DNA of 33,395 bases from a virus: positions 1 to 33,395 of IMG/VR virus record IMGVR_UViG_3300021378_000089; one strand, 5' to 3'. The notes beneath the pieces were generated by a model. That model worked only from the letters and a program-made list of their open reading frames with translations. It searched no databases and had not been told where the DNA came from. The translations under genes and the position numbers were made by a program. Positions 1 through 33,395 of this stretch are shown piece after piece. Every line of letters starts with the position of its first letter. Positions within the stretch are counted from its first letter, which is position 1.

Positions 1-3000
1 TCAATGTTGCAACACCAGTTGACTGTTCAACACTAAACAATCCACCAACTCTAAAGTTACCATCTTGGTCAGTAGCAGTGTAGAACACTCTACCACCGTT
101 ACGTTCTCTAGTTTCTTGAGCTTGTATTGGATCTTGTGTTGGAAGTCCTGGATAATTGGTTTCAGTAAAGTTACCTGTACCAATATCTAGGAAGTCATGT
201 CCTGTTAAACGTACCTGCGAGTACTTAATTCTAGTTGTTACACTAGTACCATGTGCAGGAACATTAATAATTTTCATATTCGGTGATACTTGTAAGAAAC
301 ATGTATAAGCACCTGGGTTTGTACCTAGTTGTGTTATAATGTTAACAAGTTTAAACGTGTCATTTGGTAAATGTCCAAACACAACATTTGATCCTGTTAC
401 CGGAATATTTGTAAGTTGTCTAACAGCAATGAACGAACCACTTTGGAAGAAGTCTGCATGACCATCACCACCTGTTAAGTCAGCGGAAGCTGAAACATAT
501 CCAGTTCCTCTGCTAAGGAATGTTGGGTTTGCTAACACACCGTTACCAATTCTAACTAAAAACGGTACTGCGTAAATTTCACTTGGGTCAGTAATAGTTA
601 GTGTTGGAACACTATCATATCCTGCACCTGGTTCAATAATTCTAATCGAAAAGATCTTGTTCTGTGCAACAAACGTTCTAGCTTTTGCTGTAACACCCAG
701 TCTTGATCTTGAAGCAATTGCTCCTGATACAACTGGAATTGTTACCCAATAACCTTTTTTACCTGATACACCATGTCCACATGCCATGTAACCTTCACCT
801 ACTTGGTCTCCAGTTACACCTTCTAGTGATTTCCATGTCCAGTTAAATCCGTCTTGCGATGTAGCAACATCATTAAAGCCGTCTAATCCGTCTAAGTATG
901 CTGTAGCAACAAACTGTCCTTGTCCGTATTCAACTTTTTGCAATCCTGAAACTGCTGTTGAGTCCGGAGCACCCATTGGCATCGCTACCCATGTTGCGCC
1001 ATCTAATGACATAGCACCAGTGTTGTTATCACTTGCTACTGCAACAAAGTGTCCATTACCCCATGCAACATCTGTCCATGCTCTTGAAGCCGGAAGTGCC
1101 GCTGCTGTCCAAGTTATTGCATCTGTTGAGTATTCAACAACTGTTGAGCTTGGTTTAATTGCAACAAACAATCCTTTACCGTATTCAATTCTTGTATGTC
1201 CAGTGTTGTTAAGTGTTCCTGTAAGATCCCAAACAACTCCATCTAGTGAAATAGCAACTGTAGCTGATCCTGCTTGTACTGCAACAAACTTGCCTTCACC
1301 GTATGTAACATCAGTCCATGTTCCGCTTGATGGCATAGTAGAAGTTACCCATGTAACACCGTCATCGGAGTATGCTGCTGTTGCACTACCTGTTGCTACT
1401 GCAACGTATCTACTTTGTAATGCTACAGTTGATCCATCGTCGATCAATCCGTGTGCTATAGATGTCCAGTTAGCATTTGGCATAACGTTTGCTGTCCAAG
1501 TTTTACCATCGGTACTGTAAGCACCTGCTGCTGCACTTGATTTAACAGCTACCCATGCACCTTCTTGTGCTGAACCTTCTGTTTCAATTTCTAAAATTAC
1601 ACCGTTAGTGTCTACTGATACAACTGTTACTGTAATATCATGTGTAGTTGCTGCGCCTCCAACATTATTACCAGCAATAGTAAATGTATTGTAACGTGTA
1701 TATCCTGTTCCGCCACTTACGATTGTTGTAATGTATTTTCCACCGTTTTTAATAACTTGGAAACTAGCACCTGAACCGCCACTGTTATTGTATGTTGAGC
1801 TTGGTAGGTAAACTCCTGTTCTTGCACCCCATAATACATCTTGCCATGCACCACTTGTAGGAAGTGTTACACCTTCTGAACTATCAGTTGGAGCACTAAA
1901 TACCGCTCTTGGTTCAACTGTATATGTTGATGAAGCATCTGGTGCAACAATTGTTGTACCTGCCACAATGTGATCAAATCCTGATGCACCTGTTGACTCT
2001 TTAGTAACTGCTGCAATTTTAGTACCACTGTTATATGATGAAATAATACCATATTGTCCAACTCCAGCACCGCCTGTAACGTTAACTCTCATACCAACGT
2101 ATGCTGAGCTAATCTCTGCGTCTGTTGCAGCAAGTGTAATACTTGTTGATGTACCTGCCTGACAAGTGTTTGAGTTAGTAATGTAACCAAATCCACCAAA
2201 GTTACCGTCTGCTTCTGGAGCATTAGTACTATCGTCTACATTATCTTGTAGGAATACTTCGTGTACACCACCGTCTCTATACTCATCTGTCTCTGCTGTT
2301 GCGCCTGTACCAGCACCTGAAATCAACCAAGTTGCGTTAGTATATTCGTTACCAGCATTAGTAAATTCAAATGCGTAAACTTGTTGTGCATTATCAGTTT
2401 GTACACTACCAACTGTAGCTTCAAACTGGAATTTGTTATCAACAATAGCAGTGTTTGGAGTTTCAGTTGAATCAAATCCTTCTGCTACTGAACCAAAGTC
2501 ACCATATGAGTTGTTACCGTTTGTACCTCTAATTCTACCACCGTTTTCTGACAAGTAACCTACGTGTGAGTAATATGAGAACACTGATACAAGCTCTGCT
2601 CTACCATTGTTTGTTACCCAAGCACCGATACCGTCGGATATAACCTGTGTAAAGTCGTTACTAACAATCGAATCGTTACCACCATTGTGTAGTGCGCCAT
2701 CAATCTTTTGACCAATTGCACCAGTACCAAGTGTTGTTACGTTTTGTACGTATGGTGAACGTTCAATAATCCATGTTGAGAAATCATCTGGACCATATCC
2801 TGGATCAAGTGATACATAAGCACCACCCGAAACTCTTGAAGTTCCTAATGCATTTGGAGCAAGTAAGTCACCTGCCATGTTTGCAAGAGTTTGGTTTCTA
2901 ACACCAGTAGCGTTTCTTACATAATAGAAGTCTTCGCCATCTCTTGTACCATGTACTGCGTTACCGTAGTATCTTGCAGCCTGTAATGATTTGTAGTTAC

Positions 3001-6000
3001 CATGGTATTGGAAGTCATACTTGAGTGCGTCAAGTATTCTATTCATATCTCTTTCACATTTTGCACTGTTGTAGTCAAGCATAACAGTCATTGAGCCAGA
3101 CGCATCATCTATTGACATCGCAGTAGAAGTGTTTCTAGTTTTTGCAACTGTAAACTTAGTACCTGAAATAATTTTGTTTACGTAGTAAGTTGTTCCTACT
3201 TCAAAACCATTTCCGCCAGCAACTGCTGGAGCACTTAATATTGTTCCGCTAACTTTAATTGCTGTACCAATTCTTAACCAACTAGTATCGCTAATTGTTA
3301 AAGAATCATCTGATGCTGCTGTTGCTGTACAAGTATCTTTATATGTGTCTTGTACCCATGCTGTAGATTCAGCAACAATAAAGTTTCTATTTCTTTCAAT
3401 TTGTAAAATAGCATAGTGTGCATTTCTTACTTCAGTAACACAAGGTGATCCTTCGTTTGAACCACTGTACACAACATCGTCTAAGTCTTTCATTAATGTA
3501 TTAATACGTGCAATCGCTGTAGCGTCTCCGCCAACATTTGCAATTGCTTGTGTTCTTACATATTCAAAAGCACTTCTTGTAGTTGCTTTTTGATCTAAGT
3601 CGTAAACATCTTTTGCTGTTGCTCTCAAGTATGAAAGTGCAGCTCTCATTGTTTGTTCGTTACTGTTTGTAGCAAGGTCAAACATAACTGCTTCCATGAT
3701 CAATCTTGTATCACGTAAACATTTAGTTTGGTTGTATAATACTTTTGCTGTAGTGCCATCTGTTTTAGTAGCACTTGGATATACAACATCTGCTCCGCTT
3801 GGAGAGTTACAACTAAACACAATATTTGCTAGTGTGTAAGTATCTTCAATTGCTAAACCGTGTGCTGCGTCTACAGTAATATCCATTACACCTGTGCTGT
3901 TATTATATGTAACTGCTGTAATGTTTAATACAGTTCCGTTAGCTTTAGTAACAATACCACCACTTACATATGTGTGTGCATATACACTTGTTCCAACATA
4001 AGTTTCAATTCTAGTTGTGCTAGGAACATCCTGTACTCTAAAATCAGTGTGATAATTAGTTGGATTTAAGTGATTGATAACTCCCGTTACAACGGTCTCT
4101 TGCGCTGCATCTAAGGTCTCTACAGCGGTGATCAATGCTGAAGTACTAGTTACACTGTTCGTTAACTCTGGATAGTTAAATGCGTTTGCTACAACAGTTA
4201 AACTTGAACCGTCAGTAACTGTTTGTGTACTACCGCCAAATGTTGCAGACAATGTAAATGTGTTTGCATCTGGTGCAGTTTTAATCCAATATCTTCTAGT
4301 TTTGTATAATGCACCACTACCTGTACCATATGTAGTTCTCATCACAATTGCATCACCAGCTTGTAATCCGTGGTTAGCAGATGTAAGTGTGTTACTTGAT
4401 GCTGCTGTAATTGTAATGTTTGGTTGATCGTTAATATCTGCAATTACTGCTGTAATAATATCAATTGATGTACCAATAAATGTTGAAGCTGCTGCACTAC
4501 CTGCTGTACCTCTTGTTTGTGGTACAACACTTTGTAATGCTGTAACAGTAGTGTTAGTTGCAACATCTTGCATTATTGCTTTTAATTTATTGTATGCCGC
4601 AATAGTTGCTGCTGTTTCTGTGCTGTCAATTTGAGAAATAGTACCTTCCCAGTATGCCATAGCAGCAATTCTTGATTGGCTCTTACCACCATATGTTAAG
4701 TCGTAACAAATAGAGTCAACAATGTAACCTACATCTTGACGACATTTCATTTTACTGTATTTTACAGTAGGATAGTTAGCAGCGATAAATGCAATTAATT
4801 CTTCTTTAAAGAATTGTTTGTTTTCTCTAATTCTAGCTCTTGCATCTCCGTAACCATTTAAAAATGCAGCGTTGTATCCTGTAGGATCAGCACTGTTTCT
4901 TAATTCAAATTCACCAACTCTAAAGTCGATGTTTTTTTGCATTGTTCTAATTAAACGTTCAACATGTGTTTCTTCTACTGTGTCAGCAAAAGGAACAGCA
5001 ATGTCTTGTGCAAAAGCGTTAGTTGAAGTCTTAGTTACACTTGCACCTTTAATAATATCACCAACAACACCTTCTAAACGTCCTAACGCAGCAATTGTAT
5101 ATTTTGCATCAGTCATATTTGTAATTGGTCCTGCAGGTCCAACGTTTGTGGATCTAACTTCTTCACCAAGCACAACAGTATTTTCTGGAACAATGATTGG
5201 TCCAATTTCTCTATACTGTCCTGTTTTAATTTTAATTGTGTTCTGTGGAGAATATCTTGCAGGAATATTAGTTGCATTGCCAGCAGCAATTGCATCTGTA
5301 ATAATTTTTAAACCTGCTGCAAGTACAGTACCTGAAGTTGGTTCTGCAATCAATGTTGAAGATTTAAATTGTGAAACAACAGCAGTTGAATTATCACCGT
5401 TTGTAGTTTGGTAATTAGTTGTTGGATCAGTTTGTGCTAATACATTGTTAACTAGTGTTAGCATATATGCATATGCTGCTGCTGAGTTTGCTGCTTCTGT
5501 TGTTAAGTTTGAGTATGGACCTGTATTGTAAGGTGCTTCGTATAAAGCTCCAACAAATGCATTTGCAGCACCTCTTGATCTCTTGTTACCACCATGACAC
5601 ATGTCATAGACCATAGCGTCTAATACTAGTCCCATATCTCTGTGACAGTCATCATCCGCATAATCAAAGTTTTCCCAAATGCTACCACTTGCAGCATTTG
5701 CAATTTGATATGTAATCCATTCTGTAACTTCACGTTGAATAAACGCTTTGTTCATTTCAATTAAGTGTCTTGCTTCTGGATGTCTTGGACCGTTTAATAC
5801 TGCTTCACAAGCATATCTAACTGATGCAAATGGTTTATCTAATGTTGCACCATGCACTGGATATGGATTATCTTGTCCATGTGGAGCAACGTAGTAAACG
5901 TAATCGTTTGCACCCATTGAACGCCATTCTGGATAGTTTGCTCCAGCTTGTAAAACTTGTCCTTCTACACCAATTGGAAGTCTAGCAACACCAGCACCGC

Positions 6001-7477
6001 CGTAGTAAACCAAATCACCTTTTGTTGTTAGTAGTGAAGTTTCACTACCTGTAATCATTTGGTTCCAGTAAGTACCTGTTGTGTCTTGGTCTGGACGACT
6101 GTTGTCTGCACCACCACCAGCTGCACCAATTGTTGATCCGTCATCGCCTTCTGATCTGTGTTTTAAAATACACACATATGCGTTATCACCAAACTTGACA
6201 CAGTCACCTGCTTCATATTCGTAATCGTCAGCCCATGTGCCTGCCCAGTAAAAACCACTTGATAGTTTGCTCCAGTAATTAGGTTCAATTGGATGAGCTG
6301 CAACTCTTGCAGTCATTGATCCTGTACCTAGAGTTGGTGTAAATACTGTTCCGCCATGTGCGATTGAAATTGTAAATGTTGTTGCATCATCAACTGTCTT
6401 AATGTAGTATGTTGCACCTTCGTTAACGTTACCATAAACAGCACCGCTAAAGTATACTGACATACCAACAGCCATTCCTGTTGTGGATGTTGTTGTAAAT
6501 TTGTTTGTTGAGTTACTTGATGCTGATATCGTAAAGTCGTTACTTAGCGAATCAACTGTAGCAACATATGAGTTACCGTTAACTGCTACAACTTGTCCAA
6601 TTTTATAATCTGTTGCGTTGCTCCAGTTATTCTGAAAGTCAAAACCTTTACCAAACAATGCAAAGTTTGTAGTATCAGTTGAAGGATTAGTTGAAGCTGA
6701 ATGATATGCTTTTGCTACGTATTGGTTACCACCGTATGATACAACATCACCTGGTTGGTATACTGTTGAATTGCTCCAAACGTTTTCATACTCAAAGCCT
6801 TCAATAAACTGTGTCCAGTTTGATGCGTCGGTTGCAAAGTTTGATGCATTTGAAGTATGCTGTGTAGTACAAATGTATGTACCTGCACCTTGCTTAACAA
6901 TATCATTATATTTGTATCTTGTATTTCCTGTCCAAGCAGCTTTATATTCTAGTCCTTGGTTAAAGATATCCCATTTAGATTGATCATTTTCTAAACCACT
7001 AGAGGCAGTACTAGCAGAAGTATGACCTGTGTTTGCAACATAAGTTGTTCCACCATATCTAACTAAATCGTTAATTTTATATCTTGTAGAAACGGCCCAA
7101 TCACTCTTCCAGTCAAAGCCTTCAGCGTAAGCAGTCCATTTAGCAATATCAGTTTCAAGACCTAATGAAGCAGTAGCGGCAGATGTATGCGGAGTAGAAC
7201 AAATATAAATCTGTCCACCGTACTTAACTAAGTCGTTTGTTTTGTAATAAGTTGATGTAGCCCAATCGCCCTTCCAGTCCTGACCGTCTGTCATCTGGTT
7301 CCATCTTGAAGGACTTACGCTCAAATCTGTATAAAAATCTGCGTCACTTGTATGTCCTGTAGTACAGATAAACGTTTTACCGCCATATCTTACTACATCG
7401 TCTTTGTAGTAGACTGTAGGAGTGGCCCAATCGCCTTTCCATACAAATCTAATTCTACCTAATTTAAACTCTGCCAT
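1..7477 (-). CDS. Giant tail-fibre/adhesin-like protein, 3' end cut by window edge
   Basis: The frame opens at ATG 7477 (GGAG 9 nt upstream) and stays open to the left edge, giving 2492 visible residues with no stop. It is a larger paralogue of the next gene upstream. Residues about 10-390 hold seven repeats of the form W..(W/Y)...T.Y...D.V.YGG..Y....HTS, which resemble chitin-binding/CBM5_12 modules. From about residue 440 a beta-helix-like section follows (YVYYVAPHGQDN..., then TIKIKTGQYREIGPI). It is interrupted by four related segments of the form C.RD...I.DA..YD...GG near residues 610, 910, 1250 and 1475. Residues about 1970-2215 are BNR/propeller-like repeats (W..VAYG.G.FVAV...). The last visible stretch matches the paralogue's HDFLDIGTGNF and GNFRVG.LF.VEQSTG region, so roughly 150 residues are probably missing. 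Host-receptor binding is inferred from architecture. Confidence 0.85.
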   Translation of the reverse strand, partial: MAEFKLGRIRFVWKGDWATPTVYYKDDVVRYGGKTFICTTGHTSDADFYTDLSVSPSRWNQMTDGQDWKGDWATSTYYKTNDLVKYGGQIYICSTPHTSAATASLGLETDIAKWTAYAEGFDWKSDWAVSTRYKINDLVRYGGTTYVANTGHTSASTASSGLENDQSKWDIFNQGLEYKAAWTGNTRYKYNDIVKQGAGTYICTTQHTSNASNFATDASNWTQFIEGFEYENVWSNSTVYQPGDVVSYGGNQYVAKAYHSASTNPSTDTTNFALFGKGFDFQNNWSNATDYKIGQVVAVNGNSYVATVDSLSNDFTISASSNSTNKFTTTSTTGMAVGMSVYFSGAVYGNVNEGATYYIKTVDDATTFTISIAHGGTVFTPTLGTGSMTARVAAHPIEPNYWSKLSSGFYWAGTWADDYEYEAGDCVKFGDNAYVCILKHRSEGDDGSTIGAAGGGADNSRPDQDTTGTYWNQMITGSETSLLTTKGDLVYYGGAGVARLPIGVEGQVLQAGANYPEWRSMGANDYVYYVAPHGQDNPYPVHGATLDKPFASVRYACEAVLNGPRHPEARHLIEMNKAFIQREVTEWITYQIANAASGSIWENFDYADDDCHRDMGLVLDAMVYDMCHGGNKRSRGAANAFVGALYEAPYNTGPYSNLTTEAANSAAAYAYMLTLVNNVLAQTDPTTNYQTTNGDNSTAVVSQFKSSTLIAEPTSGTVLAAGLKIITDAIAAGNATNIPARYSPQNTIKIKTGQYREIGPIIVPENTVVLGEEVRSTNVGPAGPITNMTDAKYTIAALGRLEGVVGDIIKGASVTKTSTNAFAQDIAVPFADTVEETHVERLIRTMQKNIDFRVGEFELRNSADPTGYNAAFLNGYGDARARIRENKQFFKEELIAFIAANYPTVKYSKMKCRQDVGYIVDSICYDLTYGGKSQSRIAAMAYWEGTISQIDSTETAATIAAYNKLKAIMQDVATNTTVTALQSVVPQTRGTAGSAAASTFIGTSIDIITAVIADINDQPNITITAASSNTLTSANHGLQAGDAIVMRTTYGTGSGALYKTRRYWIKTAPDANTFTLSATFGGSTQTVTDGSSLTVVANAFNYPELTNSVTSTSALITAVETLDAAQETVVTGVINHLNPTNYHTDFRVQDVPSTTRIETYVGTSVYAHTYVSGGIVTKANGTVLNITAVTYNNSTGVMDITVDAAHGLAIEDTYTLANIVFSCNSPSGADVVYPSATKTDGTTAKVLYNQTKCLRDTRLIMEAVMFDLATNSNEQTMRAALSYLRATAKDVYDLDQKATTRSAFEYVRTQAIANVGGDATAIARINTLMKDLDDVVYSGSNEGSPCVTEVRNAHYAILQIERNRNFIVAESTAWVQDTYKDTCTATAASDDSLTISDTSWLRIGTAIKVSGTILSAPAVAGGNGFEVGTTYYVNKIISGTKFTVAKTRNTSTAMSIDDASGSMTVMLDYNSAKCERDMNRILDALKYDFQYHGNYKSLQAARYYGNAVHGTRDGEDFYYVRNATGVRNQTLANMAGDLLAPNALGTSRVSGGAYVSLDPGYGPDDFSTWIIERSPYVQNVTTLGTGAIGQKIDGALHNGGNDSIVSNDFTQVISDGIGAWVTNNGRAELVSVFSYYSHVGYLSENGGRIRGTNGNNSYGDFGSVAEGFDSTETPNTAIVDNKFQFEATVGSVQTDNAQQVYAFEFTNAGNEYTNATWLISGAGTGATAETDEYRDGGVHEVFLQDNVDDSTNAPEADGNFGGFGYITNSNTCQAGTSTSITLAATDAEISSAYVGMRVNVTGGAGVGQYGIISSYNSGTKIAAVTKESTGASGFDHIVAGTTIVAPDASSTYTVEPRAVFSAPTDSSEGVTLPTSGAWQDVLWGARTGVYLPSSTYNNSGGSGASFQVIKNGGKYITTIVSGGTGYTRYNTFTIAGNNVGGAATTHDITVTVVSVDTNGVILEIETEGSAQEGAWVAVKSSAAAGAYSTDGKTWTANVMPNANWTSIAHGLIDDGSTVALQSRYVAVATGSATAAYSDDGVTWVTSTMPSSGTWTDVTYGEGKFVAVQAGSATVAISLDGVVWDLTGTLNNTGHTRIEYGKGLFVAIKPSSTVVEYSTDAITWTAAALPASRAWTDVAWGNGHFVAVASDNNTGAMSLDGATWVAMPMGAPDSTAVSGLQKVEYGQGQFVATAYLDGLDGFNDVATSQDGFNWTWKSLEGVTGDQVGEGYMACGHGVSGKKGYWVTIPVVSGAIASRSRLGVTAKARTFVAQNKIFSIRIIEPGAGYDSVPTLTITDPSEIYAVPFLVRIGNGVLANPTFLSRGTGYVSASADLTGGDGHADFFQSGSFIAVRQLTNIPVTGSNVVFGHLPNDTFKLVNIITQLGTNPGAYTCFLQVSPNMKIINVPAHGTSVTTRIKYSQVRLTGHDFLDIGTGNFTETNYPGLPTQDPIQAQETRERNGGRVFYTATDQDGNFRVGGLFSVEQSTGVATL

Positions 7478-7504
7478 GTTTATCTACTCCATAGTGTTCC
7501 ATTG

Positions 7505-7512
7505 TATTTACC
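7505..7512 (-). promoter_or_regulatory. Candidate T4-type late promoter (GGTAAATA)
   Basis: On the minus strand this octamer keeps the TAAATA core of the T4 late box TATAAATA. It lies in the 68-bp gap before the giant gene that starts at 7477, leaving a leader of about 20 nt that contains GGAG. The same octamer occurs upstream of the tape-measure-like gene. A short AT-rich motif can occur by chance. Confidence 0.4.
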
Positions 7513-7545
7513 ATTAATTTGTTATCTTCTAATATAAGTATCATG

Positions 7546-10500
7546 TTAATCAGTCCTAATACCCTTATGCTCAAAGCTTCGATAAAATAATGCCTGAGCT
7601 AGATAACTTCCCCCAATGCCCGCTTTCGGACCTTGTAAATCAAACATCACTGGGATGTTAACTGCTTGTCCTGCTGTATTACCAATCTCATCAGGACCTA
7701 CCTTAACTGTACCTGCGATAAAGCTCGCTGTTAACAAGTCTGCTCCACCAACGTTAAGTCTATTTGTTAAGTACGCTTTAATTGCTCTCTGTGTAGGAAT
7801 AATGTTGTTTGAATCTGCAATAAACAACGGATCTGTTGAGAACTCTCTAATAACTGTACCAGTACCACCAACTCTAATTCCACCTAGTGCAAGTTCTGTA
7901 AGACCTGCTAAGTCAAAGAAGTCAGCACTAATAGTAACAATACCTGTAGACTGTTCAACAGCAAACAATTCACCAACCCTAAAGTTACCTGATTGGTCTG
8001 TACTTGAGTAGAATACTCTACCACCATTTATTTCTTGTACCTCATTTTCTGGATAAGAAATATAATTTTGTGTATACAATCCTGGATAGTTAGTCTGTGT
8101 AAAGTTACCTGTACCAATATCTAGGAAGTCGTGGTTTGAAATTCTACATTGTGAATATCTAGTGTTAATTGTTACGCTATTACCATGATTTGTTGTTGGA
8201 TCGTCCTCAATTTTAAGTTCAGGACTTACTCTAAATCTTAGAGTAAAGGTTCCACCAGTATCAACACTTTCTTGCTCAATAACAACAACAGTGTAAAGTT
8301 CTGGGTTACCAGTAAGTCTTAACTGCGCACCTGGGCCAATAACAACTGGCATTCCAGAAACTGTAATAAACTTACCTACAGGAGTAATATCTGCAAAACC
8401 ATCACCTGTTACAGTAACAGTAGTTGTACTTGTTTTATATGCAGTACCTCTGTTAGTCCAACTTGGTTGTGCTAATACACCGTCTGCAAATCTTGTCATA
8501 TCAAGTTCAAGTTCACCTGTGTTGTTAGGATCAATAACTGTGTACCCAACTGGAGTATTAACAATATCATAACCTGAACCTGGATCCCAAAGTTTTACAA
8601 CTCCGATCGATCCAGCAGTTACATCTGCTCTACCTTTAATTGTAGCACCTGTGTAAACAACTTTGTGAGTAAATTTAACATCACGGTCTAATACTACCCA
8701 TCTACCTTTTCTATTATCTAAACCATCTGTAGCATCTGCATCTGGATTACCAAATACACATCTGTTCCAGTTTCCAATTTGTCCAATGTCTCTCTCGGTC
8801 CAATGTATTCCGTCTGGTGATGTGTAAATGTATTGTACCGGTCCTGTTGTTGCATCTCCTGAAATAGTTCTACCTGCTGTATCGTAAAGTGCCATAAACA
8901 CACCTTGACCATATTTTAGATCGTTCCATTGTAATATTGTTGAACCATCTATTAATGGCATAGTTGCCGGATACCAAGTTTCTCCATCGAATGAATAACC
9001 AATATCGCCAGTGTCTGACATAGCAACAAATCTATTATTACCAAATGCAACACGGTTCCAATCTTTTTGCGTACTGTCTGCAACAACGTCCATGATATAA
9101 GTTGCCCAAGTAATAGTTGTACCGTTCCATGTTCCTATTGCTGCTAAGTTATTACTATTTGCAATTGCAACAAATTTTCCTGCACCATAAGTTACACTCA
9201 CCCATTCGTTAATAGTTGAGTCGCCTGCTGCTGGAAAGTTAGCTGCTGACCAAGTTGCGCCGCCGTTGGTTGATATCGCTGCATTGTTTCCTGCACTTGA
9301 AACTGCAACAAATACGTTTGCTTCTACTTCATCATATATTGGATTACCGTATGCAACATCTGTCCAATTAGTATTTGCTGGTAAACTAAATGCAGTCCAT
9401 ACGCTACCATTTGAACTATATGCACCTACTGCTGCAGAATCTTTAATTGCAACAAACTTTCCGTTACCTGCTGCAACTGATTTCCATACACCTGCGGATG
9501 GTAAGTTTGCCGTTGCCCATGTTGTTCCGTTAAGAGAGTAGTTAACAGTTGTACCTGTGTTTGCAACTGCTACAAATCTACCACTTTCTGCAAATCCTGT
9601 ATATTCAAATGTAACAATGCTGTTTGTACTATCGTCAGTTACACTATGTACTGAGATTGTAATATTGTTATCACTGCCTGCACCTAAGCTACTACCTAAA
9701 ATTACAAGACTGTCGCCTATTGCGTATCCAGCACCACCTTGTCTTAATGTAACTGTGTAGTCTTTGCCAAGTTTTACAATATCAAATGTTGGGTTAGAAG
9801 CCGGTACTCCGATTGTTGATCCTGTTCCTGTACCTGTTGCACTAACAGATGTATATACAGCTGATGTTTCACCGTAAGCTACATCACCCCATGTTGTACC
9901 AGAATCAAGTGTTGATACTGCATGTGAAAAAGGAGGTGCATCAAACACAACTCTTGGTTCGAACCTATAAGATGTACCTGTTAATAATTGTTCTAAAATT
10001 GGTTTACCTGGAACTACATGATCCCAACCTGGTGTAGCAGTAGACTCCTTGTAAACTGTTACAACTTTTGAAGTACTGTTATAAGCATGTACATAACCAT
10101 ACTGTCCTGTACCAGGTCCTGATGTTAAAATAATTCTTAAACCTAACAAGTTTGCTTCTTCATTTTCATCGTTAGTAGCAATAGTAATAGTAGTTGTATC
10201 ACCAGTTTGAGCGTTGTTACCAATAAGTGTAAATCCGCCTCCACCTGCTGCTGCTGACGCTTGACCTGTAACAATCCTTGCTTCAAACATAGCATCATCT
10301 CTAGTTTCTTCTTGAAGTACTGCTGCGTTTGCACCTGAACCAACAAATGTATAATCTGCTGATGTATAATTTTGTCCACAGTTTTTAAATTCTAATGCAA
10401 GAATCTCATCATTTACTTCTCCAGCAAATGCTGACACAACCTGTGCTTCTTCTTGTCTGTTATTAATTGTAGCAGTAATTGGTGTTTCAGTTGGGTCTGT

Positions 10501-13134
10501 ACCGTCTGCTAACGCACCAATGTAACCATATGAACAGTTACCATTAGTAGCACGTATAATACCACCATTTTCTGCTAGGTATCCTACCTGTGCATAATAT
10601 GTAAACACTGATACAAGTTCTGCTCTACCATTGTTAAGAACGTGAGCACCAATACCATCACTAATTACCTGTGTAAAATCGTTGGACACGATTGATTTGT
10701 TACCGCCTGCGTGTAATGATCCATCAATTTTTTGTCCTGTACAATTGCTACCAAATGTAGATACACCTTGTATATATGGAGAACGTGTTGTAATCCAAAC
10801 TTTAGTATCTGCTGTACCCCAACCTGGATCAAGCGAAACATAATTAGGACCAGTTGGTCTTTGATATTGTTCAAAAACGTTTGGTGGATTAAGTGTACCT
10901 GTTAAACCGTCAAGTGTACATTGTCTAACTCCACAGGCATCTCTAACATAAAACATATCTGTTGACGAACTTCCAACTACCATGCTGTTGTAGAACTTAC
11001 CTTCTTTTAAAATTCTATAGTTTCCTTCATACTGTAAATCGTATGCAAGTGCATTACAAATTCTATGCATATCGTCATTATAAATTGCACTATCGTATGC
11101 ATAATCACTAAATGTATTATCAAGATATGATGTTGCTTCTTTCATTAAGAAGTCTTTATTTGCAATAATCATTCTTGCTGCATTTAATCTATTTGTTTGA
11201 GTTGTAATTGCATTTGTACCAGTAACAACAGGATCAGTTCCTGTACTTTGTACATGGAAATTAATATACTGATTATAATCTGCTAGTCCGTTGTCAACTA
11301 AGTTTGCTGCAACTGAATCTGAAGTAACTTGCACGTAGTTAATAATTTCTAGTCCATCGCCTGTTGGAGGTCCTGGATTAAATGTTCCTGTCTTAATAGC
11401 ATCTGTAATTACTGTAACATCAGCAGTATTTCCTGATTGTTTTGTAAACGATGTTCCTTCTAAAATGTGTCTAATAACACCTTGTAAGTGTGTTGATACA
11501 GCAATTCTGTATACAGCATCACTTGCCATAGAAGCAATTGCACCTCTTGGTTTAATTTTAGATGATCTAATTTCATCACCAAGCACAACTGTTTTAGCAG
11601 GCAAACTGATTGGAAGTATTTCTTCGTACAAGCCTGTTGTTAATTGTATTGTGTTATGTGCGTCTACACCGTCGTCAGCTATTTCTGCTGCGTATCTAAC
11701 TGTCTTAACTGGTTTGAAAGGATCAATACCTGCGTTGGCGTTTGCTCTATCATCTACACCAATAATTGGATCAACGTAAATGTACCTTGCACTTTTACCC
11801 CAGTTATCATATTCTAAAGTATCAGTTGGACCAACTTGTAAAAGTTTCTCAGCAGTTCCTAGTGGAACGTTAGTAGCACCTAATGTAGATCCGTCACCAG
11901 CAATAGTTCTGCTTAATCCAAATGTTAATAAATCACCCGGGTTAACAAGTCCAACATTATCTGCACCTTGAAGTAAAAGATCCCAATAATTAAATCCACT
12001 ACCGTTATCTCCTGGGAAGTTTTCATCACTTGCTGTATGTTCTATGTTTGCTTTATATGCACTACCTCTGTAAGTAATTACATCGCCTACTGCGTATACT
12101 GTTGCAGTAGTCCAAGAATTTTTCCACGCTTGTCCGTTAACAATAAGTTCCCAGTTACCTGCATCAAGATAGTCTAATGAACTTCCGTCATCAGCACTGT
12201 TTAATGTTGCAACATAAATTGATCCGCCTCTTTCAACAACATCACCTGTTTTATATTGTGTTGCCTTTGCCCATGTACCTGCAAGATTAATACCTTTTGA
12301 AATAACTGCCCAATCAACCTCACCCGGTTGGTAAATTGAATCACCTGGGTTACGTGCATAATTGTTTGTTTGTGACTGGTAAACATATCCGCCGTGTTGT
12401 ACAACATCGCCAATTGCATAGTATGTTGAGCCTGACCACTGACCTTGAATTTTACGTCCTGGTACTTCTAAAACAAAGTTTGAAGAAGTAATATTAGTTG
12501 TTGATGTATGTCCTGTTAAAACTCTTAAAAGCGATCCACCATACTTAACAAGGTCCTGCGCTCTGTATCTAGTAGCGTCAGTATATGAACCTTTAAACGT
12601 TTTACCGTAGTAATAAGTTGTCCATTTAAATTGATCGTCTTCTAAACCTAATGCTGTAGTTGCTGCTGAAGTATGTGCAGTAGAACATTTGTAAACAATA
12701 CCACCGTAGTTAACAACATCGCCTACACCGTATGTCGTTGCAACTGCCCAATCGCTACCCCAGTCTGCTCCTGGAACATAAACTGCCCAATTAGCAATGT
12801 CTGTATTAAAATCTGCTGATGATGTGTGTCCTGTTGCAACAAGCCAAAGAGTACCACCGTCATCTACAATGTCTCCGTTATAGTAAGTCGTTGCGGCTGC
12901 CCAAGCACCTCTAAATGCTCTACCATCGGACATCTTCTTCCATGCCGGTTGTGCAATAGTGTCGCCAACTGGTATGTAATCCACATCTGCTTTAAAGTTT
13001 GCTGATGTGTGTCCTCTAAGCGCAATATATACACTGCCTCCGTACTGTACAACATCATCAATGATGTATGCAGTTGCAGTTGTCCATGGACCTTTCCATG
13101 TATATCTAATTCGACTTATCTTAAACTCTGCCAT
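7546..13134 (-). CDS. Giant tail-fibre/adhesin-like protein (1862 aa), complete paralogue
   Basis: Complete gene with AGGAG before the ATG, 10 bp after the 121-aa gene. Residues about 10-385 carry seven CBM5_12-like repeats (such as GDVVQYGGSVYIALRGHTS). A linker (GDLLTFG...) leads to a beta-helix-like section from about residue 450 (YIYVDPIIGVDD, then TIQLTTGLYEEILPISLP). One YNDDMHRICNALAYDLQYEG segment near residue 680 corresponds to the four copies in the neighbouring paralogue. Residues about 1170-1460 are BNR/propeller-like repeats containing GNNRFVAMSDTGDIGYSFDG. The C-terminal 200 residues (HDFLDIGTGNF, GNFRVGELFAVEQSTG) are shared with the paralogue. The order suggests a distal fibre or adhesin with glycan-binding N-terminal modules. 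No catalytic site was recognised. Confidence 0.88.
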   Translation of the reverse strand: MAEFKISRIRYTWKGPWTTATAYIIDDVVQYGGSVYIALRGHTSANFKADVDYIPVGDTIAQPAWKKMSDGRAFRGAWAAATTYYNGDIVDDGGTLWLVATGHTSSADFNTDIANWAVYVPGADWGSDWAVATTYGVGDVVNYGGIVYKCSTAHTSAATTALGLEDDQFKWTTYYYGKTFKGSYTDATRYRAQDLVKYGGSLLRVLTGHTSTTNITSSNFVLEVPGRKIQGQWSGSTYYAIGDVVQHGGYVYQSQTNNYARNPGDSIYQPGEVDWAVISKGINLAGTWAKATQYKTGDVVERGGSIYVATLNSADDGSSLDYLDAGNWELIVNGQAWKNSWTTATVYAVGDVITYRGSAYKANIEHTASDENFPGDNGSGFNYWDLLLQGADNVGLVNPGDLLTFGLSRTIAGDGSTLGATNVPLGTAEKLLQVGPTDTLEYDNWGKSARYIYVDPIIGVDDRANANAGIDPFKPVKTVRYAAEIADDGVDAHNTIQLTTGLYEEILPISLPAKTVVLGDEIRSSKIKPRGAIASMASDAVYRIAVSTHLQGVIRHILEGTSFTKQSGNTADVTVITDAIKTGTFNPGPPTGDGLEIINYVQVTSDSVAANLVDNGLADYNQYINFHVQSTGTDPVVTGTNAITTQTNRLNAARMIIANKDFLMKEATSYLDNTFSDYAYDSAIYNDDMHRICNALAYDLQYEGNYRILKEGKFYNSMVVGSSSTDMFYVRDACGVRQCTLDGLTGTLNPPNVFEQYQRPTGPNYVSLDPGWGTADTKVWITTRSPYIQGVSTFGSNCTGQKIDGSLHAGGNKSIVSNDFTQVISDGIGAHVLNNGRAELVSVFTYYAQVGYLAENGGIIRATNGNCSYGYIGALADGTDPTETPITATINNRQEEAQVVSAFAGEVNDEILALEFKNCGQNYTSADYTFVGSGANAAVLQEETRDDAMFEARIVTGQASAAAGGGGFTLIGNNAQTGDTTTITIATNDENEEANLLGLRIILTSGPGTGQYGYVHAYNSTSKVVTVYKESTATPGWDHVVPGKPILEQLLTGTSYRFEPRVVFDAPPFSHAVSTLDSGTTWGDVAYGETSAVYTSVSATGTGTGSTIGVPASNPTFDIVKLGKDYTVTLRQGGAGYAIGDSLVILGSSLGAGSDNNITISVHSVTDDSTNSIVTFEYTGFAESGRFVAVANTGTTVNYSLNGTTWATANLPSAGVWKSVAAGNGKFVAIKDSAAVGAYSSNGSVWTAFSLPANTNWTDVAYGNPIYDEVEANVFVAVSSAGNNAAISTNGGATWSAANFPAAGDSTINEWVSVTYGAGKFVAIANSNNLAAIGTWNGTTITWATYIMDVVADSTQKDWNRVAFGNNRFVAMSDTGDIGYSFDGETWYPATMPLIDGSTILQWNDLKYGQGVFMALYDTAGRTISGDATTGPVQYIYTSPDGIHWTERDIGQIGNWNRCVFGNPDADATDGLDNRKGRWVVLDRDVKFTHKVVYTGATIKGRADVTAGSIGVVKLWDPGSGYDIVNTPVGYTVIDPNNTGELELDMTRFADGVLAQPSWTNRGTAYKTSTTTVTVTGDGFADITPVGKFITVSGMPVVIGPGAQLRLTGNPELYTVVVIEQESVDTGGTFTLRFRVSPELKIEDDPTTNHGNSVTINTRYSQCRISNHDFLDIGTGNFTQTNYPGLYTQNYISYPENEVQEINGGRVFYSSTDQSGNFRVGELFAVEQSTGIVTISADFFDLAGLTELALGGIRVGGTGTVIREFSTDPLFIADSNNIIPTQRAIKAYLTNRLNVGGADLLTASFIAGTVKVGPDEIGNTAGQAVNIPVMFDLQGPKAGIGGSYLAQALFYRSFEHKGIRTD

Positions 13135-13144
13135 TTAGTTACTC

Positions 13145-13510
13145 CTAACTTGATGTTCCGTTTGGATAAGCATAGTTCTGATTAATTCGTTGAACTAACA
13201 TACCTTCTCCGTCTACATAATACAATATGCTTCTTTGGTCCCACTTATATTGAGTCCAATACATATTCTCTTTATCTTTAACATGGTTAACATTAATACC
13301 ATCAAAGAAGTCAACACCTGGTTCTAAGTCCTCAAAAGTTTCTTCTGGCGGACCTGGCAAGTTAATATCAATTGAGTCTTTGTCTTTCAACTGATCACTT
13401 CTTAGAAGATATAATTCACCATCTTCGTTTCTTCTAAGTGCATAAAAATATCTAGGGCTATCACCTAGTGATTCATCTGGGCTTTGTCCGAAATAATATG
13501 GATTTGCCAT
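13145..13510 (-). CDS. Conserved virion-module protein of marine T4-like phages (121 aa)
   Basis: A 121-residue acidic soluble protein starting MANPYYFGQSPDE. It has PRYFYALRRNEDGELYLLR near residues 19-37, then GPPEETFEDLEPGVDFFDGI and a C-terminal stretch (WDQRSILYYVDGEGMLVQRI) that looks like beta strands. Similar short proteins are familiar from the structural regions of oceanic T4-like phages, but I know of no assigned function. It sits between a 110-aa beta-rich protein and the 1862-aa fibre, with gaps of 10-13 bp, so it is probably co-transcribed with them. There is no signal peptide or membrane segment. A virion structural or fibre-attachment role is inferred from position. Confidence 0.75.
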   Translation of the reverse strand: MANPYYFGQSPDESLGDSPRYFYALRRNEDGELYLLRSDQLKDKDSIDINLPGPPEETFEDLEPGVDFFDGINVNHVKDKENMYWTQYKWDQRSILYYVDGEGMLVQRINQNYAYPNGTSS

Positions 13511-13523
13511 GTTCTATACCTCC

Positions 13524-13856
13524 CTATGATATCTCTACGAAACTAACTGTTGCATCAACACTTGATTCCGTATCACTTGTTATTCTTAAACCAGCCGTTG
13601 CTGGCAATATTAATCTTTCACCTTGCGTGATTACTTTAGCACTCGAACCCGGTGGTATCGGTACTGATCTGGCATAGTTACCAACTGTTGAGTTTTCATC
13701 AACAACTTGTACATCAACTACAACTGTATCGTAATCTGAATTGTTTGCAAGGTTACAACCTACTACGGTTGCTTTAACACCTTCTTGAATTTGTAATACA
13801 TCAGTAGGTGTTGTTCCAATATCTGTTACTACGCTCTGTTTAAATACTGTTGGCAT
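13524..13856 (-). CDS. Small beta-rich virion protein (110 aa)
   Basis: A 110-residue protein made of alternating hydrophobic strands, with the segments VVDVQVVDENSTVG, RSVPIPPGSSAKVITQGERL and ATAGLRITSDTESS. The order of strands and the P.GSS....GERLILPA..GL.I turn parallel the 125-aa protein at 16963-17340 (VPAGETVFFSDEKIILDAGDEI). The two are probably distant paralogues with a beta-sandwich fold, such as a decoration or fibre-associated protein. The gene sits 10 bp after the 350-aa fibre-like gene and 13 bp before the next, inside the fibre operon. No enzymatic motif is visible. Confidence 0.75.
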   Translation of the reverse strand: MPTVFKQSVVTDIGTTPTDVLQIQEGVKATVVGCNLANNSDYDTVVVDVQVVDENSTVGNYARSVPIPPGSSAKVITQGERLILPATAGLRITSDTESSVDATVSFVEIS

Positions 13857-13866
13857 ACTATTTCCT

Positions 13867-14919
13867 CTATCCTAACATTAATGCATACGATGATGCAATT
13901 GTGTTTGCTTGAATTTCTGATACCGCTCCTGATGCACCTGCTGGACTCGCCCATGCAGTACCTGTCCATATTTCAATTGCTTTTGCATCTGTATTGTATC
14001 TTGTCATACCTGCAACTGCATATGAAGTTGGACGTTGTGCGTCATTACCTCTTGGTGGAACAAAACCGTTGTTGGTATCAATTTTAAAATAACCTGTTCC
14101 GCTTTGTACAATCTGTGTAATACCACCTGGTTGTACGTTAGTAATTGTGTTTCCTGAAAATCTAAAGTTACCTAATCTAGCACCACCAGTTCCATTACCT
14201 TCAATAGTAAAGTCAGTACCAGTTGCTGATGTAATTGTGCTATCTCTAAATGTTAAGTCACCAATGTCAAGTGTTGGAAGATTTAATGTTGTTGTATATA
14301 AATCATTAACATGAATCTCTTTCCATCTTGTTGTTGTGTTACCTAACTTATATGTGTTATCAGTTTCTGGAATAAGATCACTTGCAATCGCAGCATTAAA
14401 CTCAATAGTGTCTGTAGGTGCATCACCAATAGTAATGTTACCACCAATAGTAATATCACCACCTGTGTTAATGTTACCAGTAACATACAAGTCACCAGTA
14501 ATATTTGTGTTACCTACAACTTCTAATGTGCCTGCGCCATTAGGACGAAGCTCTAAATTAGTGTTAGAAACTGTTGTTGAAATTGTGTTACCTGTAAGTT
14601 GCAGATCATCTACTTGTAATTTAGAATTATAAATTACTGGATCTGAACCTGAAGGTGCAAATGAAATAGTATCGAGTGTACTAGAAATAGTGTTACCGGT
14701 AATACTTAAATTACCTACATCTAATTGATTGTCTACTGTGAGTGTTGTTGATCTTGTTGTACCTACAACATCGATATCCGTGGTGGGAGAAGAGTTGTTT
14801 ACTCCTAAACGAGCATTGTTTACGTCTATGTAAAGTAAGTCGTTCTCAAAAGCTAAATCAACCCCGTTTCTAACGAGATTTGCCTTTAAGAGCGGACCCG
14901 AAATACGACCAATTGCCAT
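13867..14919 (-). CDS. Tail-fibre-like structural protein (350 aa)
   Basis: The N-terminus MAIGRISGPLLKANLVRNGVDLAF aligns by eye with the 463-aa protein (MSQVGRIGGHLLEANLERQ). The body is a run of short strand repeats (LSITGNTISS, LQLTGNTISTT, NINTGGDITIGGNITIG), as in trimeric phage fibres. Residues about 304-325 carry the fibre motif RYNTDAKAIEIWTGTAW, and the chain ends YALMLG, like the YSLILG end of the paralogue. ATG 14919 follows AAAGGAGAG at normal spacing and is preceded by a 117-bp gap with hairpins and a late-promoter-like box, so it may start its own transcript. It may be a short fibre or whisker-type component. The exact virion position is unknown. Confidence 0.8.
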   Translation of the reverse strand: MAIGRISGPLLKANLVRNGVDLAFENDLLYIDVNNARLGVNNSSPTTDIDVVGTTRSTTLTVDNQLDVGNLSITGNTISSTLDTISFAPSGSDPVIYNSKLQVDDLQLTGNTISTTVSNTNLELRPNGAGTLEVVGNTNITGDLYVTGNINTGGDITIGGNITIGDAPTDTIEFNAAIASDLIPETDNTYKLGNTTTRWKEIHVNDLYTTTLNLPTLDIGDLTFRDSTITSATGTDFTIEGNGTGGARLGNFRFSGNTITNVQPGGITQIVQSGTGYFKIDTNNGFVPPRGNDAQRPTSYAVAGMTRYNTDAKAIEIWTGTAWASPAGASGAVSEIQANTIASSYALMLG

Positions 14920-15036
14920 TACGCTCTCCTTTTCACGGGGATCCTGTCCCTCTAGCCACCTTACATTGCGGGCTAACCACAGTAAAAGATTAATGCTTGG
15001 TCGGCATTAACAGTAGTATTTAGCAAATTGTCTTAA
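14920..15036 (-). other. Structured intergenic leader upstream of the 350-aa fibre gene
   Basis: This 117-bp gap has no ORF. Read on the minus strand it has an inverted repeat TTAATGC/GCATTAA (about 14990-15010), a UUAGCC/GGCUAG pairing, and GGGA-CAGGA-UCCC just before the Shine-Dalgarno. None is followed by a U run, so I do not call a terminator. They probably form the 5' leader of the transcript from the box at 15017. Confidence 0.4.
15017..15024 (-). promoter_or_regulatory. Candidate T4-type late promoter (GCTAAATA)
   Basis: Minus-strand octamer with the TAAATA core, 6 of 8 matches to TATAAATA. It lies in the gap between the 463-aa and 350-aa fibre genes and would give a leader of about 90 nt for the latter. 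Confidence 0.35.
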
Positions 15037-16428
15037 TTAACCGAGGATAAGGCTATATACGTCACCTAAATCTTCCATTAGTGATTCACTAATTTCAGCA
15101 CCACCACCAGTTGCTACTGCGTAGCCATCATTGGATTGTGCGCCTACTGTTAAAGTGATATCATTAGCCGGACTAGATCCACCTGGAAGTTTAGTTCCTG
15201 GAATTACAATCTTGTCGCCTTGTTGATATCCAATTCCTTGTGATATGAATTGAACTACTGTTACCGTTTCTGCTAATAAATTCATTCTACAACTAAAATC
15301 AGTTCCGTATACGGAGTTTGATGTAGTAGGTCCTGAAAGAATATTAGCTGCATCTGCTAATCCTGTAAATGTTCCTGTTACTGTTACTGATTCAACAATA
15401 CCAGCAAAACATTCCATAATTTGTTCATCTGTATTCCATCTAGTATCACCAACTTCTGGTAATCCTGGACGTTCAGCATTTGTACCTGCAGGCATTTTAA
15501 ATGCACTGTCGCCCATAAATCTTAAATAACCAATACCTGTGTTTCCAAAACTAAAAGCATCGTTACCAGTATTATGAATGTTATTAGTTTCTATCTTTGT
15601 TCCGTTAACATAGTAATCGCCTGTACCAGAAACTAACGTTGTATCTTCGTTTGATTGTGTACTTGTAATTGTTGGTGTTTCTAAAATTTGATCGCCAGTT
15701 TCTCCTCTGAAACTAAGTTGGTTACTAATTAACGCTCCCATAGGTCGAACATTATTTGTGTTTAATAAGTTATCAGGTGTATGTAATTCTTTCCATCTTC
15801 TTGGTGAAGAGTCGCGCTCATCTTGACCAAAACTTAATGTGTTATCAGTTTGTGGTAAAATGTCTTGTGTTAAGTCAGGATTAATTTCAGCAGTAGCAAA
15901 AGAACTGTCACCTACTACAATATTACCTGCCAGTGTTACATTACCATCTAGGTTGATGTCTCCTGTTGCAGCTAGGTTACCTGTCATGTTTGTATTTGCA
16001 CGAACGTTGATAGTACCTGTACCACTTGTATCTAAAGTAATACTATCATCTGTACTTTTACCTTGTATAAAGTTATCGCTGATATCTAAGTTGTCTGTTT
16101 GTAATCTTTGCCAGACAATTGAACCTTGGTCTGTTGCAGGAACAATATTTAATGGTCCTGTAATAGTAGAAAATGTTGCAGGTGCATTTATAAGAACGTT
16201 ATCTAGTCTTGCTTGTGTTGTTGCTTCAGCATTTGTTGTAGAAACATCTGTTTGTATATCTAAATCGTATTGTGGGGAATCTGTTTTAACACCAATTCTA
16301 TTATTAGTAACATCTAAGTATAATATTGGTGTTGAGTCAAAAGTTGTATTCTTGAAAGCAACATCAATTCCTTGTCTTTCAAGATTTGCTTCTAATAAAT
16401 GTCCGCCTATTCGCCCTACTTGTGACAT
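15037..16428 (-). CDS. Tail-fibre-like structural protein (463 aa)
   Basis: Paralogue of the 350-aa protein. It shares the N-terminal block (GRIGGHLLEANLERQGIDVAF), a middle of strand repeats (NMTGNLAATGDINLDGNVTL, then GNIVVG), a fibre motif DTRWNTDEQIMECFAG near residue 324, and a C-terminus ending YSLILG. It differs by an extra segment after the fibre motif (about residues 340-450) containing GYQQGDKIVIPGTKLPGG, a beta-rich insertion that may be a tip domain. Its ATG overlaps the stop of the preceding gene in TAATG, so translation is probably coupled. Function as a fibre or fibre-network subunit is inferred from repeats and context. Confidence 0.8.
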   Translation of the reverse strand: MSQVGRIGGHLLEANLERQGIDVAFKNTTFDSTPILYLDVTNNRIGVKTDSPQYDLDIQTDVSTTNAEATTQARLDNVLINAPATFSTITGPLNIVPATDQGSIVWQRLQTDNLDISDNFIQGKSTDDSITLDTSGTGTINVRANTNMTGNLAATGDINLDGNVTLAGNIVVGDSSFATAEINPDLTQDILPQTDNTLSFGQDERDSSPRRWKELHTPDNLLNTNNVRPMGALISNQLSFRGETGDQILETPTITSTQSNEDTTLVSGTGDYYVNGTKIETNNIHNTGNDAFSFGNTGIGYLRFMGDSAFKMPAGTNAERPGLPEVGDTRWNTDEQIMECFAGIVESVTVTGTFTGLADAANILSGPTTSNSVYGTDFSCRMNLLAETVTVVQFISQGIGYQQGDKIVIPGTKLPGGSSPANDITLTVGAQSNDGYAVATGGGAEISESLMEDLGDVYSLILG

Positions 16429-16952
16429 TAGTTCGAGAATCCATAGAAGGTTGTAATATATTTGGTAGCAGGTACCGGTGAATTAAATTTAAAATAATAT
16501 CCATCTGCGTATGGAGCATTAGGTCCTGCTAAGTTACCAGCTGTACTTTGTTCAAGTGTAAAGTTAGTTGTAGGAATTTGTAAAACGTTTTCAACTAAAA
16601 CTAAAACGTTATTTGCACTTGTTGATTCAAACACTGGTCCAAACACAGTTTCGGTTCCATCTCCCGGTCCTAATGTTTGTACTGTAATAGCAGAAGCTGA
16701 TGGTTGCACAACTAATTCCCAGTTGCCGCCAACGTATGCTTCAATAGCAGTAATGTCAGTATTATATCTAATAGTTCCGTCTGCTGTAGAAGGTTGTCTT
16801 ACTCCTATTAAATCTGGTCTTTGCGCTGAGGTTCCTTTCGGTAGCATCAATCCTGCTGTTGTATCCATCACAACTCTTCCATAAGGATTAACTGAGATAG
16901 AATTATCGCTAGGACTATATCTAGATGTATTTTGGTATTTTAAAAACTTCAT
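16428..16952 (-). CDS. Short fibre-like virion protein (174 aa)
   Basis: Residues 36-80 hold the module seen at the ends of T4-like fibre proteins: LPKGTSAQRPD followed by IRYNTDITAIEAYVGGNWEL. The remainder (VLVLVENVLQIPTTNFTLEQ, then YYFKFNSPVPATKYITTFYG) looks like the beta-strand domain used as a virion or adhesin attachment in marine T4-like phages. The start has GGAAAACTA upstream. The gene is 10 bp after the 125-aa gene and overlaps the next by one base (TAATG). It is likely a minor fibre or tip protein. No catalytic motif is visible. Confidence 0.78.
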   Translation of the reverse strand: MKFLKYQNTSRYSPSDNSISVNPYGRVVMDTTAGLMLPKGTSAQRPDLIGVRQPSTADGTIRYNTDITAIEAYVGGNWELVVQPSASAITVQTLGPGDGTETVFGPVFESTSANNVLVLVENVLQIPTTNFTLEQSTAGNLAGPNAPYADGYYFKFNSPVPATKYITTFYGFSN

Positions 16953-16962
16953 TAGTTTTCCT

Positions 16963-17340
16963 CTACACTTGCATTGAACTTACTGTAACAGTAATTAAAT
17001 CTGCTACTGAAGTACCAACCCAAATTTCATCGCCTGCATCTAAAATAATTTTTTCATCGCTGAAAAATACTGTTTCGCCTGCAGGTACAATTAAGGTATT
17101 AACAATAATATTATCGTCATCCGGAGTATCGCCTGCTTTTACTAAAAACACACTTACATTACAAGTATTAACAGACTCATCTGTAATAGTTGGTGCACCA
17201 AGATTACAAAGGATCATTGTCGTGATTGCATTTACTTGACCTGTAACACTGCCCCCAATAGGAGCTCCTGTAGTTGTACTAGTATAGACTTTTTCCGGAA
17301 CACTAACATTTGTTGCAGATACTTTTGTACTTTTAATCAT
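16963..17340 (-). CDS. Small beta-rich virion protein (125 aa)
   Basis: A 125-residue protein rich in Thr, Ser and Val with predicted beta strands. It has AITTMILCNLGAPTITDESV and VPAGETVFFSDEKIILDAGD followed by EIWVGTSVADLITVTVSSMQV. The strand order matches the 110-aa protein at 13524-13856, so the two are probably duplicates that diverged. The position between two fibre-like genes with gaps of 10-12 bp suggests a capsid or fibre decoration protein. No signal peptide is present and there are two Cys. Function unknown. Confidence 0.72.
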   Translation of the reverse strand: MIKSTKVSATNVSVPEKVYTSTTTGAPIGGSVTGQVNAITTMILCNLGAPTITDESVNTCNVSVFLVKAGDTPDDDNIIVNTLIVPAGETVFFSDEKIILDAGDEIWVGTSVADLITVTVSSMQV

Positions 17341-17352
17341 TTGTTTTTTCCT

Positions 17353-18315
17353 TTAAAATATCATACTATAGAGTAATGCTCTATTTCTATTTACTAGTTC
17401 TCCTGTTCTAGTACCATTAGTAAAGAACACACCTGTTTGACCTAACTGTTCTTCATTGTGATAAAGAATAGTTGATTCGTTTACATATGCCGGAGTAACT
17501 GCAATTTTTTCGAGCTCAAGTCCATAGTTAAGTTTAACCTTACCTGTACCTTGTGTTCTTAAAAAGATATTACCGTTAGTATCGTTGTTTGTTATTTCGT
17601 TATTAATAAATTCAAGGTCTTGTATTACTGCCCTATTTGAATAAAATTGAGCACCTAGCGAACCGTCAACAATTACTGAAATAGCACTTTCACCAAAAGA
17701 ACTGTATCCAGTGTTATCAACTAGATAAGTTAATGCTCCGCTGACGTCCTTATCAGTAACAATAACTCTTGTGTCATTATCAATAATTTGGAATGTTGGA
17801 TTATCTCTAATAGCATCGTCAACATATTTCTTATTAGGAATATCATCGTCATGCGTTACTTGTGCTTCGTATGTTGTAGTACCAATAACTTTTACAACAC
17901 CTAATCCTGTACCGATAAGAGTTAAATCTCCACCGTCTGTAGTTTGATTAGTTGTGATAGTTTTTAATCTTAAACTACTATCAGTAAAGTTGTAACTGCC
18001 GTTGGTTCCTTTTGCAAGGTTAAACGTATCATCATTTTCATCATAAAAGAATGAAGCAGGCGTTTCTGTTCCTCTGTCAATCTGTATACCAGCATATCTT
18101 AGAGAAACTCCAGCGCCTGTTTCACCATAATTTAATTCAATAATGTTATCGTTAACGTTTAAGTTTTCAGCTTGAACAGTTAGTGTATCACCTTCAACAA
18201 CTAAGTTACCAGTGATTTTTACTTCGCCAATACCTGCACCAGTATCAAATATTACATTTGACCCTTCACCGGTTTTGATTGTGTAATCACCATTGGTTTG
18301 TACTAACTGTGCCAT
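17353..18315 (-). CDS. Fibre-like virion protein (320 aa)
   Basis: Begins MAQLVQTNGDYTIKTGEGSN, then a strand-rich region (VKITGNLVVEGDTLTVQAEN, LNVNDNIIELNYG, YAGIQIDRGT) characteristic of beta-helical or trimeric fibre stems. The middle has a KYVDDAIRDN motif like those near fibre-tip trimerisation regions. The C-terminus (GELVNRNRALLYSMIF) is comparable with the YALMLG/YSLILG ends of the 350- and 463-aa proteins. It has an in-operon position, 19 bp after the 149-aa gene. The likely role is a structural fibre or whisker subunit. The exact virion location cannot be told from sequence. Confidence 0.75.
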   Translation of the reverse strand: MAQLVQTNGDYTIKTGEGSNVIFDTGAGIGEVKITGNLVVEGDTLTVQAENLNVNDNIIELNYGETGAGVSLRYAGIQIDRGTETPASFFYDENDDTFNLAKGTNGSYNFTDSSLRLKTITTNQTTDGGDLTLIGTGLGVVKVIGTTTYEAQVTHDDDIPNKKYVDDAIRDNPTFQIIDNDTRVIVTDKDVSGALTYLVDNTGYSSFGESAISVIVDGSLGAQFYSNRAVIQDLEFINNEITNNDTNGNIFLRTQGTGKVKLNYGLELEKIAVTPAYVNESTILYHNEEQLGQTGVFFTNGTRTGELVNRNRALLYSMIF

Positions 18316-18334
18316 TATTCGTTACCTTTAATTA

Positions 18335-18784
18335 TTAAGCGTCTTCAGTGAAGTCATCATCATCTGTACCAGATAATGTGTTGTCATCACCAGCTTCTTC
18401 AACTTGTGCTGCGCCATCTGAAGTAGATGTTGCAAAGTTCCAAGGAACAGTCAAACCGTCATATGCGTTTGAACCTGTTGCAGATGGTGCTGATAGTGTT
18501 GCTTTCTTTCCAGCAATTTTACTTACTAGATAAGTTTCACTGTCGTCCATGTTAAATGAAATTGACATTTCACCTGCTGTTAATGCTGCTGGCAATTTAC
18601 CAGTTGTTAGTACACAAGTAAATTCACCTGCTGTTTCAATTTCTTCACAGACAAATTTCTTTGAACCTTTTTGCTTTACGATATAACCTTCTTTAACTGC
18701 TGAGCCGTTATGAAAGTTGACTTTGATTTCTGATCCAGCCGCTGTTGGCTCACCAAACAATCTTTTATTAAGTGGTCTTCCCAT
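18335..18784 (-). CDS. Virion-module protein with MGRPLNKR start and acidic tail (149 aa)
   Basis: A 149-residue protein whose N-terminus MGRPLNKRLFG is a recurrent start in structural-region proteins of oceanic T4-like phages. The middle is beta-rich (VKEGYIVKQKGSKKFVCEEI) and the last 25 residues are strongly acidic (EEAGDDNTLSGTDDDDFTED). AGGAGAAAAC lies at the right distance before the ATG. It appears to be the first gene of the fibre transcription unit, downstream of a 104-bp leader with hairpins and a late-promoter-like box. Function unknown. The acidic tail could mediate protein contacts during assembly. Confidence 0.75.
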   Translation of the reverse strand: MGRPLNKRLFGEPTAAGSEIKVNFHNGSAVKEGYIVKQKGSKKFVCEEIETAGEFTCVLTTGKLPAALTAGEMSISFNMDDSETYLVSKIAGKKATLSAPSATGSNAYDGLTVPWNFATSTSDGAAQVEEAGDDNTLSGTDDDDFTEDA

Positions 18785-18888
18785 TTGTTTTCTCCTATAA
18801 TAGTAGTCCTATGCGAGTTCTAGTCGCTACGCTGTGGGTAAACAGCATAAGTCCGCCACACTATGCGGCACACTTTAGACACAAGTAT
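18785..18888 (-). other. Leader with hairpins before the fibre operon
   Basis: A gap of 104 bp without an ORF. On the minus strand it contains GCUGU-UUACCC-ACAGC and CCGC...GCGG pairings upstream of the Shine-Dalgarno AGGAG of the 149-aa gene. It is consistent with a structured 5' leader of the transcript starting near 18880. Confidence 0.35.
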
Positions 18889-18893
18889 TTATC
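18886..18893 (-). promoter_or_regulatory. Candidate T4-type late promoter (GATAAATA)
   Basis: Minus-strand GATAAATA matches the T4 late box TATAAATA at 7 of 8 positions. It overlaps the stop of the 89-aa gene and precedes the first gene of the fibre unit by about 100 bp. Confidence 0.45.
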
Positions 18894-19158
18894 TTCTGCT
18901 AAGAATAGATAAGAGTTCTTGTTGTCCAACAGTTTTAAGGAGAATGTTAATATTGTCGATTTCTGCTTGGGCACGTTCTAAATGTATAGTACGTTTTGTC
19001 TGCCTGTGCATAATCATGTGCTGACTATGATTATCAATGAGCTTTTCTAGCGATTTGGATAATTGACGAACATCGTGTTTGAACATAGAATGATTCTTGT
19101 TCCACTTGCTTACCTGTTCTCTTAGTAAAGAGAAGTCTTTTTCGTCTTTTATCTCCAT
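18889..19158 (-). CDS. Small predicted coiled-coil protein (89 aa), possible leaderless mRNA
   Basis: An 89-residue, highly charged alpha-helical protein (KDEKDFSLLREQVSKWNKN near the N-terminus, LERAQAEIDNINILLKTVGQ near the C-terminus). Heptad-like hydrophobic spacing suggests a coiled coil. It has no family I recognise. The ATG at 19158 has no Shine-Dalgarno. Instead a good sigma70-type promoter (TTGACT, 17 bp, TATAAT) ends 6 bp upstream, which would put +1 on the A of the ATG. The next in-frame ATG is codon 25 and also lacks a ribosome site. Unlike the flanking late genes it is probably expressed by host RNA polymerase without late factors. The role could be early takeover or regulation, which is only a guess. 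Confidence 0.65.
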   Translation of the reverse strand: MEIKDEKDFSLLREQVSKWNKNHSMFKHDVRQLSKSLEKLIDNHSQHMIMHRQTKRTIHLERAQAEIDNINILLKTVGQQELLSILSRR

Positions 19159-19164
19159 GCTAGT

Positions 19165-19193
19165 ATTATATAGTATTTTGGACAGTTAGTCAA
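19165..19193 (-). promoter_or_regulatory. Sigma70-type promoter TTGACT-17-TATAAT
   Basis: On the minus strand the -35 is TTGACT (19193-19188) and the -10 is TATAAT (19170-19165), with a 17-bp spacer. Predicted +1 is at 19158, the first base of the 89-aa gene. One mismatch from the full consensus. Confidence 0.65.
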
Positions 19194-19194
19194 G

Positions 19195-19221
19195 AAAAAA
19201 GGACCAATTAAGGTCCTTTTT
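19195..19221 (-). terminator. Intrinsic terminator of the candidate RNA (nearly bidirectional)
   Basis: A 10-bp perfect stem AAAAAGGACC/GGTCCTTTTT with a 6-nt loop. On the minus strand it ends in six U. On the plus strand it ends in five U, so it could act both ways. It ends the 19195-19440 transcript and insulates the promoter of the 89-aa gene. Confidence 0.8.
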
Positions 19222-19440
19222 AATATAAGCAAAATAGGTAGGACTTGGTTACACCTACAAGCACGTACACAGAATACCATTCTATTACGCACAACCTAGT
19301 TCCGCTCGGTAGAGCAATGTGATCCTCAGTCTCTCAACCTTGAACCTGGGTACCACCCCTAACTAGTCAAGTTCGACCCTTCTGGTAAAGGCCTCTTCCT
19401 TGCACTATAAACAAAAGTCAATTACTCTTTTGTTGCTATA
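19195..19440 (-). ncRNA. Candidate structured non-coding RNA (about 245 nt)
   Basis: No credible ORF lies here. The stretch has a TTGACA/TATATT promoter just upstream and a strong terminator at its end. Minus-strand RNA folds: a 5' hairpin AACAAAAG/CUUUUGUU (about 19409-19435), a CUAGUU/AACUAG closing helix around smaller hairpins including GCUC-UACC-GAGC, and a long hairpin at 19261-19292. That last one pairs GUGCGUA-AUAGAAU with AUUCUGU-G-UACGUGC around a GGU loop. Its three imperfect pairs are G-U wobbles on this strand but A-C mismatches on the other, which supports minus-strand transcription. I do not recognise an Rfam family. A tRNA was considered and rejected. Confidence 0.55.
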
Positions 19441-19445
19441 TTATT

Positions 19446-19473
19446 AATATAACACAAAATAAGTATTTGTCAA
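19446..19473 (-). promoter_or_regulatory. Sigma70-type promoter TTGACA-16-TATATT
   Basis: Minus-strand perfect -35 TTGACA (19473-19468), 16-bp spacer and -10 TATATT (19451-19446). Predicted start is near 19439, at the 5' end of the candidate structured RNA. Confidence 0.55.
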
Positions 19474-19494
19474 CCTATTTCATTTTGGACAAAA

Positions 19495-19689
19495 CTATAT
19501 GTTATTACTTGAAGTAACAGATATATGTTTTAGTACTTTGCCAGTATTTTCGCCACTTTTTACAGTATATCCACTAGTACCACTGCCATTAATGTTTGGC
19601 TCAGAACGTGACATCATTAAGATGCGTTCCTTACGAGCTTTCATTTTTGCCTCGCGGTATGTTTTGTGTAAATGATCGAATCTGTTCAT
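19495..19689 (-). CDS. Small basic protein controlled by a glutamine riboswitch (64 aa)
   Basis: The best start is ATG 19689, preceded by AAGGAGGG. An in-frame ATG at 19728 lies inside the conserved riboswitch core and is not a credible start. The product has a basic helical N-terminal half (YREAKMKARKERILMMSRSE) and a polar second half (SGYTVKSGENTGKVLKHI). There is no membrane segment. Genes behind glutamine riboswitches of the Downstream-peptide class often encode such short proteins. In cyanobacteria one of them (PirA) acts on nitrogen control through PII. Whether this protein is related to PirA cannot be decided by eye. A role in adjusting host nitrogen metabolism is inferred from the riboswitch alone. 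Confidence 0.75.
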   Translation of the reverse strand: MNRFDHLHKTYREAKMKARKERILMMSRSEPNINGSGTSGYTVKSGENTGKVLKHISVTSSNNI

Positions 19690-19710
19690 AACACCCTCCT
19701 TTTTAAAGTT

Positions 19711-19761
19711 AGGTGCGTTCCTTCGCATAATGCTACTTCCGTCCCGATTGGGATGAACGAT
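19711..19761 (-). promoter_or_regulatory. Glutamine riboswitch (glnA / Downstream-peptide class)
   Basis: On the minus strand the order is CGUUCAUCC, a UCCC-AAUC-GGGA hairpin, GACGGAAGUAG, a GCA-UUA-UGC hairpin, then CGAAGGAACGC. These are the conserved blocks and order of the glutamine aptamer family as I know it, and P1 is CGUUC/GAACG. GCACC at the aptamer's 3' edge (19716-19712) can pair with GGUGU (19695-19691) next to the start codon. This would mask part of the AGGAGGG site and compete with the end of P1, giving a plausible translational switch. Confidence 0.85.
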
Positions 19762-19766
19762 ACTAA

Positions 19767-19774
19767 TATTTAGT
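19767..19774 (-). promoter_or_regulatory. Candidate T4-type late promoter (ACTAAATA)
   Basis: Minus-strand octamer with the TAAATA core, 6 of 8 to TATAAATA. It lies between the pqqA terminator and the riboswitch, and would start the RNA just at the aptamer's 5' edge. Confidence 0.35.
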
Positions 19775-19777
19775 CAT

Positions 19778-19802
19778 AAAAAAAGAGGAATAAATCCTCT
19801 TT
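19778..19802 (-). terminator. Intrinsic terminator after pqqA-like gene
   Basis: Minus-strand AAAGAGGA-UUUAU-UCCUCUUU stem (8 bp, 5-nt loop) running into a U tract. It starts 17 bp after the pqqA stop codon and separates it from the riboswitch unit. Confidence 0.8.
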
Positions 19803-19818
19803 CTTTAAGCAACACTTA

Positions 19819-19893
19819 TTATCTGTTTGCTACATACATGGTTACTTCAAATCCAAAACGCATTTCTGTTGCTTGAGGTTTAGTCCATTTCAT
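19819..19893 (-). CDS. pqqA: PqqA-like PQQ precursor peptide (24 aa)
   Basis: A 24-codon gene, the usual PqqA length, with AGGAG at good spacing before ATG 19893. It begins MKWTKP, like bacterial PqqA (W.KP near the N-terminus), and its second half RFGFEVTMYVANR matches the core R.GFEVTMY...R. Glu16 and Tyr20, the pair that the radical SAM enzyme PqqE crosslinks to build the PQQ skeleton, are both present in E-VTM-Y. In bacteria PqqD carries PqqA to PqqE, and peptidases and PqqB/PqqC complete the cofactor. No pqqB-E gene is in this window, so the peptide would have to use host enzymes, or mimic their substrate and titrate them. It has its own promoter-like box, palindrome and terminators on both sides, so it is a monocistronic cassette after gp23. 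Confidence 0.88.
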   Translation of the reverse strand: MKWTKPQATEMRFGFEVTMYVANR

Positions 19894-19911
19894 AATAATC
19901 TCCTAATAATA

Positions 19912-19926
19912 TGTGCAACTTGCACA
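19912..19926. promoter_or_regulatory. Perfect 15-bp palindrome in the pqqA leader (operator or hairpin)
   Basis: TGTGCAA-C-TTGCACA, a perfect 7-bp inverted repeat around one base, 19 bp before the pqqA start. If transcription begins from the box at 19931, it covers about +1 to +14, where a repressor site or a 5' hairpin (UGUGC/GCACA) would act. Confidence 0.5.
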
Positions 19927-19930
19927 CTAT

Positions 19931-19938
19931 TATTTAAA
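19931..19938 (-). promoter_or_regulatory. Candidate T4-type late promoter of pqqA (TTTAAATA)
   Basis: Minus-strand octamer matching TATAAATA at 7 of 8 positions, in the gap between the gp23 terminator and pqqA. It predicts a leader of about 32 nt. Confidence 0.45.
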
Positions 19939-19983
19939 CATGTTACAAAGTAAAAGTCATGCAGATAATCATTAAAAGGCCAT

Positions 19984-20015
19984 AAAAAAAGGGCGATATA
20001 AAAATACCGCCCTTT
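19984..20015 (-). terminator. Intrinsic terminator of the head operon (after gp23)
   Basis: A 12-bp stem AAAGGGCGGUAU/AUAUCGCCCUUU with a UUUU loop and a seven-U tail on the minus strand. The only imperfect pair is a G-U wobble on this strand and an A-C mismatch on the other, which fixes the orientation. A second hairpin UAGAUUU/AAAUCUA (20018-20034) precedes it after the gp23 stop. Confidence 0.88.
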
Positions 20016-20041
20016 AGTAGATTTAAAAAATCTAAACTTGC

Positions 20042-21214
20042 TTACGCAAATCTTAGGTTTGCAGATGTTACTGCAACTTTGCCTAAGTAGTCAGCCGCAT
20101 TACCAAGAGATGATGCAGTGTTTGTTAACTCTACATAACCATATCTTGTCATGAAACTAACAACTGGCTCAAATGTACCTGGATCAAGTACAACACCGCT
20201 TGACATTAAAGGAATGTATGGGCAGTAGAACGCAGCAGCGTCTGATTCCGAAGAACCTTTGTAACCGATCAACACATCGTCGTCAGTTGCATAACCGTTT
20301 ACGTACACACGCATTGCACTGTTTAAAGTTCCTACAAACTTAGTGTTTGTTGGTGCTTCAAAAGTACCTTCAGTTGTTCTTGCGAACGCTGAAGTTGTAG
20401 CAGATTGTAACAAAGTTAATACTGTTGGTGAAACAACAGCCCAGTTACCTGCGCCACGTCTTGTACGCTGTGCAATCAAGTTAGCAACTCTGTTGATTTG
20501 AACAGCTAAAGCAGCATGTTCGTCACCAACGAAAGTAGCAGTACCTGATACTGCACCTTGGTCATAAGTTAAAGCAGCCGTACCAGCAAGTGTTTTCAAA
20601 GATTGAATAACTTCTTGGTCAATTTCAGCTGTAATTTCTTGTGCTAAAGCAGCCATTACTTCTGCTTCGATGTCAATGCCCTGTTGAGCTTGTGCATCTT
20701 GAGCAGCTTCAAACGTCCAACGAGCACTCAACTTACGAGTTTTCGCTTCAACAGTTTGTTTCAAGATTTGAATGCTTAGTCTGTTTCCAGCTACACCTTC
20801 TAAAGCTGCTGTAGAAGCTGCTTTATCATTAGTAGCACCAGAATAACCTTCTGCGATCTTGAAAGGTGATAGTGCTTCGTCACCTGCTGTAGTGTCAGTT
20901 CCACTTGCAGAGTTGAATGCATCAGCATAACGTACTCTTAATGTGTGGATTTGACCAACAGGTCCAGTCATTGGCTGTACACCAACCAATTCGTTTGCGA
21001 TGACAGTTGGCATCACACGTCTGATCACTGGAAGGATCACACGGTTTAGTGTTGCAACGTTACCGGCAGAAGTAGCACCTGCAGTGGCAGACTCGTTCAA
21101 ATACGTGCGGGTATTCTCTAGAGTTGTTGCCATAACAGTACGCTTGTTACCTTGAAGTCCTTCTAAAAGGGCATCTTTGGTTTCTGACCAGCGACTTTCT
21201 AGTAGTTGTGACAT
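20042..21214 (-). CDS. 23: Major capsid protein gp23
   Basis: T4-type major head protein, recognised by its N-terminal half (ATLNRVILPVIRRVMPTVIA, then ELVGVQPMTGPVGQI and LRVRYAD) and central LSARWTFEAAQDAQAQQGID. T4 gp23 is 521 aa and this is 390, so it lacks much of the insertion domain, as in distant marine relatives. A gp21-type cleavage site (L/I-x-E) is seen at LNE after residue 41, followed by SATAGA, which would leave a mature chain of about 349 residues. The C-terminus (VVSFMTRYGYVELTN) is typical. It is the last gene of the gp20-gp23 operon, 11 bp after gp22, and is followed by a strong terminator, which fits high expression. Confidence 0.96.
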   Translation of the reverse strand: MSQLLESRWSETKDALLEGLQGNKRTVMATTLENTRTYLNESATAGATSAGNVATLNRVILPVIRRVMPTVIANELVGVQPMTGPVGQIHTLRVRYADAFNSASGTDTTAGDEALSPFKIAEGYSGATNDKAASTAALEGVAGNRLSIQILKQTVEAKTRKLSARWTFEAAQDAQAQQGIDIEAEVMAALAQEITAEIDQEVIQSLKTLAGTAALTYDQGAVSGTATFVGDEHAALAVQINRVANLIAQRTRRGAGNWAVVSPTVLTLLQSATTSAFARTTEGTFEAPTNTKFVGTLNSAMRVYVNGYATDDDVLIGYKGSSESDAAAFYCPYIPLMSSGVVLDPGTFEPVVSFMTRYGYVELTNTASSLGNAADYLGKVAVTSANLRFA

Positions 21215-21225
21215 TGTTTTTCTCC

Positions 21226-22320
21226 TTAAACTTTTAAGCCCGCAAGCCTGCGGATGTCAAATATCTCAGCAGTTTTTTCTCCACTGCTAATTTGATTGCC
21301 TTGTGCTTTATCGCCTGTTATTTCTTTTGCCTCTGTCAACGCCACTTTAGTTGGAGCACTTCCTTCCATTACGGAATTAATGTACTTGTCAAAAGCTGCG
21401 TGTAATTTATTAGTCTGTACAGATTCTAGTAACTCACCCATTACCTCACGCTTCTCTGCTGACAATGGTCCTAGCAATTCTGCCATTACTTCTTGTCTAG
21501 CTGCGCTATCTTTGATACGAGCAATCTCTGCATCTCGACTTTCTACTAACTCTTTAGACTCTGCAACAACTTTCGCTGCTTCTGCTACTTCTGCTTCTTT
21601 CTGTTTTACAACTTTAAGAAGTTTTGAAGTTTCAGATTTTTCATTTAAATGGCTAGTAGCATATTCACTTGCGAATGATTCAAAAAGTCTGCGACCGAAG
21701 TCGTTTTCTCTCGCTGCCTGAATATCTTCTTTCAATTGTACCATTTCAGATTTAATACCTTTCGATACTGTACCTTCAACGATTTTCGATGCTTTATTGA
21801 TAAAGTCTTTCTTAACTTCTTCAAATTTAGCCTTGCTATCTCTAACAAGTTTAACTTTGGTTTCTGCTAAGTCTTTCTTATCAGCATGGAATTCTGCAAT
21901 TTCTTTCGAAAGTGCATCAACAATAAAAGATTCAAGTTTAGCAACATTACCTGCAACTGCTTTACGATCTTCACGAAGTTCTGCTAATTCATTCTTAAGA
22001 TTCTTAAGAACAAATGCTTCCATAGCTTTAGAATCTTTTACGATTTTTTCAGCATATTTTGCTTTAGCTTCAATAAGTCCTTGGCGGTCTTCAGCAAACT
22101 CAGAAAGCTCTGCTGTAATTCTGTCAGCCAGCATTTTCTCAACTGCTTCAACCATTGCGGTCTTATCGTGTTCGTACTTCTGTGCATATTCTTCACGCAA
22201 TTGTGTAGTAACATTATCACGGTTATCTTGAACGGTTTTTTCCCAAGCGGTCTCAATTTCCGACTTGACTTCTTCGGAAATCACATTGTTTTCAAATAGT
22301 TGTTTTACAAACTCTAGCAT
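21226..22320 (-). CDS. 22: Prohead core scaffolding protein gp22
   Basis: A 364-residue, highly charged alpha-helical protein placed between gp21 and gp23, as in T4 (269 aa there). Long Glu/Lys-rich helices (such as VEAVEKMLADRITAELSEF) run over most of its length and predict coiled coil. The end (ISSGEKTAEIFDIRRLAGL) resembles the conserved C-terminus of T4-like gp22. In T4-like phages it forms the internal core around which gp23 assembles and is degraded by gp21 during maturation. Extra central repeats (LRED/LKED blocks) make it longer than the T4 protein. ATG 22320 is 10 bp after gp21 with GGAGAAT upstream. Confidence 0.93.
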   Translation of the reverse strand: MLEFVKQLFENNVISEEVKSEIETAWEKTVQDNRDNVTTQLREEYAQKYEHDKTAMVEAVEKMLADRITAELSEFAEDRQGLIEAKAKYAEKIVKDSKAMEAFVLKNLKNELAELREDRKAVAGNVAKLESFIVDALSKEIAEFHADKKDLAETKVKLVRDSKAKFEEVKKDFINKASKIVEGTVSKGIKSEMVQLKEDIQAARENDFGRRLFESFASEYATSHLNEKSETSKLLKVVKQKEAEVAEAAKVVAESKELVESRDAEIARIKDSAARQEVMAELLGPLSAEKREVMGELLESVQTNKLHAAFDKYINSVMEGSAPTKVALTEAKEITGDKAQGNQISSGEKTAEIFDIRRLAGLKV

Positions 22321-22330
22321 TGTGATTCTC

Positions 22331-22963
22331 CTACGTTTTATTAAGACTTGAAATGAAGTTTTTCAAGCTCTCTGCTATATATCTTTGTGCCTGTGTGTCG
22401 CCTTGGACTTCTTGTGCCACTTGAAATGCCTTGTAGCCACCTTGTGCATTCATAAGGTGTTCGTAAACTGGTGTTGGATATGCTCCCGGGGCAGATGGTT
22501 GAGCTACAACATCAACAGTAATAATTTCAAATCCTTGAACATTACCATCTCCGTCAACTTCACCTGAACCTCTGCTTGAGACTCCCAACTTGACTCCTGA
22601 TTCCAACATCGATGAAACAATTTGTCCCATCGGCGTTGGTAACATTTTAAGTTTTCCGTAGCCATTTGGACCATCCATCCACATTTTTGTAATCATGTGA
22701 CTGACCCTGTCCAAATTGATGCGTAAATCTTGTGGGTGATCAACTTCACCTAGCACTGAATACCCCCCAGAAATCTGTTCGTTGAGCGTCTTGACAGCCC
22801 TATCAATTTCTTTAGAAGAATAAACACGCTGATTAGCGTTACGAATGTCACCTTGAATACAGATTCCACTCAAATGTAACGACTTACCGTCCGCCTGCTC
22901 ATCACGCTCAATTACGATTTTAGCCTGATCGAAGCTCAGATGTTCTGCTAGTGTAGTTTTCAC
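22331..22963 (-). CDS. 21: Prohead core protease gp21
   Basis: A 210-residue serine protease of the T4 gp21 family (T4: 212 aa). Likely catalytic His76 lies in GEVDHP, the nucleophile Ser in GVSSRG (129-130), and the downstream acidic region ITVDVVAQPSAPGA (Asp151) is conserved. The N-terminal strand (LHLSGICIQGDIRNANQRVY) is typical. It digests scaffold and trims gp23 after L/I-x-E sites before DNA packaging. It lies between the acidic core protein and gp22, spacing 10-18 bp. Start ATG 22963 is preceded by AAAAAGGAAGAC. All key residues look intact. Confidence 0.96.
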   Translation of the reverse strand: MKTTLAEHLSFDQAKIVIERDEQADGKSLHLSGICIQGDIRNANQRVYSSKEIDRAVKTLNEQISGGYSVLGEVDHPQDLRINLDRVSHMITKMWMDGPNGYGKLKMLPTPMGQIVSSMLESGVKLGVSSRGSGEVDGDGNVQGFEIITVDVVAQPSAPGAYPTPVYEHLMNAQGGYKAFQVAQEVQGDTQAQRYIAESLKNFISSLNKT

Positions 22964-22981
22964 TTATAGTCTTCCTTTTTA

Positions 22982-23920
22982 CTATCGTTTGCTACGGAAA
23001 ATCGATTGCTTATTATCAGCTGTTTCACTTGCGCCTTTTTTCTCTGCACCGTGTCCTGCTGTTTTTTCTTTAAAAGCGCCTTTTGCTGCTTCCTTAGGTC
23101 CATTCTCACCCATGTCTTTAGGTGTAATGTCTGCTAGTCCGCCATCATTTTTACCTGAATCTTCGCCGCCTTTAGCAATATTAGCTGTTGTTCCGCCCAT
23201 GTCGTTTTTCATATTATCGACAACTGACTTTTTGCTTTCTGCGCCTTCTGGTGCACCTTTTTTCTCAGCACCATGTCCGCCAGCAACTTTTTCTACATAC
23301 TCTCTAAAAGTATCTAGTTCGTCAACTTCTGGGTTTGCAGATGCTTCTGGAGCAAAAGCTTCTTCTTCTGAATCCATGTCTGAATCCATGTCGCCTTCTT
23401 CTCCGTCTTCACCTTTGATTTCGTCAAATTTTGCTTGTAACTCATCAACGATTGAATCTAGATCTTGGAATAACTCTTCTGGCTCTTTATCGCCTTCTTC
23501 TGAGTCTGCATCAATTTCTGATTCTAAATCGTCTGTAGCGTCGCCACCCATATCAGGCATATCGTCTTCGCCTTCAATTGCAACGTCTTCAAACTCTTCG
23601 TCAACTTCTTCGTCTTTTGAGTCTTCTTTAACTTCGTCTTCGTCAGTAGCTTCGTCAACTTTGTCTTCTGCGTCATCGTCTGATGCTTCATCAACTTTGT
23701 CTTCTGCTGCATCATCATCTTTAGATGCTTCGTCAACTGCTTCGTCTTCGTTATCTGAAGTTTCGTCTACTTCCTCATCTTTCATTTCTTCTTCAATAAG
23801 GTTTTCGTAGATTTCACGTGATTTAGAAACCACGTACTCGTGAAATAATTCTTCTGCTTTCTCTTGGTTATCGTTAACCAAGTTCTCAAGCATTTGTTCT
23901 AATGTAGATTTATCTGCCAT
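22982..23920 (-). CDS. Acidic prohead core-like protein (gp68 position, 312 aa)
   Basis: The N-terminus MADKSTLEQMLENLVNDNQE with KAEELFHEYVVSKSREIYEN is shared with core proteins in marine T4-like head operons. Residues about 45-200 are extremely acidic with repeats of (D/E)DKVDEASDD and EVDE. The C-terminal third is different, Gly/Lys-rich, with GHGAEKKGA twice (215-223 and 289-297). T4 has gp68 between gp67 and gp21, and this gene holds that place, but it is twice as long and similarity to T4 gp68 is not evident. It probably serves as an internal core component cleared by gp21. It has GGAG before ATG 23920 and its own late-promoter-like box. Confidence 0.8.
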   Translation of the reverse strand: MADKSTLEQMLENLVNDNQEKAEELFHEYVVSKSREIYENLIEEEMKDEEVDETSDNEDEAVDEASKDDDAAEDKVDEASDDDAEDKVDEATDEDEVKEDSKDEEVDEEFEDVAIEGEDDMPDMGGDATDDLESEIDADSEEGDKEPEELFQDLDSIVDELQAKFDEIKGEDGEEGDMDSDMDSEEEAFAPEASANPEVDELDTFREYVEKVAGGHGAEKKGAPEGAESKKSVVDNMKNDMGGTTANIAKGGEDSGKNDGGLADITPKDMGENGPKEAAKGAFKEKTAGHGAEKKGASETADNKQSIFRSKR

Positions 23921-23961
23921 TTTTGTTCTCCTTGAAATTATCGGTAAGGCTGTTTGTTATA

Positions 23962-23969
23962 TATTTACA
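23962..23969 (-). promoter_or_regulatory. Candidate T4-type late promoter (TGTAAATA)
   Basis: Minus-strand octamer, 7 of 8 to TATAAATA, in the 69-bp gap before the acidic core gene, giving a leader of about 36 nt. Confidence 0.45.
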
Positions 23970-23989
23970 TAATTGTTGTAAAAATAGGG

Positions 23990-24637
23990 TTAAATGGTAT
24001 TATTTTGACTCATTTTGTGTTGATATATAGTTCCTTCGAAGGTATTCTCAAAATCACGCATACTAATGTGTTTTAAATTTGTATGCTGTGGACCTAGTTT
24101 ATCGGGTATAAATGCGCCATCATCAATGATTCTATAAAAGGTTACCTTGGTAAATTCCTTAATTACCTTTTCTGTTTGGCTTAGCCAATTGCCAAAAAAC
24201 GTTGCAGAATCAGTGGTTTTCTTGTAATTAAAGGTGTCTGCGTATACATTATTAAACTTTCCTTTAAGTCCTTGATAATCAAATCCAGCAATATAAATGT
24301 GTCTATGGCCGTTTTGTGCTGCAAACCACAGTGCAGTAGGACCGCTACTCCATCCTTTGTGTGGACTAAAATAGTTAATATTACTATTAGTTTTAATCCC
24401 TTTGTTAGGATTAGTCCATACTGTACCCTTTTGATGGTAGTTTGCTTCAATCATCTCATTAACCATTTTAACATCTACTGCTACAACGTAATGAGGATCA
24501 AACTCTCTGTATTGTGCATTACAACCATATACTGTTCCAATGTTTAAAAGTTTTTCACAGTTAATGGTGCCGCGGCTCATGCCGTTGCCTAATACGAATG
24601 CTATATCTTTGTGGTGTTTTTTATTCTTCTTGCTCAA
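23990..24637 (-). CDS. Rossmann-like DUF115/sialyltransferase-like protein in the head operon (215 aa)
   Basis: The N-terminus IAFVLGNGMSRGTI (glycine motif LGNG at 16-19), then YGCNAQYREFDPHYVVAVD (37-55), GWSSGPTALWFA (95-106) and HIYIAGFDY (113-121) follow the motif order of DUF115 / family-42-glycosyltransferase-like Rossmann proteins, some of which transfer sugars or modify pterins. The product is soluble. It starts inside the 3' end of the 79-aa gene (17-bp overlap) and precedes the acidic core gene, so it is inserted between the gp67- and gp68-position genes of the T4 head order. A role in glycosylating virion or host surface molecules is an inference. No acceptor-specific motif can be read. 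Confidence 0.7.
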   Translation of the reverse strand: MSKKNKKHHKDIAFVLGNGMSRGTINCEKLLNIGTVYGCNAQYREFDPHYVVAVDVKMVNEMIEANYHQKGTVWTNPNKGIKTNSNINYFSPHKGWSSGPTALWFAAQNGHRHIYIAGFDYQGLKGKFNNVYADTFNYKKTTDSATFFGNWLSQTEKVIKEFTKVTFYRIIDDGAFIPDKLGPQHTNLKHISMRDFENTFEGTIYQHKMSQNNTI

Positions 24638-24860
24638 GCTTCGCCCCGTACATTTGTCTAATAAAATCTAGCTCTGATTCTTTTTCAGCAACATGAGCTT
24701 CGGATTGTAATCTTAATTGATTAATCTGACGTAATGTAAGGCGTACTTTTCTAGTGTCATCTTTTGAAAGGACATCGTCATCTTTCTTGTTGTCGTAACG
24801 ACGGTCGACGGAAAAGTCGTTAACGTCATCATTAAAATATAAAAATTCTCTCAAAAGCAT
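24621..24860 (-). CDS. Small prohead core-like protein (gp67 position, 79 aa)
   Basis: A 79-residue charged protein, MLLREFLYFNDDVNDFSVDR, then DTRKVRLTLRQINQLRLQSE and a C-terminal helix. T4 gp67 is 80 aa and lies directly after gp20, so size and place match, although residue similarity cannot be shown by eye. Similar MLL.E.LYF starts occur beside portal genes of oceanic T4-like phages. It has no Shine-Dalgarno and begins 12 bp after the portal stop, so coupling to gp20 translation is likely. Its 3' end overlaps the DUF115-like gene. Confidence 0.7.
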   Translation of the reverse strand: MLLREFLYFNDDVNDFSVDRRYDNKKDDDVLSKDDTRKVRLTLRQINQLRLQSEAHVAEKESELDFIRQMYGAKLEQEE

Positions 24861-24865
24861 ACTAG

Positions 24866-24873
24866 TATTTATT
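24866..24873 (-). promoter_or_regulatory. Weak candidate late promoter (AATAAATA)
   Basis: 7 of 8 to TATAAATA on the minus strand, overlapping the gp20 stop. It would start transcription at the ATG of the 79-aa gene, leaving no leader, so it may be coincidence. Confidence 0.25.
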
Positions 24874-26566
24874 AAACTGCAGGTGTTTCTGCTGTTTCTC
24901 CGCCACTTACATCATCAGCAGGAGGTGCTTCAGTTGGTGCTTCTGCTTCTTCAGCTGCGCCGTCTGCTGCCATCCCTGTAGGTGTAACACCCACCGATCT
25001 TAATTCACCGCCTGCGTCTCCAGGCTCTTGTAAATTACCTGCATTTTCTTCTCTCCACAATTTTTCATTTTCTACAATTTCTTCTTGCGTTAATCCTAAG
25101 TAACGCTTCATTGCAAAACGTTTACTTAAATGTGGAATTGCGTCTACAACACTAAAGATGTTCGCTCTAGTAGTATCAAGTTCTGCTTGTCTGTATGCCG
25201 CAAAGTTTTGTGGTGGTTGGAAATTAATATTAAACAGTGATGCATCAATGTTATAGCCGTTACTGTCTAACCAAAGTTTAAACTCTTTGTCAAACGCTTC
25301 ACACATAATGCTTTGAAGTCTTTCGCAGTATTTGTTAAATCTTAATTCTTGGATATATGCTGTTCCTACTTTACCGTCTGAAACAGTGTTTGCTTGATCA
25401 TCAATTGATGTTGGCAAATAACTTGCAGGAATACGTAATGCTCTAAACAGTTTATTTGTAAAATATTTTAAGTCTGTAATTTCACCTAGGTTAGTTCCAC
25501 CTGGTAATGTTTCAACTTTAGATCCTCTTCCTTCTGCTGTTTGTGGAAAGAAGTAATCTTCATTAGTTGATAGTGGATTATAACTTGCGTCAATAACACT
25601 AGTTCCGCCACCTGTTGAACTAGGAATACGTCTTTGTTGGATTTCATTTTTAACTTTTTCAACAAAGCTCATTGCCATGTGTGCAGGCATGTTACCTACA
25701 TCAACATAAAAAATTCTTCTTTCTGGAGCACGTTGAATTCTGTAAATGATAATTGCATCTTCTAGCAATTCTTTTTGCTTGTAAACTTTAAACACACTTT
25801 CAAGTAATGAGTTACCAAAAGGATAATTGTTATCTAATCCTTCTGATAACGAAATGTGTAAAATGTGTTTTGCGTCTACTGTAATTTCGTTTTGTCCGTT
25901 TTGAAAACGTGTGCCTGTTGGCTGTGCTGCATCACCTACCATGCCACGTGCAAATCCACCACCGCTTGTATATGAACTTGTTCCGCTTGGTGATGTATTT
26001 GTTGTACCGTGTGGTGTAGTTGCAACTAAATCTTTAAAGTTGAAATTAATATCTTTAATTACATACTGCTCTGGGATCTTTCCTAAAGATTCGTTAACAA
26101 TAATTTTAGAAACTTTTGCGTTATCAATATAAAGTAATTTTTTAGTTTCTGGATCTCTTAAAAAGAATGCATCACCGTACTTGAAAGTGTTACGCACAAT
26201 ACGAAACATACGTGTTTCAAACTGTTGCGACTTGCTCCACTTCTGCATTGCTTCTTTAAGAAGTTTAGTTTCAGTACCGGAAGGTTGTCCTCTAAAGTTA
26301 AAGTTAAAATTACTTAAATTACCGCTGTCTTTTCCTGTACAAAATTCTGCAAGAATATCTAGTGCTGCGTTTACTTCTGAATCCATGTCCATAGTGTCGT
26401 ACTGCATGTATTTTTCAATACGATTTGGACTACCGGCATATACGTCTGGAAGATAAGAACTGTAGTTTGAACGTGCAGGACCAGGACGGCCGCCTCCGCT
26501 TATTGGGCTGTAATTACCCGAATTATTATCAACTGCTACAGGTGTAAAATATTTTTTCCAACTCAT
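24872..26566 (-). CDS. 20: Portal vertex protein gp20
   Basis: A 564-residue T4-type portal protein (T4: 524). Diagnostic stretches are RIEKYMQYDTMDMDSEVNAA near the N-terminus, the central RAPERRIFYVDVGNMPAHMA, VIDASYNPLSTNEDYFFP followed by TAEGRGSKVETLPGG, and YFTNKLFRALRIPASYL. It forms the dodecameric ring at the head vertex through which DNA enters and to which the neck binds, and nucleates core assembly. The C-terminal tail (about 505-564) is Pro/Ala/Glu-rich, a low-complexity extension. ATG 26566 follows the tape-measure-like gene by only 7 bp. T4 has tail sheath and tube genes upstream of 20, so the neighbourhood is rearranged here. Confidence 0.97.
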   Translation of the reverse strand: MSWKKYFTPVAVDNNSGNYSPISGGGRPGPARSNYSSYLPDVYAGSPNRIEKYMQYDTMDMDSEVNAALDILAEFCTGKDSGNLSNFNFNFRGQPSGTETKLLKEAMQKWSKSQQFETRMFRIVRNTFKYGDAFFLRDPETKKLLYIDNAKVSKIIVNESLGKIPEQYVIKDINFNFKDLVATTPHGTTNTSPSGTSSYTSGGGFARGMVGDAAQPTGTRFQNGQNEITVDAKHILHISLSEGLDNNYPFGNSLLESVFKVYKQKELLEDAIIIYRIQRAPERRIFYVDVGNMPAHMAMSFVEKVKNEIQQRRIPSSTGGGTSVIDASYNPLSTNEDYFFPQTAEGRGSKVETLPGGTNLGEITDLKYFTNKLFRALRIPASYLPTSIDDQANTVSDGKVGTAYIQELRFNKYCERLQSIMCEAFDKEFKLWLDSNGYNIDASLFNINFQPPQNFAAYRQAELDTTRANIFSVVDAIPHLSKRFAMKRYLGLTQEEIVENEKLWREENAGNLQEPGDAGGELRSVGVTPTGMAADGAAEEAEAPTEAPPADDVSGGETAETPAV

Positions 26567-26573
26567 ATACTTT

Positions 26574-29303
26574 CTATGCCCTTGTCATGTTCATTTCTTC
26601 TATTGCATCCAATATTCGATATTGGACTTTTAATGTCTCAGATTGCATCTTTAGACTTGCTTCTGTATTTAGTGCAGCTGATGCTGTCGCTTCTTTTTCT
26701 GACTTTCCAGGAACGTAGTCTGGATTGTCCATTTTCTTTTGGCGAAGTGCATCTTCAGCTGCAACATCTAACGCATTTTTTTCATATCCTGCTTCAACAA
26801 GACCTCTATCGCCTACACCCCTAGCACTGCTAACTTGTCCAATTGGATTAAAAGTTCTGCCGCCTTCTGGTTTTGTTAAAAAGCTCTCGTTATTTTTGGC
26901 AAAACTTTTTAGTGTACTTTCTGCATTACTTAAATCTTGTTTGGCGTCTATCTCTTCTTCTAGTTTGTCATTAAGTTTACCAGTATTAAATGCTGCATCA
27001 TCTGTTTTACCAGCTACACCTTCTGCTGCACGGGCGAGCTTTTCAAACTCAGCATCTAGTCTGCTCTGAAGTTCTTTATCACGATCCTCACGTTCCTTTA
27101 ATCTTATAGCATCAATCTTGTCCTGTTCTGCTTTGTTAAGATCTCGATTAATTGCTTGTTTTTTATCTAATGTTTCTCTAAGCAGTTGTTGTTCTGCTTT
27201 CATTAAATCAATTTTTTCTTGTCTTATTTTTTGTTCAGCTTCTTCTTCATCAGTTGTACCAATTGTTACCCAGTCTATCCATTTCTTTAAATCAAGCATC
27301 AATTCTGAAAAACCAACACTAAATTGTCCCAACTGATATTTGAACTCATCCATGACGTCTCCAACTGATCGGAAGTCATTCCAAAAGTCTATAAAGCCTT
27401 GGCGTAAATCATGTACTTTTTGAGATAATTTTGAAAATAAATTAGCTATAGGAGTAATGATTGGTTCAAATGTATCGCCAAACCAATTCAATCCATCCAT
27501 TGCCCAATTTAGTGCCGTTTTAAAACCACCTAATAAGAAGCCGCCGACTGCTGCGAGTGCATCATATAGACTGTTTGCTATGTCTTTGGTATCACCAAAT
27601 ACTCTAGACACAGCATCTATAGGTGGTCCAAGAGTATTTTCTAGTGCATCTTTGGTTGAATTAAATGCACCTATTAAGTTTATTCCAACTATGTTTGCCA
27701 AAGGTTCCATAACATCTGACACATATCCAATTGCTTTTGCCATGTACCTAAGCGGTGCAGTAACAAAATTAACAACTTCTCCAAGTGCTGTAAATCCCCA
27801 ACCTAATATAGTAATTGCAGGATTAAGAACAGCAGTAATAATATCTACCACAGGCATAATAACAGCAAATAGGCCTTCTAATATAGGAAATAAAATCTTT
27901 TCTGAAAAAGCAGCAATCGTTTCAAATGCACCCATCATAGTATCCATAATTCCTGTTGATGCTAACAGTCTGGTAAACGTTTGACTTATTTCATTAATAC
28001 GTCTGCGCATTGCTTCCATGGCACTCATTTGCCCATCGGTAGCTTTTGCATTTTCATTTTGTGCATCAGTTCCTTTATATAATGCATCAGTTTGAATGTT
28101 TCCTGCTTCAACTAGATTCATATAATGCTCAGCCATTTCAGCATCATATCTAGCAACGTCTCTAAATCGTTGCTTGTTTTGTTTTCCTTCTTCCGACATC
28201 AAATTGTTTAGTTCGTTTCTTTGCTTCATGCTGATTGTGCCACCAGCTTCTGTAATTTTTGCAAACTCCATCATCATTTGTGCTGACTTAGGCATGGTTG
28301 ATGCAAACAATTGAGATTCTTTTGTTGTTGCACTTCCTGTAGTGATAATATCTTTAGCAATATCTTGTAAGCCTTTAGTTGGCATACCTGTTATTGTATT
28401 CCTAAACGAATCAGCAGCTTCTGCTGTCATGCCTGAAATTTTTGCTTGGTACTGACCGTCTGTTAATAATTGTGCTTGTGCATCTTCAATTTCACTTCTT
28501 TCTCTACCTGTTGCTTTTGCAAGTAGATCAATTTCCTTCATATAATCTGCTGATGCTTTTGTTAACTGTTTTGTTGACATGCCTTGCAGTTTACCAGTTC
28601 TACCAAGTAAGGTAGTATAACGTGCCATGCTTTCATTTACCTGTACAGTTGTGAAACCCATGTTGTTAAGTTCACGCATAAACCCGCTCTTACGCATATC
28701 TTTAGATAACGCATCAAAACGTTTACGTCCTGTTTCAACATCTCCGCCTAGTAGCCTAAATGCATCACCATTTTTTCTAACAAAATTACTGTATTCGTTT
28801 ATTGTCATACCAGCTCTACTTGCAGCATTTGACATTTCAAAAACACTGCCGCCAAACGTTGCTCCGCTGTTTGTAGCATTCTGTGTTGCATTAACTAATT
28901 TTTCAGTTGCTTCTGCTGCTGACGCAAATGTTTTACCTAATAAAGGAACTTTAGATGCTGCACTAGTAACGTTGTTGTCTAAATTTGAAAAACCAGCTAA
29001 ATTAGCTGATATAGCGTTGCTCATATCGACAGCAACTTTTGCAGCAAAAGCAACACCTGCACCAAATTTAGCAACTGCACCCGCGGCTTTGCCGAAGAAT
29101 GCGCCTAATTTACTAGAATTACTTGCTGCTGCACCTTGTGCTTTAGATAGTTTATTAGCTGCCGCTGCTGCTTCATTTTGACCTTTTTGGCCTGGACCTT
29201 TTTGGCCACCGAGTTGCTTCAGTATTGCCTGTAGAGTAGCTTCAGAAGCCGCATTATCCGCTTCTACTTGTCCAACTCCGGGTATGTCGATCATTACTGC
29301 CAT
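26574..29303 (-). CDS. Tape-measure-like tail protein (909 aa)
   Basis: A long, mainly helical protein. It has an Ala-rich N-terminal coil with small hydrophobic patches (ANKLSKAQGAAASNSSKLGA), a helical body, strongly hydrophobic segments about residues 450-545 (LFAVIMPVVDIITAVLNPAI), and a C-terminal charged coiled coil about 680-760 (KIRQEKIDLMKAEQQLL). That architecture is typical of tail tape measures, which fix tube length and cross the cell envelope. T4 gp29 (590 aa) has this role, but residue similarity is not obvious, so I give no symbol. It lies between portal and divergent gp26/gp51. Start ATG 29303 is chosen by length; ATG 29294 (codon 4) is an alternative, and neither has a strong ribosome site. 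Confidence 0.7.
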   Translation of the reverse strand: MAVMIDIPGVGQVEADNAASEATLQAILKQLGGQKGPGQKGQNEAAAAANKLSKAQGAAASNSSKLGAFFGKAAGAVAKFGAGVAFAAKVAVDMSNAISANLAGFSNLDNNVTSAASKVPLLGKTFASAAEATEKLVNATQNATNSGATFGGSVFEMSNAASRAGMTINEYSNFVRKNGDAFRLLGGDVETGRKRFDALSKDMRKSGFMRELNNMGFTTVQVNESMARYTTLLGRTGKLQGMSTKQLTKASADYMKEIDLLAKATGRERSEIEDAQAQLLTDGQYQAKISGMTAEAADSFRNTITGMPTKGLQDIAKDIITTGSATTKESQLFASTMPKSAQMMMEFAKITEAGGTISMKQRNELNNLMSEEGKQNKQRFRDVARYDAEMAEHYMNLVEAGNIQTDALYKGTDAQNENAKATDGQMSAMEAMRRRINEISQTFTRLLASTGIMDTMMGAFETIAAFSEKILFPILEGLFAVIMPVVDIITAVLNPAITILGWGFTALGEVVNFVTAPLRYMAKAIGYVSDVMEPLANIVGINLIGAFNSTKDALENTLGPPIDAVSRVFGDTKDIANSLYDALAAVGGFLLGGFKTALNWAMDGLNWFGDTFEPIITPIANLFSKLSQKVHDLRQGFIDFWNDFRSVGDVMDEFKYQLGQFSVGFSELMLDLKKWIDWVTIGTTDEEEAEQKIRQEKIDLMKAEQQLLRETLDKKQAINRDLNKAEQDKIDAIRLKEREDRDKELQSRLDAEFEKLARAAEGVAGKTDDAAFNTGKLNDKLEEEIDAKQDLSNAESTLKSFAKNNESFLTKPEGGRTFNPIGQVSSARGVGDRGLVEAGYEKNALDVAAEDALRQKKMDNPDYVPGKSEKEATASAALNTEASLKMQSETLKVQYRILDAIEEMNMTRA

Positions 29304-29331
29304 AATTTATTTTTGTCCAGTTAACTGCGCA

Positions 29332-29339
29332 TATAAATA
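29332..29339 (+). promoter_or_regulatory. T4-type late promoter, perfect match (TATAAATA)
   Basis: Exact copy of the T4 late box on the plus strand, in the divergent gap upstream of gp26. Predicted leader is about 40 nt with CGGAG before the ATG. Confidence 0.65.
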
Positions 29340-29366
29340 GTTATACTAAGTATGCAATATATAATG

Positions 29367-29374
29367 TATTTACC
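29367..29374 (-). promoter_or_regulatory. Candidate late promoter of the tape-measure-like gene (GGTAAATA)
   Basis: Minus-strand octamer with the TAAATA core, about 65 bp before the gene starting at 29303, and the same octamer as at 7505. It overlaps the gp26 leader, so the two divergent transcripts would overlap by a few dozen bases. Confidence 0.4.
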
Positions 29375-29386
29375 GGAGATAAAACC

Positions 29387-30298
29387 ATGGCAGAACAAAA
29401 TGTATCAAATGATGCAAAAAAAGATGAGCAAGTTGATATTGCTCCAACAGTAACAGTTACACAGGCGCCTGCAAATCCACTAAGTGGGTATTATAGACAG
29501 CCTAAAATTTATATTAGATTACCATCAGGTGGAGATTACTATCCTGAAGGTTCATTAGACATCAGTGAAAATGGAGACTATCCTGTTTTTGCAATGACAG
29601 CAAAAGACGAACTAATGTTAAAAACACCAGATGCTTTACTTTCAGGAGAAAGCACTGTAGAAGTTATCAAGAGTTGTGTACCTGCCATTAAACAACCTTG
29701 GATGATGCCTACCGTTGATCTTGATGCGGTACTGGTTGCAATTAGAATTGCTACTTACGGTGAAGAAATGGATGTTTGGGCTAATTGTCCAAAATGTAAG
29801 GAAGAAAACAAATACACAATACCTTTAACACAATACGTTAACCAAGGTAAAACAGAATGGAAAGATAAAATTCAAGCCGGTGACTTAATTTTTGATCTTA
29901 GACCTTACAACTATAAGCAAATGACTCAGTCTAATATTAAAGCTCTTGAAGAACAAAGAGTATTTGCTATTGTCAATGACGAGGAAATGTCAGACGAAGA
30001 AAAAATGATGAAGTTTCAAAAAAGTTTTGTTAAATTAACAAACATGACTATTGATACTATTTGTAATGTAGTTGTTGCTATTGAAACACCTCAAGGTAAA
30101 ACAGACAATGCAGAACAAATAAAAGATTTTCTTACTAACTGTGATAAATCAGTCTTCCAAGATCTTACAGATCATTTAGCAGATATTAAAGGTAGACAAG
30201 GTATTCCAGATCAACATGTTAAATGTGAAGCCTGCGCCCATGAATTTGATTTACCAGTAACAATGGATCAAGCAAATTTTTTCGCAGACAGATCCTGA
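29387..30298 (+). CDS. 26: Baseplate hub subunit gp26-like
   Basis: A 303-residue protein with the marine T4-like gp26 core: IYIRLPSGGDYYPEGSLDI, VFAMTAKDELMLKTPDALL, VEVIKSCVPAIKQPW and LDAVLVAIRIATYGEEMDV. Two CxxC pairs (C134/C137 and C280/C283) probably bind zinc. T4 gp26 is 208 aa and takes part in building the baseplate hub, so this is a longer form. It is on the plus strand, opposite to its neighbours, with a perfect late promoter and CGGAG upstream. Its last codons contain an in-frame A-AAT-TTT heptamer (30274-30280), and its stop TGA overlaps the gp51-like gene, so a -1 frameshift fusion is possible. Confidence 0.83.
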   Translation: MAEQNVSNDAKKDEQVDIAPTVTVTQAPANPLSGYYRQPKIYIRLPSGGDYYPEGSLDISENGDYPVFAMTAKDELMLKTPDALLSGESTVEVIKSCVPAIKQPWMMPTVDLDAVLVAIRIATYGEEMDVWANCPKCKEENKYTIPLTQYVNQGKTEWKDKIQAGDLIFDLRPYNYKQMTQSNIKALEEQRVFAIVNDEEMSDEEKMMKFQKSFVKLTNMTIDTICNVVVAIETPQGKTDNAEQIKDFLTNCDKSVFQDLTDHLADIKGRQGIPDQHVKCEACAHEFDLPVTMDQANFFADRS

Positions 30299-30510
30299 CC
30301 CTGCCCGTTTCAGAGATCGTTGAACTATCCAATAATTTAGACAAGGAAGCAAGGGCACTTAAAAAAGACATTCTACAAATCTGCTGGTATATGAGAGGAA
30401 TGGATTATACTGCCGCTATGCATCTGTCAACTGATGAGCGTAAAATTATTGGTGATATTATTAAGAGTAATTTAGAAACCACTAAAACAAGTGGCTTGCC
30501 TTTCTTCTAA
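30295..30510 (+). CDS. 51: Baseplate hub assembly protein gp51-like, without an ATG start
   Basis: In the frame after gp26 a 71-residue product LTLPVSEIVELSNNLDKEAR...ICWYMRG...KTSGLPFF is open, with the (T)LP.SEIVE and CWYMRG...SGLPFF features I associate with gp51 of marine T4-like phages. No ATG, GTG or TTG lies in a suitable place. The likely start is CTG at 30295, overlapping the gp26 stop as CTGA. The alternative is a -1 frameshift on A-AAT-TTT (30274-30280), which would make a gp26-gp51 fusion, because the frame is open from there. In T4 gp51 is needed for hub assembly. The stop overlaps the stop of the convergent 823-aa gene by four bases. Confidence 0.75.
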   Translation: MTLPVSEIVELSNNLDKEARALKKDILQICWYMRGMDYTAAMHLSTDERKIIGDIIKSNLETTKTSGLPFF

Positions 30511-32978
30511 ACAGCAACTAATTGTTGCTTAATCTTATCTTTTACAGGTTGTTGTAATTTAGAAATTTCAGTTGCTAATGCTTTCAAGTCAACTGGCTTA
30601 GCTGGAGTTGCTGGTTGTTCTCCACCTGCTGCTGGTTGTTCTCCATCTTTACTAACCGGCATCGGTTCACCGGTTGCATCATTCTTTCCATCGTTGTTAG
30701 CATCAACAGGTGCTTCTGGTTCTTCGCCTGCTGCTGTTGCCGGCTGTTGTGCTGTTGCCGGCTGTTGTGCTGTTGCTGCTGCTGTTGCTGGTGCTTTAAT
30801 TTTCATAGAATCATATGTACCTTTGCTTACATCATCATTAACACCTAAGCCTTTAATTATATTATATACTTCATCTGAATCTGTAGGACTTCCTGCTTTT
30901 TTCCAAGCAGTCATTAATTTTTCTGCTGTTACTGCTGTTGTAACTTGTTTAGCAGCGCCTGCAATACCTGCACCTGCTTTTCTTGCACCTTTGCCTATAG
31001 CGGCTCCTGCAATTTTAGCACCTTGTGCTGCTTTTGCTCCTGCTGCTTTAGCACCTTTAGCAACTGCGCCACCTACACCTTTTGCTGCTGCTCCTACTTT
31101 TGCTGCTGCTCCGGCAATTGCTCCTAGTGGATTTTCTTCAAGTTCTTGTCTATTGTAATGACGAACAGCATCAAATGCACTTTCAAACATAAGTTTGTTT
31201 TCAAGCATGTGTGTGTTAACATTTTCTAATCTATTAAACAGTAGGTATACTTGTCCTTCTGATAATTTTTGACCTTTACTAATTTTACTTTCTTCTTTAG
31301 CAACTGCGCCTTCGCCAACAACAGTTTTATCTTGCATTGCTGTACCCATTGCAACCGCAGTTGCAGCAGCACCAATGCTTTTAGCAATATCTTGTTTAAG
31401 TGTATCAACGAGTGTAGCAACATCTGCTTTAGAATCTGCCGCAACACCTGAATACTGGTCCATAAAATCCATTAACTGTTTAAAGTCATCGTCTGATAAG
31501 TTTGCTTTATCAATGTTGTCCCATAAAGGGTGTGTTGGATTTGTAAACACTTCCTTAATCATCATTACAGGATTACCATCAGCATCAACACCTTCAACAC
31601 TAACCGTGCTTGAGAATGTAAGTGGTGGTTCAATATCTCCAACAGTTGAAGTAATTTCTGATTTAAACATGTCACCAACTTTAATTTCGTTACCATCAGG
31701 TAATGTAGTTGATGTTAGTGTTGGAGCATCTCCTGTCCAACTTGTAGCAAGTTCTTTGTTAGCAGAAATTTCAGTTCCCATAAACTTAGCATCTTGTAGT
31801 CCTTTTTCCATTTGAAATATTTTTTGTACATCATCTGGATCAAGTCCTTTACTTTCTGCCCATGCTTTTACTTCTGGAGAAATATTTGGTTCAGTATCAA
31901 AATTAATACCTGCTTCTTTTAATCGATCAGCCGTAACTGTTTCTGCGTCTACTGTTTTAACATCAAATGAACTATCTGTACCACTGCTGCCTGCATCTTG
32001 ATCACCATACTGGCCGTCATCGCCTGGTAGATCAGTTTTTTGTGAGTCAACTGATGTAGTAGTGGTTGTATCTCTTGCTAGATCTTGTCCTTCTAATCCT
32101 GCATAATCAGCAAGTGCATCTCTGCCACCTAGTTCGCCAATTTTCTTTGATGTGTCAGCAAACTGTTTCATTACAAGTTCTTGTTCTTCGCCGGAAAGAT
32201 TCTTTGCTGCTGTTTCTAGTGCGTTTTGTGTTTTAAGTAAATCTTCAATTGCTTCTGGTGAAACGTCTTCAAGGCTAGTTGCACTCATCGCTTCTAGTCC
32301 GTTAACGTCAATTGTTTGTCCATCACTAGCAATAATAGCCTGTGAAATGTCTGGATCGATAAGATCGCCAACTGCTTGAATTGCAGCACCAGCAGCAAAA
32401 CCAACTGCACCAGTTTTAACTGATTTACCAATTGATGTTGAAAGTTCTTTACCTTGTAAAATGTCTTTTGTTGCTCTTGCTAAGAAACCTGCTACAGCAC
32501 CGCCTAATGGTCCTCCTGCTAGTGCAGCAGCCGAAGTTAAAATAGCAACCGCTACAGTTGCTTTTCCTGGATTTTCTTTTGCCCAGTCACTAACCGCTTT
32601 TACGCCTTGTACTACTTTAGAATCTTTGTCGCCAATTTTTTGTTTAAGTTCATTGAACTTGGCATCCATGTTTTGTACAGGACCTGCCTTTTGAATAGCA
32701 CTGCCAAGATCGTCAATTTTTTTGTTGATTGCACTTGCAAACTTACCTACAGCATCAGTACCTTTACCTATTGCTGTTCTATTACCGCCTGCGGCAGTAG
32801 CACCTTGTTCAATGCTTGTGAATAGATTGTTAATTTGATCTGGTGTAAGTGTTGCTTCAGCAACCATACGCTCAAGATCTGCTACCCAAGGCTGAATAAC
32901 CTTTTGCTCCAATAGGAGCATTTCAGGATCATTCCAAGATTCAGTAATATATTTTTGTTCTAGTTGTGCTAATCTCAT
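30507..32978 (-). CDS. Large Ala-rich virion-type protein (823 aa)
   Basis: Starts MRLAQLEQKYITESWNDPEM. A hydrophobic glycine/alanine segment lies near residues 140-210 (TSAAALAGGPLGGAVAGFLA, then GAVGFAAGAAIQAVGDLID) and could enter membranes. Another Ala/Gly/Lys repeat is at about 618-683 (AAKGVGGAVAKGAKAAGAKA). Then comes a LMTAWKKAGSPTDSDEVYNI domain near 688, which I have seen in several marine T4-like virion proteins, and a calcium-loop-like DANNDGKND (about 76-84 from that domain's start). PATAQQ is repeated. Its ATG overlaps the stop of the preceding gene (ATGA). No lytic enzyme motif is visible. It is possibly an ejected or internal virion protein. Function unknown. Confidence 0.7.
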   Translation of the reverse strand: MRLAQLEQKYITESWNDPEMLLLEQKVIQPWVADLERMVAEATLTPDQINNLFTSIEQGATAAGGNRTAIGKGTDAVGKFASAINKKIDDLGSAIQKAGPVQNMDAKFNELKQKIGDKDSKVVQGVKAVSDWAKENPGKATVAVAILTSAAALAGGPLGGAVAGFLARATKDILQGKELSTSIGKSVKTGAVGFAAGAAIQAVGDLIDPDISQAIIASDGQTIDVNGLEAMSATSLEDVSPEAIEDLLKTQNALETAAKNLSGEEQELVMKQFADTSKKIGELGGRDALADYAGLEGQDLARDTTTTTSVDSQKTDLPGDDGQYGDQDAGSSGTDSSFDVKTVDAETVTADRLKEAGINFDTEPNISPEVKAWAESKGLDPDDVQKIFQMEKGLQDAKFMGTEISANKELATSWTGDAPTLTSTTLPDGNEIKVGDMFKSEITSTVGDIEPPLTFSSTVSVEGVDADGNPVMMIKEVFTNPTHPLWDNIDKANLSDDDFKQLMDFMDQYSGVAADSKADVATLVDTLKQDIAKSIGAAATAVAMGTAMQDKTVVGEGAVAKEESKISKGQKLSEGQVYLLFNRLENVNTHMLENKLMFESAFDAVRHYNRQELEENPLGAIAGAAAKVGAAAKGVGGAVAKGAKAAGAKAAQGAKIAGAAIGKGARKAGAGIAGAAKQVTTAVTAEKLMTAWKKAGSPTDSDEVYNIIKGLGVNDDVSKGTYDSMKIKAPATAAATAQQPATAQQPATAAGEEPEAPVDANNDGKNDATGEPMPVSKDGEQPAAGGEQPATPAKPVDLKALATEISKLQQPVKDKIKQQLVAV
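30733..30768 (-). repeat. Tandem 18-bp repeat within the 823-aa gene
   Basis: Two perfect copies of an 18-bp unit, followed by a partial third, encoding PATAQQ repeats in the linker between the GSPTDS domain and the C-terminus. Such units change copy number easily by slippage. Confidence 0.7.
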
Positions 32979-33395
32979 ATCATCATCGCCAATTGTTTTT
33001 TGTCCGCAGGATTTAGCTCGTCAATTTGCTTCTGTATTTCCGCTGGAATTTCACCTGGGGCTGCTGTTGCTTGTGCTGCGGGTTGATCGCCTGCTGTTGA
33101 CGCTGTATTCGCGTCTGTGGCACCATCTGTGCCTGTTTTAGCTTTGTTATATGCTTGTTTAAAACTTGAAGCAAAGCCACCTGCACCTGGCTTACCTGCA
33201 TCAGCTGGATCTACTTTGCCTGCACTAGGTGCTGCAATGCCACCTTCGTCTGATGCAATCTTGTCTTTGGCTGCTGCCATAAAAATTTTGTCTAGTTGTG
33301 CACCACTAAAGCCTTCTGCAATAGTTGTCATGCTTGAACGATCAATACTTGCTGCTAAATTTGTGTTACCTGCTTTTGCTTGTGCTTGATCTGTT
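32975..33395 (-). CDS. Unknown virion-type protein, 5' end cut by window edge
   Basis: The frame is open to the right edge (139 visible residues), so the ATG at 33331 is probably internal. The visible part is helical at the start (IDRSSMTTIAEGFSGAQLDK), then Ala/Gly/Thr-rich low-complexity sequence (GKVDPADAGKPGAGGFASSF), and ends in a helix EIQKQIDELNPADKKQLAMM. The same layout (Ala/Pro linker, short C-terminal helix) ends the 823-aa protein, so they may share a domain. The stop overlaps the next ATG by four bases (ATGA), implying translational coupling. Function not recognised. Confidence 0.65.
   Translation of the reverse strand, partial: TDQAQAKAGNTNLAASIDRSSMTTIAEGFSGAQLDKIFMAAAKDKIASDEGGIAAPSAGKVDPADAGKPGAGGFASSFKQAYNKAKTGTDGATDANTASTAGDQPAAQATAAPGEIPAEIQKQIDELNPADKKQLAMMI

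Follow-up and report, generated by a model that had tools for sequence, protein, structure and literature searches.

A phage-borne pqqA microcassette beside a T4-type capsid gene and its probable role in methanol oxidation during infection

PqqA is the consumed substrate of PQQ synthesis, one peptide being spent per PQQ, whereas PqqB–PqqE are catalysts that are re-used. A 33,395-bp virus record (IMG/VR IMGVR_UViG_3300021378_000089; a fragment, analyzed over its whole length and referred to here as the window) carries a candidate gene for this peptide next to a capsid gene. Is this tiny ORF a genuine pqqA, does it belong to the phage, and what would a phage gain from a single consumable piece of a host pathway?

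Identity and anatomy of the cassette

The ORF lies on the minus strand (19819–19893) and encodes the 24-codon PQQ precursor peptide MKWTKPQATEMRFGFEVTMYVANR, followed by a TAA stop codon. The initial annotation had read it as pqqA on inspection, and the coordinates proved exact. Both PqqA profiles matched the peptide far above their cut-offs: PF08042 gave 43.8 bits (E = 2.3e-11, cut-off 21.1 bits), and the TIGR02107 equivalog model gave 41.5 bits (E = 8e-11, cut-off 20). This ORF was also the sole PF08042 match within the 33-kb record (E = 6.9e-12). No PHROGs family matched the peptide. Glu16 and Tyr20, the expected PqqE crosslink pair (Glu-x3-Tyr), are retained. The Shine–Dalgarno sequence, earlier described as good, is AGGAG at 19900–19904 (minus strand), 6 nt ahead of the ATG. 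A chance ORF was ruled out by the profile scores, together with the complete pqqA ORFs at 150 of the 153 viral loci retrieved by pattern (see below).

The peptide resembles the Methylophilaceae type of the PqqA family in its length, W-x2-P leader, ATEMRFGFEVTMY core, and Glu/Tyr pair. The host gene is often an orphan, located apart from pqqBCDE; likewise, tblastn detected no pqqB–E in the window, such neighbors being common but not defining for pqqA. The window copy differs from the host type in that it is phage-encoded, stands without further pqq genes in the examined phage DNA, and has a T4-late-like promoter element in the place of a host promoter.

The window contains the phage genes for the gp20 portal, a gp21-type protease, gp23, and a baseplate hub protein, with the gp20, gp21, and gp23 homologues in the order of a T4-type phage. 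The gp23-type major capsid protein (20042–21214, minus strand; PF07068, E = 1e-100) is the neighbor of the cassette; its gene ends at 20042, 148 bp upstream of pqqA, which bears out the reported position beside the capsid gene. This gp23 is closest to those of giant T4-like phages (Sinorhizobium phage Phosso, 73% identity; Vibrio phage 2.275.O, 72%) and not to that of Melnitz, the known T4-like methylophage. Host contamination was ruled out, as phage structural genes surround pqqA and the sampled viral loci contain no pqqB–E. The location in true viral DNA that is expected of an auxiliary metabolic gene was thus found, both here and in nine Methylophilales phage records with pqqA. A tail-region protein of 1862 aa (7546–13134, minus strand) contains four CBM_5_12 carbohydrate-binding modules.

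On the minus strand, the gp23 end is followed by an intrinsic-terminator-like hairpin (19981–20015, z = -3.5), which would part pqqA from the capsid transcript. Then come an upstream box, AATGATTATCTGCATG (19958–19973), a T4-late-promoter-like element, TTTAAATAATA (19928–19938), a small 5'-leader hairpin (19913–19925, core GTGCAAGTTGCAC), AGGAG, pqqA, and a second intrinsic-terminator-like hairpin (19778–19802, z = -4.6), all on the same strand. The putative promoter contains HTAAATA, the core of T4-type late promoters. This motif is rarer than chance in the window (11 found vs 31.6 expected), and several of the remaining sites, that of pqqA included, sit just 5' of genes or RNAs. The putative promoter element TTTAAATAATA is unchanged before pqqA in L102, L122, and L370, despite the different genome positions there. 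The box occurs in a similar form ahead of pqqA in the same three relatives, and none of its type was found upstream of the other HTAAATA sites of the window. This arrangement suggests that pqqA is transcribed as a short unit of its own, and the promoter motif points to late transcription. Co-transcription with the capsid gene is unlikely because of the two terminators.

The promoter-like element, the ORF, and the terminator together form a 206-bp cassette (19775–19980, minus strand), with the direct repeat CTTTTTTTATG, the tail of a terminator, at both ends. A natural empty site exists in L291, which lacks exactly these 206 bp. Its gp23 protein is 99% identical to that of the window, and the DNA is 97.7% identical up to the gp23 terminator and 95.3% identical from the next promoter-like site on. 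Either the window phage gained the cassette or L291 lost it. More broadly, pqqA is accessory in the lineage, because only 3 of the 14 longer gp23 relatives carry it, in two cases far from gp23. It is missing from the other 11 and from 20 of 30 long MCP relatives; these counts cover relatives regardless of host, and most of the records may be incomplete.

Three structured RNAs follow in a row downstream of pqqA (18782–19761, minus strand), each succeeded by a small ORF: a glutamine riboswitch (19712–19761), a manA RNA (19228–19432), and a freshwater-2 RNA (18782–18870), all on the minus strand. The order of the elements in this RNA-rich island behind gp23 is permuted in relatives. No tRNA or tmRNA was found in the window beside pqqA, where Melnitz has them; a DNA match to Melnitz SsrA was rejected as tmRNA, since it coincides with the glutamine riboswitch.

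Occurrence in phages and in the host family

With the peptide as query, tblastn recovered nine Methylophilales records with pqqA from a collection of 50,697 phage records: Venkman, four Melnitz variants, MEP301, MEP401, MEP402, and P19250A. These represent about five unrelated lineages, and all nine of the Methylophilales phage records found carry the gene, where "all" refers to records found (MEP431–434, HIM624-A, and Venkman EXVC038S are in the taxonomy but were not found in the collection). The uncultured Venkman-like ctXG6705 in the same collection carries it as well. The copies in Melnitz, Venkman, MEP301, MEP401, and P19250A are homologous to that of the window but lie at unrelated genome places. 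In every isolate genome inspected, the gene was without a pqqA annotation, in line with the earlier remark that gene callers easily miss it. Melnitz gene 152 (L002, 3967–4062), a "hypothetical protein", is antisense to the real pqqA. Acinetobacter-type and Methylobacterium-type PqqA queries returned no further phage from the 50,697 records; none of the many Pseudomonas, Acinetobacter, and Klebsiella phages in the collection matched, nor did the SAR11 phage Mosig, whose group is sister to Melnitz (PMC9004378). The sole remaining matches, labeled "Acinetobacter phage MD-2021a" (CAKLQF020000010.1, L009), were discarded, the record being a bacterial contig with ppk and a complete pqqABCDE.

Environmental viruses were covered by scanning IMG/VR with two independent degenerate DNA patterns, GFEVTMY and ATEMRFG; the resulting counts are lower bounds from a motif-biased and non-random sample. 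Among the matches listed were 153 distinct loci, and 150 of these have a complete 23–24-codon pqqA ORF; the other three (L131, L134, and L158) are not pqqA. By protein sharing, the loci group with Venkman/ctXG6705, Melnitz, P19250A, MEP301, MEP401, the window, or none of them. Acquisitions were gauged by clustering the flanking genes. This yielded 12 clusters under single linkage (any common neighbor) and 38 when sharing on both sides was required. The DNA fetched for the 153 loci contained no pqqB, pqqC, pqqD, or pqqE, whereas 16 host loci retrieved in the same way, the positive control, did contain them. No xoxF was present in the 1.3 Mb from the viral loci.

For the hosts, the ATEMRFG pattern was scanned over 84,980 bacterial and archaeal genomes. 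Among the matches listed, true PqqA occurred only on records labeled Methylophilaceae or with a broader, compatible label. This strengthens the initial guess of a methylotroph host, and the peptide type makes a Methylophilaceae methylotroph the most likely host of the window phage. The host pathway is near-universal in this family: pqqA was present in 120/120 genomes sampled (median 4 copies, range 1–12), and pqqE in 39 of 41, as a single copy in 37. The complete 1.3-Mb Methylophilaceae genome LSUCC0665 (G001) has three pqqA genes, each more than 100 kb from pqqE. The literature reports 3–12 pqqA genes vs one pqqBCDE in Methylophilaceae (PMC4109929), higher expression of an orphan pqqA as PQQ synthesis increases in a PQQ-producing methylotroph (PMC9851590), and xoxF, a PQQ enzyme gene, ranking first among the transcripts of an OM43 strain (PMC5120137). 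Tandem pqqA pairs about 200 bp apart, with differing peptides, were seen in Methylophilaceae (L187, L191, L280, and G001:C1:875061–875316). One bacterial genome contig (L275) has a pqqA-like ORF with GLDLTMY, where Asp stands in place of Glu; this copy is decayed or altered.

Selection and proposed function

Glu and Tyr are present in 126/126 phage copies of the set retrieved by ATEMRFG, a pattern that covers neither residue, so the crosslink pair named at the outset is kept in relatives. The substitutions also revealed the selection on the peptide that had been anticipated. It is purifying, with a pN/pS of 0.14 for the core (set retrieved by ATEMRFG alone) and 0.34 for the leader (set retrieved by GFEVTMY). 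By these ratios, constraint is tighter on the crosslinked core than on the leader, the pattern that a working substrate should show. A Methylophilaceae-type peptide with pN/pS of 0.14–0.34 is a host-type gene selected in phages, the second property expected of an auxiliary metabolic gene. Expression signals were present in many copies: 157 of 166 have a Shine–Dalgarno sequence, and 77 of 166 have a terminator within 130 nt, vs 6 of 166 after shuffling.

We consider it likely that a host-derived, selected pqqA replaces the consumed substrate of PqqD/PqqE and that PQQ for XoxF methanol dehydrogenase lasts through infection. Host PqqD would present the phage peptide to host PqqE, which would link Glu16 with Tyr20, leaving host proteases, PqqB, and PqqC to complete PQQ. 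If the phage shuts off or degrades host DNA, PqqA would be exhausted first, because one peptide is used per PQQ while the enzymes are re-used. The phage would bring the consumable piece alone, from its own compact transcription unit, and PQQ would stay available for XoxF methanol dehydrogenase, the entry point of the host for energy and carbon. A small unit with pqqA alone would be the cheapest way to sustain PQQ and methanol oxidation, and the host family, which relies on methanol dehydrogenase, already multiplies pqqA alone. Unless the phage shuts off host transcription, one more pqqA over several host copies may bring little gain. A parallel is psbA, carried by cyanophages, which encodes the D1 protein with its fast turnover. 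Phage pqqA would similarly copy the first host component to be depleted and would sustain energy metabolism, but psbA encodes a protein subunit, whereas pqqA encodes a peptide substrate, one of which is consumed per cofactor. We infer the processing by host PqqDE and the benefit via PQQ and XoxF; phage pqqA probably keeps methanol oxidation going during infection.

The initial annotation had left it open whether the phage supplies the peptide or titrates it. Supply is favored and titration disfavored because the reactive residues are kept. As a decoy, the phage peptide would occupy PqqD/PqqE, lower PQQ synthesis, and slow the host; excess expression would be expected in that case, and the peptide does have the parts that PqqD/PqqE recognize. 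Such a decoy should lose or alter Glu/Tyr, but both are retained in all 126 copies; the tighter constraint on the core and the near identity of the phage peptides to those of the host also speak against it, and we judge it highly improbable. A role outside PQQ synthesis, in which the peptide, its PqqE-crosslinked form, or the RNA acts as a regulator or as a lysis or virion factor, would suit the surroundings of pqqA, which abound in structured RNAs and include hairpins. The constraint, however, acts at the codon level on the peptide and is strongest in the PqqE core, and the flanks vary between lineages while the peptide is constant, which leaves this role very unlikely.

The gene could also be a passenger: a very small host gene, easily captured by recombination and carried without benefit. 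With 1–12 copies per host, pqqA is a common recombination target, three phage copies are identical in DNA to a host copy, and the gene is accessory among relatives of the window. Carriage without benefit is unlikely nonetheless, in view of the purifying selection and the intact ORF, Shine–Dalgarno sequence, and terminator. The gene also occurs repeatedly in separate genomic settings, and it was found in all Methylophilales phage records recovered, whereas no phage from another PQQ-using host gave a match. Supply of the precursor is the preferred reading.

Earlier reports and wider meaning

The initial annotation had allowed for an earlier notice of phage pqqA, and such reports exist. In the Lake Baikal virus population VP_266, pqqA occurs alongside a virus-encoded methanol dehydrogenase (PMC7678222), and pqqA is among the viral phosphorus-cycle genes listed by a survey of reservoirs (PMC13188868). 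As proposed here, the phage-borne pqqA of VP_266 was suggested to support the methanol dehydrogenase of a methylotroph. VP_266 is one metagenomic population with its own methanol dehydrogenase gene, whereas the gene described here stands alone, is spread over many lineages (every cultured Methylophilales phage found among them), and forms a cassette that can be dissected. The papers on Melnitz, MEP301, MEP401/402, and Venkman do not mention pqqA. Phage carriage of pqqA is already known; its breadth across cultured phages, the separate settings, and the cassette appear to be unreported in the open papers searched.

A wider reading, to which we give about even chances, is that pqqA is a near-hallmark of Methylophilaceae phages, repeatedly acquired, and in the window lineage a cleanly inserting microcassette. 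Gene callers overlook ORFs of this length, which would explain why the gene had escaped notice, and it would have been acquired repeatedly because PQQ precursor supply is a metabolic bottleneck of the infected methylotroph.

OM43 and "Ca. Methylopumilus" are abundant methanol-using methylotrophs of surface waters. Were carriage of the PQQ substrate peptide the rule among their phages, methanol oxidation in infected cells would be set directly by phages, and the supply of PqqA would be a bottleneck testable in phage–host pairs that are already cultured. Tiny consumable peptide substrates would form a class of auxiliary genes that standard annotation misses, and the ATEMRFGFEVTMY motif could mark the host of uncultured viruses. 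Two of the viral loci (L033 and L036) are clear phages, with TerL and portal genes, that carry PqqA of another type, MKWETPSFEDLRFGFEVTMYINASN and MKWSKPTYQKLRLGFEVTMYFKQV; judging from this type, their hosts may lie outside Methylophilaceae.

Follow-up and report, generated by a model that had tools for sequence, protein, structure and literature searches.

The pqqA gene of a virus in the IMG/VR collection (IMGVR_UViG_3300021378_000089) is preceded by a perfect palindrome, which raises the question of what this element does. The DNA analysed here, called the window, is the whole stretch of 33,395 nucleotides of that record. The original prediction had placed the palindrome over the transcription start of pqqA, just downstream of a promoter-like box. 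It had proposed that the palindrome serves as an operator or as a 5′ stability hairpin, and that pqqA may be controlled separately from the capsid operon. The palindrome is indeed present at this place, with two perfect 7-bp arms around one central base (Table 1), and its notable feature is its position, not its sequence.

The pqqA gene and its late promoter box

The gene behind the palindrome is pqqA, as had been proposed. Its product, which contains EVTMY, scored 43.8 bits against the PF08042 profile, for which the cut-off is 21.1. The hallmark of PqqA is a short peptide with an E-x3-Y pair. On the minus strand the window contains, in this order, the capsid gene gp23 (PF07068), which ends at 20042, a terminator, the late box TTTAAATA, the palindrome, AGGAG, pqqA, and a terminator-like hairpin. 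Because a terminator stands between the capsid gene and pqqA, the latter looks like a late unit of its own. The proposed separate control of pqqA holds only in the sense of a separate transcription unit. The late-type box suggests that the timing is probably shared with the capsid genes, which belong to the late class as well.

Table 1. Features around the pqqA leader of the window, and examples of the R1 motif at other pqqA loci
Feature	Position	Strand	Basis or remark
Intrinsic terminator in the gap between the capsid gene and pqqA	19988..20015	-	fold, -16.9 kcal/mol; T run after it
T4-type late promoter box TTTAAATA (-13 to -6)	19931..19938	-	T4 late rule (PMC1524935); TAAATANTAG counts in relatives
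Longer bulged inverted repeat	19905..19934	-	-9.4 kcal/mol; whole only in RNA started upstream of +1
15-bp palindrome TGTGCAA-C-TTGCACA	19912..19926	strand-neutral	sequence
Predicted transcription start (+1)	19925..19925	-	last A of box = -6
Predicted 5′-terminal RNA hairpin GUGCAAGUUGCAC	19913..19925	-	-5.6 kcal/mol
Ribosome binding site AGGAG, not part of the hairpin	19900..19904	-	sequence
pqqA, PQQ precursor peptide MKWTKPQATEMRFGFEVTMYVANR, 24 aa	19819..19893	-	PF08042, E 2.3e-11
Terminator-like hairpin 3′ of pqqA	19777..19807	-	fold, -14.9 kcal/mol; missing from the list of the terminator scan
Glutamine riboswitch	19761-19712	-	Rfam match
manA RNA	19432-19228	-	Rfam match; sigma-70-like site 19473-19446, 11/12
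Freshwater-2 RNA	18870-18782	-	Rfam match
R1 motif, examples	L230:809-851, L262:6017-6059, L302:5175-5216, L343:7008-7053		15 more loci

The late promoters of phage T4 carry TATAAATA at positions -13 to -6, and those of phage Aeh1 carry CTAAATA from -12 (PMC1524935). The promoter-like box noticed ahead of pqqA agreed with the T4 box in seven of eight positions, as expected of a T4-type late promoter, and occurs only once on the minus strand of the window. Seven [ACT]TAAATA sites were found on the minus strand between 7546 and 29303, four of them mostly or wholly outside the listed genes (binomial p 0.001, with a baseline of 7.7% non-coding DNA that is an overestimate since the ORF 23990-24637 had been left off the gene list). 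Among the relatives, TAAATANTAG occurred 11 times in forward and 0 times in reverse orientation in the 117-kb L189 contig (control 2 and 1), 3 and 14 times in the 268-kb L163 contig (control 3 and 7), and 2 and 0 times in the 99-kb L066 contig (control 1 and 1). The strand bias in two of these relatives supports the assignment to the T4-type late promoter class, and the box is typical of this phage lineage.

The predicted transcription start depends on the rule that the last A of the box is position -6, and two internal calibrations in the phage lineage support this rule. The box CTAAATA at 19773-19767 gives a +1 at 19761, exactly where the Rfam match to the glutamine riboswitch begins. The second calibration comes from 32 distinct TAAATANTAG sites, collected from the window, the 80 gp23 relatives listed, the L189 contig (11 stretches), and six additional pqqA loci. 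An open ATG was located exactly at +1 in 11 of them, including the window's site 24872-24860, while 11 others had no open ATG in range; the reversed control pattern had no open ATG at this offset in any of its six sites. At a third box (18892-18886) the rule fits less exactly, with the +1 ten bases ahead of the freshwater-2 match. With this calibration the T4 late rule places the +1 of pqqA within the palindrome, as had been anticipated. The late boxes with an ATG at +1 are that of the window (minus strand) and those in L004, L007, L010, L012, L019, L077, L465, L472, L473, and L475, and thus in this group of T4-type phages some late mRNAs are apparently leaderless, starting at the AUG itself. 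Three known structured RNAs, which are the glutamine riboswitch, manA RNA, and freshwater-2 RNA, follow in series behind pqqA on the minus strand.

Sequence and conservation of the palindrome

Read along the pqqA strand, the palindrome begins 4 nt past the late box, ends 7 nt before AGGAG, and belongs to a larger, bulged inverted repeat, AATAATA-G-TGTGCAAGTTGCACA-TATTATT. One exact copy is present in the window, yet palindromes of this kind are not rare in its DNA: those with arms of at least 7 nt and a 1-nt center numbered 10, compared with a mean of 3.1 in ten shuffles, and those with centers of 0–5 nt numbered 33, compared with 22.1 in shuffles. When the 56-nt leader was shuffled, an equal stem was reached in 457 of 2000 sequences and an equal minimum free energy (MFE) in 222 of 1000. 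The 30-nt bulged hairpin (19934-19905) ranked 97 among 11122 minus-strand 30-mers, and the 71-nt fold spanning the leader and the start codon had a z value of -2.0, with 6 of 200 shuffles equally stable. Hence, the palindrome is real and well placed, yet its rarity by itself is no proof of function, and taken alone it is an ordinary element. The ten comparable palindromes and the ease with which local shuffles reach the stem agree with the possibility that it is neutral, with the inverted repeat having arisen by chance in an AT-rich spacer and moving along with an exchanged pqqA cassette, although we regard this as rather unlikely given its placement and the data on other phages described below.

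The conservation of the palindrome was analyzed in the 133 phage pqqA loci listed, which are a sample from IMG/VR contigs that are themselves fragments. TAAATANTA was found 26–43 nt ahead of the pqqA start in at least 12 rows, representing 10 distinct contigs. The palindrome is kept in six of these 10 listed contigs (window, L002, L099, L113, L163, and L189) and missing in four (L066, identical with L301; L067, identical with L307; L284; and L296). The refuting observation named in the original prediction, a lack of conservation in relatives that carry pqqA, was therefore made only in part, and the four contigs without the palindrome are consistent with its neutrality. L066, L067, and L284 carry gp23, which marks them as T4-type, while the 5-kb stretch of L296 contained no relative of eight window proteins. 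The leaders starting at +1 are unstructured in L066 and L284 and weakly folded in L296. In the T4-type phage Melnitz, pqqA is preceded by neither the late box nor the palindrome, and pqqA was present in 3 of the 80 gp23 relatives listed, many of which are short fragments. In L066, pqqA (7307-7236, minus) has its own late box and lies in the opposite orientation to gp23 (plus), and its cassette stands back to back with DNA resembling the manA RNA region of the window.

The comparison of the window with L189 showed 139 of 142 identical columns between 19975 and 19834, as against 905 of 1201 in the capsid gene and 64 of 114 past pqqA, and L099 and L113 have the same leader as these two. It appears from these alignments that the compared carriers share one nearly identical, recently exchanged block, which again agrees with neutrality. 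Because this block is common to them, the agreement of the carriers is not independent, and conservation was rejected as a proof of selection. The palindrome is therefore not a required element, nor do the data establish its independent conservation.

Dyad symmetry across +1 is the classic position of an operator, and the 7-bp arms would suit a protein that binds at the start site and represses or times pqqA. A search of phage and host DNA, as had been suggested, was performed, and the palindrome did not recur at phage or host promoters in the window, three relatives, and 120 host-family genomes. The window, the 268-kb relative, and the 117-kb relative each contain it once, the 99-kb relative lacks it, and one of the 120 host-family genomes has it. 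Among the 119 viral loci listed, pqqA stands at most 120 nt behind the palindrome in five. The leader hairpins of other phage pqqA genes, which have unrelated sequences and unequal loops, also argue against a shared operator. These data make the operator improbable, and this option of the original prediction was not upheld.

Two further candidates were considered for the palindrome. A terminator on the plus strand was not favored, since the T run is broken and listed plus-strand ORFs are absent nearby. A known riboswitch was rejected, since no Rfam family matched over the palindrome at the gathering level; at E ≤ 5 only plus-strand sRNA models were obtained there, far below their cut-off.

Predicted hairpins at the 5′ end of pqqA messages

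The second option of the original prediction, a 5′ stability hairpin, was supported by the position of the fold. The predicted +1 is the first base of the predicted hairpin (offset 0 nt, with the 5′ end itself predicted), and the mean pair probability of its 5-bp stem is 0.92 in the first 45 nt and 0.75 in 100 nt. The L189 contig has 11 late sites, and a stem of at least 5 bp within the initial 30 nt was found only at the pqqA site, so the hairpin is not general to late leaders in this contig. That the hairpin starts at +1, unlike at the other ten late sites of this relative, argues against a neutral repeat. Based on these predicted folds, it is on balance somewhat probable that the palindrome encodes a stabilizing hairpin at the 5′ end of a late, monocistronic message for pqqA. 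Several observations count against this stabilizing hairpin. These are the frequency of such palindromes in the DNA of the window, the four late-box contigs without the palindrome, the missing or weak structure of the leaders in L066, L284, and L296, the exchanged block shared by the compared carriers, and the less exact fit of the third box, as well as the host leaders and the slight covariation described below. In addition, in the 150-nt message modeled for the window, a fold between the leader and the distant 3′ region wins, leaving the 5′ hairpin a probability of only 0.14. This fold could suggest a translation switch, in which the leader pairs with the region past pqqA, or the stem limits ribosome access. 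In agreement with it, the window's predicted 146-nt message folds the leader onto the 3′ region with -30.0 kcal/mol, and the ribosome site is predicted to be paired in part, with an unpaired probability of 0.5–0.73. On the other hand, the 5′ hairpin dominates in L189 and L099, with probabilities of 0.92–0.93 at 150–165 nt, and no ligand or regulator is known, which makes a translation switch improbable.

The leaders of pqqA genes in phages and in hosts were compared with control leaders of mechanically called ORFs. One of 133 phage leaders and one of 128 host leaders were dropped because they had less than 60 nt upstream, and a filter at ≥75% identity kept 62 of the remaining 132 phage and 72 of the remaining 127 host leaders. 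The data showed that stems of at least 6 bp were present in 29 of the 62 non-redundant phage leaders, and in 12.3% of 268 control leaders from the same contigs. The MFE z values were -1.00 for phage pqqA leaders and -0.29 for controls (p 5e-6), while the raw MFE differed less (p 0.056). Host pqqA leaders had no excess of such stems (13 of 72 vs. 22 of 130), and they also folded more strongly than controls (MFE z -0.99 vs. -0.41, p 0.001).

The position of the stems was analyzed relative to the -10 hexamer, for which 20 of the 62 phage leaders were dropped because they lacked this hexamer, and removal of the T4-type groups left 41 of 42 phage and 89 of 94 control leaders. A stem of at least 5 bp that starts 3–9 nt past the hexamer, which by its sequence position corresponds to a hairpin at the presumed +1, was found in 15 of 41 non-T4 pqqA leaders and in five of 89 controls (Fisher p 1.7e-5). 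Mononucleotide shuffles gave a mean of 2.5 and a maximum of 9, as compared to the 15 observed. The recurrence of +1 hairpins ahead of pqqA in unrelated phages speaks against the neutral explanation. The stems are unrelated in sequence and close loops of 3–9 nt, which favors RNA hairpins over a shared operator. The hairpins of two other phage groups each contained one compensating pair; this covariation is slight, and it was dropped as an argument because one pair each is too few. A TAATGAT element was also observed 27–109 nt ahead of pqqA in 16 of 61 phage and three of 126 host leaders, a comparison with hosts only. It is present in the window at 19973-19964 (minus), and in Melnitz it seemingly contains the stop codon of the preceding gene.

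A different motif, named R1 (CAAG-N4-ACYT...CTCT-N4′-TGA), was observed upstream of pqqA at 15 phage and four host loci. Its 5-bp helix showed compensating changes in all five pairs, with 98.9% of cells paired across 19 sequences, while a second helix that was tried, between CAAG and CYTG, paired in 72.4% and had no compensating change. R1 had no match in Rfam at the gathering level (14 loci) or at E ≤ 5 (one locus). The R1 model gave a single match each in 14 of 120 Methylophilaceae-family genomes, all of 1.2–1.4 Mb, and pqqA followed in 15 of 15 host loci checked, at least three of which had been in the model. Judged from these alignments, R1 is a candidate riboswitch of the PQQ pathway. The leader of the window was also considered as a member, since it contains CAAGTTGCAC, which is similar to the 5′ portion of R1. 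The R1 model, however, gave no match over this leader, and its best match in the window (E 2.7) lies elsewhere.

PqqA supply and comparison with known systems

PQQ synthesis consumes PqqA, and PQQ serves methanol dehydrogenase. In the mechanism that we propose, a phage-modified RNA polymerase would start near 19925 from the TTTAAATA box late in infection. The product would be a monocistronic message of about 150 nt, consisting of the hairpin, AGGAG, pqqA, and the terminator hairpin. The paired 5′ end could hinder 5′-end-dependent decay of the RppH/RNase E type, while the ribosome site would stay free outside the stem. High production of PqqA, one molecule of which is spent per PQQ, would thereby be favored, and this supply would support the methanol dehydrogenase of the infected methylotroph. 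Both RppH and RNase E have been described to be hindered by 5′ secondary structure (PMC3997798). The Methylophilaceae genomes of one study contain 3–12 copies of pqqA, with the other pqq genes as a rule single-copy (PMC4109929), which fits a demand for dosage. A short late message with hairpins at both ends is thus a plausible route to a high yield of PqqA.

The 12 phage records that matched PqqA comprised nine Methylophilales/Methylophilaceae phages, one unassigned member of Caudoviricetes, and two Acinetobacter phage contigs, and the genome contigs with EMRFGFEVTMY were mostly from Methylophilaceae among the matches listed. The predominance of Methylophilales/Methylophilaceae phages means that the host range fits the proposed PqqA supply. 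No PQQ-enzyme domain (PF13360) was found in the three relatives searched, which are fragments or of uncertain completeness. A pqqA gene without an annotated feature is present in the phages Venkman (MT375522), MEP301 (MW452941), MEP401 (OP830906), MEP402 (OP830907), and P19250A (KX815270), the last of which is said to encode none of the putative auxiliary genes reported (PMC7678222). A c-di-GMP riboswitch adjoins a pqqA of M. nitratireducenticrescens GP59 (PMC12530212). Among the publications listed, none dealt with the leader of a phage pqqA, as judged by titles and abstract openings.

More tentatively, the predicted structures could mean that methylotroph phages have repeatedly fitted pqqA with structured 5′ leaders, hairpins with no common sequence in some, including the window, and R1, maybe a switch for a PQQ-pathway metabolite, in others. 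The palindrome could then be one of several convergent ways of adjusting how much of a stoichiometric RiPP precursor is made during infection. Since both leader hairpins and R1 recur ahead of pqqA, the control of PQQ supply by viruses of methanol oxidizers becomes a testable question. The locus also suggests that a phage-borne gene for a cofactor precursor can be organized as a separate late message whose ends are protected, as would be expected if the peptide is needed in bulk.

Several known systems resemble parts of this locus. The Lake Baikal virus VP_266 is likewise a T4-affiliated virus of Methylophilaceae that carries pqqA, and the portion of the source considered here treats this gene and not its leader (PMC7678222). 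The T4-type late promoters (gp55/gp33/gp45) share with the pqqA box the TAAATA core at -11 to -6, and the sites are mostly one-stranded in a relative. They differ in that here TTTAAATA replaces TATAAATA, the box is often extended by NTAG(T), and many late messages seem to open at AUG (11 of 32 sites). The glutamine riboswitch, manA RNA, and freshwater-2 RNA are structured RNAs in the same region and on the same strand of the phage, while the pqqA hairpin differs from them in having no Rfam family at the gathering level. A further known type is that of the 5′-terminal stabilizing stem–loops of bacterial mRNAs, such as that of ompA, in which the stem is formed by the first nucleotides of the message, as is predicted here, and the ribosome site is downstream and outside the stem. 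In contrast to them, the hairpin described here is short (5 bp) and weak, stands under a late phage promoter, and has a stabilizing role that is predicted. The 5′ hairpin as a device is itself ordinary, and its recurrence ahead of pqqA in many unrelated viruses is the exception.
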